Origin: Oscillospiraceae bacterium
GTDB taxonomy: Bacteria > Bacillota > Clostridia > UBA1381
Assembly: GCA_022509025.1 (NCBI GenBank)
Contig: JAFLUB010000018.1
Location: 1-50,516 of the forward strand
DNA length: 50,516 nt
Direction: 5' to 3'
The notes below the pieces were generated by a model. The model did not search any database and was not told the origin of the DNA. It was given only the letters and a program-made list of their open reading frames with translations. The position numbers were made by a program, and so were the translations under genes. Below are positions 1 to 50,516 of this stretch, in pieces (the first letter of the stretch is position 1; each line of letters starts with the position of its first letter).

Positions 1-128
1 TTTGATTTGGGTAACGCCCTGAGGTTATTCAATCATAACTGCAAGGCAGCATCGTTGCCGCAGCGTTGTGATTCAATGTTCTCCAGGGTGTCCAAATCTT
101 TGATTTGGGTAACGCCCTGAGGTTATTA
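1..128. repeat. Palindromic repeat array at contig edge
   Basis: Bases 1-28 recur exactly at 100-127, a 99-bp period. The full unit (84-119) is a long hairpin: arms 84-91 and 112-119 enclose arms CCAAATC (92-98) and GATTTGG (102-108). Between the two copies lies a second small hairpin (CTGC-GGCA against TGCC-GCAG, about 39-64) flanked by ATTCAAT at 26-32 and 71-77. A diverged third copy lies at 21724-21856. The array directly follows the rlmN stop codon. It has no U-tract, so it is not a typical terminator; it looks like a REP/BIME-type extragenic palindrome. The first copy is cut by the contig edge. Confidence 0.75.
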
Positions 129-1145
129 TAGCACCTTTTTCCGCAGTTGTCCACAGGAAGCTGAAATATCTGCTCCTAATTCTCTGCGTATGGTGGCATT
201 TACACCTGAAGATACAAGTTTATCCCTGAAATCGCGTATATCCGCCTTGCTTCCCTGCTTGTAATCTCTCTCTTCAACCTTGTTTACAGGTATCAGATTC
301 ACATGACTGTGCAGTCCCTTTATAAGTCCCGCAAGCTCTCTTGCATTTTCTATACTGTCATTCACACCGTGAATGAGTGAATATTCAAAGCTTAGTCTTC
401 TGTTTGTTGTATCGACATAGTTTTTGCACGCTTTAAGAAGCTCCGTTACGTTATATTTATGATTAACCGGCATTATTGTATTCCTTACCGCGTCATTGGG
501 AGCATGCAGGGATATCGTCAGCGTTATCGGAAGATTTTCCTTTGCAAGGTCATATATCTTATCCGCTATTCCGCAGGTGGACAGAGATATATGCCTGTAT
601 CCGATATTCAGTCCCTTCTCATGGTTAACATTATGAAGAAATCTTATAACGTTATCATAATTATCAAGCGGTTCGCCTATCCCCATCATAACAATATTGC
701 TTATTCTTTCACCGATATCCTTTTGGGCAAATATAACCTGATTTAAAATTTCACCCGCAGTAAGACTCCTGTATAATCCGCCGATTGTTGACGCGCAAAA
801 CCGGCAGCCCATACGGCAGCCAACCTGACTGGATATGCATATAGTAAGCCCGTGATGATAGCGCATGACAACGCTCTCAATACAGTTTCCGTCAGGAAGC
901 TCAAACAGATATTTAACGGTACCGTCAAGCTTTGATACGTACTTTTCGCGTATTTTCAGCGTCGAAACATACGTTTCCTTTTCAAGCTTTTCTCTTGTGG
1001 TCTTGGAAAGATTCGTCATTTCACTATAGCTTTCCACACCCTTATGCAGCCATGAAAAAATCTGCTCCGCCCGGAATTTCTTTTCTCCTATGGATTCCAG
1101 ATATTCTATTAATTCATCATATTCAAAATCCTTTAAATCTATCAT
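126..1145 (-). CDS. rlmN: 23S rRNA (adenine-2503-C2) / tRNA A37 methyltransferase RlmN
   Basis: Radical SAM methyltransferase that methylates C2 of A2503 in 23S rRNA, and A37 of some tRNAs. The radical SAM cluster motif CxxxCxxC is seen at Cys110, Cys114 and Cys117. The conserved Glu of the ESVVM motif is near residue 90. The C-terminal SCGQL motif supplies the methyl-carrying cysteine at about residue 331. The length of 339 aa is normal. The gene abuts rsmB with no spacing (rsmB stop 1146-1148), so it is the last visible gene of the yicC-to-rlmN operon. In Firmicutes the next genes are usually prpC-prkC-rsgA, but the contig ends first. Confidence 0.96.
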   Translation of the reverse strand: MIDLKDFEYDELIEYLESIGEKKFRAEQIFSWLHKGVESYSEMTNLSKTTREKLEKETYVSTLKIREKYVSKLDGTVKYLFELPDGNCIESVVMRYHHGLTICISSQVGCRMGCRFCASTIGGLYRSLTAGEILNQVIFAQKDIGERISNIVMMGIGEPLDNYDNVIRFLHNVNHEKGLNIGYRHISLSTCGIADKIYDLAKENLPITLTISLHAPNDAVRNTIMPVNHKYNVTELLKACKNYVDTTNRRLSFEYSLIHGVNDSIENARELAGLIKGLHSHVNLIPVNKVEERDYKQGSKADIRDFRDKLVSSGVNATIRRELGADISASCGQLRKKVL

Positions 1146-2399
1146 CTATTCTGCCCTTTTCATCTTACAGATATAAAATCCGTCTGTATCGTCTATATTA
1201 GGATAAAAGGTCTTTTCATAAACCTTCAAAAATTCACTGTTATCCTTTAAAAACGCGTCTGTAACGCCCTCATTCTCCTCTTTCTCTATTGTACATGTGG
1301 AATATAGTATTTCTCCGCCCTTTTTAAGATACCTTACAGCATTATCAAGTATTTTTCTCTGGATTCCGGGAAGATTATTAATCTCCTCTCTGTTCCATTT
1401 TATCTCCGGCTTTCGTCTTATAATCCCCAGACCTGAGCATGGCACGTCGCATAAGATTTTATCAGCTATACTCTCATATCGCGCGTCAAACTCACTGCTG
1501 TCACAAGTGACAGCCTCGATTATATTTATACCAAGTCTTTTTGCGTTCTTCCTTATAAGCTCTGTCTTATGCTCATACATGTCAAACGCGTAAATTTTAC
1601 CCTTATTCTCCATTAACTCTGCCATGTGCGTAGTTTTCCCGCCGGGGGCAGCGCACATATCAATGACGGTTTCGTTTTTTTCAGGGCAAAGAATTTTCGC
1701 CGCCTGCATAGCGGCATAGTCCTGAACAGTGTAATAACCCTCTTTGTATAGTTCATCAGAGGCTATATTAAAACCCTCGGATAATATCACACATCCGTCT
1801 TTTATCTCGCCGTTTAAGCCGAGCTTTTCTAAAAGCTCTTCAGCGTTTATTTTCAGAATATTAGGACGAATATTCAGCCTTGACGGCTTCTCAAACGCGC
1901 CGAGCAGTTCCTCGGTAAAATCATATCCAAAGTCATTTATCCACTTTTCACAGAGATATTCAGGAAAAGAATACTTTACCGACAGCAATTCTGTTCTGTC
2001 CTCGGGATATTTAATCTCCGACTTTGAAACGCTTCTTAATACGCCGTTAACAAACCCTGCCGATGCGCCGTGACCGTATCTTTTAGCAAGTCTTACACTC
2101 TCATTTACCGCGGCGTTTGACGGAATTTTATCCATGAACATTAGCTGATATATTCCCATTCTCAGAATTATAAGAATGTATTTTGATATTTTTTTTATCT
2201 TAAGCTTTGAATGCTGTCCTATTACATAATCAAGAGTGATTTTCTTGTCAATAACACCGTATACAAGGCCTGTAAGAAGCGCTTTGTCGCGTTTTTCCAA
2301 ATCTGTATTCAAAGCATTTTTCAGAGCCATGTTGGAATACGCGCCGTTAAATTCAACATCGTATATCACCTTCATGGCAATTTCTCTTGCGTTTAACAT
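1146..2399 (-). CDS. rsmB: 16S rRNA (cytosine-967-C5)-methyltransferase RsmB
   Basis: Methylates C5 of cytosine 967 in 16S rRNA using SAM. Residues 1 to about 130 form the NusB-like RNA-binding domain. The C-terminal Rossmann methyltransferase domain carries the SAM motif CAAPGGKT and both catalytic cysteines, in DVPCSGLG and YSTCTIE. The length of 417 aa is slightly short but complete. Its start codon overlaps the stop of the upstream peptidase gene by one base (TAATG), so translation is probably coupled. This matches the Firmicutes order fmt-rsmB-rlmN. Confidence 0.95.
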   Translation of the reverse strand: MLNAREIAMKVIYDVEFNGAYSNMALKNALNTDLEKRDKALLTGLVYGVIDKKITLDYVIGQHSKLKIKKISKYILIILRMGIYQLMFMDKIPSNAAVNESVRLAKRYGHGASAGFVNGVLRSVSKSEIKYPEDRTELLSVKYSFPEYLCEKWINDFGYDFTEELLGAFEKPSRLNIRPNILKINAEELLEKLGLNGEIKDGCVILSEGFNIASDELYKEGYYTVQDYAAMQAAKILCPEKNETVIDMCAAPGGKTTHMAELMENKGKIYAFDMYEHKTELIRKNAKRLGINIIEAVTCDSSEFDARYESIADKILCDVPCSGLGIIRRKPEIKWNREEINNLPGIQRKILDNAVRYLKKGGEILYSTCTIEKEENEGVTDAFLKDNSEFLKVYEKTFYPNIDDTDGFYICKMKRAE

Positions 2400-3094
2400 T
2401 ATCTTCTCCTGCGGTTTGCAAGCATCAGAAGTCTCAAAAACTGCAACGCTGTTGACGCTACGGCTGCGACATATGTCATAGCGGCAGCGGTAAGCGTTTT
2501 TCTTGCGCCTTTAAGCTCGTCACCATATAACAAATCCATATCTTCAAGTGTTTTCATTGCGCGTCTTGATGCGTTTGTTTCCGTAGGCAGCGTTACAAGC
2601 TGGAATAAAAACACCATACCGAAAAGCAGCGCGCCAACCATAGCAAGAGAGCCGATTCCAAGTATCAATCCTACTATAAACAATGGCATTGAAAGAGCAT
2701 TGCTTATATTTACTACCGGCACTATGCTGTTTCTTACCTTTATAGGAACATATCCGACCTGATGCTGAATTGCGTGTCCGCACTCATGCGCCGCCACACC
2801 TATAGCAGCCACCGATGTGGAATTGTATGTTGAATCGGAAAGTCTTATAACATTTTCCTTCGGGCTGTAATGGTCTGTAAGCTCACCCGCAACGCGCTCT
2901 ATTCTTATATTCTGAAGTCCGTTTGCATTGAGTATTCTCCTTGCAGCCTCTGCCGCGGTTATACCTCGTGATGAGTAGACTTCGTTATACTTGTTAAATG
3001 TAGACTTTACTCCCATCGATGCAAACAACGTCAAAGCAAAAGCCGCAATCACCAGTATATATGTGGGATCTAAATAATATCCATATCCGTACAT
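2399..3094 (-). CDS. YugP-type membrane zinc metallopeptidase
   Basis: Predicted neutral zinc metallopeptidase of the YugP/Zn_peptidase_2 family. The HExxH-like motif is in AAHECGHAIQH (about residues 101-111). There is an N-terminal membrane segment (residues 8-26), a long hydrophobic stretch after the active site (about 125-170), and a hydrophobic region near the C-terminus. The length of 231 aa is typical. Family members in clostridia often lie between fmt and rsmB, as here. The physiological substrate is unknown to me. The start is preceded by an AGGAGG-like site. Confidence 0.88.
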   Translation of the reverse strand: MYGYGYYLDPTYILVIAAFALTLFASMGVKSTFNKYNEVYSSRGITAAEAARRILNANGLQNIRIERVAGELTDHYSPKENVIRLSDSTYNSTSVAAIGVAAHECGHAIQHQVGYVPIKVRNSIVPVVNISNALSMPLFIVGLILGIGSLAMVGALLFGMVFLFQLVTLPTETNASRRAMKTLEDMDLLYGDELKGARKTLTAAAMTYVAAVASTALQFLRLLMLANRRRR

Positions 3095-3104
3095 AATTAT
3101 CCTC

Positions 3105-4037
3105 CTATTTTAACACTGCCCCTATTTCTATCTCATGTCCTCTCGCGTAGTCCTCGACATTCATTCTTTTACTGTTCGGGAACTGCGCAGTTTTAATATA
3201 CAGCGTACCTTCTCCGCAGGCTATTTTAAGTCCCTTGCCTTTTTCAAGCGCAAGGATTGTGCCCGGCTGTTTATCAGATGTATCAGCGCATACTCTTGCC
3301 TCGGCAATTTTAACTATGCTGTCTTTATATTCCGTGCTTGCCAAAGGCCATGAGTTCATACCGCATATAAGCTTTGATATTTCATATGCTGACCTTTTCC
3401 AGTCTATACGTCCTGTTTCCTTTGAAATCATAGGCGCATAGGTATGTTCATCATGGTTCTGAGGAACGGGCGTTACTGTGCCGTTTTCCAATGCGTCAAG
3501 GGTTTCCAGAAGAAGCTCTCCGCCTATCACTGCAAGGCGGTCAAATAATTCCTCCGCCGTTTCATATTCGCCTATCTCCGTTTCGGATTTTAAGAGCATA
3601 TCACCCGTGTCAAGACCCTTATCCATCTTCATGGTTGTAACACCCGTTGTCTTTTCTCCGTTTATGATAGCCCACTGAATAGGCGCGGCACCTCTGTACT
3701 TCGGCAGAAGTGATGCGTGGATATTAATACAGCCGTATTTCGGATAGTTTATAATATATTCAGGCAATATTCTGCCATATGCGGCAACCACTATAACGTC
3801 CGGTCTCAGCTCTTCAAGCAGCGGCATGAGCGCATTACTCTTCAGACTTTCCGGCTGATATACCGGAAGTCCCGCATCGCTAGCCGCTTTTTTAACGTCT
3901 GTCGGAACGGTTTTATGCCCTCTTCCCTTCGGTCTGTCAGGCTGGGATACCACTCCGACTACATTTCTGTTCGCGCTTACAAGCGTTTTTAATGCCGCCG
4001 CCGCAAAGTCCGGCGTTCCCATGAAAAGTATTTTCAT
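3105..4037 (-). CDS. fmt: Methionyl-tRNA formyltransferase
   Basis: Transfers a formyl group from 10-formyl-THF to initiator Met-tRNA. The N-terminal formyltransferase domain shows the SLLPKYRGAAPIQWA signature, with the catalytic Asn/His/Asp set upstream (NIHASLLP) and LDTGD downstream. The C-terminal domain (from about residue 205) starts at the ISKETGRIDW motif. The length of 310 aa is standard. It follows def by a 42-bp gap; def removes the formyl group that Fmt adds, so the pair is functionally linked. Confidence 0.96.
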   Translation of the reverse strand: MKILFMGTPDFAAAALKTLVSANRNVVGVVSQPDRPKGRGHKTVPTDVKKAASDAGLPVYQPESLKSNALMPLLEELRPDVIVVAAYGRILPEYIINYPKYGCINIHASLLPKYRGAAPIQWAIINGEKTTGVTTMKMDKGLDTGDMLLKSETEIGEYETAEELFDRLAVIGGELLLETLDALENGTVTPVPQNHDEHTYAPMISKETGRIDWKRSAYEISKLICGMNSWPLASTEYKDSIVKIAEARVCADTSDKQPGTILALEKGKGLKIACGEGTLYIKTAQFPNSKRMNVEDYARGHEIEIGAVLK

Positions 4038-4079
4038 CCCATACCTCCATTATTCCGATTATTACTTTAAATTTTCACA

Positions 4080-4532
4080 TTAATCCTCTATAAATTTCGT
4101 GACTCTCTCTAAAAACAATTTGCCGTCAAGGTGCTCAGCCTCATGGCATATAGCGCGCGCTAAAAGCTCCTCGCCGGTCAGCTTAAACCACTTACCGTCC
4201 CTGTCCTGCGCCTTCACAGTCACCTTGTTCGGTCTTGTCACCTCGCCATAGACACCCGGAACACTAAGACAACCTTCACTTCCGGTCTGTTCTCCGCTCT
4301 CCTCGATAATTTCAGGGTTTATAAGCTCTATTTTACCTTCGCCTATGTCGATAACAACAGCGCGCTTTAAAATACCTACCTGGGGCGCGGCAAGTCCCAC
4401 ACCCTCACTTTTTTTCATGGTATCATACATATCGTCAAGCAGTATATGAAGTTTCATATCAAAATTCTGTACCACCTTACATTTTTTTGATAGTATTTCG
4501 TCGCCTTCTGTTCTTATTTCACGTATTGCCAT
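4080..4532 (-). CDS. def: Peptide deformylase
   Basis: Metal-dependent removal of the N-formyl group from nascent proteins. All three family motifs are present: [10 protein letters not shown] (about residues 44-53), EGCLSVP with its metal-binding Cys, and HEAEHLDG (HExxH plus Asp-Gly). At 150 aa it is a short, type 1-like form. It sits between priA and fmt in the conserved translation operon. Confidence 0.96.
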
Positions 4533-4546
4533 TATAGTTCCCCTCT

Positions 4547-6982
4547 CTAATATATCATACCCGGTGATTTGTCTATAATAATGGAAACACCTGCCAGTTC
4601 CTTGTTAGCTCTGCACATCATTTCCGCTTCAGAGAGTTTCTCGCCGAGTTTATCATCATCTTCGCATTTGAAAATAATCTGCCAACGGTATTTATTTTTT
4701 ATTTTTGAAACATAGGACGGAATAGGTCCTAAAACCTGAATTTTCTGTCCCATTTCCTTTATATTCCCCAATGCCTTTACAAAACACCCCGCGCTCTTTG
4801 CTGTGGTTTCCTCTGATGATCCCTGAAACTGCACTCCTACCATTTTGCAAAACGGCGGATACCACAGAAGATGACGCTGGGCTATTTCATTTCTGTAGAA
4901 CTCCTTATATTCATGGGTTTTTACAAGCTTTACCGCCTCATGTTCAGGCGTGTACGTCTGAATAACGGCACGCCCTTCTTTTTCTCCGCGTCCGGCACGG
5001 CCCGAAACCTGTTCAAGCATTGCGAAGGTCCTTTCGCCGCTTCTGAAATCATGTAAATGAAGCATTGTGTCAGCGGTTATCACGCCGACAAGCGTAACAT
5101 TTTCAAAATCAAGACCTTTTGCAACCATCTGCGTACCTATAAGGATATCAATCTTGTCCTTTTCAAATCTTTGGAGAATCTTTTCATGCGATTGTTTTTT
5201 TCCGGTAGTGTCCATATCCATTCTTATGGAGGACGCATTCGGGAAAAGACGATTTATTTCCTCTTCCACTTTTTGCGTTCCGCCGCCAAAATAGCGTATA
5301 TATTTACTGTCGCACTCAGGGCATTTTGTATACGTCGGTCTTATATATCCGCAGTAATGACATTTGAGATTGTTTCCGAACTTATGGTATGTAAGCGATA
5401 TACTGCAGTTCGGGCACTCCGGCACATAGCCGCAGGTGCGGCATGAAACAAACGTTGAGAATCCGCGCCTGTTAAGGAATAAAATTGTCTGCTCTCCTTT
5501 TTGAAGATTTTTCTCTATTTCCTTATATAGCCTTGCAGAAAGCATACTTTTATTTCCGCGCGCCAGCTCGCTTCTCATATCTTCAATATAGATATACGGC
5601 ATTTTATTATTGTTAAAGCGCGTGTTCATCTCAAGAAGAGTGTATTCACCCTCCTGAGCCTTATAATAGCTTTCAACGCTCGGTGTCGCGGACGCAAGCA
5701 CAACCGCCGCGCCCGACTGCTTCGCGCGGAAAATCGCAGTTTCACGCGCATGGTAACGTGGAGACATTTCAGATTTATAAGTATCCGAATGCTCCTCGTC
5801 CATAATGATAATTCCTATATTTTTAAGCGGGGCAAACACAGCGCTTCTGGCGCCTATTACAATATCCGCTCCACCCGATTTTATTCTTTTCCATTGGTCG
5901 TACCGCTCGCCCTGAGACAGAGCGCTATGAAATATTGCGATACAATCCCCGAATCTTGACATAAAACGCGATACCATCTGAGGCGTGAGGGAAATCTCAG
6001 GAACAAGCATAATCGCGCTTTTACCTATGCTGACAGCGTATTCAATCGCCTGCATGAAAACCTCGGTTTTTCCGCTGCCTGTCACACCATGCAGAAGATA
6101 AGTACTGCCGTCACCGTTTTTTACTGATGATGTGATTTTGTTTATAGCCTTTTCCTGTTCAGATGTCGGCGTCATTTTCTCTGTTTTTTCAAACACTCTG
6201 CCGCGATACGGATTCCGCTCCGCTTCTACTTCGAAAACTTCTAAAAATCCTTTTTTTATAAGCGCGGTCAGCGCGCTTATGGTACCGTTTGTAACCTTTC
6301 TAAGCCATATCGCCGGCATTTCACCGTTATCTGCAAGTAACTGAAGCATACGTGACTGCACCGGCGCTTTTGGTCTAAGAGACATCGCTGCCTTTTCCGC
6401 CTCGTCGGCTGTTACCGAAAGACGGACGAACTTTATTTTCTTATCGCGCACCTTAGCTGACTGACGGTATTCTTTTCTCAGTATCCCGTCCTTTACCATA
6501 GCGCGGATTTGATTTTGCACATTTCTTCCGCATCGTTCTTCTAATACGTTATACTCAATTCCTCCGCCGTTATCACGAATAATTGATATAATATTTTTTC
6601 GTATTTCAGACCTTGTCTCTTCTTCCCTGAGAAGAATAATCCATTCCTCACTTTTTACCGATGTTCCCGACGGAACTATGGTGTGGATTATATCAAGATA
6701 AGAGGAAAGATACTTTTTCTTCATCCATTTGATAACGGGAAGCATTTCCTCGTCAAATGCGGGTATGTCATTCGCAAGCTTTATTATGGATTTTATTTGT
6801 CTGCTTTCGCTTTTTTCACAAAATCCAACGCAAAAGCCCTCAACCTCTCTGTTTCCCGAAGAAAACGGTACAAGAACTCTGCTGCCTATACTGATTTCAT
6901 TTTCTAAAAAATCGGGAATGAGGTAGTCAAAAACACGGTCTACGTGTTTTGACCTGCTATCCACAATAATCTTAGCAATCAT
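4547..6982 (-). CDS. priA: Primosomal protein N' (replication restart helicase PriA)
   Basis: Superfamily 2 3'-5' DNA helicase that reloads the replisome at stalled forks. The N-terminal 3'-DNA-binding domain (residues 1 to about 105) is followed by Walker [10 protein letters not shown], the DEEH box, and paired CxxC zinc motifs in the segment starting [13 protein letters not shown] and ending CPEC. The helicase C domain includes [11 protein letters not shown] and the QVSGRAGR motif VI. The length of 811 aa is complete. rpoZ lies 2 bp upstream. In many Firmicutes coaBC sits between rpoZ and priA; it is absent here. Confidence 0.96.
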
Positions 6983-6984
6983 AT

Positions 6985-7281
6985 TTATTCAGCTTCTTCT
7001 GTATCTACCGCTTCTTCGTTTGCGCTCATTGAAAGAATAGCTGCCGCTTTTTCGTCCGCCCAAATTTTTGCGCGTTCTATAGCCTCAGAACGAACATATC
7101 CTACTTTTCCTGATATGATTTCATCAGCTGCGACAGAAACGGGTTTTGAGTTTGAGTCTCTTTCATCATTATCCGCATTTTCCTCTCCAATCATTCTTGC
7201 GCGCTTGGCAGCCATTGTAACAAGAGTATAACGGCTGTCAACACACTTTGAAAGCTCTGAAATTCCGGGTTTAATCATCAT
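6985..7281 (-). CDS. rpoZ: DNA-directed RNA polymerase omega subunit
   Basis: Small subunit that helps assemble RNA polymerase around beta-prime. The motif SRYTLVTMAAKRAR is the omega core signature. An Asp/Asn-rich insert follows (about residues 35-45), then a second conserved helix (RSEAIERAKIWADEKAAA) and an acidic tail. The length of 98 aa is somewhat longer than the minimal form. It sits between gmk and priA as in other Firmicutes. A GGAGG site lies 9 bases before the first ATG. Confidence 0.93.
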   Translation of the reverse strand: MMIKPGISELSKCVDSRYTLVTMAAKRARMIGEENADNDERDSNSKPVSVAADEIISGKVGYVRSEAIERAKIWADEKAAAILSMSANEEAVDTEEAE

Positions 7282-7298
7282 AATCCTATACCTCCAAA

Positions 7299-7901
7299 TT
7301 AATATTTTTCTGCTAATAATTTATCAACAAGGTCACGCTTTATAACCTTATCACGCATTGTTTCTTCTACTTCTCTGACGCATTCCAAAAGATCGTCATT
7401 CACGAAAATATGGTTATATTTCGGAGATTGCTCCATTTCCCATTTTGCAGCCTCAAGCCGCTCTATAATCTGTTCTTCGGTTTCTCTTCCTCTATCTTCA
7501 AGACGCTGTTTTAAAACTTGCATAGACGGCGGTACTATAAAGATTAATACCGCTTCAGGTGACATTTTTTTTACCTGCAACGCTCCCTGCGGCTCTATCT
7601 CCAAAAGGACATTACGCCCCTCCTGAAGCAAAGCTTCAACGGTTTTTTTCGGTGTACCGTAGTAGTTTCCGCTGTACATTGCGTATTCGAGCATTTCACC
7701 GTTTTCAATCATCTGTTTAAAATTTTCAACTGTCGTATAGTTATACGTTTCTCCGTCAACCTCGCCGCTACGAATTTCCCGCGTTGTGGATGAAACAGAC
7801 AGATACAGGTTGTTCTTGTCATTTTTAAGCAATTCCGCGCAGATAGTCCCCTTACCCGTTCCCGAAGGACCTGATATCACAAATAAAATACCTCTACTCA
7901 T
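7299..7901 (-). CDS. gmk: Guanylate kinase
   Basis: Phosphorylates GMP to GDP with ATP. The P-loop is GPSGTGKGT at about residues 9-17. The GMP-binding segment [18 protein letters not shown] follows, then the lid with [14 protein letters not shown] chose ATG 7901 over an upstream in-frame ATG because it follows a strong GAGGAGGGAG site and gives the usual MSRG N-terminus (200 aa). The start overlaps the end of remA by 8 bases, so translation is probably coupled. Confidence 0.95.
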
Positions 7902-8160
7902 TATTGACCGCTCCCTCCTCATTTGTATCAAAACCGAGTCTTGCCGCCACTGTTTCTGTTTGCAGCGCTGACAGGACTATGTGGTCTGAATCAGTCACAA
8001 TAACCGCTCTTGTCCTTCTGCCGTAGGTTGCGTTTATAAGATTACCCTTATCCTCAGCCTCGCGGATTATACGCTTTATCGGCGCTGATTCCGGACTTAC
8101 AACCGCAATCACGCGTTCGGCATTCACCATGTTGCCAAATCCTATGTTTATAAGTTTCAT
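7894..8160 (-). CDS. remA: RemA/DUF370-family DNA-binding regulator
   Basis: Matches the RemA (YlzA) family, known in Bacillus as an activator of biofilm-matrix and osmoprotection genes that forms ring-shaped DNA-binding oligomers. The family signatures KLINIGFGN and [15 protein letters not shown] are visible. The ATG at 8160 is preferred to a TTG at 8163, giving 88 aa. The ribosome site is weak (GGA about 8 bases upstream) and lies inside the folded element at 8162-8329, so translation may be controlled by that RNA. Position between yicC and gmk is conserved. The target genes in this organism cannot be inferred. Confidence 0.92.
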
Positions 8161-8161
8161 C

Positions 8162-8329
8162 AAATATCCATAGCCTTTCTGCCCACAAACAATAATGATA
8201 AATCTTAACGCGCTTATCGCGGGCAGATAAGGCGTTAAATTGATATTTTGCCCATATGCGTTTCGAAGCTTTGCGAGAAAAATCGCACGGGCAATTAAAT
8301 CTGATTAACGTGAGTTGTCACATTAATCA
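8162..8329 (-). ncRNA. Structured leader element, copy A (cis-regulatory RNA candidate)
   Basis: A ~170-bp element fills the yicC-remA gap; its homolog lies at 35243-35412. Read on the minus strand it folds as P1 (8303-8312 with 8320-8329), P2 (8250-8260 with 8284-8292), P3 (8205-8217 with 8227-8238), a possible pseudoknot from the P3 loop (8219-8226) to 8179-8186, and P4 (8242-8248 with 8162-8168). P4 covers the region just before the remA ATG. Non-Watson-Crick positions in P1, P2 and the pseudoknot become G-U pairs only on the minus strand, so RNA is probably made in the gene direction. The class is not recognised. Riboswitch-like control or a mobile RNA remnant are both possible. Confidence 0.6.
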
Positions 8330-8331
8330 CC

Positions 8332-9210
8332 TTATTCTATATTCTGTATCTGTTCCCTGAGTTTTTCAATCTCACCCTTTAAGGTGACAACTGTTTTGGC
8401 TATTTCTATATCGCTTGCCTTTGAGCCTATTGTATTAACCTCGCGGTTAATCTCCTGAATGAGAAAGTCGAGTTTTCGTCCGGCCGGTTCACCACTGTTA
8501 ATTATTTCATCGAACTCGGCAAAATGGCTTCCAAGTCTTACAGTTTCCTCATTCACCGCCACCTTATCAGCATATATAGCAACCTCGGTGAGCACTCTCG
8601 CCTCGTCAATTTCGTGTCCGTCAAGAACCTCTTTTATCTTCTCATAAAGCCTGTCGCTATACTCCTTAACAGTTTGCGGTGAGCGTTCATCAACAGTTTT
8701 TACGAGTGTACCCATGTATTTAATTCTATTACATAAGTCCTCTTGTATCCTCTCACCTTCGCGAGAACGCATAGCAATAAAGTCACCAAGCGCCTCATCA
8801 AGAACATTTTTGACGCTTTCCCATAGCGCGTCCTCGTCCTCCTCGACTCTGTCAGTCTTGAAAAGCTCCGAATTTCTCGCCACTGTCATTACTGATATAT
8901 CATCTTTCAATCCGAATTCATCACGAAGTTCTTTTAATACATCTATGTAGTTCACAGCGACAGCTTTATTAAGGCTTATTTCTTTATCGGCAGTTTCGTA
9001 ATTTTCAACATTAACGTATACGTCAACCTTACCGCGAGTTATAAACTGAGAAACATGTTTTCTTATTTTATCCTCCAGAAAACCGAGATGTCTTTGCACC
9101 TTTATATTATAATCCGAATATCTGTGATTAACGGACTTTATCTCAGCGAGTATCTTCTTTCCATCGGTTACACTCTCGCGCCTGCCATAGCCTGTCATAC
9201 TTCTAAGCAT
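8332..9210 (-). CDS. yicC: YicC/YloC-family endoribonuclease
   Basis: Member of the YicC family, described as RNases acting on small or structured RNAs in E. coli and Bacillus. It starts with the typical MLRSMTGYGR and ends with the conserved block that begins at EINREVNTIGSK and runs through the KTVVTLKGEIEKLREQ segment. The length of 292 aa is standard. It is the first gene of the minus-strand operon ending in rlmN. A -10 box (9266-9271) lies upstream. Confidence 0.93.
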   Translation of the reverse strand: MLRSMTGYGRRESVTDGKKILAEIKSVNHRYSDYNIKVQRHLGFLEDKIRKHVSQFITRGKVDVYVNVENYETADKEISLNKAVAVNYIDVLKELRDEFGLKDDISVMTVARNSELFKTDRVEEDEDALWESVKNVLDEALGDFIAMRSREGERIQEDLCNRIKYMGTLVKTVDERSPQTVKEYSDRLYEKIKEVLDGHEIDEARVLTEVAIYADKVAVNEETVRLGSHFAEFDEIINSGEPAGRKLDFLIQEINREVNTIGSKASDIEIAKTVVTLKGEIEKLREQIQNIE

Positions 9211-9265
9211 CTTTTTTCTCCTGTCATCAAGTTAATATATAGGCATACTATCCCATTATTTATTC

Positions 9266-9271
9266 ATTATA
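9266..9271 (-). promoter_or_regulatory. Probable -10 box for the yicC operon
   Basis: TATAAT on the minus strand preceded by TGT, in an AT-rich tract about 56 bases before the yicC ATG. The best -35 at 17 bases (TGTGCA) is weak, so this is a moderate prediction. Confidence 0.5.
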
Positions 9272-9339
9272 ACACATTTTTTTCGATTTGCACACTATTT
9301 TTTGAAAAAAATTTTTATTTTTTTATTATTTTTTTTCAC

Positions 9340-9374
9340 AAAAATACCGTGCGGGTGTATCGCACGGTATTTTT
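9340..9374. terminator. Intrinsic terminator after the 9386-10786 gene
   Basis: A perfect 14-bp stem, AAAAATACCGTGCG against CGCACGGTATTTTT, with a 7-base loop and A/T tracts at both ends. It lies just downstream of the minus-strand copper-amine-oxidase-domain gene. Confidence 0.85.
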
Positions 9375-9385
9375 GCATATTTATA

Positions 9386-10786
9386 TTACTTCCCTATAAT
9401 AACATCAGTTAAGTCCACGCTACTTGAAGGTACAGTCGGAACCAGGGCGGAAGTATCTTTTGTCCCGGTCTGAGAAATTGTGAAATTAAGATTCAATTTT
9501 TCTCCCGGATCATTCACTTTAGCACTTACATTGATATTACTCTCCGCTTTTTCACCGTCACAATCAGTCTTTGCCAAAATACTGAAGCTCATCATGCTCT
9601 TAAGCTTCTGTATCTCCTCAGCTGAAAGAGTACCCTGAAGAACATCATTGCTTACCAAATTGACGAAATCATCGTTTGTCATATTTATACTTACGCTGTA
9701 GCCTCCGTTTTCCTTTTCGGTAACAGTTATATATTTATCAAATGCTGCATAAGTATCGATCTGAGCTGCCAGGAAGATCGCCTCGTTGATATCAGCCTCT
9801 CCCTCTTTATGAACACCGGCTGTGAGGGCTTTTTTAAAATCCAACCCATTCGTTCCGTTCATAGCAATAAGACTTTTGAATACTTCCTTTGACGCATCGT
9901 CCATATCTGCGCTGTCTATTAATTTCTTAAGGTCAACTCTGTACCAGCTATTTCCGTTTACAGCCATAGACGCAAGCTGAACATTCGCATTCTGACTGCT
10001 CTTTGCTATCTGCTCTAAAATATCAGTCTTGAGATAAAGCACACTATCCTTTAAAACAAGGCTTGCAGAAGCATCCTTCATGCTCACTCCCATACCGTCA
10101 AAATCTAATGCAACATCTATACTTTTGGCAACGTCAGAAGCCACACTGTCAGCCTTTCCGTTCGTATTTATCTTCATACTTTCGCCGCTTCTGGTATAAT
10201 CTGCCGCAAAATTAAATTCTGTTGTTTCTATATTAAAATTCGGTGTGTTAAGCTCAGTGAGCTTCGTCATATTGGGAGCAATACCCGAGAAATCATCCAG
10301 ATAATCATTATAATCCATGATTATAACTGTTTCTGTATTACCGTCCCAGCCCACCTGCATACCGAACGCGTTACTCATGAAACGTATCGGAACAAGAGTT
10401 CTGTCCTGAACGATAATCATCGGAACATCCATTGTTATTGTGGACTTCGCGCCGTTCTTATCAACATAGATTGTGTCATCCATAAGAGTAAAGCTGATGT
10501 TGATATCTCCCTTTGACGCGGTCACAAGTCTATTAGAATTATCATAATTAACCGTTGCGCCCATATTTTCAAGAGCTGCTCTGAATGGTATCATGACTCT
10601 GCCTTCTGTATTAACCGGCTTCACGTCCTCATACTGAACAATTTTATCATTATACAGTATATGTATTTCAGATTTGTTTGTAATCGATTCACGGATTGCC
10701 ACCGCTCTTCCGTCCGCGTGAACATTTGCCGCCGCGCAGGATAGCGTCATCGACATTGCAAGTGTCGCTGCTGCTAATTTTTTCAT
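9386..10786 (-). CDS. Secreted protein with copper amine oxidase N-terminal (stalk) domain
   Basis: An N-terminal signal peptide (residues 1 to about 24, ending VHA) predicts export. Residues 45-155 form a copper amine oxidase N-terminal-like domain, with repeats of the type VMIPFRAALENMGATV and RTLVPIRFMSNAFGMQVGWD. In Firmicutes this fold is a common extracellular stalk or surface-binding module and does not imply oxidase activity. The C-terminal ~300 residues resemble secreted beta-rich domains of no assigned function. The gene is monocistronic, with its own promoter (10819-10847) and terminator (9340-9374). Confidence 0.82.
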   Translation of the reverse strand: MKKLAAATLAMSMTLSCAAANVHADGRAVAIRESITNKSEIHILYNDKIVQYEDVKPVNTEGRVMIPFRAALENMGATVNYDNSNRLVTASKGDINISFTLMDDTIYVDKNGAKSTITMDVPMIIVQDRTLVPIRFMSNAFGMQVGWDGNTETVIIMDYNDYLDDFSGIAPNMTKLTELNTPNFNIETTEFNFAADYTRSGESMKINTNGKADSVASDVAKSIDVALDFDGMGVSMKDASASLVLKDSVLYLKTDILEQIAKSSQNANVQLASMAVNGNSWYRVDLKKLIDSADMDDASKEVFKSLIAMNGTNGLDFKKALTAGVHKEGEADINEAIFLAAQIDTYAAFDKYITVTEKENGGYSVSINMTNDDFVNLVSNDVLQGTLSAEEIQKLKSMMSFSILAKTDCDGEKAESNINVSAKVNDPGEKLNLNFTISQTGTKDTSALVPTVPSSSVDLTDVIIGK

Positions 10787-10818
10787 TATTTATCCCTCCA
10801 ATAACGTAATACATATTT

Positions 10819-10847
10819 ATTTTAGCACAAAACGAAATGCAAATCAA
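10819..10847 (-). promoter_or_regulatory. Promoter of the stalk-domain protein gene
   Basis: Minus strand TTGATT, a 17-base spacer and TAAAAT, about 35 bases before the start codon. It is a good vegetative (sigma-A type) promoter. Confidence 0.7.
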
Positions 10848-11011
10848 TATTTTTATTGTTTTTTTTAGTCTGGTATGTTATATTAATTAAAGACAAATTA
10901 CTTATTTAATGAAATTTTTTCAATTTTTTAAAACAAATCACGCTTTCAGAAATTCATCAGGGCAAGGAAAATGAAACGCCGGCGGATTTATAAGAGCGTG
11001 TGGAGGAAATT

Positions 11012-12763
11012 ATGGCTCTTGATGCAGTTATGGTTCGCGCGCTTGTATCAGAACTTCAGGAAAAGCTCATAAACGGACGCGTAGACAAAATACACCAGCC
11101 TGAAAAGGACGAAATAACTATAAATATCCGTACTCTCAGAGACAGCTTCAAGCTTGTCCTATCGGCAAGCAGCGCGCACCCGAGAGTGCATTTTACAAGC
11201 GCCTCAAAGAAAAACCCGATAAGCGCGCCGATGTTCTGTATGCTTCTCAGAAAGCATATAGGCAGCGGTAAAATCACGGCAATTGAGCAGGTCGGCTTTG
11301 AGCGTATCATAAGGTTTTCAATAGAAAGCTATGATGAACTTGGTGACCTTACCACTAAGTATCTTATTGCAGAGATAATGGGCAGACACTCGAATATAAT
11401 CCTTACTAATCAGGATATGAAGATACTTGATTGCATAAAGCATATTGATTTTACAATAAGCTCGGTACGTCAGCTTCTGCCGGGGCTTGACTACGTTACT
11501 CCCCCTGCGCAGGATAAAAGTGACCTCACCGATATAGAGAACACGGTGACTATTGATTTTTCCGCCGCTTTGCAAACTGCTGACAAGGCTATACTATCTT
11601 CCATAGCGGGAATAAGCCCCCTGACAGCGCGTGAAATAGTATACAGGGCTTTCGGCAGAACGGATGTTAAATGCGGCGAACTTACGGACAGCGGGAAAAA
11701 CAAAATTCTTTATGAAACGGTAAGACTGGCAAATGCTGTAAAGGAAAACAATTTTGATGCATGTATGATTGTTAATAAAGGCTCCGGCAAGCTGATGGAT
11801 TTCAGCGCGATATCTATAAGACAATATGAATCGCTTGCCGATGTCATTCCGTTTGACAGCGTCAGCGCTCTCTTGGACTCGTTTTTCTCTACGCGCGATA
11901 TGCATGAGAGGATGCGGCAGAAAAGCGCCGACCTCGTCAAGCTCCTTTCAACCAATATAGAGCGAATTTCTAAAAAGCTCGTTATACTCGGGAAAACCCT
12001 GTCCGACTCTGAGAAAAAGGATAAGCATAAAGTTTACGGAGATTTGCTTATGGCTAATCTGTATTCCATAGAGCAAGGTCAGATAGTGGCGGAGATTATG
12101 AATTATTATGAGGAAAGTACTCCTGTCGTGAAGATACCGCTTGACCCACAGCTTACCCCATCGCAGAACGCGCAGAAATACTATAAGAAATACAACAAGG
12201 CAAAAACAGCCGAAATCGAAGCGGCTAAGCAGATAAAAAGCGCAAAGGCAGACCTTGAATATCTTGAAAGCACTCTGTCCGCGCTGGAAAACGCGGAAAC
12301 GGAAAGCGATTTAAACGCTATACGCGCTGAGCTTATCCAGGAGGGCTATTTAAACAGAAAGGTAAATCCAAAAAAGCAGAAGCATGCTGCTTCAAAACCG
12401 ATGCGCTTTGTGACCTCGGACGGATTTGATGTGTACGTCGGCAAAAACAACACACAAAACGATTATCTGACGCTTAAATTTGCAAACTCGTCTGATTTAT
12501 GGTTCCATACTAAAAATATACACGGCTCACATACCGTTATAAAGCTCGGCTTAGATAAAGATGTACCGAAAACGTCCATCTATGAAGCCGCACAAATAGC
12601 GGCATATTATTCAAAAGGTCGTGATTCCTCACAGGTGCCGGTGGACTTTACGCAGATTAAAAATGTGCATAAACCAAACGGCGCAAAGCCTGGCATGGTG
12701 ATATACGATAATTACAACACGGTTTACGTTACACCAAAAGAGCCTGAAAAAAAAGATTTATGA
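11012..12763 (+). CDS. rqcH: Ribosome quality control protein RqcH (NFACT family)
   Basis: RqcH/FbpA (NEMF/Rqc2 homolog) binds obstructed 50S subunits and adds C-terminal alanine tails to stalled peptides. The NFACT-N domain starts at MALDAVMVRALVSEL. The central coiled-coil region spans about residues 290-430. The NFACT-R domain (about 450-570) contains DLWFHTKNIHGSH, the family hallmark. ATG 11012 is preferred to a GTG at 11000 because GGAGG lies just before it and the sequence then matches family N-termini (583 aa). It is monocistronic with a terminator at 12779-12813. Confidence 0.93.
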   Translation: MALDAVMVRALVSELQEKLINGRVDKIHQPEKDEITINIRTLRDSFKLVLSASSAHPRVHFTSASKKNPISAPMFCMLLRKHIGSGKITAIEQVGFERIIRFSIESYDELGDLTTKYLIAEIMGRHSNIILTNQDMKILDCIKHIDFTISSVRQLLPGLDYVTPPAQDKSDLTDIENTVTIDFSAALQTADKAILSSIAGISPLTAREIVYRAFGRTDVKCGELTDSGKNKILYETVRLANAVKENNFDACMIVNKGSGKLMDFSAISIRQYESLADVIPFDSVSALLDSFFSTRDMHERMRQKSADLVKLLSTNIERISKKLVILGKTLSDSEKKDKHKVYGDLLMANLYSIEQGQIVAEIMNYYEESTPVVKIPLDPQLTPSQNAQKYYKKYNKAKTAEIEAAKQIKSAKADLEYLESTLSALENAETESDLNAIRAELIQEGYLNRKVNPKKQKHAASKPMRFVTSDGFDVYVGKNNTQNDYLTLKFANSSDLWFHTKNIHGSHTVIKLGLDKDVPKTSIYEAAQIAAYYSKGRDSSQVPVDFTQIKNVHKPNGAKPGMVIYDNYNTVYVTPKEPEKKDL

Positions 12764-12778
12764 TAAACAGCAATTTAC

Positions 12779-12813
12779 AGCGGTCTCTTCAATGAAAAGA
12801 GGACCGCTTTTTT
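12779..12813 (+). terminator. rqcH intrinsic terminator
   Basis: AGCGGTCTCTT pairs with AAGAGGACCGCT (one bulge) and is followed by TTTTTT. Confidence 0.85.
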
Positions 12814-12822
12814 GCAGTCCTC
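12794..12822 (-). terminator. amtB intrinsic terminator overlapping the rqcH terminator
   Basis: On the minus strand GAGGAC (from 12822) pairs with GTCCTC (to 12799) and is followed by TTTTC. It shares bases with the rqcH terminator, so two convergent genes use one compact region. Confidence 0.65.
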
Positions 12823-12853
12823 AGAGGGGTTATATTAAAATCTTAAAAAGATA

Positions 12854-14140
12854 TTAACCTATATTTTCGTTATATGACTTTACAAAGTCAGGATAAGCTG
12901 ACGCAAGACCGTGTTCTGTCGAGTCAAGTCCCTTAATCTCATCCTCAGGCTTAGCCCTCAGGATTCCCGCCTTCTTCAGCACCATAAATACTGCTCCGCC
13001 TACTGCAGCCGCCCATGCAATCAGCGCTATAGCGCCGAGAGCCTGAACACCCAATGCCGCGAATCCGCCGCCGTGGAAAAGACCCGGAAGAAAATCACTA
13101 CCCACAAGCGCTTCATCGCTTGCGAACAAACCTACAGCCAGCGTACCCCAGAGTCCGCATACACCGTGAACACTGATTGCGCCGACAGGGTCGTCAATCC
13201 TGAGCTTCGCGTCAATAAACGGGATTGCAAGGCACATAAGTATAGCGCCGACAACACCGATAATCACTGAATCAAGCGGTGAAACAACATCACATGAAGC
13301 GGTAATAGCGACAAGACCGCCGAGGATACCGTTGAGAGTCATTGAAACGTCAGGCTTTCCGTAACGGAACCATGTGAAGAACATTGACGTGATAGCCGCC
13401 GCGCATGCCGCAAGGTTCGTTGTGATAAACACCTTTGCCGCAACCTGCGCACCGCCGTCCGAAAGTCCGCCTGTCGACGCAGGGTTGAATCCGAACCAGC
13501 CCACCCAAAGGATAAGCACGCCCAGCGCGCCTATAAGGATATTGTGACCCGGGATAACGTTCGGTGTTCCGTCCTTTCTGTACTTTCCGATTCTGGGGCC
13601 TAAAATCGCGGCGCCTACAAGTGACATTGCGCCGCCGAGCATATGTACTATAGCCGAGCCGGCAAAGTCATGGAAGCCAAGCTCAGATAGCCAACCGCCG
13701 CCCCATACCCAGTGACCTGCAATCGGATAAATAAAGAGTGAAATTGCCGCGCTGTAGATGCAGTATGCTCGAAAATCCGTTCTCCCCGCAACTGCGCCGG
13801 ATACAATAGTAGCCGAAGTCGCGCAGAATACAGTCTGGAAGAACAGCGCCGTATAGTCCACGTTCGCCGCGCCTGCCGCGCCGTTCATGAACATATCCCC
13901 GAACGGAATACCTATGAAGCCGTTTCCTTTTCCGTACATGATTCCGTAACCGATAACCCAGTAAATTATCGAACCGAACATAAAGTCAACTATGTTCTTC
14001 ATTATGATATTACCCGTGTTCTTGCTCCTTGTGAAGCCTGCTTCAACCATCGTGAATCCGGTCTGCATGAAGAATACCAGCACACCGCCGAAAAACAGCC
14101 AGAAACAATCCACCGCTGCCGTTAATAATTCTGTACTCAT
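12854..14140 (-). CDS. amtB: Ammonium transporter (Amt/MEP/Rh family)
   Basis: Polytopic channel for ammonium uptake with about 11 membrane helices. The two conserved pore histidines are in VHMLGGAM and VHGVCGLWG. The tail (LDSTEHGLASAYPDF) resembles Firmicutes and PII-regulated transporters. The length of 428 aa is normal. It lies 30 bp downstream of the PII gene, the classic glnK-amtB pair in which PII blocks the channel when nitrogen is plentiful. Both genes lie behind the attenuator-like leader at 14541-14677. Confidence 0.95.
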   Translation of the reverse strand: MSTELLTAAVDCFWLFFGGVLVFFMQTGFTMVEAGFTRSKNTGNIIMKNIVDFMFGSIIYWVIGYGIMYGKGNGFIGIPFGDMFMNGAAGAANVDYTALFFQTVFCATSATIVSGAVAGRTDFRAYCIYSAAISLFIYPIAGHWVWGGGWLSELGFHDFAGSAIVHMLGGAMSLVGAAILGPRIGKYRKDGTPNVIPGHNILIGALGVLILWVGWFGFNPASTGGLSDGGAQVAAKVFITTNLAACAAAITSMFFTWFRYGKPDVSMTLNGILGGLVAITASCDVVSPLDSVIIGVVGAILMCLAIPFIDAKLRIDDPVGAISVHGVCGLWGTLAVGLFASDEALVGSDFLPGLFHGGGFAALGVQALGAIALIAWAAAVGGAVFMVLKKAGILRAKPEDEIKGLDSTEHGLASAYPDFVKSYNENIG

Positions 14141-14170
14141 AATTAATCAATCCTCCCCAAATGTATTGAA

Positions 14171-14521
14171 TTATAATAACGCTTCTCTGTCTTCTTCGCC
14201 GGTTCTTACCTTTATAACTCTTGATACCGGAGAAATGAAGATTTTGCCGTCACCGATTTCACCCGTTCTTAATACCGAAACCGCCGTGTTCACAACATCG
14301 TCCACAGGAACCGAACACACTACCATTTCTACCTTGACCTTCGGCAGAAGATCAACGTTATATTCAACGCCTCTATACCTGTGTCTCTGTCCCTTCTGGA
14401 CACCGTAACCCAAAACATTAGACACCGTCATACCGTTAATTCCGATTTCATTGAGAGCTGTCTTTAGTTCTTCAAGCTTGTTCTGTCTGGTGATAATTTC
14501 GATTTTTGTCATTTCTGCCAT
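14171..14521 (-). CDS. glnK: Nitrogen regulatory protein P-II (GlnB/GlnK)
   Basis: Trimeric signal protein that senses 2-oxoglutarate and ATP/ADP and controls AmtB. The N-terminus resembles KIEIITRQNKLEELKTAL. The T-loop contains RGVEYNVDLLPK with Tyr54 at the position uridylylated in proteobacteria; whether it is modified here is unknown. The second PII signature is GEIGDGKIFISPV. The length of 116 aa is normal. Pairing with amtB supports the GlnK role over GlnB. Confidence 0.94.
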   Translation of the reverse strand: MAEMTKIEIITRQNKLEELKTALNEIGINGMTVSNVLGYGVQKGQRHRYRGVEYNVDLLPKVKVEMVVCSVPVDDVVNTAVSVLRTGEIGDGKIFISPVSRVIKVRTGEEDREALL

Positions 14522-14540
14522 GACTGTTTTCCCCTTTCCT

Positions 14541-14677
14541 CTTAAGCAAAAAGGCGCGTCTGCCGTTATCTACAGCAAACACGCCCTTGTGCTTAAATTT
14601 TAATATAATTTCAGTCTTAAATCCGAAAAGAAAAGACGCGTTTATATTTGCATATAAACACGCCCTTGTGTCGGATT
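14541..14677 (-). promoter_or_regulatory. Tandem structured attenuator leader of glnK-amtB
   Basis: The 5' leader (transcript from about 14687) holds two copies of one folded unit. Each unit has an outer stem (AATCCG/CGGATT at 14620-14677; TTAAGC/GCTTAA at 14542-14596) enclosing CACAAGGGCGTG and then a long inner hairpin. The inner hairpins are 13-14 bp with several G-U pairs, and each is followed by a U-rich run (TCTTTTCTTTTC or CTTTTT), like tandem terminators. The structure suggests regulated transcription antitermination. Nitrogen genes in clostridia can be controlled by ANTAR proteins at paired hairpins, but the loops here are not clear ANTAR hexaloops. The ligand or protein is unknown. 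Confidence 0.65.
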
Positions 14678-14693
14678 CCTTAACTATGCCGTC

Positions 14694-14722
14694 ATTATAC
14701 TCTTGCATATTTGAGTTGTCAA
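14694..14722 (-). promoter_or_regulatory. Consensus promoter of glnK-amtB
   Basis: A perfect TTGACA, a 17-base spacer and a perfect TATAAT on the minus strand. The promoter itself is very strong, so control probably lies in the structured leader. Confidence 0.88.
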
Positions 14723-14832
14723 CACATTTTTTCGATTTTGGATAACAATACAAAATAATCCGATTTCTTCAATGTGTCTTTTAGAAAATTTAAACAAACC
14801 TTGACATATTACTATAAAATCTTCACCATCTG

Positions 14833-14861
14833 TTGACAAACTTCTTTCGTAATGCTATAAT
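14833..14861 (+). promoter_or_regulatory. Consensus promoter of carAB
   Basis: A perfect TTGACA (14833-14838), a 17-base spacer and TATAAT (14856-14861). It is divergent from the glnK promoter, 110 bp away. Confidence 0.88.
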
Positions 14862-14893
14862 AGTGGAAATGATTAAAAAGGAGCGGACGAGAT

Positions 14894-14980
14894 ATGTACA
14901 GCCTGAGTAAACATAGTTTAACATATTCCGGCAATCGTATTTCCCCTCTTTTTCTATTTTCCTTTAAAAAAGGCTTTTGA
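14894..14980 (+). CDS. carAB leader peptide (28 aa, attenuation)
   Basis: A short ORF with its own site (AAAAGGAGCGG, about 10 bases before ATG 14894). The peptide starts MYSLSKHSL and ends SFKKGF. Its coding sequence contains pyrimidine-rich runs (CCCCTCTTTTTCTATTTTCC, 14944-14963). The stop codon (14978-14980) overlaps the first bases of the terminator stem at 14979. This spatial arrangement matches pyrBI-type leaders, where a ribosome close behind a UTP-starved polymerase prevents terminator folding. It has no recognisable function as a protein. Confidence 0.65.
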   Translation: MYSLSKHSLTYSGNRISPLFLFSFKKGF

Positions 14981-15012
14981 CAATGATGTTTCTGCTCATT
15001 GTCTTTTTTTTT
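14979..15012 (+). terminator. carAB attenuator terminator
   Basis: A perfect 8-bp stem, GACAATGA (14979-14986) with TCATTGTC (14996-15003), a 9-base loop and nine T residues (15004-15012). It lies between promoter and carA with no complete gene before it except the leader ORF, so it acts as an attenuator. I saw no PyrR-type binding motif. Confidence 0.85.
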
Positions 15013-15062
15013 GGGATTATCAGCGTATATTTAGACGTATATTTATGAGAGGAGATTAGAAT

Positions 15063-16115
15063 ATGCAAGCACAGCTGATTTTGGAAAACGGTATGCGCTT
15101 TTCCGGAACGCTTTTCGGCGCGGAAAAGAATATCGTCGGAGAAGTAGTGTTCACAACGGGTATGACAGGTTATCAGGAAACACTCACAGACCCGTCGTTC
15201 GCGGGTCAGATTGTTACCATGACATTCCCGCTTATCGGTAACTACGGAATAAATCTTGAGGATATGGAGGCAAACCGCGCTAATCTTAAAGCATTCGTGG
15301 TAAGAGAAAAATGTGATTTCCCGTCTAATTTCAGAAATGAAATGAATCTTGACGACTTCCTCACCCAGCAGGGTGTTGTCGGCTTGGAGGGAATTGATAC
15401 AAGAGCGCTCACAAGGGTTATCCGTGACGCGGGAACAATGAAGGGCGTTATCATGATGGGCGAGCCGCGTGACGAAGATATTGAAATTCTTATGAACTCA
15501 CTCGATAACAGCCGCGTTATTATGAATACAACCACGGACGGTATTTACACAGTAAATGACATAGGCGAAAAGCACATAGCGTTTATCGACATGGGCGCGA
15601 AGCAAGGCATTATTCGTGACCTTGTAAAATGCGGCTGCCGTCTTACTGTATTCCCCGCTGACACGGCAGCGGATAAGATCGAAGCGGTAAATCCTGACAT
15701 GGTATTTCTTTCAAACGGTCCCGGCGACCCGCTTGACGCGCCGGGAACGGTTGACACGGTGAAAAAGCTTATCGGTAAGTTCCCGATATGCGGTATATGT
15801 ATGGGACATCAGATTATAGGCTTGGCTCTCGGCTGCAAGACAAAGAAGCTTAAATTCGGGCATCACGGCGGCAACCACCCGGTTAAAGACCTCACGACCG
15901 GCAATGTGTTTATAACAAGCCAGAACCATAACTATATCGTTTCCGATTATCCTGAGGATGTTGAGGAAACATTCATAAACGTGAATGACGGCACTTGCGA
16001 GGGCATACGGCATAAAACACTACCTATCCAGAGCGTGCAGTTCCACCCGGAAGCCTCGCCCGGACCTCTTGACACGGGTTGGCTTTTTGAGAGATTTTTA
16101 AAGGAGGTAATGTAA
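15063..16115 (+). CDS. carA: Carbamoyl-phosphate synthase small subunit (glutaminase)
   Basis: Hydrolyses glutamine and passes ammonia to CarB for carbamoyl phosphate, the precursor of pyrimidines and arginine. The N-terminal CPSase small-chain domain (residues 1 to about 135) includes [13 protein letters not shown]. The class I glutamine amidotransferase domain has the nucleophile Cys246 in CGICMGHQ and the His-Glu pair in [11 protein letters not shown]. The length of 350 aa is normal. GAGAGGAG precedes the ATG. It is followed after one base by carB. The leader-peptide attenuator upstream suggests pyrimidine control; no arginine or pyrimidine genes follow. Confidence 0.96.
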
Positions 16116-16116
16116 G

Positions 16117-19100
16117 ATGCCTTTAGATAAAAGTATAAAGAAGGTACTTGTCATAGGCTCAGGTCCTATCGTTATAGGACAGGCGGCGGAATTTGACTAT
16201 TCCGGCACTCAGGCGTGCCAGGCAATAAAGGACGAGGGTATTGACGTTGTGCTTGTAAACTCAAACCCTGCTACTATAATGACAGACCGCGGCATGGCTA
16301 CCAATACATATATTGAGCCGCTCACCGCGGAATACGTTGAAAAGATTATTCAAAAGGAGCGTCCCGATTCAATAATCGCGGGCATGGGCGGCCAGACAGG
16401 TCTTAATCTTGCCTGTGAGCTTTACGACAAGGGCGTATTTGAAAAATACAATATGAGAGTCATAGGCACATCTATCCCCTCCATTAAAGAGGGTGAAGAC
16501 CGCGACAGCTTCAAGCGTCTTATGGAGCGCACCAATCAGCCTATCGCGCCTTCCGAGATAGTTACAGACCTCGAATCCGGTCTTGAATTTGCCAATCAGA
16601 TTGGCTATCCCGTTATAGTACGTCCCGCGTACACGTTAGGCGGCACGGGCGGTGGTATTGCGGAAGACGCTCAGGAGCTTGAAACGATACTTTCGCAAGG
16701 GTTACACCTTTCGCGCGTCGGTCAGGTTCTTCTTGAAAAGTCGATAAAGGGCTGGAAAGAAATAGAGTTTGAGGTCATGCGTGACGGCGCCGGTAACTGT
16801 ATCACAGTCTGCTCAATGGAAAACGTTGACCCTGTCGGAGTCCACACAGGCGACTCGATAGTTGTCGCTCCGGCTCTTACTCTTGCGGACAAGGAATATC
16901 AGATGCTTCGCAAAGCGGCTATTGATATAATCAATTCAATAAATATAAAGGGCGGCTGCAATGTTCAGTTCGCTCTTGATCCCGAAAGCTTCAACTACGC
17001 CGTTATAGAAATCAATCCGCGTGTGAGCCGCTCATCGGCGCTCGCGTCTAAAGCGACCGGCTACCCAATCGCGAAAATAGCGGCAAAAATTGCGCTCGGA
17101 TATAATCTTGACGAGATAAAGAACGCAGTTACTGGTCAGACATACGCGTGCTTTGAGCCGGCTATTGACTATATCGTAACGAAAATACCGAAGTGGCCGT
17201 TTGATAAATTCTTCGGCGCTAAGCGTAATCTTGGTACAAAGATGATGGCAACCGGTGAAATAATGGCGATAGGCAACACGTTTGAATCATCTCTTTTAAA
17301 GGGAGTGCGTTCTCTTGAAATAAACCAGTACACTCTCGAAAGACAATCATCTAAGCTCAGGTCAACAGTTGAGCTCAAACAGAGAGCAATCGTGCCCGAT
17401 GATGAAAGACTGTTTGATTTAGCGGAGCTTATACGCAGAAACTACAACATGGAAAAGCTTGCTGAAATTACAGGCATGGACCCGTTCTTCCTGAAAAAGA
17501 TTAAAAATATTGTTGAAGCTGAGGAAGAACTGAAGAAATACAAGTTCAGTGACCTCAATTATGAAATACTTAAAAAGTACAAGAAGATGGGATTTTCGGA
17601 CAAGGGTATCGCAGAGCTTGTCGGCTGTCATGCAGATGAAATCTTCAATCTTCGTAACACACTGGGAATCACACCGGTATATAAAATGGTTGATACCTGC
17701 GCCGGAGAATTTGAAGCTGTTTCACCGTATTACTATTCCACGTATGATGAAACGACAGAGTCATTCCCGTCCGACAAAAAGAAGGTTATTGTTATCGGTT
17801 CAGGTCCTATAAGAATCGGTCAGGGTATAGAATTTGATTACTGCTCTGTCCACAGCATTCTCGCGCTTGAGAAATCGGGAGTTGAAACGATTATTATAAA
17901 CAACAACCCCGAAACTGTCAGCACGGACTTTGACACCTCCGATAAGCTTTATTTTGAGCCGCTTACCGAGGAGGATGTTTATAACATAATACTTCTTGAA
18001 AAGCCTGACGGCGTTATACTTCAGTTCGGCGGTCAGACAGCCATTAAACTTGCGAACTTCCTTGAAAAAATGAATGTTCCGGTTCTCGGTACCCAGCCGA
18101 AATATATTGACGAGGCGGAGGACAGAGAAAAATTCGATGAAATGCTTGAAAAGCTCAACATTAAGCGTCCCAAGGGCAAGGCTGTATGGAGCGTTAAGGA
18201 AGGCGTTGAGGAAGCGAACAAATTAGAATATCCTTTGCTTGTTCGTCCGTCCTATGTTTTAGGCGGTCAGGGTATGGAGATTACAAGAAATGAAATCGAC
18301 CTTGTCCGTTATCTCACGGACGCGTTCGCGAAGGACGCTAAAAATCCGGTTCTTATTGACCGGTACTTAGGCGGCCGCGAAATAGAAGTTGACGCTATAT
18401 GTGACGGTACAGACGTGCTTATTCCGGGTATTATGGAGCATCTTGAAAGAGCCGGCGTACACAGCGGCGACTCAATTTCAATTTATCCGCCGCAAAATAT
18501 CAGTCATAACATTGTGGATAAAATCATTGACGTGACATACAGGATAGCGATTGAACTAAAGGTTATAGGAATGATAAACATTCAGTTTATTGAGTTCCGT
18601 GACGAGCTTTATATTATAGAGGTGAATCCGCGTTCAAGCCGTACCGTTCCGTATATAACAAAGGTTACGAATGTTCCGGTTATAGACATAGCGACAAACA
18701 TAATGCTCGGCAAAACGCTCAAAGAAATGGGATATTCAACAGGTATCGCTCCTGAGACAAACACGGTAGCAATCAAGGTGCCTGTATTCTCAACGGAAAA
18801 GCTGCCGCGCGTTGAGGTAAGCCTCGGTCCTGAGATGCGTTCTACCGGCGAGGTTCTGGGCGTTGGACACAGCTTCACGGAAGCGATGTACAAGGGCTTT
18901 GTTGCGGCGGGTACTACAATACCGAAGCCCGGTTCAACAATCCTTGTTACAGTACGTGATCTTGACAAGGAAAACTTCCTGCCAATCGCTAAACAGTTTG
19001 CTATGTTCGGCTGTAAGTTTGTTGCAACGTCAGGCACGGCAAAGCTTTTAGAGGCAAACAACATTCCCGTTCAGGTTGCAAAGAAGATTTCAGAGGGTGT

Positions 19101-19329
19101 TCCCAACGTCCTTGATGTAATCAGGAGCGGAATGATTGACCTTATAATAGATATTCCAAAGAAGGGCAATGACGCGCATTCGGACGGATTTAAGATAAGA
19201 CGTACCGCGACGGAATGTTCGGTATCTATTATGACAAGCCTTGACACCGTAAAGGCGCTTACTGACGTAATGGAGAAGCGGTATACAGCTGATTTGGTTA
19301 ATATAGTTTCTCTTTCGGATATAAAATAA
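16117..19329 (+). CDS. carB: Carbamoyl-phosphate synthase large subunit
   Basis: Uses two ATP to convert bicarbonate and ammonia to carbamoyl phosphate. Two homologous ATP-grasp halves are visible: the first with [16 protein letters not shown] and [12 protein letters not shown], the second with [13 protein letters not shown] and [12 protein letters not shown]. The C-terminal MGS-like allosteric domain (from about residue 935) is the usual site of UMP/IMP/ornithine control. The length of 1070 aa is complete. AAAGGAGG lies within the end of carA, so the pair is translated together. Confidence 0.97.
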
Positions 19330-19357
19330 CCTGTTGTGTTTCGAAATAGATCCAAGG

Positions 19358-19499
19358 GACTGATTCGATTTAGATGCAGAACGGACAAAACTCACCCGAC
19401 GGCGTACGAGGGTACTCCGAGTGGTGAGTTTTGTTCGTAGTTTAAAGGCTTTTCATAATATATTATGCCTTTAAACGGTCTGCGCTAAATCGGGCAGTC
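19358..19499. repeat. Three-armed palindromic element between convergent genes
   Basis: Nearly every base pairs. The outer stem is GACTG/CAGTC (19358-19362, 19495-19499), CGATTTAG/CTAAATCG (19366-19373, 19485-19492) and GCAGA/TCTGC (19376-19380, 19479-19483). Arm 1 is a 16-bp stem (19381-19396 with 19423-19438) topped by a smaller CGG-GTAC/GTAC-CCG hairpin. Arm 2 is a 10-bp stem GTTTAAAGGC/GCCTTTAAAC (19440-19449, 19467-19476) with a palindromic loop. It fills the gap between carB and the glycosyltransferase gene. It may act as a bidirectional terminator, a MITE-like element or an RNA. Confidence 0.75.
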
Positions 19500-19501
19500 A
19501 C

Positions 19502-20509
19502 TTAGTCAAATCTATGGCGCATTATATGCAAGAATATTCGTATATAGATTTTTTTATATTCACCTTTTTTCATGCAGCGGAATATTGGATGTGTTATCCC
19601 GAAGCTTTCAGGCGTCTCTTTTGCAAATATATCCGCTATCTCCTTTATCCTCTCATATCTCTGTTTCCTTGGAATGTTAGTGTGCGGATTAAACAGAGCG
19701 CAAAGACTTGAAAATGTTTTCTGGAAATAGTCGCGGTAAATTATATCGCGCACCTCAATATTATCTGTATTCCATGCGTAAACAATATCAAGCATATACT
19801 TTGTATGTTCCCTCACAGTGTCAAACATATCAAAACGGTATTTATCCCAGAAGCGGCGGCAGGTGTTTGTATAGTACCTGCAAAGCACATCGCCTGTTAA
19901 TGAGAAGCTCTCTATATGGCTTACATATCGCGCGATAAACACATCGTCCTCGCCATAGCGTATAGACGGAAACTCTATGCCATGCTCTCTGATTATACTC
20001 ATTTTATACAGCTTATACCACGGCGCGCCCTGTATCCCCTCTTCTCCTAACATAATCAGCTGCTTACCATAATCGACGCGCGCTTCTTCTCCGGTCCGAC
20101 AGAACCCATCCTTTTTCACTATAGTTCTTGTTATCTTCTTTCCATCGAACATCTCAAAGCCGCAAGCAACAAGGTCGGTATTTTTTTCCTCTAAAACCTG
20201 TACAAGCCTTTCGATTGTATTGGGCTTAATATAGTCGTCCATATCAAAGAAATAGACGTAGTCGCCCGTAGCTTTACGCAGAGCAAGGTTTCTTGCTTTT
20301 CCCGGTCCTTCGTTATTCTTGCTGAACACCGCTATGCGTCTGTCTTTATCAGCAGCGGCAAGGCATTTCAGATATGTTTTATCCTTTGAGCCATCGTCTA
20401 TTATAATTATTTCAAGATTTTCATACGTCTGCCCCGTTATACATCCGAGTCCGTCCTCAATCCAGTCCTCCATGTTATAAACGGGAATTATTATACTTAC
20501 CTTTTTCAT
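19502..20509 (-). CDS. Family 2 (GT-A) glycosyltransferase
   Basis: Transfers a sugar from a nucleotide donor, probably to a cell-surface glycan. The GT-A fold starts with VSIIIPVYNMEDWIEDGL and IIIIDDGSKD. The metal-binding DxD is D89-M-D91. The region GPGKARNLALRKATGDY matches GT2 enzymes of capsule and teichoic acid loci. The length of 335 aa is typical; the C-terminal 110 residues are alpha-helical with no assigned domain. Its start overlaps the end of the preceding glycerophosphotransferase gene by 4 bases (ATGA), so the two work together. The acceptor is unknown. Confidence 0.88.
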   Translation of the reverse strand: MKKVSIIIPVYNMEDWIEDGLGCITGQTYENLEIIIIDDGSKDKTYLKCLAAADKDRRIAVFSKNNEGPGKARNLALRKATGDYVYFFDMDDYIKPNTIERLVQVLEEKNTDLVACGFEMFDGKKITRTIVKKDGFCRTGEEARVDYGKQLIMLGEEGIQGAPWYKLYKMSIIREHGIEFPSIRYGEDDVFIARYVSHIESFSLTGDVLCRYYTNTCRRFWDKYRFDMFDTVREHTKYMLDIVYAWNTDNIEVRDIIYRDYFQKTFSSLCALFNPHTNIPRKQRYERIKEIADIFAKETPESFGITHPIFRCMKKGEYKKIYIRIFLHIMRHRFD

Positions 20510-21693
20510 ATTTTAACCTCAAGTATTTCCTTAATCGCATTGAAATTACGTTCACTGTTACTCTTATCACGCAACGTGAAGAAGCCGTTTATTCTGTCCA
20601 GATACTCCCCGCTTACCTTTGCGCCGCGTTCAAGTATTTCCTTAAGTTCCGTAAATACATCATTTTCCTCAAAAACAACCTTGCCGAACGCGTCAGTTTT
20701 ATATGTGAAATATCCCTGACCATAATGCTGTTTACGGAAATCCGCCTCGTCAAACTGGTAGAAAATCATAGGTTTTTCCATATATGCATAGTCAAAGAAC
20801 ACACTCGAAAAATCAGTTATCAACACGTCCGAATTTATCAGAAGCTCCTGAACAGTACAATCCTTAAATGATTTTATCTTCACTCTGCCTTCCGATTCAA
20901 AACAGTCGATAAACTTCTGCATCTCCATATGCGGATAGAAAAGAAGCTCATAGTCGAATTTTTCAAGAAGCTCCTGAAGCTTTTCACTTTTCAGCAGATG
21001 CGAAAATGTTTTATAATATCTGCTTTCCATAAATGTTTTTTTATCCGCGCCGGTAAGATTATAGCGCCATGTGGGCATTAAAAGTATCTTTTTAGATGGT
21101 GATTGTATCTTATACAAATCGTCATAACGGCAAAGTCCGAGCATTTGAACAACTCCCGGAGGATAGCCGTAATTATTACTTATGTATTCATATTCCGGCT
21201 TTGCCGAGCATACAAACAAATCAATATTCACATTGTCATTGTACAGGTATGTAAGATTATCCTTGATAATTCCGTGCTGAAGGAATATCTTTTTCCCTTT
21301 TACAAGTCCCATTTTATCGGCGCGCACGAAAAAGTCGATATACGGAGTAAATCCCATTATGTGCGTGCTTATCTTCACCTTTGACACTATCAGGGAAATG
21401 AAATGCTCAAATCCAGCATAGTCTATAACTCTGCCAAGCTTTTTAACAGCTTCTCTGTCCGGTGAATCCTTGCTTATAACATACGCAATATTTATTTCCT
21501 TGTGATGCTCCGTTATATACTTGAAAAGATAATAACCGTTATCTCGCGCATCTATACCACGTTCAGCTATAAGCCATAAATCAGTGTATTTCTCTTTTCT
21601 TCTTACAAACGGCGCCACAGCGGCGGCCGCCGCATATTTCAGGGCGCAGGAAATATACCGCGCTAACTTATGGAAAAAAAGCTTTGCATTCAT
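20506..21693 (-). CDS. CDP-glycerol glycerophosphotransferase family protein (TagB/TagF-like)
   Basis: Belongs to the TagB/TagF/EpsJ-type family (Glyphos_transf) that adds polyol-phosphate units to teichoic acids or other surface polymers. Supporting motifs are KIFLQHGIIKDNL, LLMPTWRYNL and LLINSDVLITDFSSVFFDYAYMEKP. The length of 395 aa matches the catalytic region without the long N-terminal extension of full TagF. A GGGAGGG site precedes the ATG. The region upstream is filled by palindromic repeats. No other polymer genes lie nearby, so this is a minimal two-gene locus. Confidence 0.85.
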   Translation of the reverse strand: MNAKLFFHKLARYISCALKYAAAAAVAPFVRRKEKYTDLWLIAERGIDARDNGYYLFKYITEHHKEINIAYVISKDSPDREAVKKLGRVIDYAGFEHFISLIVSKVKISTHIMGFTPYIDFFVRADKMGLVKGKKIFLQHGIIKDNLTYLYNDNVNIDLFVCSAKPEYEYISNNYGYPPGVVQMLGLCRYDDLYKIQSPSKKILLMPTWRYNLTGADKKTFMESRYYKTFSHLLKSEKLQELLEKFDYELLFYPHMEMQKFIDCFESEGRVKIKSFKDCTVQELLINSDVLITDFSSVFFDYAYMEKPMIFYQFDEADFRKQHYGQGYFTYKTDAFGKVVFEENDVFTELKEILERGAKVSGEYLDRINGFFTLRDKSNSERNFNAIKEILEVKI

Positions 21694-21723
21694 TTATATT
21701 CCCTCCCTGATGTATGTAATATT

Positions 21724-21856
21724 GATTCAATTATATATTTGCAGAACGCGAACGCGTTCGACACCGCTCGCGCGAAAGCGCGTTGTGGCGCGCAAAGTAT
21801 GATTCAATGTTCTCTAAGGTGTCAAAATCTTTGATTTTGGTAACACCCTGAGGTTA
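21724..21856. repeat. Palindromic repeat, third copy of the family at 1-128
   Basis: The right half repeats the 84-119 hairpin with changes: arms AAAATC/GATTTT (21824-21829, 21833-21838) replace CAAATC/GATTTG, a paired C-G to A-T change, and the outer arms are 21816-21822 and 21843-21849. The left half (21741-21800) is a GC-rich island with GAACGCG-AACGCGTTC and a GCGC-GAAA-GCGC hairpin. ATTCAAT flanks it at 21725-21731 and 21802-21808, as at the contig start. It lies between the aminotransferase terminator and the TagB/F-like gene. Confidence 0.72.
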
Positions 21857-21890
21857 TTATACCAAAAAATAATATTATTTTCAATATAAA

Positions 21891-21924
21891 AATGAGCATT
21901 CATGCAGAATGCTCATTAATATTT
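21891..21924 (-). terminator. Aminotransferase gene terminator
   Basis: ATGAGCATTC pairs with GAATGCTCAT (10 bp, short loop) and is followed on the minus strand by TTTTTATATT. Confidence 0.85.
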
Positions 21925-23208
21925 TTACGCTGTTTCAAGAAGCTTATCTATTGTCGCAAGCTTTACGCAGGTTACGAATATTTCACAAGCCTGCTTTAAT
22001 TCCTCTGTTGACGGATATGTAGGCGCGATACGTATGTTTGAATCGCGCGGGTCCTTGCCGTACGGGTAGGTCGCTCCGGCAGCGGTCATGATAACTCCCG
22101 CATCCTTACACAGGCTAACTACCTTCTTGGCGCAGCCGTCTATTGTGTCAAAGCTGATGAAATATCCGCCGTTCGGCTTTGTCCAAGTCGCTATATCCAG
22201 TTCTCCTATTTCCCTGTCAAGCGTGTCAAGCACAGCCTCAAACTTAGGTCTTATAATCGCTGCATGCTTCTTCATATGTTCCATCATGCCGTTAAAATCA
22301 CCGAAGAAACGAGTGTGACGAAGCTGATTAAGCTTGTCATGACCGATAGTCTGGATAGTCAGCTGCTTCTTGATAAATTCCAGATTTGCTTTTGACGCGG
22401 AAATAGCAGCTATACCCGACCCTGGGAATGTAACCTTGGAGGTTGAGCAGAACTTAAATACCATATCAGGATTTCCCGCTTTTGCGCATTCTTCAAGTAT
22501 CTCAATTATATGATCCTGCTTATCCTCATACAGATGATGTATGCAATATGCGTTATCCCAGTAAATTCTGAAATCCTCAGCCGCCGGCTTAAGTCTTGCA
22601 AATCGTCTTACCGTCTCGTCTGAATATGTAATACCGGACGGGTTTGAATACTTAGGCACGCACCAGATACCCTTGATTGACGCGTCCTTGGAAACCAAAT
22701 CCTCAACCATATCCATATCAGGACCTTCTGAGTTAGTTGGTATATTTATCATTTCAATGCCGAAAAATTCAGTTATCGCAAAATGTCTGTCATAACCGGG
22801 CACAGGACAAAGGAACTTAACCTTGTCAAGCTTCGCCCACGGAGTTGAACCCATAACGCCATGCGTCATAGAACGCGCAACTGTGTCATACATTACATTA
22901 AGACTTGAATTTCCGTATATTATGATATTCTCCTCAGGGCACTCTATCATAGCGCTTAAAAGTCTCTTTGCCTCGATTATACCGTCAAGCACACCGTAAT
23001 TACGGCAGTCCACACCTTCCTCGCCCACAAGCTTATGCGATCTTGAAAGCGTGTCTATCATTTCCATGGAAATATCGAGCTGTTCAGTATTTGGCTTACC
23101 GCGGGACATATCAAGCTTAAGCCCCATAGCCTTCAGCTCCTCATATTTCGCGCTGACCCCCTCGCGCTCCTTTAAAAGTTCTTCTTTTGACATTTCTTTA
23201 TATTTCAC
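21925..23208 (-). CDS. Class I PLP-dependent aminotransferase (AspT-like)
   Basis: PLP enzyme of the fold-type I aminotransferase group, closest by pattern to the AspT-like subgroup (Asp_aminotransf family). The PLP-lysine motif is STSKVTFPGSG. The substrate region LKLDMSRGKPNTEQLDIS and the motif WCVPKYSNPSGITY are typical. The length of 427 aa is standard. Aspartate/glutamate transamination is the best guess, but substrate choice cannot be read from sequence. It is monocistronic with a clear promoter (23241-23269) and terminator. Confidence 0.88.
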   Translation of the reverse strand: MKYKEMSKEELLKEREGVSAKYEELKAMGLKLDMSRGKPNTEQLDISMEMIDTLSRSHKLVGEEGVDCRNYGVLDGIIEAKRLLSAMIECPEENIIIYGNSSLNVMYDTVARSMTHGVMGSTPWAKLDKVKFLCPVPGYDRHFAITEFFGIEMINIPTNSEGPDMDMVEDLVSKDASIKGIWCVPKYSNPSGITYSDETVRRFARLKPAAEDFRIYWDNAYCIHHLYEDKQDHIIEILEECAKAGNPDMVFKFCSTSKVTFPGSGIAAISASKANLEFIKKQLTIQTIGHDKLNQLRHTRFFGDFNGMMEHMKKHAAIIRPKFEAVLDTLDREIGELDIATWTKPNGGYFISFDTIDGCAKKVVSLCKDAGVIMTAAGATYPYGKDPRDSNIRIAPTYPSTEELKQACEIFVTCVKLATIDKLLETA

Positions 23209-23240
23209 TATAAAAACCCTCCATACTCTATATTCATCAT

Positions 23241-23269
23241 ATTATACCACAATAATGCTTGTTAGTCAA
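23241..23269 (-). promoter_or_regulatory. Promoter of the aminotransferase gene
   Basis: TTGACT, a 17-base spacer and TATAAT on the minus strand, about 33 bases before the start. Confidence 0.85.
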
Positions 23270-23275
23270 TTGTAA

Positions 23276-24322
23276 CTATTTCACGACAAATTTGTACGCT
23301 GTTGTGAAACTGTATTCCTCTCCCTTTCTGAGAATCGGAGACGGATAATGACTATGCGCCATAGCATTTGGAAAATACTGCGTTTCAAGACAAAATCCGC
23401 AATGAACGCCGTATTTTGCCCCGTCCTTATACGTTCCTTCTTTAAGTCCGTTAGACGTATAAAGCTGCATTGCCGGCTTATCTGTATAAACCTCCATGCA
23501 GATACCGTTTTCTTCGCACATCGCCGCTCCTGCAAGACGGTATCCCCTTCCCTCAATAACGAAGTTATGGTCGAAGCCGCCAAACATCTCTATCTGCTCA
23601 AAATCCGCGCCAATATCCTGTCCTATAGGCTTCGGAATTCTGAAATCAAACGGCGTTCCGAGTACGCTGAGTACCTCCCCCGTAGGCATACACTCGCTGT
23701 TATTAGGTGTATAAAATGCGGAATTTATCTGTAAAACCTGATTGTCTATTGTTCCGCTTGCGTGTCCCGCAAGATTAAAATACGCGTGGTTGGTAAGGTT
23801 GACAACCGTATCCTTATCCGAAACAGCTTTGTAGTCTATTTTAATCGCGTTATCCGATGTGATAGTATACGTTACAGTTACCTTAAGCGTTCCCGGGAAT
23901 CCCTCTTCGCCGTCAGGCGAAGCAAGGGAAAGAATAAGTGAAGGCTCATTGCCGTCAACAGCTTCCGCGTCCCATACCTTTTTATCAAAGCCTGTTATTC
24001 CGCCATGAAGGCTGTTATTGCCCTCGTTTTTACCCACGGCGTATTCTGTCCCGTCAAGCTCAAACTTTGCTCCCGATATTCTGTTTGCGTGTCTGCCGAT
24101 AAGCGCGCCGAGATAGCCGTCATTATGCAGATAATCATCTATACTTTCACGTCCTAAAACAACGTCAGTTTTTACGCCGTTTCTGTCGGTAACGTAAAGA
24201 TTTTTAAGTATTCCGCCATATGTAATGATTTCCGCGCTTAAACCGTTATTATTGTCAAGCAGATATGAATCGACCGTTTTCCCATCGGGTGTTTGTCCGA
24301 AGTCTGTTCTTGTTATTGACAT
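23276..24322 (-). CDS. galM: Aldose 1-epimerase (galactose mutarotase)
   Basis: Interconverts alpha and beta anomers of hexoses so that they can enter catabolism. The motifs IGRHANRISGAKFELDG, NLTNHAYFNLAG (catalytic His) and FCLETQYFPNAM (catalytic Glu) are all present. The length of 348 aa is complete and no signal peptide is seen, so the enzyme is cytoplasmic. It stands alone between rpsT and an aminotransferase gene, with no galactose genes nearby. Confidence 0.94.
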   Translation of the reverse strand: MSITRTDFGQTPDGKTVDSYLLDNNNGLSAEIITYGGILKNLYVTDRNGVKTDVVLGRESIDDYLHNDGYLGALIGRHANRISGAKFELDGTEYAVGKNEGNNSLHGGITGFDKKVWDAEAVDGNEPSLILSLASPDGEEGFPGTLKVTVTYTITSDNAIKIDYKAVSDKDTVVNLTNHAYFNLAGHASGTIDNQVLQINSAFYTPNNSECMPTGEVLSVLGTPFDFRIPKPIGQDIGADFEQIEMFGGFDHNFVIEGRGYRLAGAAMCEENGICMEVYTDKPAMQLYTSNGLKEGTYKDGAKYGVHCGFCLETQYFPNAMAHSHYPSPILRKGEEYSFTTAYKFVVK

Positions 24323-24368
24323 ATAATCATTCCTTTCAAATAAAAATCAATTTGTTTAATGTGCAAAA

Positions 24369-24390
24369 AAAGAGCCAATAAAGGCTCTTT
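24369..24390 (-). terminator. rpsT intrinsic terminator
   Basis: AAAGAGCC pairs with GGCTCTTT over a 6-base loop and continues into a T-run on the minus strand. Confidence 0.88.
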
Positions 24391-24398
24391 TTCGTTTC

Positions 24399-24662
24399 TT
24401 ACGCTAATTTTGCAAGCTTAAGAGCAAGCTGTGACTTCTTTCTTGCGGCGTTGTTCTTGTGAAGAATACCGCGGCTGACGCCCTGGTCAAGCTTCTTTGA
24501 AGCCTCGTTGAAAAGTGTCTTAGCATTTTCCTTATCACCTGCTGCAACGGCAGCCTCGAACTTCTTAATTGCAGTTTTAAGAGCAGTTCTGTGTGACATA
24601 TTGATAAGAGTCTTCTTTTCTGTTACCTTAACTCTTTTCTTCGCCGATTTAATATTTGGCAC
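24399..24662 (-). CDS. rpsT: 30S ribosomal protein S20
   Basis: Small basic protein of the 30S body. The start is [16 protein letters not shown] and the conserved core [18 protein letters not shown] lies near the C-terminus. The length of 87 aa is normal. The start codon is GTG, preceded by TTTGGAGGTG. It is a single-gene unit with its own promoter and terminator. Confidence 0.96.
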
Positions 24663-24702
24663 TTTTTACACCTCCAAAAATTTAATAGTATAACACCTTA
24701 GC

Positions 24703-24731
24703 ATTATATACTACTTAGGAGGTAATTGCAA
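24703..24731 (-). promoter_or_regulatory. Promoter of rpsT
   Basis: TTGCAA, a 17-base spacer and TATAAT on the minus strand, about 40 bases before the GTG start. Confidence 0.8.
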
Positions 24732-24837
24732 GCTTTTTTTTCATATTTTTAATGTTTTATCTATTTTAACCAAAACATGCTTGTTTTTTTCTGTTTTAAC
24801 AGTGGCATTTTATGTAAACTGACTATGTTTTCATCCG

Positions 24838-25581
24838 CTACATTTCAAGCATTGCTTTATAATAGTCCAGACTTGTGAAATTCCGGTCTGTCTGCAATGC
24901 TATATATTGCTCGCTGAGTTTCCCCATAGTTTTCAGTATATCGTCGCTTGCGTTAAACGCAAGCATTTTTTTATCATCGCAGGAAATTATATAGTCAAGC
25001 GCGCGGTAAAGTGTTTTATTTATTTTCACAATGTAATTACCGCCGCACTCTTTACACACCATGCCGCCTTTTAACAGGTCAAACGCGAATACATCCGTCT
25101 TCCCGCACGATGCGCAGCCGCGCAGGGACGGCATATAACCTCCGGCGCACATAAGCTTCATTTCATACACCGTTTTAACCTTTTCCATACTCTCATCCCT
25201 GTATGAAAGAGCATACACACTGTTCAGGAACAAGTGGAGAATACGCGCATCAGGATTATCCGAACCCAGCAGACTATATGTTATATCAGCAAGATACACA
25301 CACAGTGATAATTTCTTTATATCCTCGGAAACAGGATAAAACGCGTCAATAGTATCAATGGAATTAATCGTCATAATATCCTTATTCGCGCCCTTATAGA
25401 AATTAAAATCGGCGTAGCAAAGAAACTGGCTTGATGCGCTCGCTTTGCTTTTCGACTTCTTCACACCGTAGCTTACAGCCTTTACAATTCCGTATTCCTC
25501 TGTGAAAATGCTGAGCATTCTATGCCCTTCACCATAGTCAGACTGTTTTATGATAATACCTCTTGCTCTGATTTCTGCCAT
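24838..25581 (-). CDS. recO: DNA repair protein RecO
   Basis: Loads RecA with RecF/RecR during recombinational repair. The N-terminal OB fold starts RARGIIIKQSDYGEGHRMLSIF. The C-terminal part has the four-cysteine zinc motif CASCGKTD...CKEC (about residues 150-178). The length of 247 aa is normal. The start lies inside the end of yqzL, with AAGGAAG as ribosome site, so the two are translationally coupled, as in Bacillus. Confidence 0.94.
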   Translation of the reverse strand: MAEIRARGIIIKQSDYGEGHRMLSIFTEEYGIVKAVSYGVKKSKSKASASSQFLCYADFNFYKGANKDIMTINSIDTIDAFYPVSEDIKKLSLCVYLADITYSLLGSDNPDARILHLFLNSVYALSYRDESMEKVKTVYEMKLMCAGGYMPSLRGCASCGKTDVFAFDLLKGGMVCKECGGNYIVKINKTLYRALDYIISCDDKKMLAFNASDDILKTMGKLSEQYIALQTDRNFTSLDYYKAMLEM

Positions 25582-25697
25582 ATATCTTCCTTATCCTCTT
25601 GTGACACCGGTTCTGCGGTCGATTTATATAAAAGATATGCCTCTATATCTCCGGTACGCGCAAATGTTTCCCATGAAATTCTGTTTAGTTCGTTCAT
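25548..25697 (-). CDS. yqzL: YqzL family small protein
   Basis: A 49-aa ORF between era and recO, overlapping recO by 34 bases. The peptide begins MNELNRISWETFARTGD and continues IEAYLLYK. The pattern W..F..TG.I..YL.YK matches the small Firmicutes YqzL family, which has the same position in Bacillus (era-yqzL-recO). GGAGGG lies 6 bases before ATG 25697, which is chosen over the ATG at 25703 that touches that site. The function is unknown. Confidence 0.82.
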   Translation of the reverse strand: MNELNRISWETFARTGDIEAYLLYKSTAEPVSQEDKEDIWQKSEQEVLS

Positions 25698-25776
25698 AAC
25701 CATCCCTCCGAAAAAATATGTTGTCCGTATATCTTTATGTTTTTCATTTTTTCAGTGGTTATACTGACACTATTTT

Positions 25777-26673
25777 CTATTCGTTTGTATAGCCGAAGTT
25801 CTTGATTAAAAAGTCGCTGTTTCTCCAGTCTGATTTTACTTTCACCCAAAGCTCAAGATAAACTTTCTTTTCAAGCATTTTCTCGATGTCTCCCCTCGCC
25901 ATTGTTCCGACTTTCTTCAGCATTTCTCCGTTCTTGCCGATAACAATTCCCTTATGCGATGCCTTTTCGCAGTAGATTGTCGCGTAAATATTGGTTATTT
26001 TCGGCTTTTCCTGCATTTTCGTGATTTCTATCGCTATGCCGTGCGGAACCTCCTTATCAAGAAGCCACAGAAGCTTTTCACGTATAATCTCCGCCGCAAT
26101 CTGCTTTTCCGGCTGATCTGTTACCATGTCCGCGTCATAAAACTCCGGTCCTTCCACCAGATAATCTTCTATATCATGGAGAAGTATATCCACTCCGTCA
26201 TTATTTTTCGCGCTTATGGGCACGATTGAATCAAATTCGTGTATACTCGAATAATCCGCGATTATCGGCAAAAGTTCTTCTTTACGCATCAGGTCAACCT
26301 TATTGAGCACAAGAATACACGGAACTCCCGCTCTTGATATATCCAAAGCAATTTTTCTTTCCATGTCCTGTATTCTTCTGCTTGCGTCAACCACAAATAT
26401 AAGTACGTCCGTATCACCTATACTATCATTTGCGACATTTACCATATACTCTCCCAGCTTGTTATGGGGATTGTGTATTCCTGGCGTATCGGTAAATATT
26501 ATCTGTTCTTCATCCGTTGAATAAATAGCAAGTATTTTATTTCTTGTTGTCTGCGGCTTATCTGATATTATTGCGATTTTCTGTCCAACTATCGCGTTTA
26601 AAAGTGTTGATTTGCCAACGTTCGGCATTCCGATTATTGCCGCAAAACCTGATTTAAAATTTTTCTTCTTCAT
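25777..26673 (-). CDS. era: GTPase Era
   Basis: Ribosome-assembly GTPase that binds the 3' end of 16S rRNA. The GTPase motifs are GMPNVGKST (G1), TDTPG (G3) and LNKVDL (G4). The C-terminal KH domain has GIVIGKNGEMLKKVG. The length of 298 aa is standard. Its start overlaps the end of ybeY by 20 bases. dgkA and cdd, often found between ybeY and era, are absent. Confidence 0.96.
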   Translation of the reverse strand: MKKKNFKSGFAAIIGMPNVGKSTLLNAIVGQKIAIISDKPQTTRNKILAIYSTDEEQIIFTDTPGIHNPHNKLGEYMVNVANDSIGDTDVLIFVVDASRRIQDMERKIALDISRAGVPCILVLNKVDLMRKEELLPIIADYSSIHEFDSIVPISAKNNDGVDILLHDIEDYLVEGPEFYDADMVTDQPEKQIAAEIIREKLLWLLDKEVPHGIAIEITKMQEKPKITNIYATIYCEKASHKGIVIGKNGEMLKKVGTMARGDIEKMLEKKVYLELWVKVKSDWRNSDFLIKNFGYTNE

Positions 26674-27172
26674 AATTTTCTCCTATATCTCGTGTTATTC
26701 CAAGGCTCATGAGGACTTTATCCTGTTTTTCGCACATTATCCGCTCCCCGTCCTCATCATCGACATGGTCATATCCCAAAAGATGCAGCATTGAATGCGC
26801 CGTTAAAAATGATACCTCTCTCAGGAGACTGTGTCCGAACTCCTTTGCCTGCTCTTTTGCGCGTTCCATTGATATAACTATGTCTCCGAGCATAATATAC
26901 TCTCCGTCCGTTTCATAGTCACCCTCCGCATTGCCGTCTTCATCAAATTCCAGCATCGGGAACGACAAAACATCAGTTACTCTGTCAATATCACGCTGCT
27001 CTTTATTTATTTCGCGTATTGCGGCATTATCCACAAGCGTAATGCTTATCTCGGCATCAAAGTCACATTCCTCCTCAAGCATTACTCTTTCGCACACGTC
27101 ATATACTGCCTTTTCTATATCTGCGGTTACAGCCACTTTATCCTGTTCATTTTCAAGTATTATATCAACCAT
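26654..27172 (-). CDS. ybeY: Endoribonuclease YbeY (rRNA maturation factor)
   Basis: Metallo-RNase needed for 16S rRNA 3' end maturation and 70S quality control. The zinc motif HSMLHLLGYDH (HxxxHxxxxxH) is intact, followed by DEDGERIMCEKQ. I chose ATG 27172 (MVDIILEN) because AGAGGAAG precedes it and it overlaps the phoH stop by 8 bases; an upstream in-frame start would lie deep within phoH. The length is 172 aa. Confidence 0.94.
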   Translation of the reverse strand: MVDIILENEQDKVAVTADIEKAVYDVCERVMLEEECDFDAEISITLVDNAAIREINKEQRDIDRVTDVLSFPMLEFDEDGNAEGDYETDGEYIMLGDIVISMERAKEQAKEFGHSLLREVSFLTAHSMLHLLGYDHVDDEDGERIMCEKQDKVLMSLGITRDIGENYEEEKF

Positions 27173-28154
27173 TCTGCTTCCTCTTGTTTCTTCGTCTTTC
27201 CTGTTCCTCATCGTATTTAGCGTACGCTTTTATAATCTGCTGCACGAGCGGATGACGTACAACGTCTTTTTCCGTGAACGCGCAAAAGGCTATGTCGTCG
27301 ATATTTTTAAGTATCTTCATCGCCTCTTTCAGTCCTGAGCGCTTTTCTCCGGGCAAGTCAATCTGCGTGATATCGCCGGTGACTATCGCCTTTGAGCCGT
27401 AACCGATACGCGTCAAAAACATCTTCATCTGCTCCGGCGTTGTATTCTGCGCCTCGTCCAGAATAATAAACGCATTATCAAGCGTTCTTCCGCGCATGTA
27501 AGCAAGCGGCGCAACCTCTATCACGCCCTTTTCCTGATAACGTATAAATCCCTCGCCTCCGAGCATTTCATACATTCCGTCATAGAGCGGTCTCAGATAC
27601 GGGTCAACCTTGTTCTGTAAGTCTCCCGGAAGAAAGCCCAGCTTTTCACCGGCTTCCACGGCAGGTCTTGTGAGGATAATTCTGTTTACTTCCTTGCTTC
27701 TCAGCGCCGTTACCGCTTTTGCAACCGCGAGATACGTCTTACCCGTACCGGCAGGACCTATTCCGAACACTATAGTATTATTCTCTATAGCGTCCACATA
27801 TTTTTTCTGTCCCAGCGTCTTGGTCTTTATCGGGTGTCCCTTAGCGCTTACCGCAATACAGTCATCGCCCATCAGCTTTATATCTATTCCGCCGTTTTCC
27901 TGTACCATCGTTATTGCGTACAGAACCTTCTGCGTATCTATCGCTTCACCCTGCTCTATAATCTGCATTAAAAGATTTACGACCTGCCCCGCTTTTTCTA
28001 CATCGTCCTCTTCGCCTGTAAGACGCAGCGCGTTATCTCTCGCCGAGATATTGACGGAAAGCGCCTTTTCAAGCATTTTCACGTTTTCATCAAAATTACC
28101 GAACAGGGATGATAAATCAACCCCCTGCGGCACTTCTATCTGTCTGTTTATCAA
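27165..28154 (-). CDS. phoH: PhoH-like ATPase (YbeZ)
   Basis: P-loop ATPase of the PhoH family, often encoded next to YbeY and thought to act with it in RNA processing. Walker A is GPAGTGKTYLA, followed by RPAVEAGEKLGFLPGD and Walker B FIILDEAQN. The length is 329 aa. The likely start is TTG 28154, supported by GGAGAGG 7 bases upstream. yqfF (7TMR-HD), often next to phoH in Firmicutes, is missing here. Confidence 0.93.
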   Translation of the reverse strand: MINRQIEVPQGVDLSSLFGNFDENVKMLEKALSVNISARDNALRLTGEEDDVEKAGQVVNLLMQIIEQGEAIDTQKVLYAITMVQENGGIDIKLMGDDCIAVSAKGHPIKTKTLGQKKYVDAIENNTIVFGIGPAGTGKTYLAVAKAVTALRSKEVNRIILTRPAVEAGEKLGFLPGDLQNKVDPYLRPLYDGMYEMLGGEGFIRYQEKGVIEVAPLAYMRGRTLDNAFIILDEAQNTTPEQMKMFLTRIGYGSKAIVTGDITQIDLPGEKRSGLKEAMKILKNIDDIAFCAFTEKDVVRHPLVQQIIKAYAKYDEEQERRRNKRKQNG

Positions 28155-28174
28155 AAATTTTCCTCTCCTTTATC

Positions 28175-29374
28175 TTATTCGCCGCTAAGCGGCTGTTCTG
28201 TAGCTATATTCTGAATAAATTTCATGCTAAGCGTTACTTTTATTGTTTCATTATCTGTTTTTTCGTATTCAATATTTTCATCTGTCAGTTCGCTTAGCGG
28301 CGTGAGATTTGACGATATTTTTTCTTCAAGGTCATTTTTCGCAAACTCAACCGCTGTTTCTATACTCAGAGGCTCCCGATTTACCGTTACCTCGTCATAT
28401 TCTATAACGTCAAGCGCAATTCCCGTATATCCGAAAAACGGGACAGATAGCTCATGACGCCTTTCCTCTGTGTCATATTCGTCATATTTAACCTTACTGA
28501 ACGGGAAATTAAAAGCTTTACCCAAAAACTCTACTGCAAAGCACCTTTTATTTTTACCCGTTGGAGTTCTTGTTTCATAGTACAGCTTATATTCCCCGGA
28601 CTTTTTATGCGTGGTATATGCCTCTACCTCCGCCATAGAGTGAACATATATGTACTCTTCGGGCTTTTCTGCTTTATAAACGCCTACTTTGCCTGAAACA
28701 ATCACATCTCCCGCGCTGACGGCGTCACCCTCTTTTAGCTTTTTTTCACCGTTTTTCACGGTCATTTTCTTTATAACTCCGTCACAAGCCGCGACAATGT
28801 CGCACGGAGTTTTTTTATCAATAACGTTAGGCGCAATAATCTGCTCATATATCTCCACTCTCGCCTTAGCGCCCTCGATATATACCCATGCCCAAGCGAT
28901 ATTATCCGTATCGTTTATTATCGCTTTTTTTATCTCCATGCCTTCGGGCAGCTTACTCTTTAACGCTCCGCTCCTGACTCCTATTCTGTCAAGAGTTTCC
29001 ATAATGCTGTTTATATCGCTGTTTTCCACACCGTTAATTTCAACAAGCCATATAAACCGCGTCGAAGCCGCGCAAATGCAAATTGCAAGAATTACGGACG
29101 CAAGAAAAACGTATCTTTTCCGATAAGCGCGTATTTTATATATAAGCCCGTGCTTTTCCTTTATTCTTACCTTGACACCGCACTTCTTTGCAACCGGACG
29201 CAGTTTTAAAAATCCGTCTATGGAAACAGACATCTCCAGACCGTTTTCACGCGGCAAAACATTCCATACAGGTATTCCGCGCCTTAAGCAAATGTTAAGA
29301 AAGCGTTCAGCGCCCTTTCCGTATATTCTTATTATAACATATCCCAAAAGAAATTTAAAGAACTTATTGAACAT
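28175..29374 (-). CDS. yqfD: Sporulation protein YqfD
   Basis: Membrane-associated sporulation protein of the YqfD/SpoIV-related family, expressed in the mother cell in Bacillus. The N-terminus (MFNKFFKFLLGYVIIRIYG) and a single hydrophobic span at about residues 87-108 (VFLASVILAICICAAST) match the family, followed by a large extracytoplasmic domain. The length of 399 aa is normal. It lies 15 bp downstream of yqfC; the yqfC-yqfD-phoH order is typical. Confidence 0.92.
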   Translation of the reverse strand: MFNKFFKFLLGYVIIRIYGKGAERFLNICLRRGIPVWNVLPRENGLEMSVSIDGFLKLRPVAKKCGVKVRIKEKHGLIYKIRAYRKRYVFLASVILAICICAASTRFIWLVEINGVENSDINSIMETLDRIGVRSGALKSKLPEGMEIKKAIINDTDNIAWAWVYIEGAKARVEIYEQIIAPNVIDKKTPCDIVAACDGVIKKMTVKNGEKKLKEGDAVSAGDVIVSGKVGVYKAEKPEEYIYVHSMAEVEAYTTHKKSGEYKLYYETRTPTGKNKRCFAVEFLGKAFNFPFSKVKYDEYDTEERRHELSVPFFGYTGIALDVIEYDEVTVNREPLSIETAVEFAKNDLEEKISSNLTPLSELTDENIEYEKTDNETIKVTLSMKFIQNIATEQPLSGE

Positions 29375-29389
29375 TTTTTACACCCTTTT

Positions 29390-29659
29390 TCATATTTGGT
29401 ATTCTATACCTGAAAATGTGCCGGATATACGTACGTCTTCAAGACGTATACGGTCTATTACGAGGTTCTTTCCGCGTATTCTGATAATACCTATTTCGGT
29501 GGAAAGACGTATTTCCCTGTCCGTATACACAAGTATACCCTTATGATTTTCTATATATATTTCTTTATCGCCTGAGATAGTCAGGCGCGGAATGTTCATA
29601 ATAACATCCTTCGGCACTCCCCACGCGTCCGCAATCGTCTCTGAAAAGCGTTTTCTCAT
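29390..29659 (-). CDS. yqfC: Sporulation protein YqfC
   Basis: Small YabP/YqfC-family sporulation protein. The motifs DVIMNIPRLTISGDKEIYIENHKGI and REIRLSTEIGIIRIRGKNL support it. The length of 89 aa is normal. It is the first gene of the yqfC-yqfD-phoH-ybeY-era-yqzL-recO unit. No convincing vegetative promoter is seen upstream, in keeping with a sporulation sigma factor, but I cannot assign one. Confidence 0.92.
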   Translation of the reverse strand: MRKRFSETIADAWGVPKDVIMNIPRLTISGDKEIYIENHKGILVYTDREIRLSTEIGIIRIRGKNLVIDRIRLEDVRISGTFSGIEYQI

Positions 29660-29805
29660 CTACATCAGCTCCTGAATATAATTTATGAAAAATAAACGGT
29701 TTTAAGTACAAAAAACAAATCATATAATTTATTACTCGTCTAAAATTAACCTTGATACAGGAAAACAGGCGTAGCAATAAAAATGGGCTGATAGGAGATT
29801 TAAAA

Positions 29806-30894
29806 ATGAATATAAAAATAAAAAAATTATTGATTTATGTATTCGCTGTAGGTACGGTTGTACTTCTCGTCACAAACGCATCAGACTCGATAATCTATGC
29901 CCGTGACGCGATTAATATATGCTTTGAGATGATTGTGCCGACGCTGTTTCCCTTTTTTATCTGCTCAGGCATTCTTATCTATTCCGGCTTCTGCGAGCTT
30001 CTGGCAAAGGCGTTCCGATTTTGTATGTATCCCCTGTTCCGGGTAAGCCCCGCCGGCAGCAGCGCGTTTATATTAGGGATTATAAGCGGTTATCCCCTGG
30101 GCGCTATAACAGCCGGTGAGCTATATGCAAACAGCTATCTCTCAAAGAGCGAGGCTGAAAGACTTCTTGCATTCTGCAACAACTCCGGTCCGCTGTTTAT
30201 TTTAGGCTCTGTCGGTATCGCGATTTACGCCGATATACGGTATGGAATTGTTCTTTACATAGCGCATATCATAGCCGCGCTGACAGTTGGCATACTGTTC
30301 CGCTTCTACGGCAGAAACCGCCACAGCGCACCGCCGACAAGAATGACTACACCTGAGCGAAGCGTGGGAGAAATATTTGATATCTCTCTGCAAAACGGTA
30401 TACGCAATATTCTGACAGTGTGCGGCGCGGTACTCTTTTTCAGCGTCATTTCAAGGCTTTTTATGGATTTGCTTCCCGTAAGCGGAAATTTATACGCAAT
30501 GCTTTCCGGCGTTATGGAATTTGTAACGGGAACGGTGAATGTGTCGGGACTCAACATTTCAATCATGCAAAAGCTTGTTATGACCTCTATCATAGTGGGT
30601 TTCGCCGGCATAAGCGTTCACGCTCAGGTTATGGCGGTTATAGCAAAATATAACCTGAGCCTTGCGCCGTATATCGTGGGCAAGGCTCTGCATGGCGTTA
30701 TTGCAGGATTGTATATGGCTATATATCTGTACTTCAATCCTATCACCGAAGCAGTGTTTAAACCTTCCATAAGCGGCTCATTTGCGGCTGTTTCCGCATT
30801 TGAAGCGATTACCGCCATAATTGCCGTGACAATGTGTATCATATGCGCTGTGGCACTGTATGTAAAAAATTACAGAATGCAAAAGGGACACTAA
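29806..30894 (+). CDS. ylbJ: Sporulation integral membrane protein YlbJ
   Basis: Polytopic membrane protein of the nucleoside-recognition (Gate) family needed in Bacillus for spore cortex formation. About eight hydrophobic segments are visible. Conserved motifs are VPTLFPFFICSGIL, GIISGYPLGAITAGELY and FCNNSGPLFILGSVG. I chose ATG 29806 because AGGAG precedes it and it gives a normal N-terminus (362 aa); an upstream in-frame ATG adds 18 non-conserved residues. It diverges from yqfC. Confidence 0.9.
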   Translation: MNIKIKKLLIYVFAVGTVVLLVTNASDSIIYARDAINICFEMIVPTLFPFFICSGILIYSGFCELLAKAFRFCMYPLFRVSPAGSSAFILGIISGYPLGAITAGELYANSYLSKSEAERLLAFCNNSGPLFILGSVGIAIYADIRYGIVLYIAHIIAALTVGILFRFYGRNRHSAPPTRMTTPERSVGEIFDISLQNGIRNILTVCGAVLFFSVISRLFMDLLPVSGNLYAMLSGVMEFVTGTVNVSGLNISIMQKLVMTSIIVGFAGISVHAQVMAVIAKYNLSLAPYIVGKALHGVIAGLYMAIYLYFNPITEAVFKPSISGSFAAVSAFEAITAIIAVTMCIICAVALYVKNYRMQKGH

Positions 30895-30911
30895 AGCATT
30901 TAGCGTCCCTT
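30883..30911. terminator. Bidirectional terminator between ylbJ and yfmH
   Basis: AAGGGACACTAAA pairs with TTTAGCGTCCCTT (13 bp, one A-C mismatch, 3-base loop), overlapping the ylbJ stop codon. Convergent genes flank it. Confidence 0.75.
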
Positions 30912-30920
30912 AAAGTCATT

Positions 30921-32210
30921 TTATACAGGATTTATCACAGACAACGCGGAGCGTTCCTTTACGAAGTGTTCATTAAAGCGTTTTTCAACGTCCTCAAATG
31001 TTACTGTCTTATACACATCGTAGTAATTAAAATAGTCGATATCCATAAATAATAGCTGCATAAACGTAGTCGCATAATCCTCGACATCGTTTTGCGAGCG
31101 GATATATTCGCCCCACATAACCTTTTTCATTCTCTCGAACGCGTCTTGGTCAAGTCCGTCTTTTCTTACTCTTTCCACTTCGCCCATAACAGCGTCATAA
31201 ACCGCTTTCGGGTCGGAGCTTTCGCCGTCTATAGAGGAATATCCATAGGACGGCTGCATGGTGTATTCAAGTGAAAATCTGTTATTGATAAGCCCCTTTT
31301 CGTAAAGCTCCTTATAGAGCTTTGAACTCTTTCCGAAAAGCATCTTTAAAAGAATATTCATTTCAATACTCTTCTTCAATAACTCCTTACCACCGTATCC
31401 TGTATCGGTATCCTTAAAGCCCATCATAAACAGCGGCATTGCAACGCTCAGACTCTGCTCCGCGTAATCCTTTGCTATTTCTTTTGGTTCCTCAGGATAA
31501 ATCTTTTTTATTTCCTCCTCAAACGGTTCATTCTTCTTAACGCCGTCCTCAATTACCTTAGCTATTTTCTCAGCGTCCGCTTTGCCGACTACGACAATTG
31601 ACATATTAGACAGGTTATAGAAGGTATTATAACACTTATACAGATATTCGGGAGTGATATAGCTTATACTCTCTACCGTACCGGCTATTTCCTTTTTAAC
31701 GGGATGATTCTGATACAAACAGTTCAGGAAATTGAAGAACAGCTTCCAGTTTCCGCTGTCATCATACATTCTTATCTCCTGTCCTATTATCCCCTGTTCC
31801 TTCTGCACGCTCTCATCCGTGAAATACGGACTCTGCACATAATCCATAAGCGCCGCAAGATTCTCCTCTACGTTGGCGGTTGCCGAAAACAGATACGCTG
31901 TTATGTTAAAAGAGGTAAACGCGTTAGCGTTTCCGCCGTACTTTGAAAACTTATCGAATACATTGCTTCCGTCCGGCTGGTCGAACATCTTATGCTCCAG
32001 ATAATGCGCTATTCCGTCAGGAACCTCTGTAGCTTCTGTTTCTCCGGGCACAACAAACTTTGAATCAACAGAGCCGTAGCGCGTGCCGAAAATCGCATAT
32101 GTCTTACTGTAATCCTCTTTAGGGATTATATACACGCCCAGTCCCGAGGAATGCTTTCCATAATACATTTCTTCGCCTGTGATGTTGTTTTTTATATGAT
32201 TTAACTTCAC
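30921..32210 (-). CDS. yfmH: M16 family metallopeptidase YfmH
   Basis: Active member of the paired M16 (pitrilysin) peptidases YfmF/YfmH, linked in Bacillus to EF-P 5-aminopentanol modification. The inverted zinc motif HxxEH is intact (HYLEHKMF, about residues 69-76), with the downstream Glu about 75 residues later. The length of 429 aa is normal. It follows yfmF after 1 base. No EF-P gene is visible in the window. Confidence 0.9.
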   Translation of the reverse strand: MKLNHIKNNITGEEMYYGKHSSGLGVYIIPKEDYSKTYAIFGTRYGSVDSKFVVPGETEATEVPDGIAHYLEHKMFDQPDGSNVFDKFSKYGGNANAFTSFNITAYLFSATANVEENLAALMDYVQSPYFTDESVQKEQGIIGQEIRMYDDSGNWKLFFNFLNCLYQNHPVKKEIAGTVESISYITPEYLYKCYNTFYNLSNMSIVVVGKADAEKIAKVIEDGVKKNEPFEEEIKKIYPEEPKEIAKDYAEQSLSVAMPLFMMGFKDTDTGYGGKELLKKSIEMNILLKMLFGKSSKLYKELYEKGLINNRFSLEYTMQPSYGYSSIDGESSDPKAVYDAVMGEVERVRKDGLDQDAFERMKKVMWGEYIRSQNDVEDYATTFMQLLFMDIDYFNYYDVYKTVTFEDVEKRFNEHFVKERSALSVINPV

Positions 32211-32211
32211 G

Positions 32212-33465
32212 TTAACCCTCCTTTCCTGTTAGAAAATATACCGTATCGAGTTCTATATTGCTTGCCACACGCTTCACGTCCTCAATGGTTACACGGCTTA
32301 TTTTATCCTTTAATTCGTCTATATTATAATTTGTACCCGCTATTTTCTCGCTGAGATAAAAGAACTGAATAGCGTTCTGGTCATCATTATATGATTCAAG
32401 TTCATTGATAAGCGCGTTCACGCTTGATTCAAATTCAAGGTCAGATATATCTCCTTTTTTCACATTGTCAAGCTGAACAAGTATTTCATCATAAGCCTTC
32501 TCGAAATTCTGGAATTCAATTCCGGCATTAACGAACATTATGCCCTTATTTCTTACGGTACTGCTTGAAGCGTAGTAGCAAAGGCTCAGCTTCTCACGCA
32601 CGTTGTTAAACAGCTTACTGTGAGCGCCGCCGCCGAAAATACTATTCGTTACCATAAGCGGTACATAATCCGCGCTGTCCGCCGCTACACCGGTTCTAAA
32701 TCCCATACTCAGCTTACCCTGAACAACATCCATATTATCAGTTATACGCTTTACATCGCCATGACCTTCAAAGATTGAAGTTTTTACTATATTCGCTTCT
32801 TCAAAATTCAGCTTTGATGTGTATTTCTTTATTTCCTCACCAAGCGCGTTTATATCCGCATCGCCGCACACGTAAATATCCATAGCCGAAGAAGTTATTA
32901 TTTTTTCATAGTGCTTTCTGAGTTCGTCCGCTGTTATTGCTTCAACCCCTTCTTTTGTGCCGAGCCTTGACAGAGCAAAGCTCTCGCCCTTGCACATTTC
33001 CTCTGAGCAGCGAAGCTGAGCATACTGTCTTTTATCGTTCATCTCTGCCGTTATACGGTCAGACGCGTTTTTCTTCTCCTGCATAACCGTTTCATCATCA
33101 AACGCGTCAGGCTCAAACAATACTGACATCATGAGTTTTATACCGTCCGCTGTAAGCGGTTCTTTATCAGGCGCGTATTTATCGGAAATTGTTTCAAATC
33201 CGAAATATATGATATGGTCATCGCCGCGCTTTAAAATACCCGTGCCGAGACTTGCCCCATACAGGTTTTCAAGGTACTTTGCGACTGCGCTGCTGTCCGG
33301 GCAAAGCTTGCAGCCCCTTTTCATTACATACGGCAAGACCGCGTTTTTTGAAGCCTCATCAGCGCTCAGCGCACGGTGTATATATACGCCTATTGATGTG
33401 GTCTTCAGCTTCTTCATAGGCACATAATAGAGATTGATATTATCATTTATCTTTAAACTTTCCAT
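32212..33465 (-). CDS. yfmF: M16 family protein YfmF (inactive peptidase partner)
   Basis: Partner of YfmH. It has the M16 fold (start INLYYVPMKKLKTTSIGVYI) but the zinc motif region reads LPYVMKRGCKLCPD, without HxxEH, so it is predicted not to be catalytic. C-terminal M16 signature QGKLSMGFRTGV and NSIFGGGAHSKLF are present. The length is 417 aa. Preceded by a long structured leader at 33500-33666. Confidence 0.88.
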   Translation of the reverse strand: MESLKINDNINLYYVPMKKLKTTSIGVYIHRALSADEASKNAVLPYVMKRGCKLCPDSSAVAKYLENLYGASLGTGILKRGDDHIIYFGFETISDKYAPDKEPLTADGIKLMMSVLFEPDAFDDETVMQEKKNASDRITAEMNDKRQYAQLRCSEEMCKGESFALSRLGTKEGVEAITADELRKHYEKIITSSAMDIYVCGDADINALGEEIKKYTSKLNFEEANIVKTSIFEGHGDVKRITDNMDVVQGKLSMGFRTGVAADSADYVPLMVTNSIFGGGAHSKLFNNVREKLSLCYYASSSTVRNKGIMFVNAGIEFQNFEKAYDEILVQLDNVKKGDISDLEFESSVNALINELESYNDDQNAIQFFYLSEKIAGTNYNIDELKDKISRVTIEDVKRVASNIELDTVYFLTGKEG

Positions 33466-33509
33466 TCAGATTTTCCTTTCCTGTTATTTTACATAAATCT
33501 CCGTCAATA

Positions 33510-33666
33510 TAAATTGAAACGTGGAAAAAGCTGGCCGCAAATTGCATTTGCTGCTCGCCCATGCATTTCGGAGCCAAGCAGATTGCCCTTTTGAGGAACG
33601 CAGTCGTATGCAGATACGCGGGGTTCCGAGAAAGGGTGAGATGCGCCGTTTATCTTTCACGTGATA
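33510..33666 (-). ncRNA. Structured leader RNA or ncRNA upstream of yfmF
   Basis: Transcript from the promoter at 33672-33700 should begin near 33665. On the minus strand a closing helix (ACGTG...CACGT, AAAG...CTTT; about 33663 and 33520) encloses three hairpins: a long rod (CCCTTT/AAAGGG, GGAAC/GTTCC, GTAT-GCAG-ATAC; about 33635-33585), a second (CTGCTTG-GCTC against GGGC-CGAGCAG; about 33582-33552) and a third (GCAAAT/ATTTGC; about 33551-33536). No terminator is seen before yfmF, so a 5' leader is likely. I do not recognise the class. Confidence 0.5.
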
Positions 33667-33671
33667 CTATT

Positions 33672-33700
33672 ATTTTACTCCTTTTTTATATATATGTCAA
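33672..33700 (-). promoter_or_regulatory. Promoter of the yfmF leader, inside the end of gpr
   Basis: TTGACA, a 17-base spacer and TAAAAT on the minus strand. The -35 box overlaps the gpr stop codon. Confidence 0.85.
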
Positions 33701-34566
33701 CCTATATAGCTTTCTACATCACGCAAGGTTATGCCATGATGCAGCGCGAGGTTTATACCGTTAGCAACTGTTTTGGCGGCGCGTTCAATAACCAAATCTA
33801 TATCGTTTGTGGTTACCATTAAAGGTGTCATTTCATCAGGTATCTTCACCTTTGATATAGTCGCCGCATCTATAACGGTCGGAACTCCTATAGCTATAAC
33901 CTTTGTTCCCGTTGTTTCCTCGTTAAGCCCTTCACGGTTATTTCCCACTCCGGCGCCCGGCTGTATACCGGCATCTGAAATCTGTATAGTATTGCTTACC
34001 CGCTCAACAGACGCGGCGGCTAACGCGTCCACAGCTATTATAAGATGAGGTTTGACCTTTTCGGAAACGGCTTTTATTATATCAGCCGTTTCTATTCCGG
34101 TAGTCCCCAGAACTCCGGGCGCAAGCGCGCACACACCGCTTATATTATCACCTAAAATATCACTGTCTCTCTGTTGCTTTATATGATGCGTAACAAGAAG
34201 CTTCGACACTACGCTTGAACCGAGCGCGTCAGGCGTTATTTCCCTGTTGCCGAGTCCTACGACGAGCGTAAGGGTATCATTATTTATCTTTGCCAAATTC
34301 CGGATTTCCTCAGCAATGATTACACATGTCTGTTCATATGTTTCAAGACTGTATTTCAAATCCGGCGCATCTATTGTCACGTAAGTACCTTTTGCTTTTC
34401 CAAGCTTTTCGCTTCCGTTTTCATTTGTTATCTCAACACGCGTTACTGTTATATCCCCCATTTTTTCAACTTCAGAAATCACTCCGTCAATCTCCGCCGC
34501 GTCCTTTGCCTGTTTCCTGCTCAATTCGTGCGCTTCAACGGCAAGGTCTGTTCGTATATTTTGCAT
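33697..34566 (-). CDS. gpr: Germination protease GPR
   Basis: Aspartic-type endopeptidase (family A25) that degrades small acid-soluble spore proteins at germination. The N-terminus RTDLAVEAHEL contains the known self-processing region. The motifs VVGLGNREITPDALGSSVV and VDALAAASVERVSNTIQISDAGI are family hallmarks. ATG 34566 is chosen over the adjacent GTG at 34569; GGGAGAT lies 8 bases upstream. The length is 289 aa. It is single, and probably controlled by a forespore sigma factor. Confidence 0.94.
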   Translation of the reverse strand: MQNIRTDLAVEAHELSRKQAKDAAEIDGVISEVEKMGDITVTRVEITNENGSEKLGKAKGTYVTIDAPDLKYSLETYEQTCVIIAEEIRNLAKINNDTLTLVVGLGNREITPDALGSSVVSKLLVTHHIKQQRDSDILGDNISGVCALAPGVLGTTGIETADIIKAVSEKVKPHLIIAVDALAAASVERVSNTIQISDAGIQPGAGVGNNREGLNEETTGTKVIAIGVPTVIDAATISKVKIPDEMTPLMVTTNDIDLVIERAAKTVANGINLALHHGITLRDVESYIG

Positions 34567-34637
34567 CACGTTATATCTCCCTGTATAATAAAAATCATTT
34601 TTCCCTTAGTTTCTGAAAAAAACAATTTTATTATACA

Positions 34638-34711
34638 GAAAATCTCCTATTTCGGGAGATTTTCAGACGGTTGATAAATTGGTCAGACCGCGCAATCTTC
34701 TAATTCATAAT
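34638..34711 (+). repeat. Hairpin plus 49-bp conserved block, copy 1
   Basis: A 10-bp perfect hairpin (34638-34647 with 34655-34664) runs into a 49-bp block (34663-34711) that is alignable without gaps to 41740-41788 (about 37 of 49 identical). The shared core includes TTGGTCAG and GCGCA. Located between gpr and the lipoprotein gene. Confidence 0.65.
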
Positions 34712-34740
34712 TATTATTCAGTTTTTACATGAAAAAGTTT

Positions 34741-34772
34741 AACAGCGGTGTTTTATCGAAAACACCGCTGTT
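34741..34772 (-). terminator. Terminator of the dprA-topA-trmFO-lipoprotein unit
   Basis: A perfect 14-bp stem, AACAGCGGTGTTTT with AAAACACCGCTGTT, with a 4-base loop, followed on the minus strand by AAACTTTTTC. The rest of 34773-34871 shows nothing recognisable. Confidence 0.8.
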
Positions 34773-34871
34773 ATGAGCTTTTTGCGAAGATAAGCCTTAC
34801 CTTACCCATGCGCGCCTACTTTTCTCTTTTCGTAAAATCTGACCTGATTTATCAACGTCTGCTTAGACTTA

Positions 34872-35240
34872 TTATTCAAGCGCAGCGTCTATAGCAGCCT
34901 TTAGCTTATCCTTATCCGAGCACTGCGGACTCATTGCTGAAATATCGTTATCAGTATTGAGCATAATAAGCATCGGCGTATTGCCCTGAACCGGGAAGTT
35001 TGTTGTCGCTTCCGGATTCTCGTCAATATTGATTATATCAAAATTCACCTTTTTATCATACTCATCCTGAAGCTCTTCAACTGCCTTCTGTGTTGCATCA
35101 AAATCAGAGTCGCTGTTTGATACAAAATACATAAATGTCGGAGTTACCTTAGACTCCTGTTCAGCATCCTTACCGCAGCCTGCAAGCATACATACCATTG
35201 CCAAAACTGCAATCAATACTACCGTTAGTTTCTTTTTCAT
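34872..35240 (-). CDS. Thioredoxin-fold lipoprotein lacking CxxC
   Basis: Signal peptide with lipobox LAGC, lipidated at Cys22. The mature part resembles a thioredoxin fold: a first strand TFMYFVSNSDSD where CxxC would be, then FDIINIDENPEATTNFPVQGNTPMLIML with the cis-Pro loop TP. With no CxxC, a redox role is doubtful; a binding or chaperone-like role is possible. The start at 35240 is preferred because it gives a complete signal peptide; upstream in-frame codons are in the structured element. The length is 122 aa. Its ribosome site GGTGAT is part of element helix P4. Confidence 0.78.
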   Translation of the reverse strand: MKKKLTVVLIAVLAMVCMLAGCGKDAEQESKVTPTFMYFVSNSDSDFDATQKAVEELQDEYDKKVNFDIINIDENPEATTNFPVQGNTPMLIMLNTDNDISAMSPQCSDKDKLKAAIDAALE

Positions 35241-35242
35241 TT

Positions 35243-35412
35243 TAATCACCATAGCCTTTCTGCCCACAAATAGTAATTTTAAATCATTAACGCGCTTACA
35301 GTGGGCGGATAAGGCGTTAAGCGGTGATTATGCCCATGTGCGTTTTTCCTTTCTTGCGAAAAAAACTCGCACGGGCAATCAAATCTAATTAACGTGATTT
35401 ATCACGTTAATT
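35243..35412 (-). ncRNA. Structured leader element, copy B (cis-regulatory RNA candidate)
   Basis: Homolog of 8162-8329. P1 is a perfect 10-bp hairpin (35387-35396 with 35403-35412). P2 pairs GCCC-GTGCG (from 35332) with CGCAC-GGGC (to 35376). P3 pairs TTAACGC-CTTA (35287-35298) with TAAG-GCGTTAA (35310-35320); its loop (35301-35306) can pair with 35261-35267. P4 pairs GGTGATTA (35323-35330) with TAATCACC (35243-35250) and hides the ribosome site of the lipoprotein gene. P4 sequence differs from copy A but pairing is kept. The trmFO stop codon lies in the P1 arm/loop junction. Class unknown. Confidence 0.62.
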
Positions 35413-36718
35413 CCTCCATATAGTTTAATTGTTTTTTTATTATATCTAAAGCGCGAAGCGCTATTTTATTATACCGTTCGGCTTTATTTCGTATTTTTTC
35501 ATTAAGTCCCTCTATAATCCCGAAGTTAGCGTTCATCGGCTGAAAATTAGTATTAGCGCCGTTTGAAATGTACAATGGGAGCGCGCCTATGCATGTTTTC
35601 GCATCCGCGTCAAGCATTTCTTTTCCCATAAGCATTCTTGCCATATTGAACCCTGCGACTATTCCGCTTGACGCTGATTCCACATATCCCTCAACTCCCG
35701 TTATCTGTCCCGCAAAGAATATTTTAGGATACTTTTTCATCCTGTAATATTTATCAAGAAGCTTGGGAGAATTTATATATGTGTTTCTGTGCATAACTCC
35801 GTACCGCATAAATTCAGCGTCATGAAGTCCCGGTATCATTGAGAAAACCCGTTTCTGTTCGCCCCATTTCAGATTTGTCTGAAATCCGACAAGGTTATAA
35901 AGAGTACCCTCCTTATTATCCTGACGAAGCTGAACCACAGCATAGGAATCGTCTTTTCCGGTTTTAGGATTAACAAGTCCTACAGGCTTTAAAGGACCAA
36001 ACGTAAGAGTTTCAAATCCGCGCTTTGCCATTACTTCAACAGGCATACAACCCTCAAACACCTTGCTGTTTTCAAACTCCTTCACGGGAGCCGTCTCGGC
36101 TGATACAAGCGCGTTATAAAATTCCGTATATTCCTCTTTTGTCATCGGACAGTTTATATAATCCGCAGTTCCTTTGTTATATCTTGCAGCCTTGAACACC
36201 TTGCCTTTATCTATACTTTCCTCTGTCACAACCGGCGCGGCGGCATCATAGAAATACAGCGAGTCACCGCCGGTTATTTCCTTTATGCTTTCGGAAAGCG
36301 TCTGAGAGGTCAGAGGACCTGTTGCGATAATCGTATATTCGCCAGAATCAATGTCCGTCACTTCGTCGTTTATAACAGTTATAAGCGGATTTGACTTTAT
36401 TTTATCAGTTATATACTTCGAGAAAATCTCACGGTCTACGGCAAGCGCGCCGCCTGCCGGGACGCGGCTTATATCCGCCGCTTCCATCATAAGTGAGCCG
36501 AAAAGCCGCATTTCCTCCTTTAAAAGTCCGCAGGCATTTTCTATCCTGTCCGCCTTTAAGGAATTTGAACATACCAGCTCCGCAAAGTTCTCACTCGTAT
36601 GCGCCGGTGAAAACTTTTTCGGCTTCATTTCGTAAAGCTCCACGGGTATATTTCTTTTACTGAGCTGCCACGCTGCTTCACAGCCCGCAAGACCTGCGCC
36701 GATTACCTTTACCTTCAC
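35402..36718 (-). CDS. trmFO: tRNA uracil-54 C5-methyltransferase TrmFO (folate/FAD-dependent)
   Basis: Makes ribothymidine at tRNA position 54 using methylene-THF and FAD. The FAD motif [13 protein letters not shown] opens the protein. [11 protein letters not shown] and the C-terminal [20 protein letters not shown] are conserved. The length of 438 aa is normal. It overlaps topA by 4 bases (ATGA). The last codons (Glu-Leu-Thr-stop) lie inside hairpin P1 of the structured element. Confidence 0.95.
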
Positions 36719-38802
36719 TGTTTATCTCCCGCTTTTCTCTCGTATTTACAGTCCTCATTATAGCAGTATATCTTGCCTGCCCTGCCCGTCTTTTTAAGCA
36801 GCAGTCCGCCGCAGACCGGACACACCTCGTCCTTTACAGGCATATACCATGCCATAAAATCACATTTCGGAGAATGCTCGCAGCCGTAATAGACCTTACC
36901 GCGTCTTGATTTCTTGACAAGTATTTCTCCGTCGCACTTAGGACATTTTACGCCCGTTCCCTCCCGGATTGCCTTTGTATTCTTACATTCCGGATATCCT
37001 GGGCATGCGAGGAATTTACCGAATTTACTCAGCTTATACACCATTTTTCTGCCGCACTTTTCACATACGACATCAGATTCCTCGTCCTTTATCTTTATCT
37101 TTTCTATATTCTTCTGCGCTTTTTCCAGACTGTCACGGAATGAAGGGTAAAATTCGTTAAGAACCTTTTTCCACTGTATATTTCCTTCTTCAACGCTGTC
37201 AAGCTCCTCTTCCATACCGGCAGTGAACTCAACATCTACTATGTCTGAAAAATTGTTTTTCATGATTTCAGATGTCACAAATCCAAGCTCAGTCGGAACA
37301 AGCTGTCTTTTGCTTCTTGCCACGTATCCTCGGGATACGATTGTTGAAATGGTCGGCGCATATGTCGAAGGTCTGCCTATTCCGTTTTCCTCAAGCTCAC
37401 GAATAAGGGTCGCGTCAGAATATCGCGCCGGCGGCTGGGTGAAATGCTGCTTTTCCTCTAAGTTCTTGAATTTAAGCTCACTCTTTTCTTCAAGCGGAGG
37501 AAGCATCTTTTCCTTCTTTTCCTTTTCCTCGCCCGACTCAACGTAAACAGTCATATATCCCTTGAACTTAACATTTGAACCGCTTGCCTTAAAGGTATGA
37601 CCGCCCGCGTCTATCGTAACCTGCATAGTATCGTATACGGCGCTTGCCATCTGGCTTGCCGCAAAACGTTCCCATATAAGCTTATAGAGCCTATACTGGT
37701 CGTTTGTCAGCTTGTCTTTTATATCAATCGGTTTTATGTTTATTGATGTTGGGCGGATTGCCTCGTGCGCGTCCTGAGCGCTTTTCTTTGTCCTGTACTG
37801 CTTTGGATTTACATATTCCTTGCCATATTCGTTAGTCAGGTATTCCACCGCTTCTTTCTGCGCGTCATCGGAAATTCTCAATGAGTCTGTTCTCATATAT
37901 GTTATAAGACCTATAGAACCTATTTTTCCGCCGAGATTAACACCTTCATAAAGAGTCTGCGCAATCTGCATTGTCTTTGCCGCCTGGAAATTGTATTTTC
38001 TCGAAGCATCCTGCTGCAGGGTACTGGTCGTAAACGGCGGCTGAGGATTACGTTTCTGTTGTCCTTTTTTCACGTTTTCAACTATAAACTTTGCGTTCTT
38101 TAAGTCGTCTGAAACGCTTTTTGTTTCCGCCGCGTTGTTAAGCTTCGTCTCTTTGCCGTTTTCACCGTAATATCTGGCTGTAAAATCCTTCTTTGATGCA
38201 GGGTCATTAAGAAGCGCCTCCAGCGACCAGTATTCCTGAGGAGTGAAGTTTTCTATTTCCTCCTCACGGTCACATATTAATTTAGTCGCTACAGACTGCA
38301 CGCGTCCCGCGCTTAAGCCCCTCTTTACTTTCTCCCAGAGAATAGGACTTATTGTATATCCAACGATTCTGTCAAGCACACGGCGCGCCTGCTGAGCGTC
38401 AACAAGATCCATATCTATCTTTCTCGGATGCTTCATAGCATTTTTTACCGCTGTCTTTGTGATTTCGTTAAAAGTAACGCGGCATGCCGACTGCGGATCA
38501 ATATTCAATGCATTTGCAAGATGCCAGCTTATAGCCTCACCCTCACGGTCAGGGTCGGTTGCGAGATACACAACATCAGCCTTCTTGGCTTCTTTTTTCA
38601 GCTGGCTTAAAAGCTGACCTTTACCTCTTATTGTTATATATTTAGGCGTGAAGTCGTTTTCAAGATCGACACCCATCTGACTTTTCGGAAGATCGATTAT
38701 ATGACCCATCGACGCAAGCACGTTATAGTCCTTACCGAGATATTTTTTTATTGTCCCCGCCTTTGCGGGTGACTCTACAATAAGCAATTTTTTTGCTGCC
38801 AT
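36715..38802 (-). CDS. topA: DNA topoisomerase I
   Basis: Type IA topoisomerase that relaxes negative supercoils. TOPRIM domain at the N-terminus ([23 protein letters not shown]). The catalytic Tyr302 is in [10 protein letters not shown]. Three C-terminal zinc ribbons are visible, at CEKC...CPGYPEC, CPKC...CEHSPKC and CPVC...CYNEDC. ATG 38802 (MAAKK) is preferred over an upstream in-frame start because AGAGGA precedes it; the length is 695 aa. dprA-topA-trmFO is a classic Firmicutes order. Confidence 0.95.
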
Positions 38803-38818
38803 AGTTTCCTCTCCCCTT

Positions 38819-39958
38819 CTATACATTCAGCTGATATCTGCCGCCCGGCAGACGTTTTATAAGACCTTTCACTTCCAGCATTATCAGCCTTGTGTTTACA
38901 TCGCCTACTGAACTGCCAACCGCTCTTGACAATTCATCTATCTGCATATCGCTTTTCCTGAGTATTGCAATAATCTTTTTTTCATTATCATTAAGATTTT
39001 TATATTTCTCACTGTTATCTGTTATTTTCACTTTTTCGTCAGCATTGGCTGCCTTCGGTTCTTCTTTCTGTTCTTTTTCCGGGAGAATACTTACAGCATA
39101 CGGATATTCTTCAAGTATATCATTCGCATCCGTTACAAGCTTCGCCCCCTGCTGGATAAGAAGATTAGTTCCTGCGAAAGATTTATCGGTAATCTTCCCC
39201 GGTACCGCGAATACATCACGACCATTATCAAGCGCATATCTTGCAGTTATAAGAGCTCCGCTTGCAACCGGCGCCTCTGTGACAAGAACACCTCTTGAGA
39301 GTCCGGCTATTATTCTGTTTCTTACAGGGAAATTCGCGCCTAATGGCGGAGTACCCGGCGGGAATTCTGTCAAGATACAGCCTTTTTCCGTCATAGCCTG
39401 ATACAAGTCTGCATTTTCACGCGGATATACCCTGTCCAGTCCGCAGCCTGAAACACCTACAGCTATTCCGCCCTGCTCAATCGTTGCCCATGCGCTGACA
39501 GCGTCTATTCCGTAAGCCAGTCCGCTTATTGTCACGACTCCGGCCTCCGCAAGGTCGCCGCATACCCTTTCTGTCACCATGTTACCATATTCACTTGACC
39601 GTCTCGTTCCCACAACTCCTATAGTAAGCACCTCGTCAAGCTCGGGAACCTTTCCCAAAACATACAATACATAAGGCGGATCCGTGGTGTTCTTCAAAAG
39701 CTTCGGATAATTTTCATCATCATAGACTATAATCTTACCGCCTATATCTGCAATTTTCTCCAATATATCTTCGGCTTTTTCTAAATCCTTGTCCTCAAGC
39801 AGCTTTTTCTCTTTTTCTCCTATACCATCTATATTATTATAGCTTTTCTGAGAATATATGTCCTCAATACTGTCAAACCATTCAAAAAGCCGGGTTATTT
39901 TAGCGTTAGCTGTGCGAAATTTAGCCGTCAGCCACAGCCAGTATAAAATATGTTCCAT
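38819..39958 (-). CDS. dprA: DNA processing protein DprA
   Basis: Loads RecA on incoming single-stranded DNA in transformation. The N-terminal SAM/HhH-like domain (GIGEKEKKLL) precedes a Rossmann core (GVVGTRRSSEYGNMV, SGCGLDRVYPREN, NRIIAGLS). A winged-helix domain is at the C-terminus (SDMQIDELSRAVGSSVGDV). The length of 379 aa is normal. Its promoter is at 39987-40015. Presence of dprA alone does not show competence. Confidence 0.93.
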   Translation of the reverse strand: MEHILYWLWLTAKFRTANAKITRLFEWFDSIEDIYSQKSYNNIDGIGEKEKKLLEDKDLEKAEDILEKIADIGGKIIVYDDENYPKLLKNTTDPPYVLYVLGKVPELDEVLTIGVVGTRRSSEYGNMVTERVCGDLAEAGVVTISGLAYGIDAVSAWATIEQGGIAVGVSGCGLDRVYPRENADLYQAMTEKGCILTEFPPGTPPLGANFPVRNRIIAGLSRGVLVTEAPVASGALITARYALDNGRDVFAVPGKITDKSFAGTNLLIQQGAKLVTDANDILEEYPYAVSILPEKEQKEEPKAANADEKVKITDNSEKYKNLNDNEKKIIAILRKSDMQIDELSRAVGSSVGDVNTRLIMLEVKGLIKRLPGGRYQLNV

Positions 39959-39986
39959 TTCCTCACCACCAAAAATTACCCCTGTT

Positions 39987-40015
39987 ACATTACTACAAAA
40001 TCAAAAAATTGTCAA
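39987..40015 (-). promoter_or_regulatory. Promoter of dprA-topA-trmFO
   Basis: TTGACA, a 17-base spacer and TAATGT on the minus strand, about 30 bases before dprA. The -35 box overlaps the stop end of the methyltransferase gene. Confidence 0.7.
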
Positions 40016-40779
40016 GCCCTTTGTCTTAACAGCTCATACATGAGTATTGCGGCAGCCACTCCCGCATTAAGCGATTCAGCCTTTCCCAAAATCGGAATCT
40101 TAACACATTCACAAAGCTTTAAAATCTCGTCTGAAATTCCGTTAGCCTCGTTGCCGATTATTATAATGGTAGGCTTTGTCATATCAGCCTTCCTGTAATC
40201 AATCGTATTTTCGTTAAGAGCGCCGCCTAAAAGATTAAAACCTTTTTCCTTATACTCCGAAAGTTCTTCCGTAGTTACATTCGTTCTGAGCTTTATATTA
40301 AAAAAAGAACCCATACTTGCCCTTACCGTTTTGGGACTATACGCGTCAACACAGCCGGGAGACATCAGTACACCGTCAAATCCCGCCGCGTCCGCTGTCC
40401 GTATTATAGTCCCTAAATTGCCTGGGTCGTTTATACGTTCGCAATAAATGTATGCTTTTTTGAGATCCGGCTCGAAATCATCTTCCCCCATTTTAACAAC
40501 CGCAAGTATTCCCTGCGGCGCTTTTGTGTCACACATCTTTTCAAATACGCCGTCAGCCGTCTTATAAAGAGGGATATCCGCGGGATAGTCGAATGTTTCG
40601 TTGTCGTAAAATGAAAAGGACACATACAATGCGCTGATTTTCTTTCCCGATAAAAGCGCGTCGCGAACGGATTTTATCCCTTCAACGGTGTATTCCCGCA
40701 TTTCATCTCTCGTTTTTTTCTGCGAAAGGGATTTAACATATTTACATTTATTATTTGATGCAGATGTAATTTCTAACAT
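40012..40779 (-). CDS. TrmH/SpoU-family RNA 2'-O-ribose methyltransferase
   Basis: SPOUT-fold methyltransferase. The SpoU motifs are NDPGNLGTIIRTADAAGFDGV (motif 1), IGNEANGIS (motif 2) and SLNAGVAAAILMYE (motif 3, trefoil knot). The N-terminal ~90 residues are a substrate-binding domain (SpoU_sub_bind type). The length is 255 aa. RNA target, rRNA or tRNA, cannot be decided by eye. Own promoter at 40812-40840. Confidence 0.9.
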   Translation of the reverse strand: MLEITSASNNKCKYVKSLSQKKTRDEMREYTVEGIKSVRDALLSGKKISALYVSFSFYDNETFDYPADIPLYKTADGVFEKMCDTKAPQGILAVVKMGEDDFEPDLKKAYIYCERINDPGNLGTIIRTADAAGFDGVLMSPGCVDAYSPKTVRASMGSFFNIKLRTNVTTEELSEYKEKGFNLLGGALNENTIDYRKADMTKPTIIIIGNEANGISDEILKLCECVKIPILGKAESLNAGVAAAILMYELLRQRA

Positions 40780-40811
40780 AATTCTATTCCCTCATAATAC
40801 ATTTTCAACTA

Positions 40812-40840
40812 ATTATATACCCAAATTTTAAAATTATCAA
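40812..40840 (-). promoter_or_regulatory. Promoter of the SpoU methyltransferase gene
   Basis: TTGATA, a 17-base spacer and TATAAT on the minus strand. Confidence 0.8.
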
Positions 40841-40913
40841 TATAATTTTTACTGTAACAGAAAAATTTTTTAAACGTATTATATCCATAAGAAGCTTTAA
40901 GGAGATGATTTGA

Positions 40914-41702
40914 GTGCAATCAAATGTAATATTTGCGCTATCGCTTACAATCCTTGCCGGACTTGCGACCGGCGCAGGGAGCGTTATCGCTTTGTTTGCA
41001 AAAACTTCCAACACAAAATTTCTCGCGGGGTCTCTCGGCTTTTCTGCGGGAGTCATGATATATGTTTCCACAATTGAGATATTTCAGAAGGCAAGAACGT
41101 ATCTTTCAGTTGCCACAGGTGATAAAATGGGATATTACCTTGCAGTAGCGTCTTTTTTTGCGGGTATACTTTTTATAGGACTTATTGATTATTTCGTCCC
41201 GTCTGCCGAGGGCGATATAGGCAATCTTTCCGAAAAAGATACCCGTTCTGCCGCACTTAAGCGTATGGGAATCCTATCAGCCATCGCAATCGGAATTCAT
41301 AATTTCCCGGAGGGGCTTGCTACATTTACCTCCGCGCTGAAGGACCCGCATCTTGGCATTGCAATAGCTGTTGCGATAGCTATACATAATATTCCTGAGG
41401 GTATCGCGACATCCGTACCTATATATTATTCAAGCGGAAGCAGAAAAAAAGCGTTTATAGTTTCATTCTTTTCCGGAATTACAGAGCCTCTTGGCGCGAT
41501 CATAGGATATCTTATTCTGCGTCCGTTCTTTAACGATGCTCTGTTCGGCGCATTGTTCGGCATAATTGCCGGCATAATGGTGTTTATATCAATCGAGGAG
41601 CTTTTGCCTATGGCGCGCGAATACGAGAAAAGCAAGGTTACAATTATAGGCGTGGTTCTCGGTATGGCAATAATATCGCTGAGTTTACTGCTGTTTTTGT
41701 AG
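40914..41702 (+). CDS. zupT: ZIP family metal transporter (ZupT-like)
   Basis: Divalent metal importer with about eight membrane helices. The metal-binding signatures HNFPEGLATF (helix 4) and HNIPEGIATS (helix 5) are intact, as in ZupT. The length of 262 aa is standard. The start is GTG 40914 with AAGGAG 8 bases upstream. A degraded duplicate of the helix 4-5 region lies at 45488-45592. Confidence 0.9.
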   Translation: MQSNVIFALSLTILAGLATGAGSVIALFAKTSNTKFLAGSLGFSAGVMIYVSTIEIFQKARTYLSVATGDKMGYYLAVASFFAGILFIGLIDYFVPSAEGDIGNLSEKDTRSAALKRMGILSAIAIGIHNFPEGLATFTSALKDPHLGIAIAVAIAIHNIPEGIATSVPIYYSSGSRKKAFIVSFFSGITEPLGAIIGYLILRPFFNDALFGALFGIIAGIMVFISIEELLPMAREYEKSKVTIIGVVLGMAIISLSLLLFL

Positions 41703-41712
41703 GTTAACAAGG

Positions 41713-41788
41713 GAGGGTGTTGCGTTAAGCAACACCCTCTCAGACTGTCTACAGATTGGTCAGGCTGCGCAGTACTGTAATTTATAAT
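41713..41788 (+). repeat. Hairpin plus 49-bp conserved block, copy 2
   Basis: An 11-bp perfect hairpin GAGGGTGTTGC/GCAACACCCTC (41713-41723, 41729-41739) abuts a 49-bp block (41740-41788) shared with 34663-34711. It follows the ZIP gene and may also act as its terminator, although there is no T-run. Confidence 0.65.
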
Positions 41789-41817
41789 ATGCATTACGGA
41801 AATATTTTAAAAAAGTA

Positions 41818-41846
41818 TTGACTTCATTTTGATAAAGTGGTAAAAT
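41818..41846 (+). promoter_or_regulatory. Promoter of the amino-acid ABC operon
   Basis: TTGACT, a 17-base spacer and TAAAAT, about 60 bases before the binding-protein start. Confidence 0.8.
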
Positions 41847-41906
41847 ATCAAAGTGTTTTAACAGACGACACAAATGTCTATGATTTAAAATTTGGAGGTC
41901 AAAAAA

Positions 41907-42788
41907 ATGAAAAAATTAATCAGTTTACTTGCAGCGGCAATGCTTATTCCTGCGCTTGCAGCATGCGGAGGCACTAAGACGGCGAACAACACAGACGCAA
42001 CTGCGAGCGATTGGGCGCAGGTACAGGACAAGGGTATTCTTACTGTAGGCGTTACAAACTATCCGCCGATGAACTATCTTGCGGATGATGGAAGCTGGAC
42101 AGGCTTCGATACCGAGTTCACTACTGCTGTTGCAGAGGAGCTTGGAATCGACGTTGAATTTGTTGAAATCAGCTGGGAAGCTAAGGAAACAGAGCTTGCT
42201 TCAAGAAATATCGACTGTCTCTGGAACGGCATGTGCATCACACCGGAGCGTGAGGAAGCATGGGAAATCACAACTCCGTATATGTACAACACTCAGGCAA
42301 TGGTTATGAAGGCTGACCGTGAAAAGGACATTATGGCTGACGTATCGGGCAAGAGCGTAGTTTCAGAGGCCGGTTCGACAGGCGAAGAAAAGGTAACAGG
42401 CGTTATGGATGATGCTAACGATCCGACAGTTGAGGTGATTGCGGCAGACTATTTCGCAAACGCTAACTATACAGGCGTATCAAACATGGCTACAGCGCTT
42501 TTGGAAGTTGAGACAGGCGTTTCAGACATCGCAGTTGTTGACTCTGTAATTGCTGAGGGTATGATTAACGGCGAAGGTTCCGAGCTTAAAGACCTTGTTA
42601 TCAACCTTGACAACAAGTTCGGCGATCAGTGGTTCGGCGCAGCATTCAGAAAGGGCAGCGATATTTGTCCGATGGTAAACGACGCTATACAGAAGCTTAT
42701 TGACAACGGCAAGCTAATGGAAATCGCAGATAAGTACGGTCTTACAGACAGCGTACAGAAGGCTCTTGACCACAACGCGGCTAAATAA
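41907..42788 (+). CDS. Amino-acid ABC transporter substrate-binding lipoprotein
   Basis: Family 3 solute-binding protein. Signal peptide with lipobox LAAC (Cys20). The binding domain starts GILTVGVTNYPPMNYL and includes WTGFDTEFTTAVAEELGI and the family segment IDCLWNGMCITPEREE. The length is 293 aa. ATG 41907 is preferred because GGAGGT is 7 bases upstream. Polar or aromatic amino acid is the usual ligand; not resolved here. It is the first gene of the operon. Confidence 0.92.
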   Translation: MKKLISLLAAAMLIPALAACGGTKTANNTDATASDWAQVQDKGILTVGVTNYPPMNYLADDGSWTGFDTEFTTAVAEELGIDVEFVEISWEAKETELASRNIDCLWNGMCITPEREEAWEITTPYMYNTQAMVMKADREKDIMADVSGKSVVSEAGSTGEEKVTGVMDDANDPTVEVIAADYFANANYTGVSNMATALLEVETGVSDIAVVDSVIAEGMINGEGSELKDLVINLDNKFGDQWFGAAFRKGSDICPMVNDAIQKLIDNGKLMEIADKYGLTDSVQKALDHNAAK

Positions 42789-42806
42789 TTAAAATAATTA
42801 TTCAAC

Positions 42807-42845
42807 AATAAGGTTTTCGCTCTTATGACGAAAGCCTTATTTTGT
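42807..42845 (+). terminator. Internal hairpin between binding protein and dehydrogenase genes
   Basis: AATAAGGTTTTCG pairs with CGAAAGCCTTATT (13 bp, one G-U) and is followed by TTTG. It probably acts as a partial terminator or mRNA 3' stabiliser, giving more binding protein than transporter. Confidence 0.7.
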
Positions 42846-42866
42846 CTAAAAAGGAATGAACATATT

Positions 42867-43931
42867 ATGACAGACTGTTATTTTGCTGATTACACAATCG
42901 GCACAGACGCATACGAAGCATTTAACAGCGTATGCGCGCCGCTGGGAAAGCGCGCGCTTATAATCGGCGGCGAAACAGCTTTGGGGAAATCCCGCGAAAA
43001 GCTTATGAAAAACCTTGATGGGTTTGAAATCGTTGATACGGTTATATACGGCAAGGAATGCTATCGTAAGCGGATTGAGGAATTACATAATAAATACAAG
43101 GACAGCGGAGCGGACTTTGTTATCGGAGTCGGCGGCGGCAAGGCGATTGACACTTCAAAATGTGTTGCGGATATGCTGAAAATCCCTGTCGTGACGGTTC
43201 CGACAATTGCTTCAACCTGCGCGGCATCGTCCGCGTTAGCGGTAATATATGATGAAAATCATGCATACGAGGGATTCTGGTATCTTAAGCGCCCCGCTCA
43301 CCACTGCTTTATCGACACTGAAATAATCGCGAATGCGCCGGATATGTACTTCCGTGCCGGAATAGGCGACACAATCGCAAAATTCTACGAGGTGGAATTC
43401 AGCGCTCGCGGCAAGCAGACCACTTTCCAGGATGATTTGGGAATTTCAATAAGCCGAATGAGCCGCGAACCGCTTATGCGCCGCGCGGTACAGGCTTACG
43501 CTGATTGCCGCGACCATGTAATCACAACGGATTTAGAGGAAACCGCGCTCATAATCCTGGTAAGCACCGGAATGGTGAGTATGTTAATTGATGAGGGGTT
43601 CAATGGCGCAATGGCTCACGCTTTATTCTACGGACTGACTGTAATACCGGGATTCGAGGAAAAATTTCTTCACGGAGATGTTGTCGGCTACTGCACAGTA
43701 GTACAATGCGTGCTCGACGGAAATATTGAAGAAGCAAAAAAAATCAGACAGCTCATATCGCAAATGGGTGTGGAAACCACACTTTCCGGGCGCGGAATAC
43801 AGGTGGATTATGACACTCTCCTACCTGTGCTTGAAGCGGCGGTCAGGGATCCTGATATGAAGGTTATTCCGTATAAAATAACGCCACAAATGATGTTTGA
43901 GGCGATAGCAAAAGTTGAAGAATTGATGTAA
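42867..43931 (+). CDS. Iron-containing alcohol dehydrogenase family protein (GldA-like)
   Basis: NAD(P)-dependent dehydrogenase of the glycerol-dehydrogenase-like group. NAD site GVGGGKAIDTSK and the PTIASTCAASSAL segment are seen. Metal ligands probably are Asp in AGIGDTIAKFYE, His in MAHALFYGL and His in FLHGDVVGY. The length is 354 aa from ATG 42867; the upstream ATG 42825 lies in a hairpin loop and lacks a ribosome site. It sits between ABC binding-protein and permease genes, unusual for this family. Substrate unknown; a link to the imported amino compound is inference. Confidence 0.85.
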   Translation: MTDCYFADYTIGTDAYEAFNSVCAPLGKRALIIGGETALGKSREKLMKNLDGFEIVDTVIYGKECYRKRIEELHNKYKDSGADFVIGVGGGKAIDTSKCVADMLKIPVVTVPTIASTCAASSALAVIYDENHAYEGFWYLKRPAHHCFIDTEIIANAPDMYFRAGIGDTIAKFYEVEFSARGKQTTFQDDLGISISRMSREPLMRRAVQAYADCRDHVITTDLEETALIILVSTGMVSMLIDEGFNGAMAHALFYGLTVIPGFEEKFLHGDVVGYCTVVQCVLDGNIEEAKKIRQLISQMGVETTLSGRGIQVDYDTLLPVLEAAVRDPDMKVIPYKITPQMMFEAIAKVEELM

Positions 43932-43937
43932 AAAGGG

Positions 43938-44639
43938 GTGGTGATTGATTTGAACGCATGGCAAAGCTTATTATCGGGTTTCGGCATGAACTGTGTGCTG
44001 TTCGCGCTGACACTCATCATGTCCGTACCGCTCGGACTTATAATAACTCTCGGCACAATGGCAAAATTCAAGCCGGTAAAATGGGTTATGAAGACATTCG
44101 TATGGATAATTCGCGGCACACCGCTGATGCTCCAGCTGTTCGTCGCGCTCTATGCGCCGGGACTGATATTCAATTACCTGGTTTCAAGTAATCCGGCTGT
44201 TGCGCTGAATCTAAAACCTATATTTATGGCGATTTCATCAAACCGCATGATTCCCGCGCTTATCGCGCTTGTGATAAATTACGCGGCGTATTTCTCTGAG
44301 ATTTTCCGTGGAGGAATAGAAAGTATCCCTGTCGGTCAGTACGAGGCAGGACAAGTTTTAGGACTTACCAAGGTTCAGGTATTCTTTAAGGTTGTACTGT
44401 TCCAGGTTATAAAGCGCATTACTCCGCCAATGGGCAACGAGATTATAACACTTGTAAAGGACACAGCGCTTGCGCGTGTTATCGGCGTGGTTGAAATACT
44501 CCAGAACGCGTCCCGTTTTGCGGCAAAGGGCATAATCTGGCCGCTCTTTGCGTCAGGTCTGTACTTCTTAGCATTTACGGCCGTTTTATCGGCGCTGCTC
44601 TCTTTCGTTGAGAAAAAGCTTGATTATTACAAGGGTTAA
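43938..44639 (+). CDS. Amino-acid ABC transporter permease
   Basis: HisM/GlnP-type permease with about five membrane helices. The N-terminal motif [11 protein letters not shown] and the EAA loop ([22 protein letters not shown]) are typical. The start is unclear: GTG 43938, GTG 43941 or TTG 43950. TTG 43950 has the best spacing to GGTGGT and gives the conserved MNAWQ start. The gene follows the dehydrogenase by 6 bases. Confidence 0.92.
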
Positions 44640-44653
44640 GGAGGTGCGTTAAA

Positions 44654-45439
44654 ATGAGTATTCTTGAAGTAAAAAATATGCACAAAAGCTTCGGAGATAC
44701 TGAGGTTTTGAAGGGTGTCGGCTTCTCTATGGAGCAGGGCGAGGTAATCTCGATTTTAGGCTCCTCAGGAAGCGGAAAGACAACGCTGCTCAGGTGTATC
44801 AACTTCCTTGAAACCGCAGACATAGGACAGATTATCGTTGAGGGTAATATAGTTTTCGATGCGTCAGAAACGAAGAAAAGACGCGCGTCGCAGATACGCG
44901 AGGCACAACTCAATTTCGGAATGGTATTTCAGCAGTTTAATCTGTTTCCTCAATATAGCGTGCTTGAAAATATAACTCTTGCGCCAAAATTATTGGCAAA
45001 GGAACGTCCTGATTTCAAGCAGAGGAAAAAGGAAATCTTCGAAGAAATTAACGCAGATGCTCTGGATTTAATTGAGCGTGTCGGACTTTCGGATAAAATA
45101 AATAATTATCCGTGCGAGCTTTCGGGCGGACAGCAACAGAGAGTGTCAATAGCGCGAGCGCTTGCCTTAAAACCCAAAATTCTACTCTTTGACGAGCCGA
45201 CTTCTGCTCTTGACCCGGAGCTTACAGGCGAGATATTAAAGGTAATCCGCTCACTTGCGGAACAGAACATGACGATGATTATTGTAACTCACGAAATAGG
45301 ATTTGCGCGGAATGTGTCCGACAGAATTATTTTCATGGACAAGGGTGTTGTCGCAGAGGACGGTACGCCGGAGGAAGTTATAGACAATCCCAAAAATGAG
45401 CGTACAAAAGAATTTTTGAGCCTGATTAACCAAAAATAG
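44654..45439 (+). CDS. Amino-acid ABC transporter ATP-binding protein (GlnQ-like)
   Basis: ATPase subunit. Walker [11 protein letters not shown]-loop [11 protein letters not shown], signature [10 protein letters not shown], Walker [13 protein letters not shown] and switch His in IVTHEIG are present. The length of 261 aa is slightly long for the family. AAGGAGG lies at the end of the permease gene. It closes the operon, with a terminator at 45454-45476. Confidence 0.94.
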
Positions 45440-45453
45440 ATTTAAAATTCATT

Positions 45454-45476
45454 AGGGGCTGATGCATTCAGCCCCT
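45454..45476 (+). terminator. Terminator of the amino-acid ABC operon
   Basis: AGGGGCTGA pairs with TCAGCCCCT (9 bp, 5-base loop), followed by TACATTTTC. Confidence 0.75.
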
Positions 45477-45487
45477 TACATTTTCGC

Positions 45488-45592
45488 ATCATACCCTGAA
45501 GGTCTTGCTACATTTACTTCCGCGCTGAAATATCCGCATATAGGAATTGAGATAGCTATACATAATATCACTGATGGCATTGCCACATCAGT
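45488..45592 (+). pseudogene. Remnant duplicate of the ZIP transporter gene
   Basis: About 105 bases align to 41300-41416 of the ZIP gene. The encoded fragment reads PEGLATFTSALK, then IHNITDGIATSV, against PEGLATFTSALK and IHNIPEGIATSV in the intact gene. There is a 12-base in-frame deletion, the first metal-binding His is lost, and no ribosome site or other parts of the gene remain. A 70-codon reading frame at 45462-45674 runs through it but is most likely not a gene. Confidence 0.82.
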
Positions 45593-46157
45593 AAAGAAAC
45601 TCAACTCTGCCGTCTTCAAGATGATAAACAGCTCCAAGCGCCTTGAGTTCGTGTTCTTCCCCTTTGATGTCTAAACTCTCCTCTATAACAGAAACGCTTC
45701 TGTTTACGTTCAGACAACATGCCCTATAATCGTCTGTTTCGTCGCCGATTGCAAGACGAATTTCATCAGTGGTTAATTTGATATATCCTTCCGGCTCATG
45801 ATTTATAGCCGCGTCAACTGCCCCACAATGCGTATGACCGAGCACGACAATCAACTTGCAGCCAAGATGTGACGCTGCATATTCTATGCTTCCAAGCTGA
45901 TGATTACCTATTACATTTCCGGCAACTCTGATTACAAACAATTCGCCTATTCCTGCCATAAAGATATTTTCCGGTATCACTCTTGAATCGGAGCATGAAA
46001 TAATAACAGCGTACGGAGCCTGACCTTCCTTACACGCTTTTTCGCGCACAGCGCTTGAAATGTCCGCTGTGTTAAGCTGTGAGTTTATATATTCTTCATT
46101 ACCGGCTTTCAGCTTTTCAAGCGCATCATTTGCTGAGATTTTAATATTTTTATTCAT
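45588..46157 (-). CDS. Beta-class carbonic anhydrase
   Basis: Zinc enzyme that interconverts CO2 and bicarbonate. Zinc ligands are Cys55 (CSDSR, with the Asp57-Arg59 dyad), His108 and Cys111 (GHTHCGA). The length of 189 aa is normal. It ends within the ZIP remnant, 5 bases overlapping. The gene follows the GH2 gene by 22 bases, so it may be in that transcript. Bicarbonate supply for carboxylations such as CarB is plausible. Confidence 0.93.
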   Translation of the reverse strand: MNKNIKISANDALEKLKAGNEEYINSQLNTADISSAVREKACKEGQAPYAVIISCSDSRVIPENIFMAGIGELFVIRVAGNVIGNHQLGSIEYAASHLGCKLIVVLGHTHCGAVDAAINHEPEGYIKLTTDEIRLAIGDETDDYRACCLNVNRSVSVIEESLDIKGEEHELKALGAVYHLEDGRVEFLY

Positions 46158-46179
46158 AAGACATCTCTCCCTTTTATTT

Positions 46180-48573
46180 TTATTTAACAGTTATATAACA
46201 TACACTATTGCATATCTCTTTACCTGACGCGGTTATTTTTATTTCACCTTCCGTCACTGCTTTAACAAGCAACTGACATTTCCCGTTAAAAGCGCGTCGC
46301 AAAGGTAATTTTTCGCTGTCATGGTCACCCGGATTTCCATTACCGGTTCCGGAAAGCATTCCGTTTCCGCTTATACTGAACTGAACTTCATTCTGAGCTG
46401 TCGGCACAACAACGCCGTTTTCGTCTATGATATCCACATTTATTATTACCGTGTCGCCTACGTTAACTTCCGTCTTGTACGCTATAAGCCGTATACTATA
46501 TGGCTCGCCTGTTGTTTTCACAATCTCCTGCGCCGCGCGCTGTCCGTTTTTATATCCTATTGCCTTTAGTTCGCCCGGCTCATAAATCACATTTTCCCAG
46601 GTGAGATACCAATTCTTCTCCATTTTCTTTCTGCCATAGCTTTTATCGTTTACAAACAGCTCAACCTCATCAAGATTACTGTAGCAGTATACGTTTACCT
46701 CTTCCCCCGTTTCCACAGGATAATTCCAGTGAGGGAAAACATGTATTACATCCTCATTCTGCCACCAGCTTTTATAGTAGTAATAATTATCCTTTTCAAA
46801 GCCGCAGTAATCAAATATTCCGAACTGCGAATACACTGCCGGATATTGGAGCGGTGTAGGCTCACCACGGTAGTCCATGCCCGTCCACAGGAATATTCCC
46901 GCGAGATAATCGCGTTCGGCGCACATCTTCCACATATTCTCGGCTATATCCTTCTTTGCGGCTTTTTCACCGCTTTTACATTTACTTACATTTTCATCGT
47001 CGAAAATATAATAAAGTCCCTTGCTCTCGTCTGTACTATAACAGCCTCTTGTGCCGCTGTTGGACGTTGCTTCGGTTATTATAACCGGCTGATTCGGCAT
47101 TCTGTCATGATAGTCATCCCACGCGGTCGGGCAATAGTTAAATCCCATAACGTCAAGATTTTTTGTGACATCAACATATTTTTCAGCAGTATCATACCGC
47201 CCTTCCCCGTCCCAGCATACTACCGCCGATGTGGCAGGGCGAGTCGGGTCAAGCTTTTTAATTTCTGCAATCATTGTCCGTGTTGTTCTCTCAGTTTCAG
47301 TCCGATTCTGCGAGAAAATCTCCTCATTTCCGATACCCCAAAGGAATATAGACGGGTGGTTTCGGTCGCGCTTCACCATTGCTTTGAGACACTCTATATC
47401 CTCTTTCGCAGCCGACATTCGTCTCGTTTCCTCAAACATTAACATTCCGAGCCGGTCGCATATATCCAGAAGCTCAGGTGATGCCGGATAATGCGAGCTT
47501 CTTACAGCATTCGCGCCCATGCTCTTCATTTGGGAAATTCTGTACTCATTAACGCTGTCAGGCACTCCTATGCCCACTCCGGCATGGTCATGATGACAGC
47601 AAAGCCCTTTGATTTTAATATTCCTGCCATTCAGGAAAAAGCCTTTATCACTGTCGAAGCGTATTTCTCTTATACCAAAATTTACGTTATATTCACAGCA
47701 TACCGTTTCATTATCGAAAATACGGATAGAAGCACTGTATAGATACGGATTTTCTATATCCCACAGCGTTATATCATTAAGCGCTGTACTGTCTGAATAT
47801 TGAGCGCTGTCCCATTCGCTTACATTAACCATTTTGCCGATTTCTGAGACACTGCGCCCCTCCATATCCTTGATTTCCGTTTCAACATATACCGTTCTTT
47901 CCCCGAAGTATCTATTAAGTATACCGACATTGATTTTCACATGCGCGGTATTAGTTTTCAAATCCGGCTTAGACTCAACCGACACACTCCACGGCTCTAT
48001 ATGTATATTATCGGCGATTTCAAGCCACACATGGCGGTATATTCCTCCGCCCTCATACCACCAGCCTTCACGGTCTGTTGCGTCCACACGCATTGCGATA
48101 ATATTCTCTCCACCGATATTTATAAAGTCAGTTATGTCATAATAAAAGCCTGTGTATCCGCTTGCGTGTGTTCCTATATAGTATTCATTCAGATATAGCG
48201 TACTGTTACGATATACACCGTCAAAATGAATATACACACGTTTATTTTCTAAATTTTCGTCAATTGTGAATTTCTTCCTGTACCACGCGATGCCGCCCTC
48301 CAGACATCCGCCCGCAAACAAACGGCTGCCAATGCTCTCCATTTCGGGAATATCTCGCATACCAGCATTGTCGGAGGTCTTGAAACAATATTCTTTATAA
48401 GACACAAAATCATGCGGCAGGTCAATAGCGCCCCACTTGGAGTCGTCAAACTTCTCAGACGGCACGCCGTTAAAATACGCGCGCGCTTTTGCTCCGCCCC
48501 AGTCGTCAGTCGGTTTCTGAGGGGATAAATCCCCCGGGAAAAATTTCCAGTCTTTATCAAAATTTATCTTCAT
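46180..48573 (-). CDS. Glycoside hydrolase family 2 protein (beta-galactosidase-like)
   Basis: Retaining exo-glycosidase. N-terminal jelly-roll sugar-binding domain (about 1-190; WYRKKF, WWYEGGGIYRHV), an Ig-like GH2 domain (about 195-300) and the TIM barrel (about 305-605). The acid/base is Glu417 (WGIGNEE) and the nucleophile Glu501 (IITEATS). C-terminal parts resemble DUF4982 and an Ig-like GH2 C-domain. The length is 797 aa. No signal peptide, so it acts on imported oligosaccharides. Beta-galactosidase is likely; beta-glucuronidase or mannosidase cannot be excluded. Confidence 0.9.
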   Translation of the reverse strand: MKINFDKDWKFFPGDLSPQKPTDDWGGAKARAYFNGVPSEKFDDSKWGAIDLPHDFVSYKEYCFKTSDNAGMRDIPEMESIGSRLFAGGCLEGGIAWYRKKFTIDENLENKRVYIHFDGVYRNSTLYLNEYYIGTHASGYTGFYYDITDFINIGGENIIAMRVDATDREGWWYEGGGIYRHVWLEIADNIHIEPWSVSVESKPDLKTNTAHVKINVGILNRYFGERTVYVETEIKDMEGRSVSEIGKMVNVSEWDSAQYSDSTALNDITLWDIENPYLYSASIRIFDNETVCCEYNVNFGIREIRFDSDKGFFLNGRNIKIKGLCCHHDHAGVGIGVPDSVNEYRISQMKSMGANAVRSSHYPASPELLDICDRLGMLMFEETRRMSAAKEDIECLKAMVKRDRNHPSIFLWGIGNEEIFSQNRTETERTTRTMIAEIKKLDPTRPATSAVVCWDGEGRYDTAEKYVDVTKNLDVMGFNYCPTAWDDYHDRMPNQPVIITEATSNSGTRGCYSTDESKGLYYIFDDENVSKCKSGEKAAKKDIAENMWKMCAERDYLAGIFLWTGMDYRGEPTPLQYPAVYSQFGIFDYCGFEKDNYYYYKSWWQNEDVIHVFPHWNYPVETGEEVNVYCYSNLDEVELFVNDKSYGRKKMEKNWYLTWENVIYEPGELKAIGYKNGQRAAQEIVKTTGEPYSIRLIAYKTEVNVGDTVIINVDIIDENGVVVPTAQNEVQFSISGNGMLSGTGNGNPGDHDSEKLPLRRAFNGKCQLLVKAVTEGEIKITASGKEICNSVCYITVK

Positions 48574-49961
48574 ATTTTCACATCCTTAGTATTCGCCATA
48601 GCAGGTATTTTAGTTTTCATTACACGTCGCGAAACCCACATATAGGCTATCAGCATTGAAAGAGAAGTCATTGCCCAAGTTACAGGATATACAACAAGGA
48701 GCCGTTCAAATGACGGTGCCTGCGGAAATATCGTATAAATCCATAAAAGCCTTAAACCGCAAGAACCTATAAGCGACAAAATCGCAGGCAAAAGCGAATA
48801 CCCCAGTCCGCGCATACTGCCAGAAAGCACGTCCATGAGCGCGCTTGTGAACTGGAACACAAGACAGTATCTCATTCTTACAAGCCCTACCGCTATAACC
48901 GCCGGCTCTGTCGTATAAAACTTCAACGCGGTTTCTCCCAGAAGCAGGAATGCCGCACTCAGAATTGTCGGGAAAACAGTACCCATAATACTGCAAAGAA
49001 GCGTTACGCGCTTGCAGCGCGCAAAATTTCCGGCGCCGTAGTTCTGACTTGTGAATGTGACACACGCCTGAGTAAATGCGTTTAAAAGGAAGAATACGAA
49101 GTATTCAAAGTTAAGCGCCGCCGCTGAACCCGCTACAACGTCCGAACCGAGAGTATTAAGCGCTGACTGCGCGCATATGTTCGAAAAAGAAAACACAACA
49201 CCCTGCAAGCCTGCCGGCAATCCGATTTTTGTTATATCCTTTAATATACGCCCGTCAATACTAAGCTCTTTAAGCGATAACTTAACCGGTCCCTCCTCAT
49301 GAGTGAGGAAGTAAATCACCATACACGCGCTTATAATATTTGAACTGACAGTTGCAATTGCCACGCCTGCAACACTCAATTTACATACGATAACAAAAAA
49401 CAAATTCAGAATAACGTTTACTATGCCTGAAATCAGCAGACACAGAAACGGACGCTTCGTGTCTCCCATGCTTCTTAAAATCGCCGCTCCGAAGTTATAG
49501 ACCATCATAAACGGCATACCGAGGAAATATATCCTCAGATACACAACAGCAAGGTCTATAATATCATCCGGTGTGGACATCAGCTCTAAAATAGGCTTTG
49601 TTATTATAATCCCCAGAAACATTATTATAAGACCGCTTAAAATAGCGACAAGAATCGCGGTATGCACAGCTTTATGTACTCTTTCCTCGTTCCTTTGACC
49701 GAGATACCTCGCTATTATAACATTTGCGCCTACAGAAAGTCCGACGAAAATATTTACAAGCAGATTTATAACCGCACCGTTGCTTCCTACAGCCGCCAAT
49801 GCGCGGCTGCCTGCAAAATGTCCGACAATGGCCACATCCGCGGAATTAAAAAGCTGCTGAAGTATACTGCTTGCGGCAAGCGGCAACGCAAATATAAGTA
49901 TTTTATTCCATATCGAGCCGCTTGTTAAGTCCATGTTTCTTTTTCTTATCTGTTTTTCCAT
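48570..49961 (-). CDS. MATE family efflux transporter
   Basis: Cation-coupled multidrug/metabolite exporter of the MATE superfamily (DinF/NorM-like) with 12 predicted membrane helices. The N-terminus MDLTSGSIWNKILIFALPLAASSILQQLFN is typical (pieces at about residues 10-38). ATG 49961 is chosen because GAGAGGGG lies 7 bases upstream; upstream codons do not look conserved. The length is 463 aa. It overlaps the GH2 gene by 4 bases, so a physical export role linked to the sugar pathway is possible but unproven. Confidence 0.9.
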   Translation of the reverse strand: MEKQIRKRNMDLTSGSIWNKILIFALPLAASSILQQLFNSADVAIVGHFAGSRALAAVGSNGAVINLLVNIFVGLSVGANVIIARYLGQRNEERVHKAVHTAILVAILSGLIIMFLGIIITKPILELMSTPDDIIDLAVVYLRIYFLGMPFMMVYNFGAAILRSMGDTKRPFLCLLISGIVNVILNLFFVIVCKLSVAGVAIATVSSNIISACMVIYFLTHEEGPVKLSLKELSIDGRILKDITKIGLPAGLQGVVFSFSNICAQSALNTLGSDVVAGSAAALNFEYFVFFLLNAFTQACVTFTSQNYGAGNFARCKRVTLLCSIMGTVFPTILSAAFLLLGETALKFYTTEPAVIAVGLVRMRYCLVFQFTSALMDVLSGSMRGLGYSLLPAILSLIGSCGLRLLWIYTIFPQAPSFERLLVVYPVTWAMTSLSMLIAYMWVSRRVMKTKIPAMANTKDVKI

Positions 49962-50037
49962 AATCTGTCCCCTCTCATAAAAACTATAACATGGCAATGG
50001 AGCTGTTGCGCATGAACAGCCCCTTATTTTAATCTCC

Positions 50038-50502
50038 CTATACGCCAAGAAGTCTTTCTGCGTTTCGGTGCGCTATTTTCTCTCTTTCACCGTCCGTAAG
50101 GTCAAGGGCTATAAAGCTGCCGACCTCATTCGGCATATTCCACAGCGGGAAGTCCGTTCCAAAGAGAATCCTGTCTGCGCCGTAGCTTCTTATATAGCTG
50201 AGCGTTGCGTCCGCTCCTATGAACATCATGCTGCTTGAAAAATCGAAAAAGCAGCTCGTATCCCTTAAGTATTCCAAGGCTTTATCAAACATTGACCAAC
50301 CGCCAAGATGCGCTCCGACAACGCACAGGTCAGGGAAATCATCAAGTACACGTCTGAGCCTTGCGGGGTCGGAAAAGTCGTATCTCGGGTCGCCGCAGTG
50401 AATAACAACGGGTATCCTGCCGCGTACCGCATCGTACATCGGATAAAGCCGCTTATCGTCGATGTTGAATCTCTGTGTATCGGGATGTATTTTTATCCCC
50501 TT
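50038..50502 (-). CDS. Amidohydrolase family protein (5'-truncated by contig end)
   Basis: C-terminal part of an amidohydrolase_2-type TIM-barrel hydrolase. Coding continues without stops upstream of an internal ATG to the last genomic base: GIKIHPDTQRF, then DDKRLYPMYDAV, before PVVIHCGDPRY (metal-binding His). Later segments include VGAHLGGW and ILFGTDFPLW (metal-binding Asp). About 155 codons are visible; the N-terminal half is missing. Substrate not inferable. It is 77 bp upstream of the MATE gene. Confidence 0.8.
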   Translation of the reverse strand, partial: KGIKIHPDTQRFNIDDKRLYPMYDAVRGRIPVVIHCGDPRYDFSDPARLRRVLDDFPDLCVVGAHLGGWSMFDKALEYLRDTSCFFDFSSSMMFIGADATLSYIRSYGADRILFGTDFPLWNMPNEVGSFIALDLTDGEREKIAHRNAERLLGV

Positions 50503-50516
50503 AGATCGGAAGAGCG
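50503..50516 (+). other. Sequencing adapter remnant (not genomic)
   Basis: The last 14 bases, AGATCGGAAGAGCG, equal the start of the standard Illumina TruSeq adapter. They break the amidohydrolase reading and mark an untrimmed contig end. Confidence 0.9.

What the first reader, a model, noticed from the sequence alone, without database searches (positions are those of the whole stretch)
8162..8329. Two-copy structured RNA element with covarying helices, before remA and before a lipoprotein gene
This region and 35243-35412 are diverged copies (same order: P1, P2, P4 strand, P3, linker, pseudoknot strand, conserved GGCTATG, start codon). Differences fall mostly in unpaired parts or are compensatory: the outer P1 pair changes from G-C to A-T, and P4 changes at most positions but still pairs (7 bp here, 8 bp in copy B). 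In this copy, changes in P1, P2 and the pseudoknot are tolerated as G-U only on the minus strand, which is the direction of the genes; one pseudoknot position in copy B favours the other strand. I do not recognise a known riboswitch class. An orphan guide-RNA-like or MITE-like mobile element is the main alternative.
Basis: partly seen in the sequence, partly recalled or inferred. Interest (0 to 1): 0.85.

Follow-up and report, generated by a model that had tools for sequence, protein, structure and literature searches.

The report
Mobile RNA-folded element invading ribosome-binding sites
A gut bacterium carries dozens of copies of a roughly 165-letter mobile DNA element that folds as RNA and is inserted in the few letters between a gene's ribosome-binding sequence and its start codon, where it supplies a replacement ribosome-binding sequence, so it may be a way for a genome parasite to invade genes without silencing them.

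Summary
The genome holds 54 full-length copies plus 21 weaker or partial hits, and relatives occur patchily in Clostridia. At remA the site is empty in 13 of 13 congeners with a remA hit: the element lies exactly between the ancestral Shine-Dalgarno (SD) and the ATG. cmk and purC agree. In 75 of 77 copies an ORF start follows 1-10 nt behind the element; 41 of 42 parsed 5' flanks hold an SD. The element carries its own SD (AGAAAGG). It shows no target duplication and no inverted repeat beyond 2 nt (36 copies). Two internal segments pair with its ends: P1's 3' arm with the 5' flank, copy by copy (0 of 20,000 shuffles in each of two sets), and AATnnCC with the 3' end GGnnATT. The 20 proteins scanned show no common theme. 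Rfam has no match. Best reading: a non-autonomous mobile element that targets and rebuilds ribosome-binding sites. Its enzyme is unknown; the guide logic resembles IS200/IS605, but Y1 transposases do not track it.

The parts
8163..8324 (-). Element copy A (162 bp), AATGTG...GGATATT, before remA
   Evidence: R1 hit; boundaries from empty orthologous sites; letters checked
8325..8333 (-). Ancestral Shine-Dalgarno of remA (AAGGTGATT), now 5' flank of the element
   Evidence: same sequence type abuts the remA ATG in congeners, e.g. AGGTGATTTAATG
8307..8324 (-). P1 core hairpin (AATGTG/CACGTT)
   Evidence: helix 1
8303..8306 (-). P1 3' arm extension AATC, complementary to the flanking target GATT (guide-like)
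8249..8293 (-). P2 stem-loop (TGCCC GTGCG ... CGCAT AT GGGCA)
   Evidence: helices 2, 3
8241..8247 (-). P4 5' strand AATATCA, pairs with the element's own 3' end (6 of 7)
   Evidence: helix 4
8205..8238 (-). P3 hairpin TTAACG CCTTATC [TGCCCGC] GATAAG CGTTAA
   Evidence: helix 5; G-U 41 against A-C 14 over copies
8219..8225 (-). Pseudoknot strand in the P3 loop (TGCCCGC)
   Evidence: helix 6
8180..8186 (-). Pseudoknot partner GTGGGCA
   Evidence: helix 6
8174..8180 (-). Element-borne Shine-Dalgarno AGAAAGG
   Evidence: complement of the usual 16S tail CCUUUCU (recalled); near-invariant in A2
8163..8169 (-). Element 3' end GGATATT (P4 3' strand)
   Evidence: helix 4
7897..8160 (-). remA (start ATG 8158-8160), host gene of copy A
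   Evidence: Pfam RemA-like PF04025, 7.7e-37
35244..35408 (-). Element copy B (165 bp), AACGTG...GGTGATT, before a lipoprotein-like gene (lipobox by eye; no Pfam family)
   Evidence: R1 hit; letters checked
35409..35417 (-). Shine-Dalgarno-bearing 5' flank of copy B (GGAGGAATT)
35387..35390 (-). P1 3' arm extension AATT of copy B, complementary to its own flank AATT
   Evidence: row L047
35331..35377 (-). P2 stem-loop of copy B
35323..35329 (-). P4 5' strand AATCACC of copy B
35287..35320 (-). P3 hairpin of copy B
35301..35307 (-). Pseudoknot strand CGCCCAC in the P3 loop of copy B
35261..35267 (-). Pseudoknot partner GTGGGCA of copy B
35255..35261 (-). Element-borne Shine-Dalgarno AGAAAGG of copy B
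35244..35250 (-). Element 3' end GGTGATT of copy B (P4 3' strand)

Best explanation
It is a small non-autonomous mobile element of about 165 bp that inserts, in one orientation, into the few bases between the Shine-Dalgarno sequence and the start codon of genes. SHOWN: the insertion (empty orthologous sites at three genes), the target position, the multi-copy burst, the lack of target duplication and of inverted repeats beyond 2 nt, and two pairings at its ends. In one, an internal segment (P1 3' arm) is complementary to the 5' flank; in the other, an internal segment (AATnnCC) is complementary to the element's own 3' end (GGnnATT). INFERRED: the element persists because its 3' end rebuilds the ribosome-binding site (AGAAAGG at a nearly fixed distance before the old start codon), so the invaded gene is still translated. 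The two internal segments act as guides that define the left and right junctions, and the left one finds SD-like targets by base pairing, as the guide sequences of IS200/IS605 elements do. An unidentified enzyme supplied in trans does the chemistry. INFERRED, weaker: the conserved GCCUU...CUGCCCAC segment can pair either locally (P3 plus pseudoknot, SD free) or with GUGGGCAG-AAAGGC (SD masked), so the element may also modulate translation of its host gene.
For: Empty sites: remA 13 of 13 congeners with a remA hit; cmk 15 of 15; purC 10 of 11 examined, the eleventh (G003) carrying only an element 3' end; a twelfth hit was truncated. Burst: 75 R1 hits in the own genome against 1-5 in 9 of 15 congeners and none in 6; 54 full copies on 33 contigs. 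Target: 75 of 77 copies followed by an ORF start, 49 of these 75 at exactly 3 nt; 41 of 42 flanks with an SD of 4 nt or more against 284 of 828 control 14-mers, and 6 nt or more in 22 of 42 against 9 of 828; rejoined SD-to-start spacing 5-10 nt in 34 of 40, against 5-9 nt in 20 of 22 empty orthologs. Left pairing: mean Watson-Crick extension into the flank 2.95 against 1.85 shuffled, 0 of 20,000; repeated in 30 copies from other genomes that share the core AGTGTG/CACACT, 2.5 against 1.29, 0 of 20,000. Right pairing: in A2, P4 98.3% paired with 13 and 5 both-side changes at its two variable pairs. No target duplication (2-nt matches 10 against 7.2 expected, 3-nt 3 against 3.5, 4-nt 0 against 0.4); terminal inverted match 2 nt in 36 of 36 copies compared. 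Other bursts: 26, 19 and 18 hits in three other genomes; four copies in a row in L265.
Against: No enzyme found. Y1 transposase (PF01797) presence does not track the element: 14 of 33 element-positive against 23 of 62 negative genomes in the order (my tally; Fisher p 0.66). G032 (16 hits) and G096 (18 hits) have none, although metagenome bins tend to lose repeated insertion sequences (recalled). No convincing element ends in 17 Y1-bearing stretches (best R2 hit E 0.072, no R3 hit). No autonomous copy found. The displaced SDs have not visibly decayed (5 nt or more in 36 of 42, against 21 of 28 ordinary genes) although copies are diverged (mean terminal branch 0.076), which fits continued use of the upstream SD rather than mere replacement. 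One G001 copy reads AGAAATG instead of AGAAAGG. The P1-flank match could come from compensatory mutation after insertion instead of guiding. P1, P2 and pseudoknot show no sense-strand wobble preference. No expression data exist here.
Confidence: 0.72

Rival explanations
1. RNA-mediated mobility: the element behaves like a minimal intron-like RNA. P1 with the 5' flank is the counterpart of an internal guide pairing with the 5' exon, and the RNA reverse-splices next to SD sequences (and may splice out of mRNA, restoring the native SD-ATG).
For: P1 pairs the upstream flank with a nearby internal segment; target lies immediately 5' of the insertion and there is no target duplication; upstream SDs have not visibly decayed; strong RNA fold.
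Against: No Rfam match of any family, introns included; 162-165 nt is below known self-splicing introns (recalled); 3'-part-only copies stand before genes behind promoter-like sequences (by eye), where splicing would be pointless; a reverse transcriptase link was not tested.
Confidence: 0.14
2. Mobile and also domesticated translational switch: the element spreads as above but is retained because it gives many genes a common translational control through SD masking (GCCUU..CUGCCCAC with GUGGGCAG-AAAGGC) against P3 plus pseudoknot.
For: Minimum-energy folds of both copies use the SD-masking helix, checked base by base; GCC is near-invariant (56, 57 and 57 of 58 in A3) although its two local P3 partners are G in only 37 and 40 of 58; 3'-part-only copies before genes; an nrdG-like gene carries the element in two species (full in G001, 3' part in G000).
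Against: Downstream genes scanned are unrelated; 17 of 42 copies directly follow a same-strand ORF; the masking helix hardly varies, so covariation neither supports nor opposes it.
Confidence: 0.25
3. A vertically inherited riboswitch or leader class with a large regulon, not mobile.
For: Covarying structure with pseudoknot beside the SD, nearly fixed position before start codons.
Against: Empty sites in congeners, 54 full copies against a handful in relatives, patchy occurrence in 33 of 95 genomes of the order, genes without common theme.
Confidence: 0.03
4. Orphan guide RNA (HEARO/IscB omegaRNA or TnpB reRNA) or other IS200/IS605 remnant.
For: No target duplication, fixed orientation before genes, structured RNA, guide-like pairings.
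Against: No Rfam match; no Y1 association; no convincing element ends in the 17 Y1-bearing stretches searched; the position is tied to SD-start spacers. IscB/TnpB genes were not searched for.
Confidence: 0.05

Closest known systems
IS200/IS605 family ends (IS608; guide and cleavage-site pairing; PMC5934647, passages seen)
   Same: Insertion 3' to a target kept as left flank; left junction pairs an outside sequence with an internal segment, right junction pairs the element's own end with an internal segment lying just 5' of a hairpin. No target duplication in that family is recalled.
   Different: Target is a ribosome-binding spacer, variable in letters and matched copy by copy; no transposase in or consistently with it; carries a replacement SD; pseudoknot beside it; no sequence likeness found near Y1 genes.
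REP/BIME elements with TnpA-REP (PMC8266576, abstract and section list seen)
   Same: Small, structured, high copy, non-autonomous, suspected single-strand mobility.
   Different: REPs are palindromes preceded by a short conserved motif; this has three hairpins plus pseudoknot and a strict position before start codons.
MITE-like small repeats of bacteria (PMC2229807, listing and start of abstract seen)
   Same: Small non-autonomous multi-copy insertions.
   Different: No terminal inverted repeats beyond 2 nt, no target duplication; found between SD and start codon.
MRSC-65-2 mobile/repeat motif (PMC11109978, passages seen)
   Same: Covarying structured repeat with dozens of copies per genome, read as selfish.
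   Different: That is a single long stem with a UYCCGG repeat; no RBS targeting in the passages seen.
Clostridiales-1 RNA (RF01699, table row seen)
   Same: Structured RNA of gut Clostridiales.
   Different: Has an Rfam accession, but no Rfam family matches the element.

Membership tests
IS200/IS605-type element | Encodes, or depends on, a Y1 (HUH) TnpA | tested here: inconclusive
   162-165 bp copies are too short to encode one; PF01797 in 14 of 33 element-positive and 23 of 62 negative genomes; absent from G032 and G096, present in G097 and G098
IS200/IS605-type element | No terminal inverted repeats and no target duplication | tested here: met
IS200/IS605-type element | Internal guides pair with left flank and right end | tested here: met
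   that these pairings guide cleavage is inferred
IS200/IS605-type element | Fixed short target sequence 5' of the insertion | tested here: not met
   flanks vary (ATT, AAT, CAT, TAT, GTT...) and tend to match each copy's own arm
Metabolite riboswitch | Conserved aptamer upstream of functionally related genes | tested here: not met
   20 proteins scanned (19 of the own genome's downstream genes plus the recombinase behind L102): RemA, PanK, QueC, PurC, Cmk, TrkA, AddB, IlvD and others; 2 without a family
Any Rfam family | Score above gathering threshold | tested here: not met
   0 matches in the window; none to the element in 12 other loci
HEARO / omegaRNA / reRNA | Linked IscB or TnpB gene | not tested
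   only Rfam likeness was tested (none); no nuclease-gene search was run
Classical MITE | Terminal inverted repeats and target duplication | tested here: not met
Group I/II intron | Rfam intron match | tested here: not met
Group I/II intron | Splicing | not testable with these tools
   no RNA data

The most novel reading that the evidence does not exclude
A new class of mobile element that reads ribosome-binding sites: an internal segment that is re-matched to every new insertion site pairs with the Shine-Dalgarno flank and directs insertion between SD and start codon, while the element's 3' end rebuilds the ribosome-binding site. That would make it a naturally reprogrammed, base-pairing-guided insertion system aimed at translation start sites.
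Probability: 0.3. Interest if true: 0.95.

Novelty: new variant of a known kind. Interest (0 to 1): 0.8.

Why it matters
Bacterial mobile elements normally damage genes or hide between them. This one is found in the SD-start codon gap and brings a replacement, which would be an uncommonly clean case of a parasite shaped to leave its host gene expressed. The copy-by-copy complementarity between an internal segment and the insertion site makes a direct question testable: how does a mobile element find its target by base pairing without a fixed target sequence? If the SD-masking switch is real, the element also seeds shared translational control onto unrelated genes, a route by which regulons could arise.

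Tried and rejected
Short upstream ORF (SD plus GTG inside P1): rejected as a conserved feature, because by eye the frame breaks where the P1 loop differs in length, GTG is GTA in L025 and L059, and P1 in L103 and L182 has no GTG. The uORF column printed started one base late and is void. Target duplication: rejected. Autonomous copy with an ORF between the two halves: none seen; of 54 left-half hits in the own genome only C57 has no matching full hit, and there the contig ends exactly at the left half. Y1 transposase as driver: no association. Element ends in insertion sequences: none convincing. Plasmid and phage collections: no match, one copy searched in each. Viral contigs: one exact 17-mer hit, L270, with a full copy. 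Metabolite riboswitch: rejected for lack of a gene theme.

Limits and dropped rows. The 87 own-genome places come from a 19-mer with up to 3 mismatches. 57 had the core motif; P1 was located in 46 of these; 43 were aligned (L005, L020 and L055 left out). The P1-flank test used the 42 that parsed. ORF-start statistics used the 77 places with at most 2 mismatches; a start was ATG/GTG/TTG with an ORF of 40 aa or more within 14 nt. The cross-genus alignment A3 (58 rows) came mostly from loci chosen by an exact 3' motif and by at least 6 of 7 pairing in P4, so its P4 counts are conditioned; A2 was not chosen on P4. The loose P4 test (91 of 106) allows chance matches and is not used as evidence. Genome searches score only some candidates (47 per genome), so copy numbers there are lower bounds. 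Promoters named in the text were seen by eye, not scanned.

Full report
WHAT IS THERE. On the minus strand, window 8163-8324 and 35244-35408 hold two diverged copies of one element. From 5' to 3': hairpin P1 (AACGTG/CACGTT); a short linker; stem-loop P2 (TGCCC GTGCG .. CGCAC AT GGGCA); the 5' strand of P4 (AATnnCC); hairpin P3 (TTAACG CTTATC / GATAAG CGTTAA) whose loop TGCCCAC forms a pseudoknot with GTGGGCA; the SD-like AGAAAGG; CTAT; and the 3' strand of P4 (GGnnATT), most often 3 nt before the start codon. Both fold much better than shuffles (z -5.07 and -6.01). Over 43 copies of this genome all six helices are kept: 95.5% of cells paired, 55 both-side changes against 17.8 by shuffling, and sliding controls fall to 34-49% paired. 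P4 comes in three matched types here, AATATCC/GGATATT, AATCACC/GGTGATT and AATCTCC/GGAGATT. In other genomes AATTTCC/GGAAATT, AATTGCC/GGCAATT, AATCGCC/GGCGATT and AATTCCC/GGGAATT appear (those rows were found by an exact 3' motif).

IT IS MULTI-COPY AND MOBILE. The own genome (2.49 Mb, 85 contigs, 87.6% complete) has 87 places within 3 mismatches of the 19-mer 3' end, 55 of them exact; the reversed control pattern gives 2. Model R1 gives 75 hits, of which 54 are full length on 33 contigs. Of 15 congeneric genomes 9 have 1-5 hits and 6 have none. The remA site shows why: in 13 of 13 congeners with a remA hit the start codon follows a short SD-bearing spacer without the element (for example AGGTGATTTAATG; GGTGATTTTGATG in G014), whereas here it reads AAGGTGATT - element - TG - ATG. 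At cmk, 15 of 15 congeners lack the element; G004 reads GGAGAAATAATTATG while this genome reads GGAGAAAT - element - AACATG. At purC, 10 of 11 congeners examined lack it, a twelfth hit being truncated and not usable, and G003 carries only an element 3' end (AACAGAAAGGCTATGGTGATTACTATG). Removing the element restores a normal SD-to-start spacing: 34 of 40 copies fall at 5-10 nt aligned spacing, and 20 of 22 empty orthologous sites at 5-9 nt.

THE TARGET IS THE RIBOSOME-BINDING SPACER. 75 of 77 copies (19-mer with at most 2 mismatches) are followed by an ORF start; 67 of these 75 are ATG 1-7 nt away and 49 of 75 lie at exactly 3 nt. 41 of 42 parsed 5' flanks contain 4 nt or more of SD complementarity against 284 of 828 control 14-mers, and 22 of 42 against 9 of 828 at 6 nt or more. 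In 30 copies of other genomes it is 28 of 30 at 4 nt or more. 17 of 42 copies directly follow a same-strand ORF of 100 codons or more (60 nt or less), and in 7 that ORF's stop codon falls within the first bases of the element, copy B among them. Matches between the end of the 5' flank and the start of the 3' flank are at expectation (3-nt: 3 against 3.5; 2-nt: 10 against 7.2), and the two ends share an inverted match of 2 nt in 36 of 36 copies compared. Host genes are unrelated in the 19 of 75 that I had scanned: RemA, pantothenate kinase, a glycosyltransferase-28 protein (MurG by my reading), QueC, PurC, Cmk, TrkA, AddB, IlvD, a semialdehyde dehydrogenase, a TP methylase, Ham1, a radical-SAM 4Fe-4S protein (NrdG by my reading) and others; 2 had no family.

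THE TWO END PAIRINGS. P1 continues into the flank: the bases after CACGTT complement the bases before AACGTG, copy by copy (GATT/AATC, AATT/AATT, AAAT/ATTT, ACAT/ATGT, TGT/ACA). Mean Watson-Crick extension is 2.95 nt against 1.85 with arms shuffled among copies, 0 of 20,000 shuffles; some copies do not match (L015 0 nt, L003, L016 and L036 1 nt). The same test on 30 copies from other genomes, restricted to those with the core AGTGTG/CACACT, gives 2.5 against 1.29, 0 of 20,000. In cmk the flank appears ancestral (G004 shares GGAGAAAT), so there the arm fits the site and not the other way round; for purC this cannot be said, since the flank itself differs from its relatives. The right end pairs with AATnnCC, which sits just 5' of the P3 hairpin. 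This arrangement (left junction read in the flank, right junction read inside the element, internal partner 5' of a hairpin) is that of IS200/IS605 guide sequences as described for IS608 (PMC5934647, passages). I take it as the best lead for the mechanism, not as membership.

WHAT SPEAKS AGAINST A SIMPLE IS200/IS605 STORY. Y1 transposases occur in 14 of 33 element-positive and 23 of 62 element-negative genomes of the order (tally; p 0.66). Two copy-rich genomes have none (G032, G096), though bins tend to lose repeated insertion sequences (recalled). None of 17 Y1-bearing stretches holds convincing element ends. No left half stands alone in the own genome except at the end of contig C57, which breaks exactly after the left half; G001 has one left-half hit without a clear right half (L112). 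The enzyme is therefore unknown.

TRANSLATION. AGAAAGG at the 3' end complements the usual 16S tail (recalled). Copies reduced to the right part, or to little more than the 3' end, stand behind promoter-like sequences (by eye) and before genes (L062, L063, L065, L066, L074, L094), so this end alone seems to serve as a ribosome-binding site. One copy in G001 (before an nrdG-like gene) has AGAAATG instead, which counts against strict need. The old SDs upstream are as good as those of ordinary genes (5 nt or more: 36 of 42 against 21 of 28) although copies carry a mean terminal branch of 0.076. Either insertions favour strong SDs or are young for their divergence, or the upstream SD still matters. 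The folds offer a switch: GCCUU..CUGCCC pairs with GGGCAG-AAAGGC and hides the SD in the minimum-energy folds of both copies (pairs listed), against P3 plus pseudoknot, which leaves it free. GCC is near-invariant while its local P3 partners vary. The masking helix barely varies, so covariation does not decide.

WOBBLE PAIRS. G-U pairs exceed A-C on the sense strand only in P3 (41 against 14); P1, P2 and pseudoknot give 24 against 42, and all helices together 66 against 58. For those helices this lends no support to selection on the RNA of each copy after insertion.

DISTRIBUTION. Model R2 finds the right part in 33 of 95 genomes of the order, in 16 of 27 genera, patchily, 1-47 per genome (lower bounds). 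Three other genomes give 26, 19 and 18 hits. L265 shows four copies in a row, arranged as if each had been inserted in the 3' end of the one before.

NOVELTY. Rfam has no match. Eight full-text searches of the open-licence library, seen as listings, passages of four papers and the abstract and outline of a fifth showed no element that targets the SD-start codon spacer. Subscription papers and preprints were not searched. As a small non-autonomous repeat it is of a known kind; its target, its rebuilt ribosome-binding site and its copy-by-copy pairing with the insertion site are, as far as I could check, new.

Noticed in passing
L011, L020, L026 (two copies), L037, L069; tandem array in L006 from about 2,500: A second repeat, a GC-rich hairpin (AAGAACCCGACCCGC...GCGGGTACCCCGGAACCTTGTTGTTTCAC), sits in the P1 loop of six element copies and occurs as a tandem array elsewhere: possibly a nested mobile repeat.
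   Followed up: partly
L265 (four units ending near 5,591): Four head-to-tail copies, as if each were inserted into the 3' end of the previous one just behind its SD; the same genome has further close pairs (G098 C24, C36).
   Followed up: partly
own genome contig C57, base 1 (L281): Contig ends exactly after the left half of a copy, where an ORF of an autonomous relative would lie, or merely an assembly break in a repeat.
   Followed up: partly
window 35402-35408: The stop codon (TGA, 35402-35404) of the ORF upstream of copy B (window 35402-36718) lies inside the element: the insertion re-ended that reading frame.
   Followed up: no
L102, from about 1,680: In G007 a full copy stands directly before a large serine recombinase gene (PF07508 1.1e-25, PF00239 6.6e-20); chance neighbour or clue to the enzyme.
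   Followed up: partly
L051 (own genome), L106 and L107 (G005, G002): Element copies before similar small glycine-rich genes in three species, with a CCTCC..GGAGG inverted repeat spanning the SD: possibly an old shared insertion.
   Followed up: no
L041: An SRP-RNA-like sequence (my recognition, no call) directly precedes a right-part copy.
   Followed up: no
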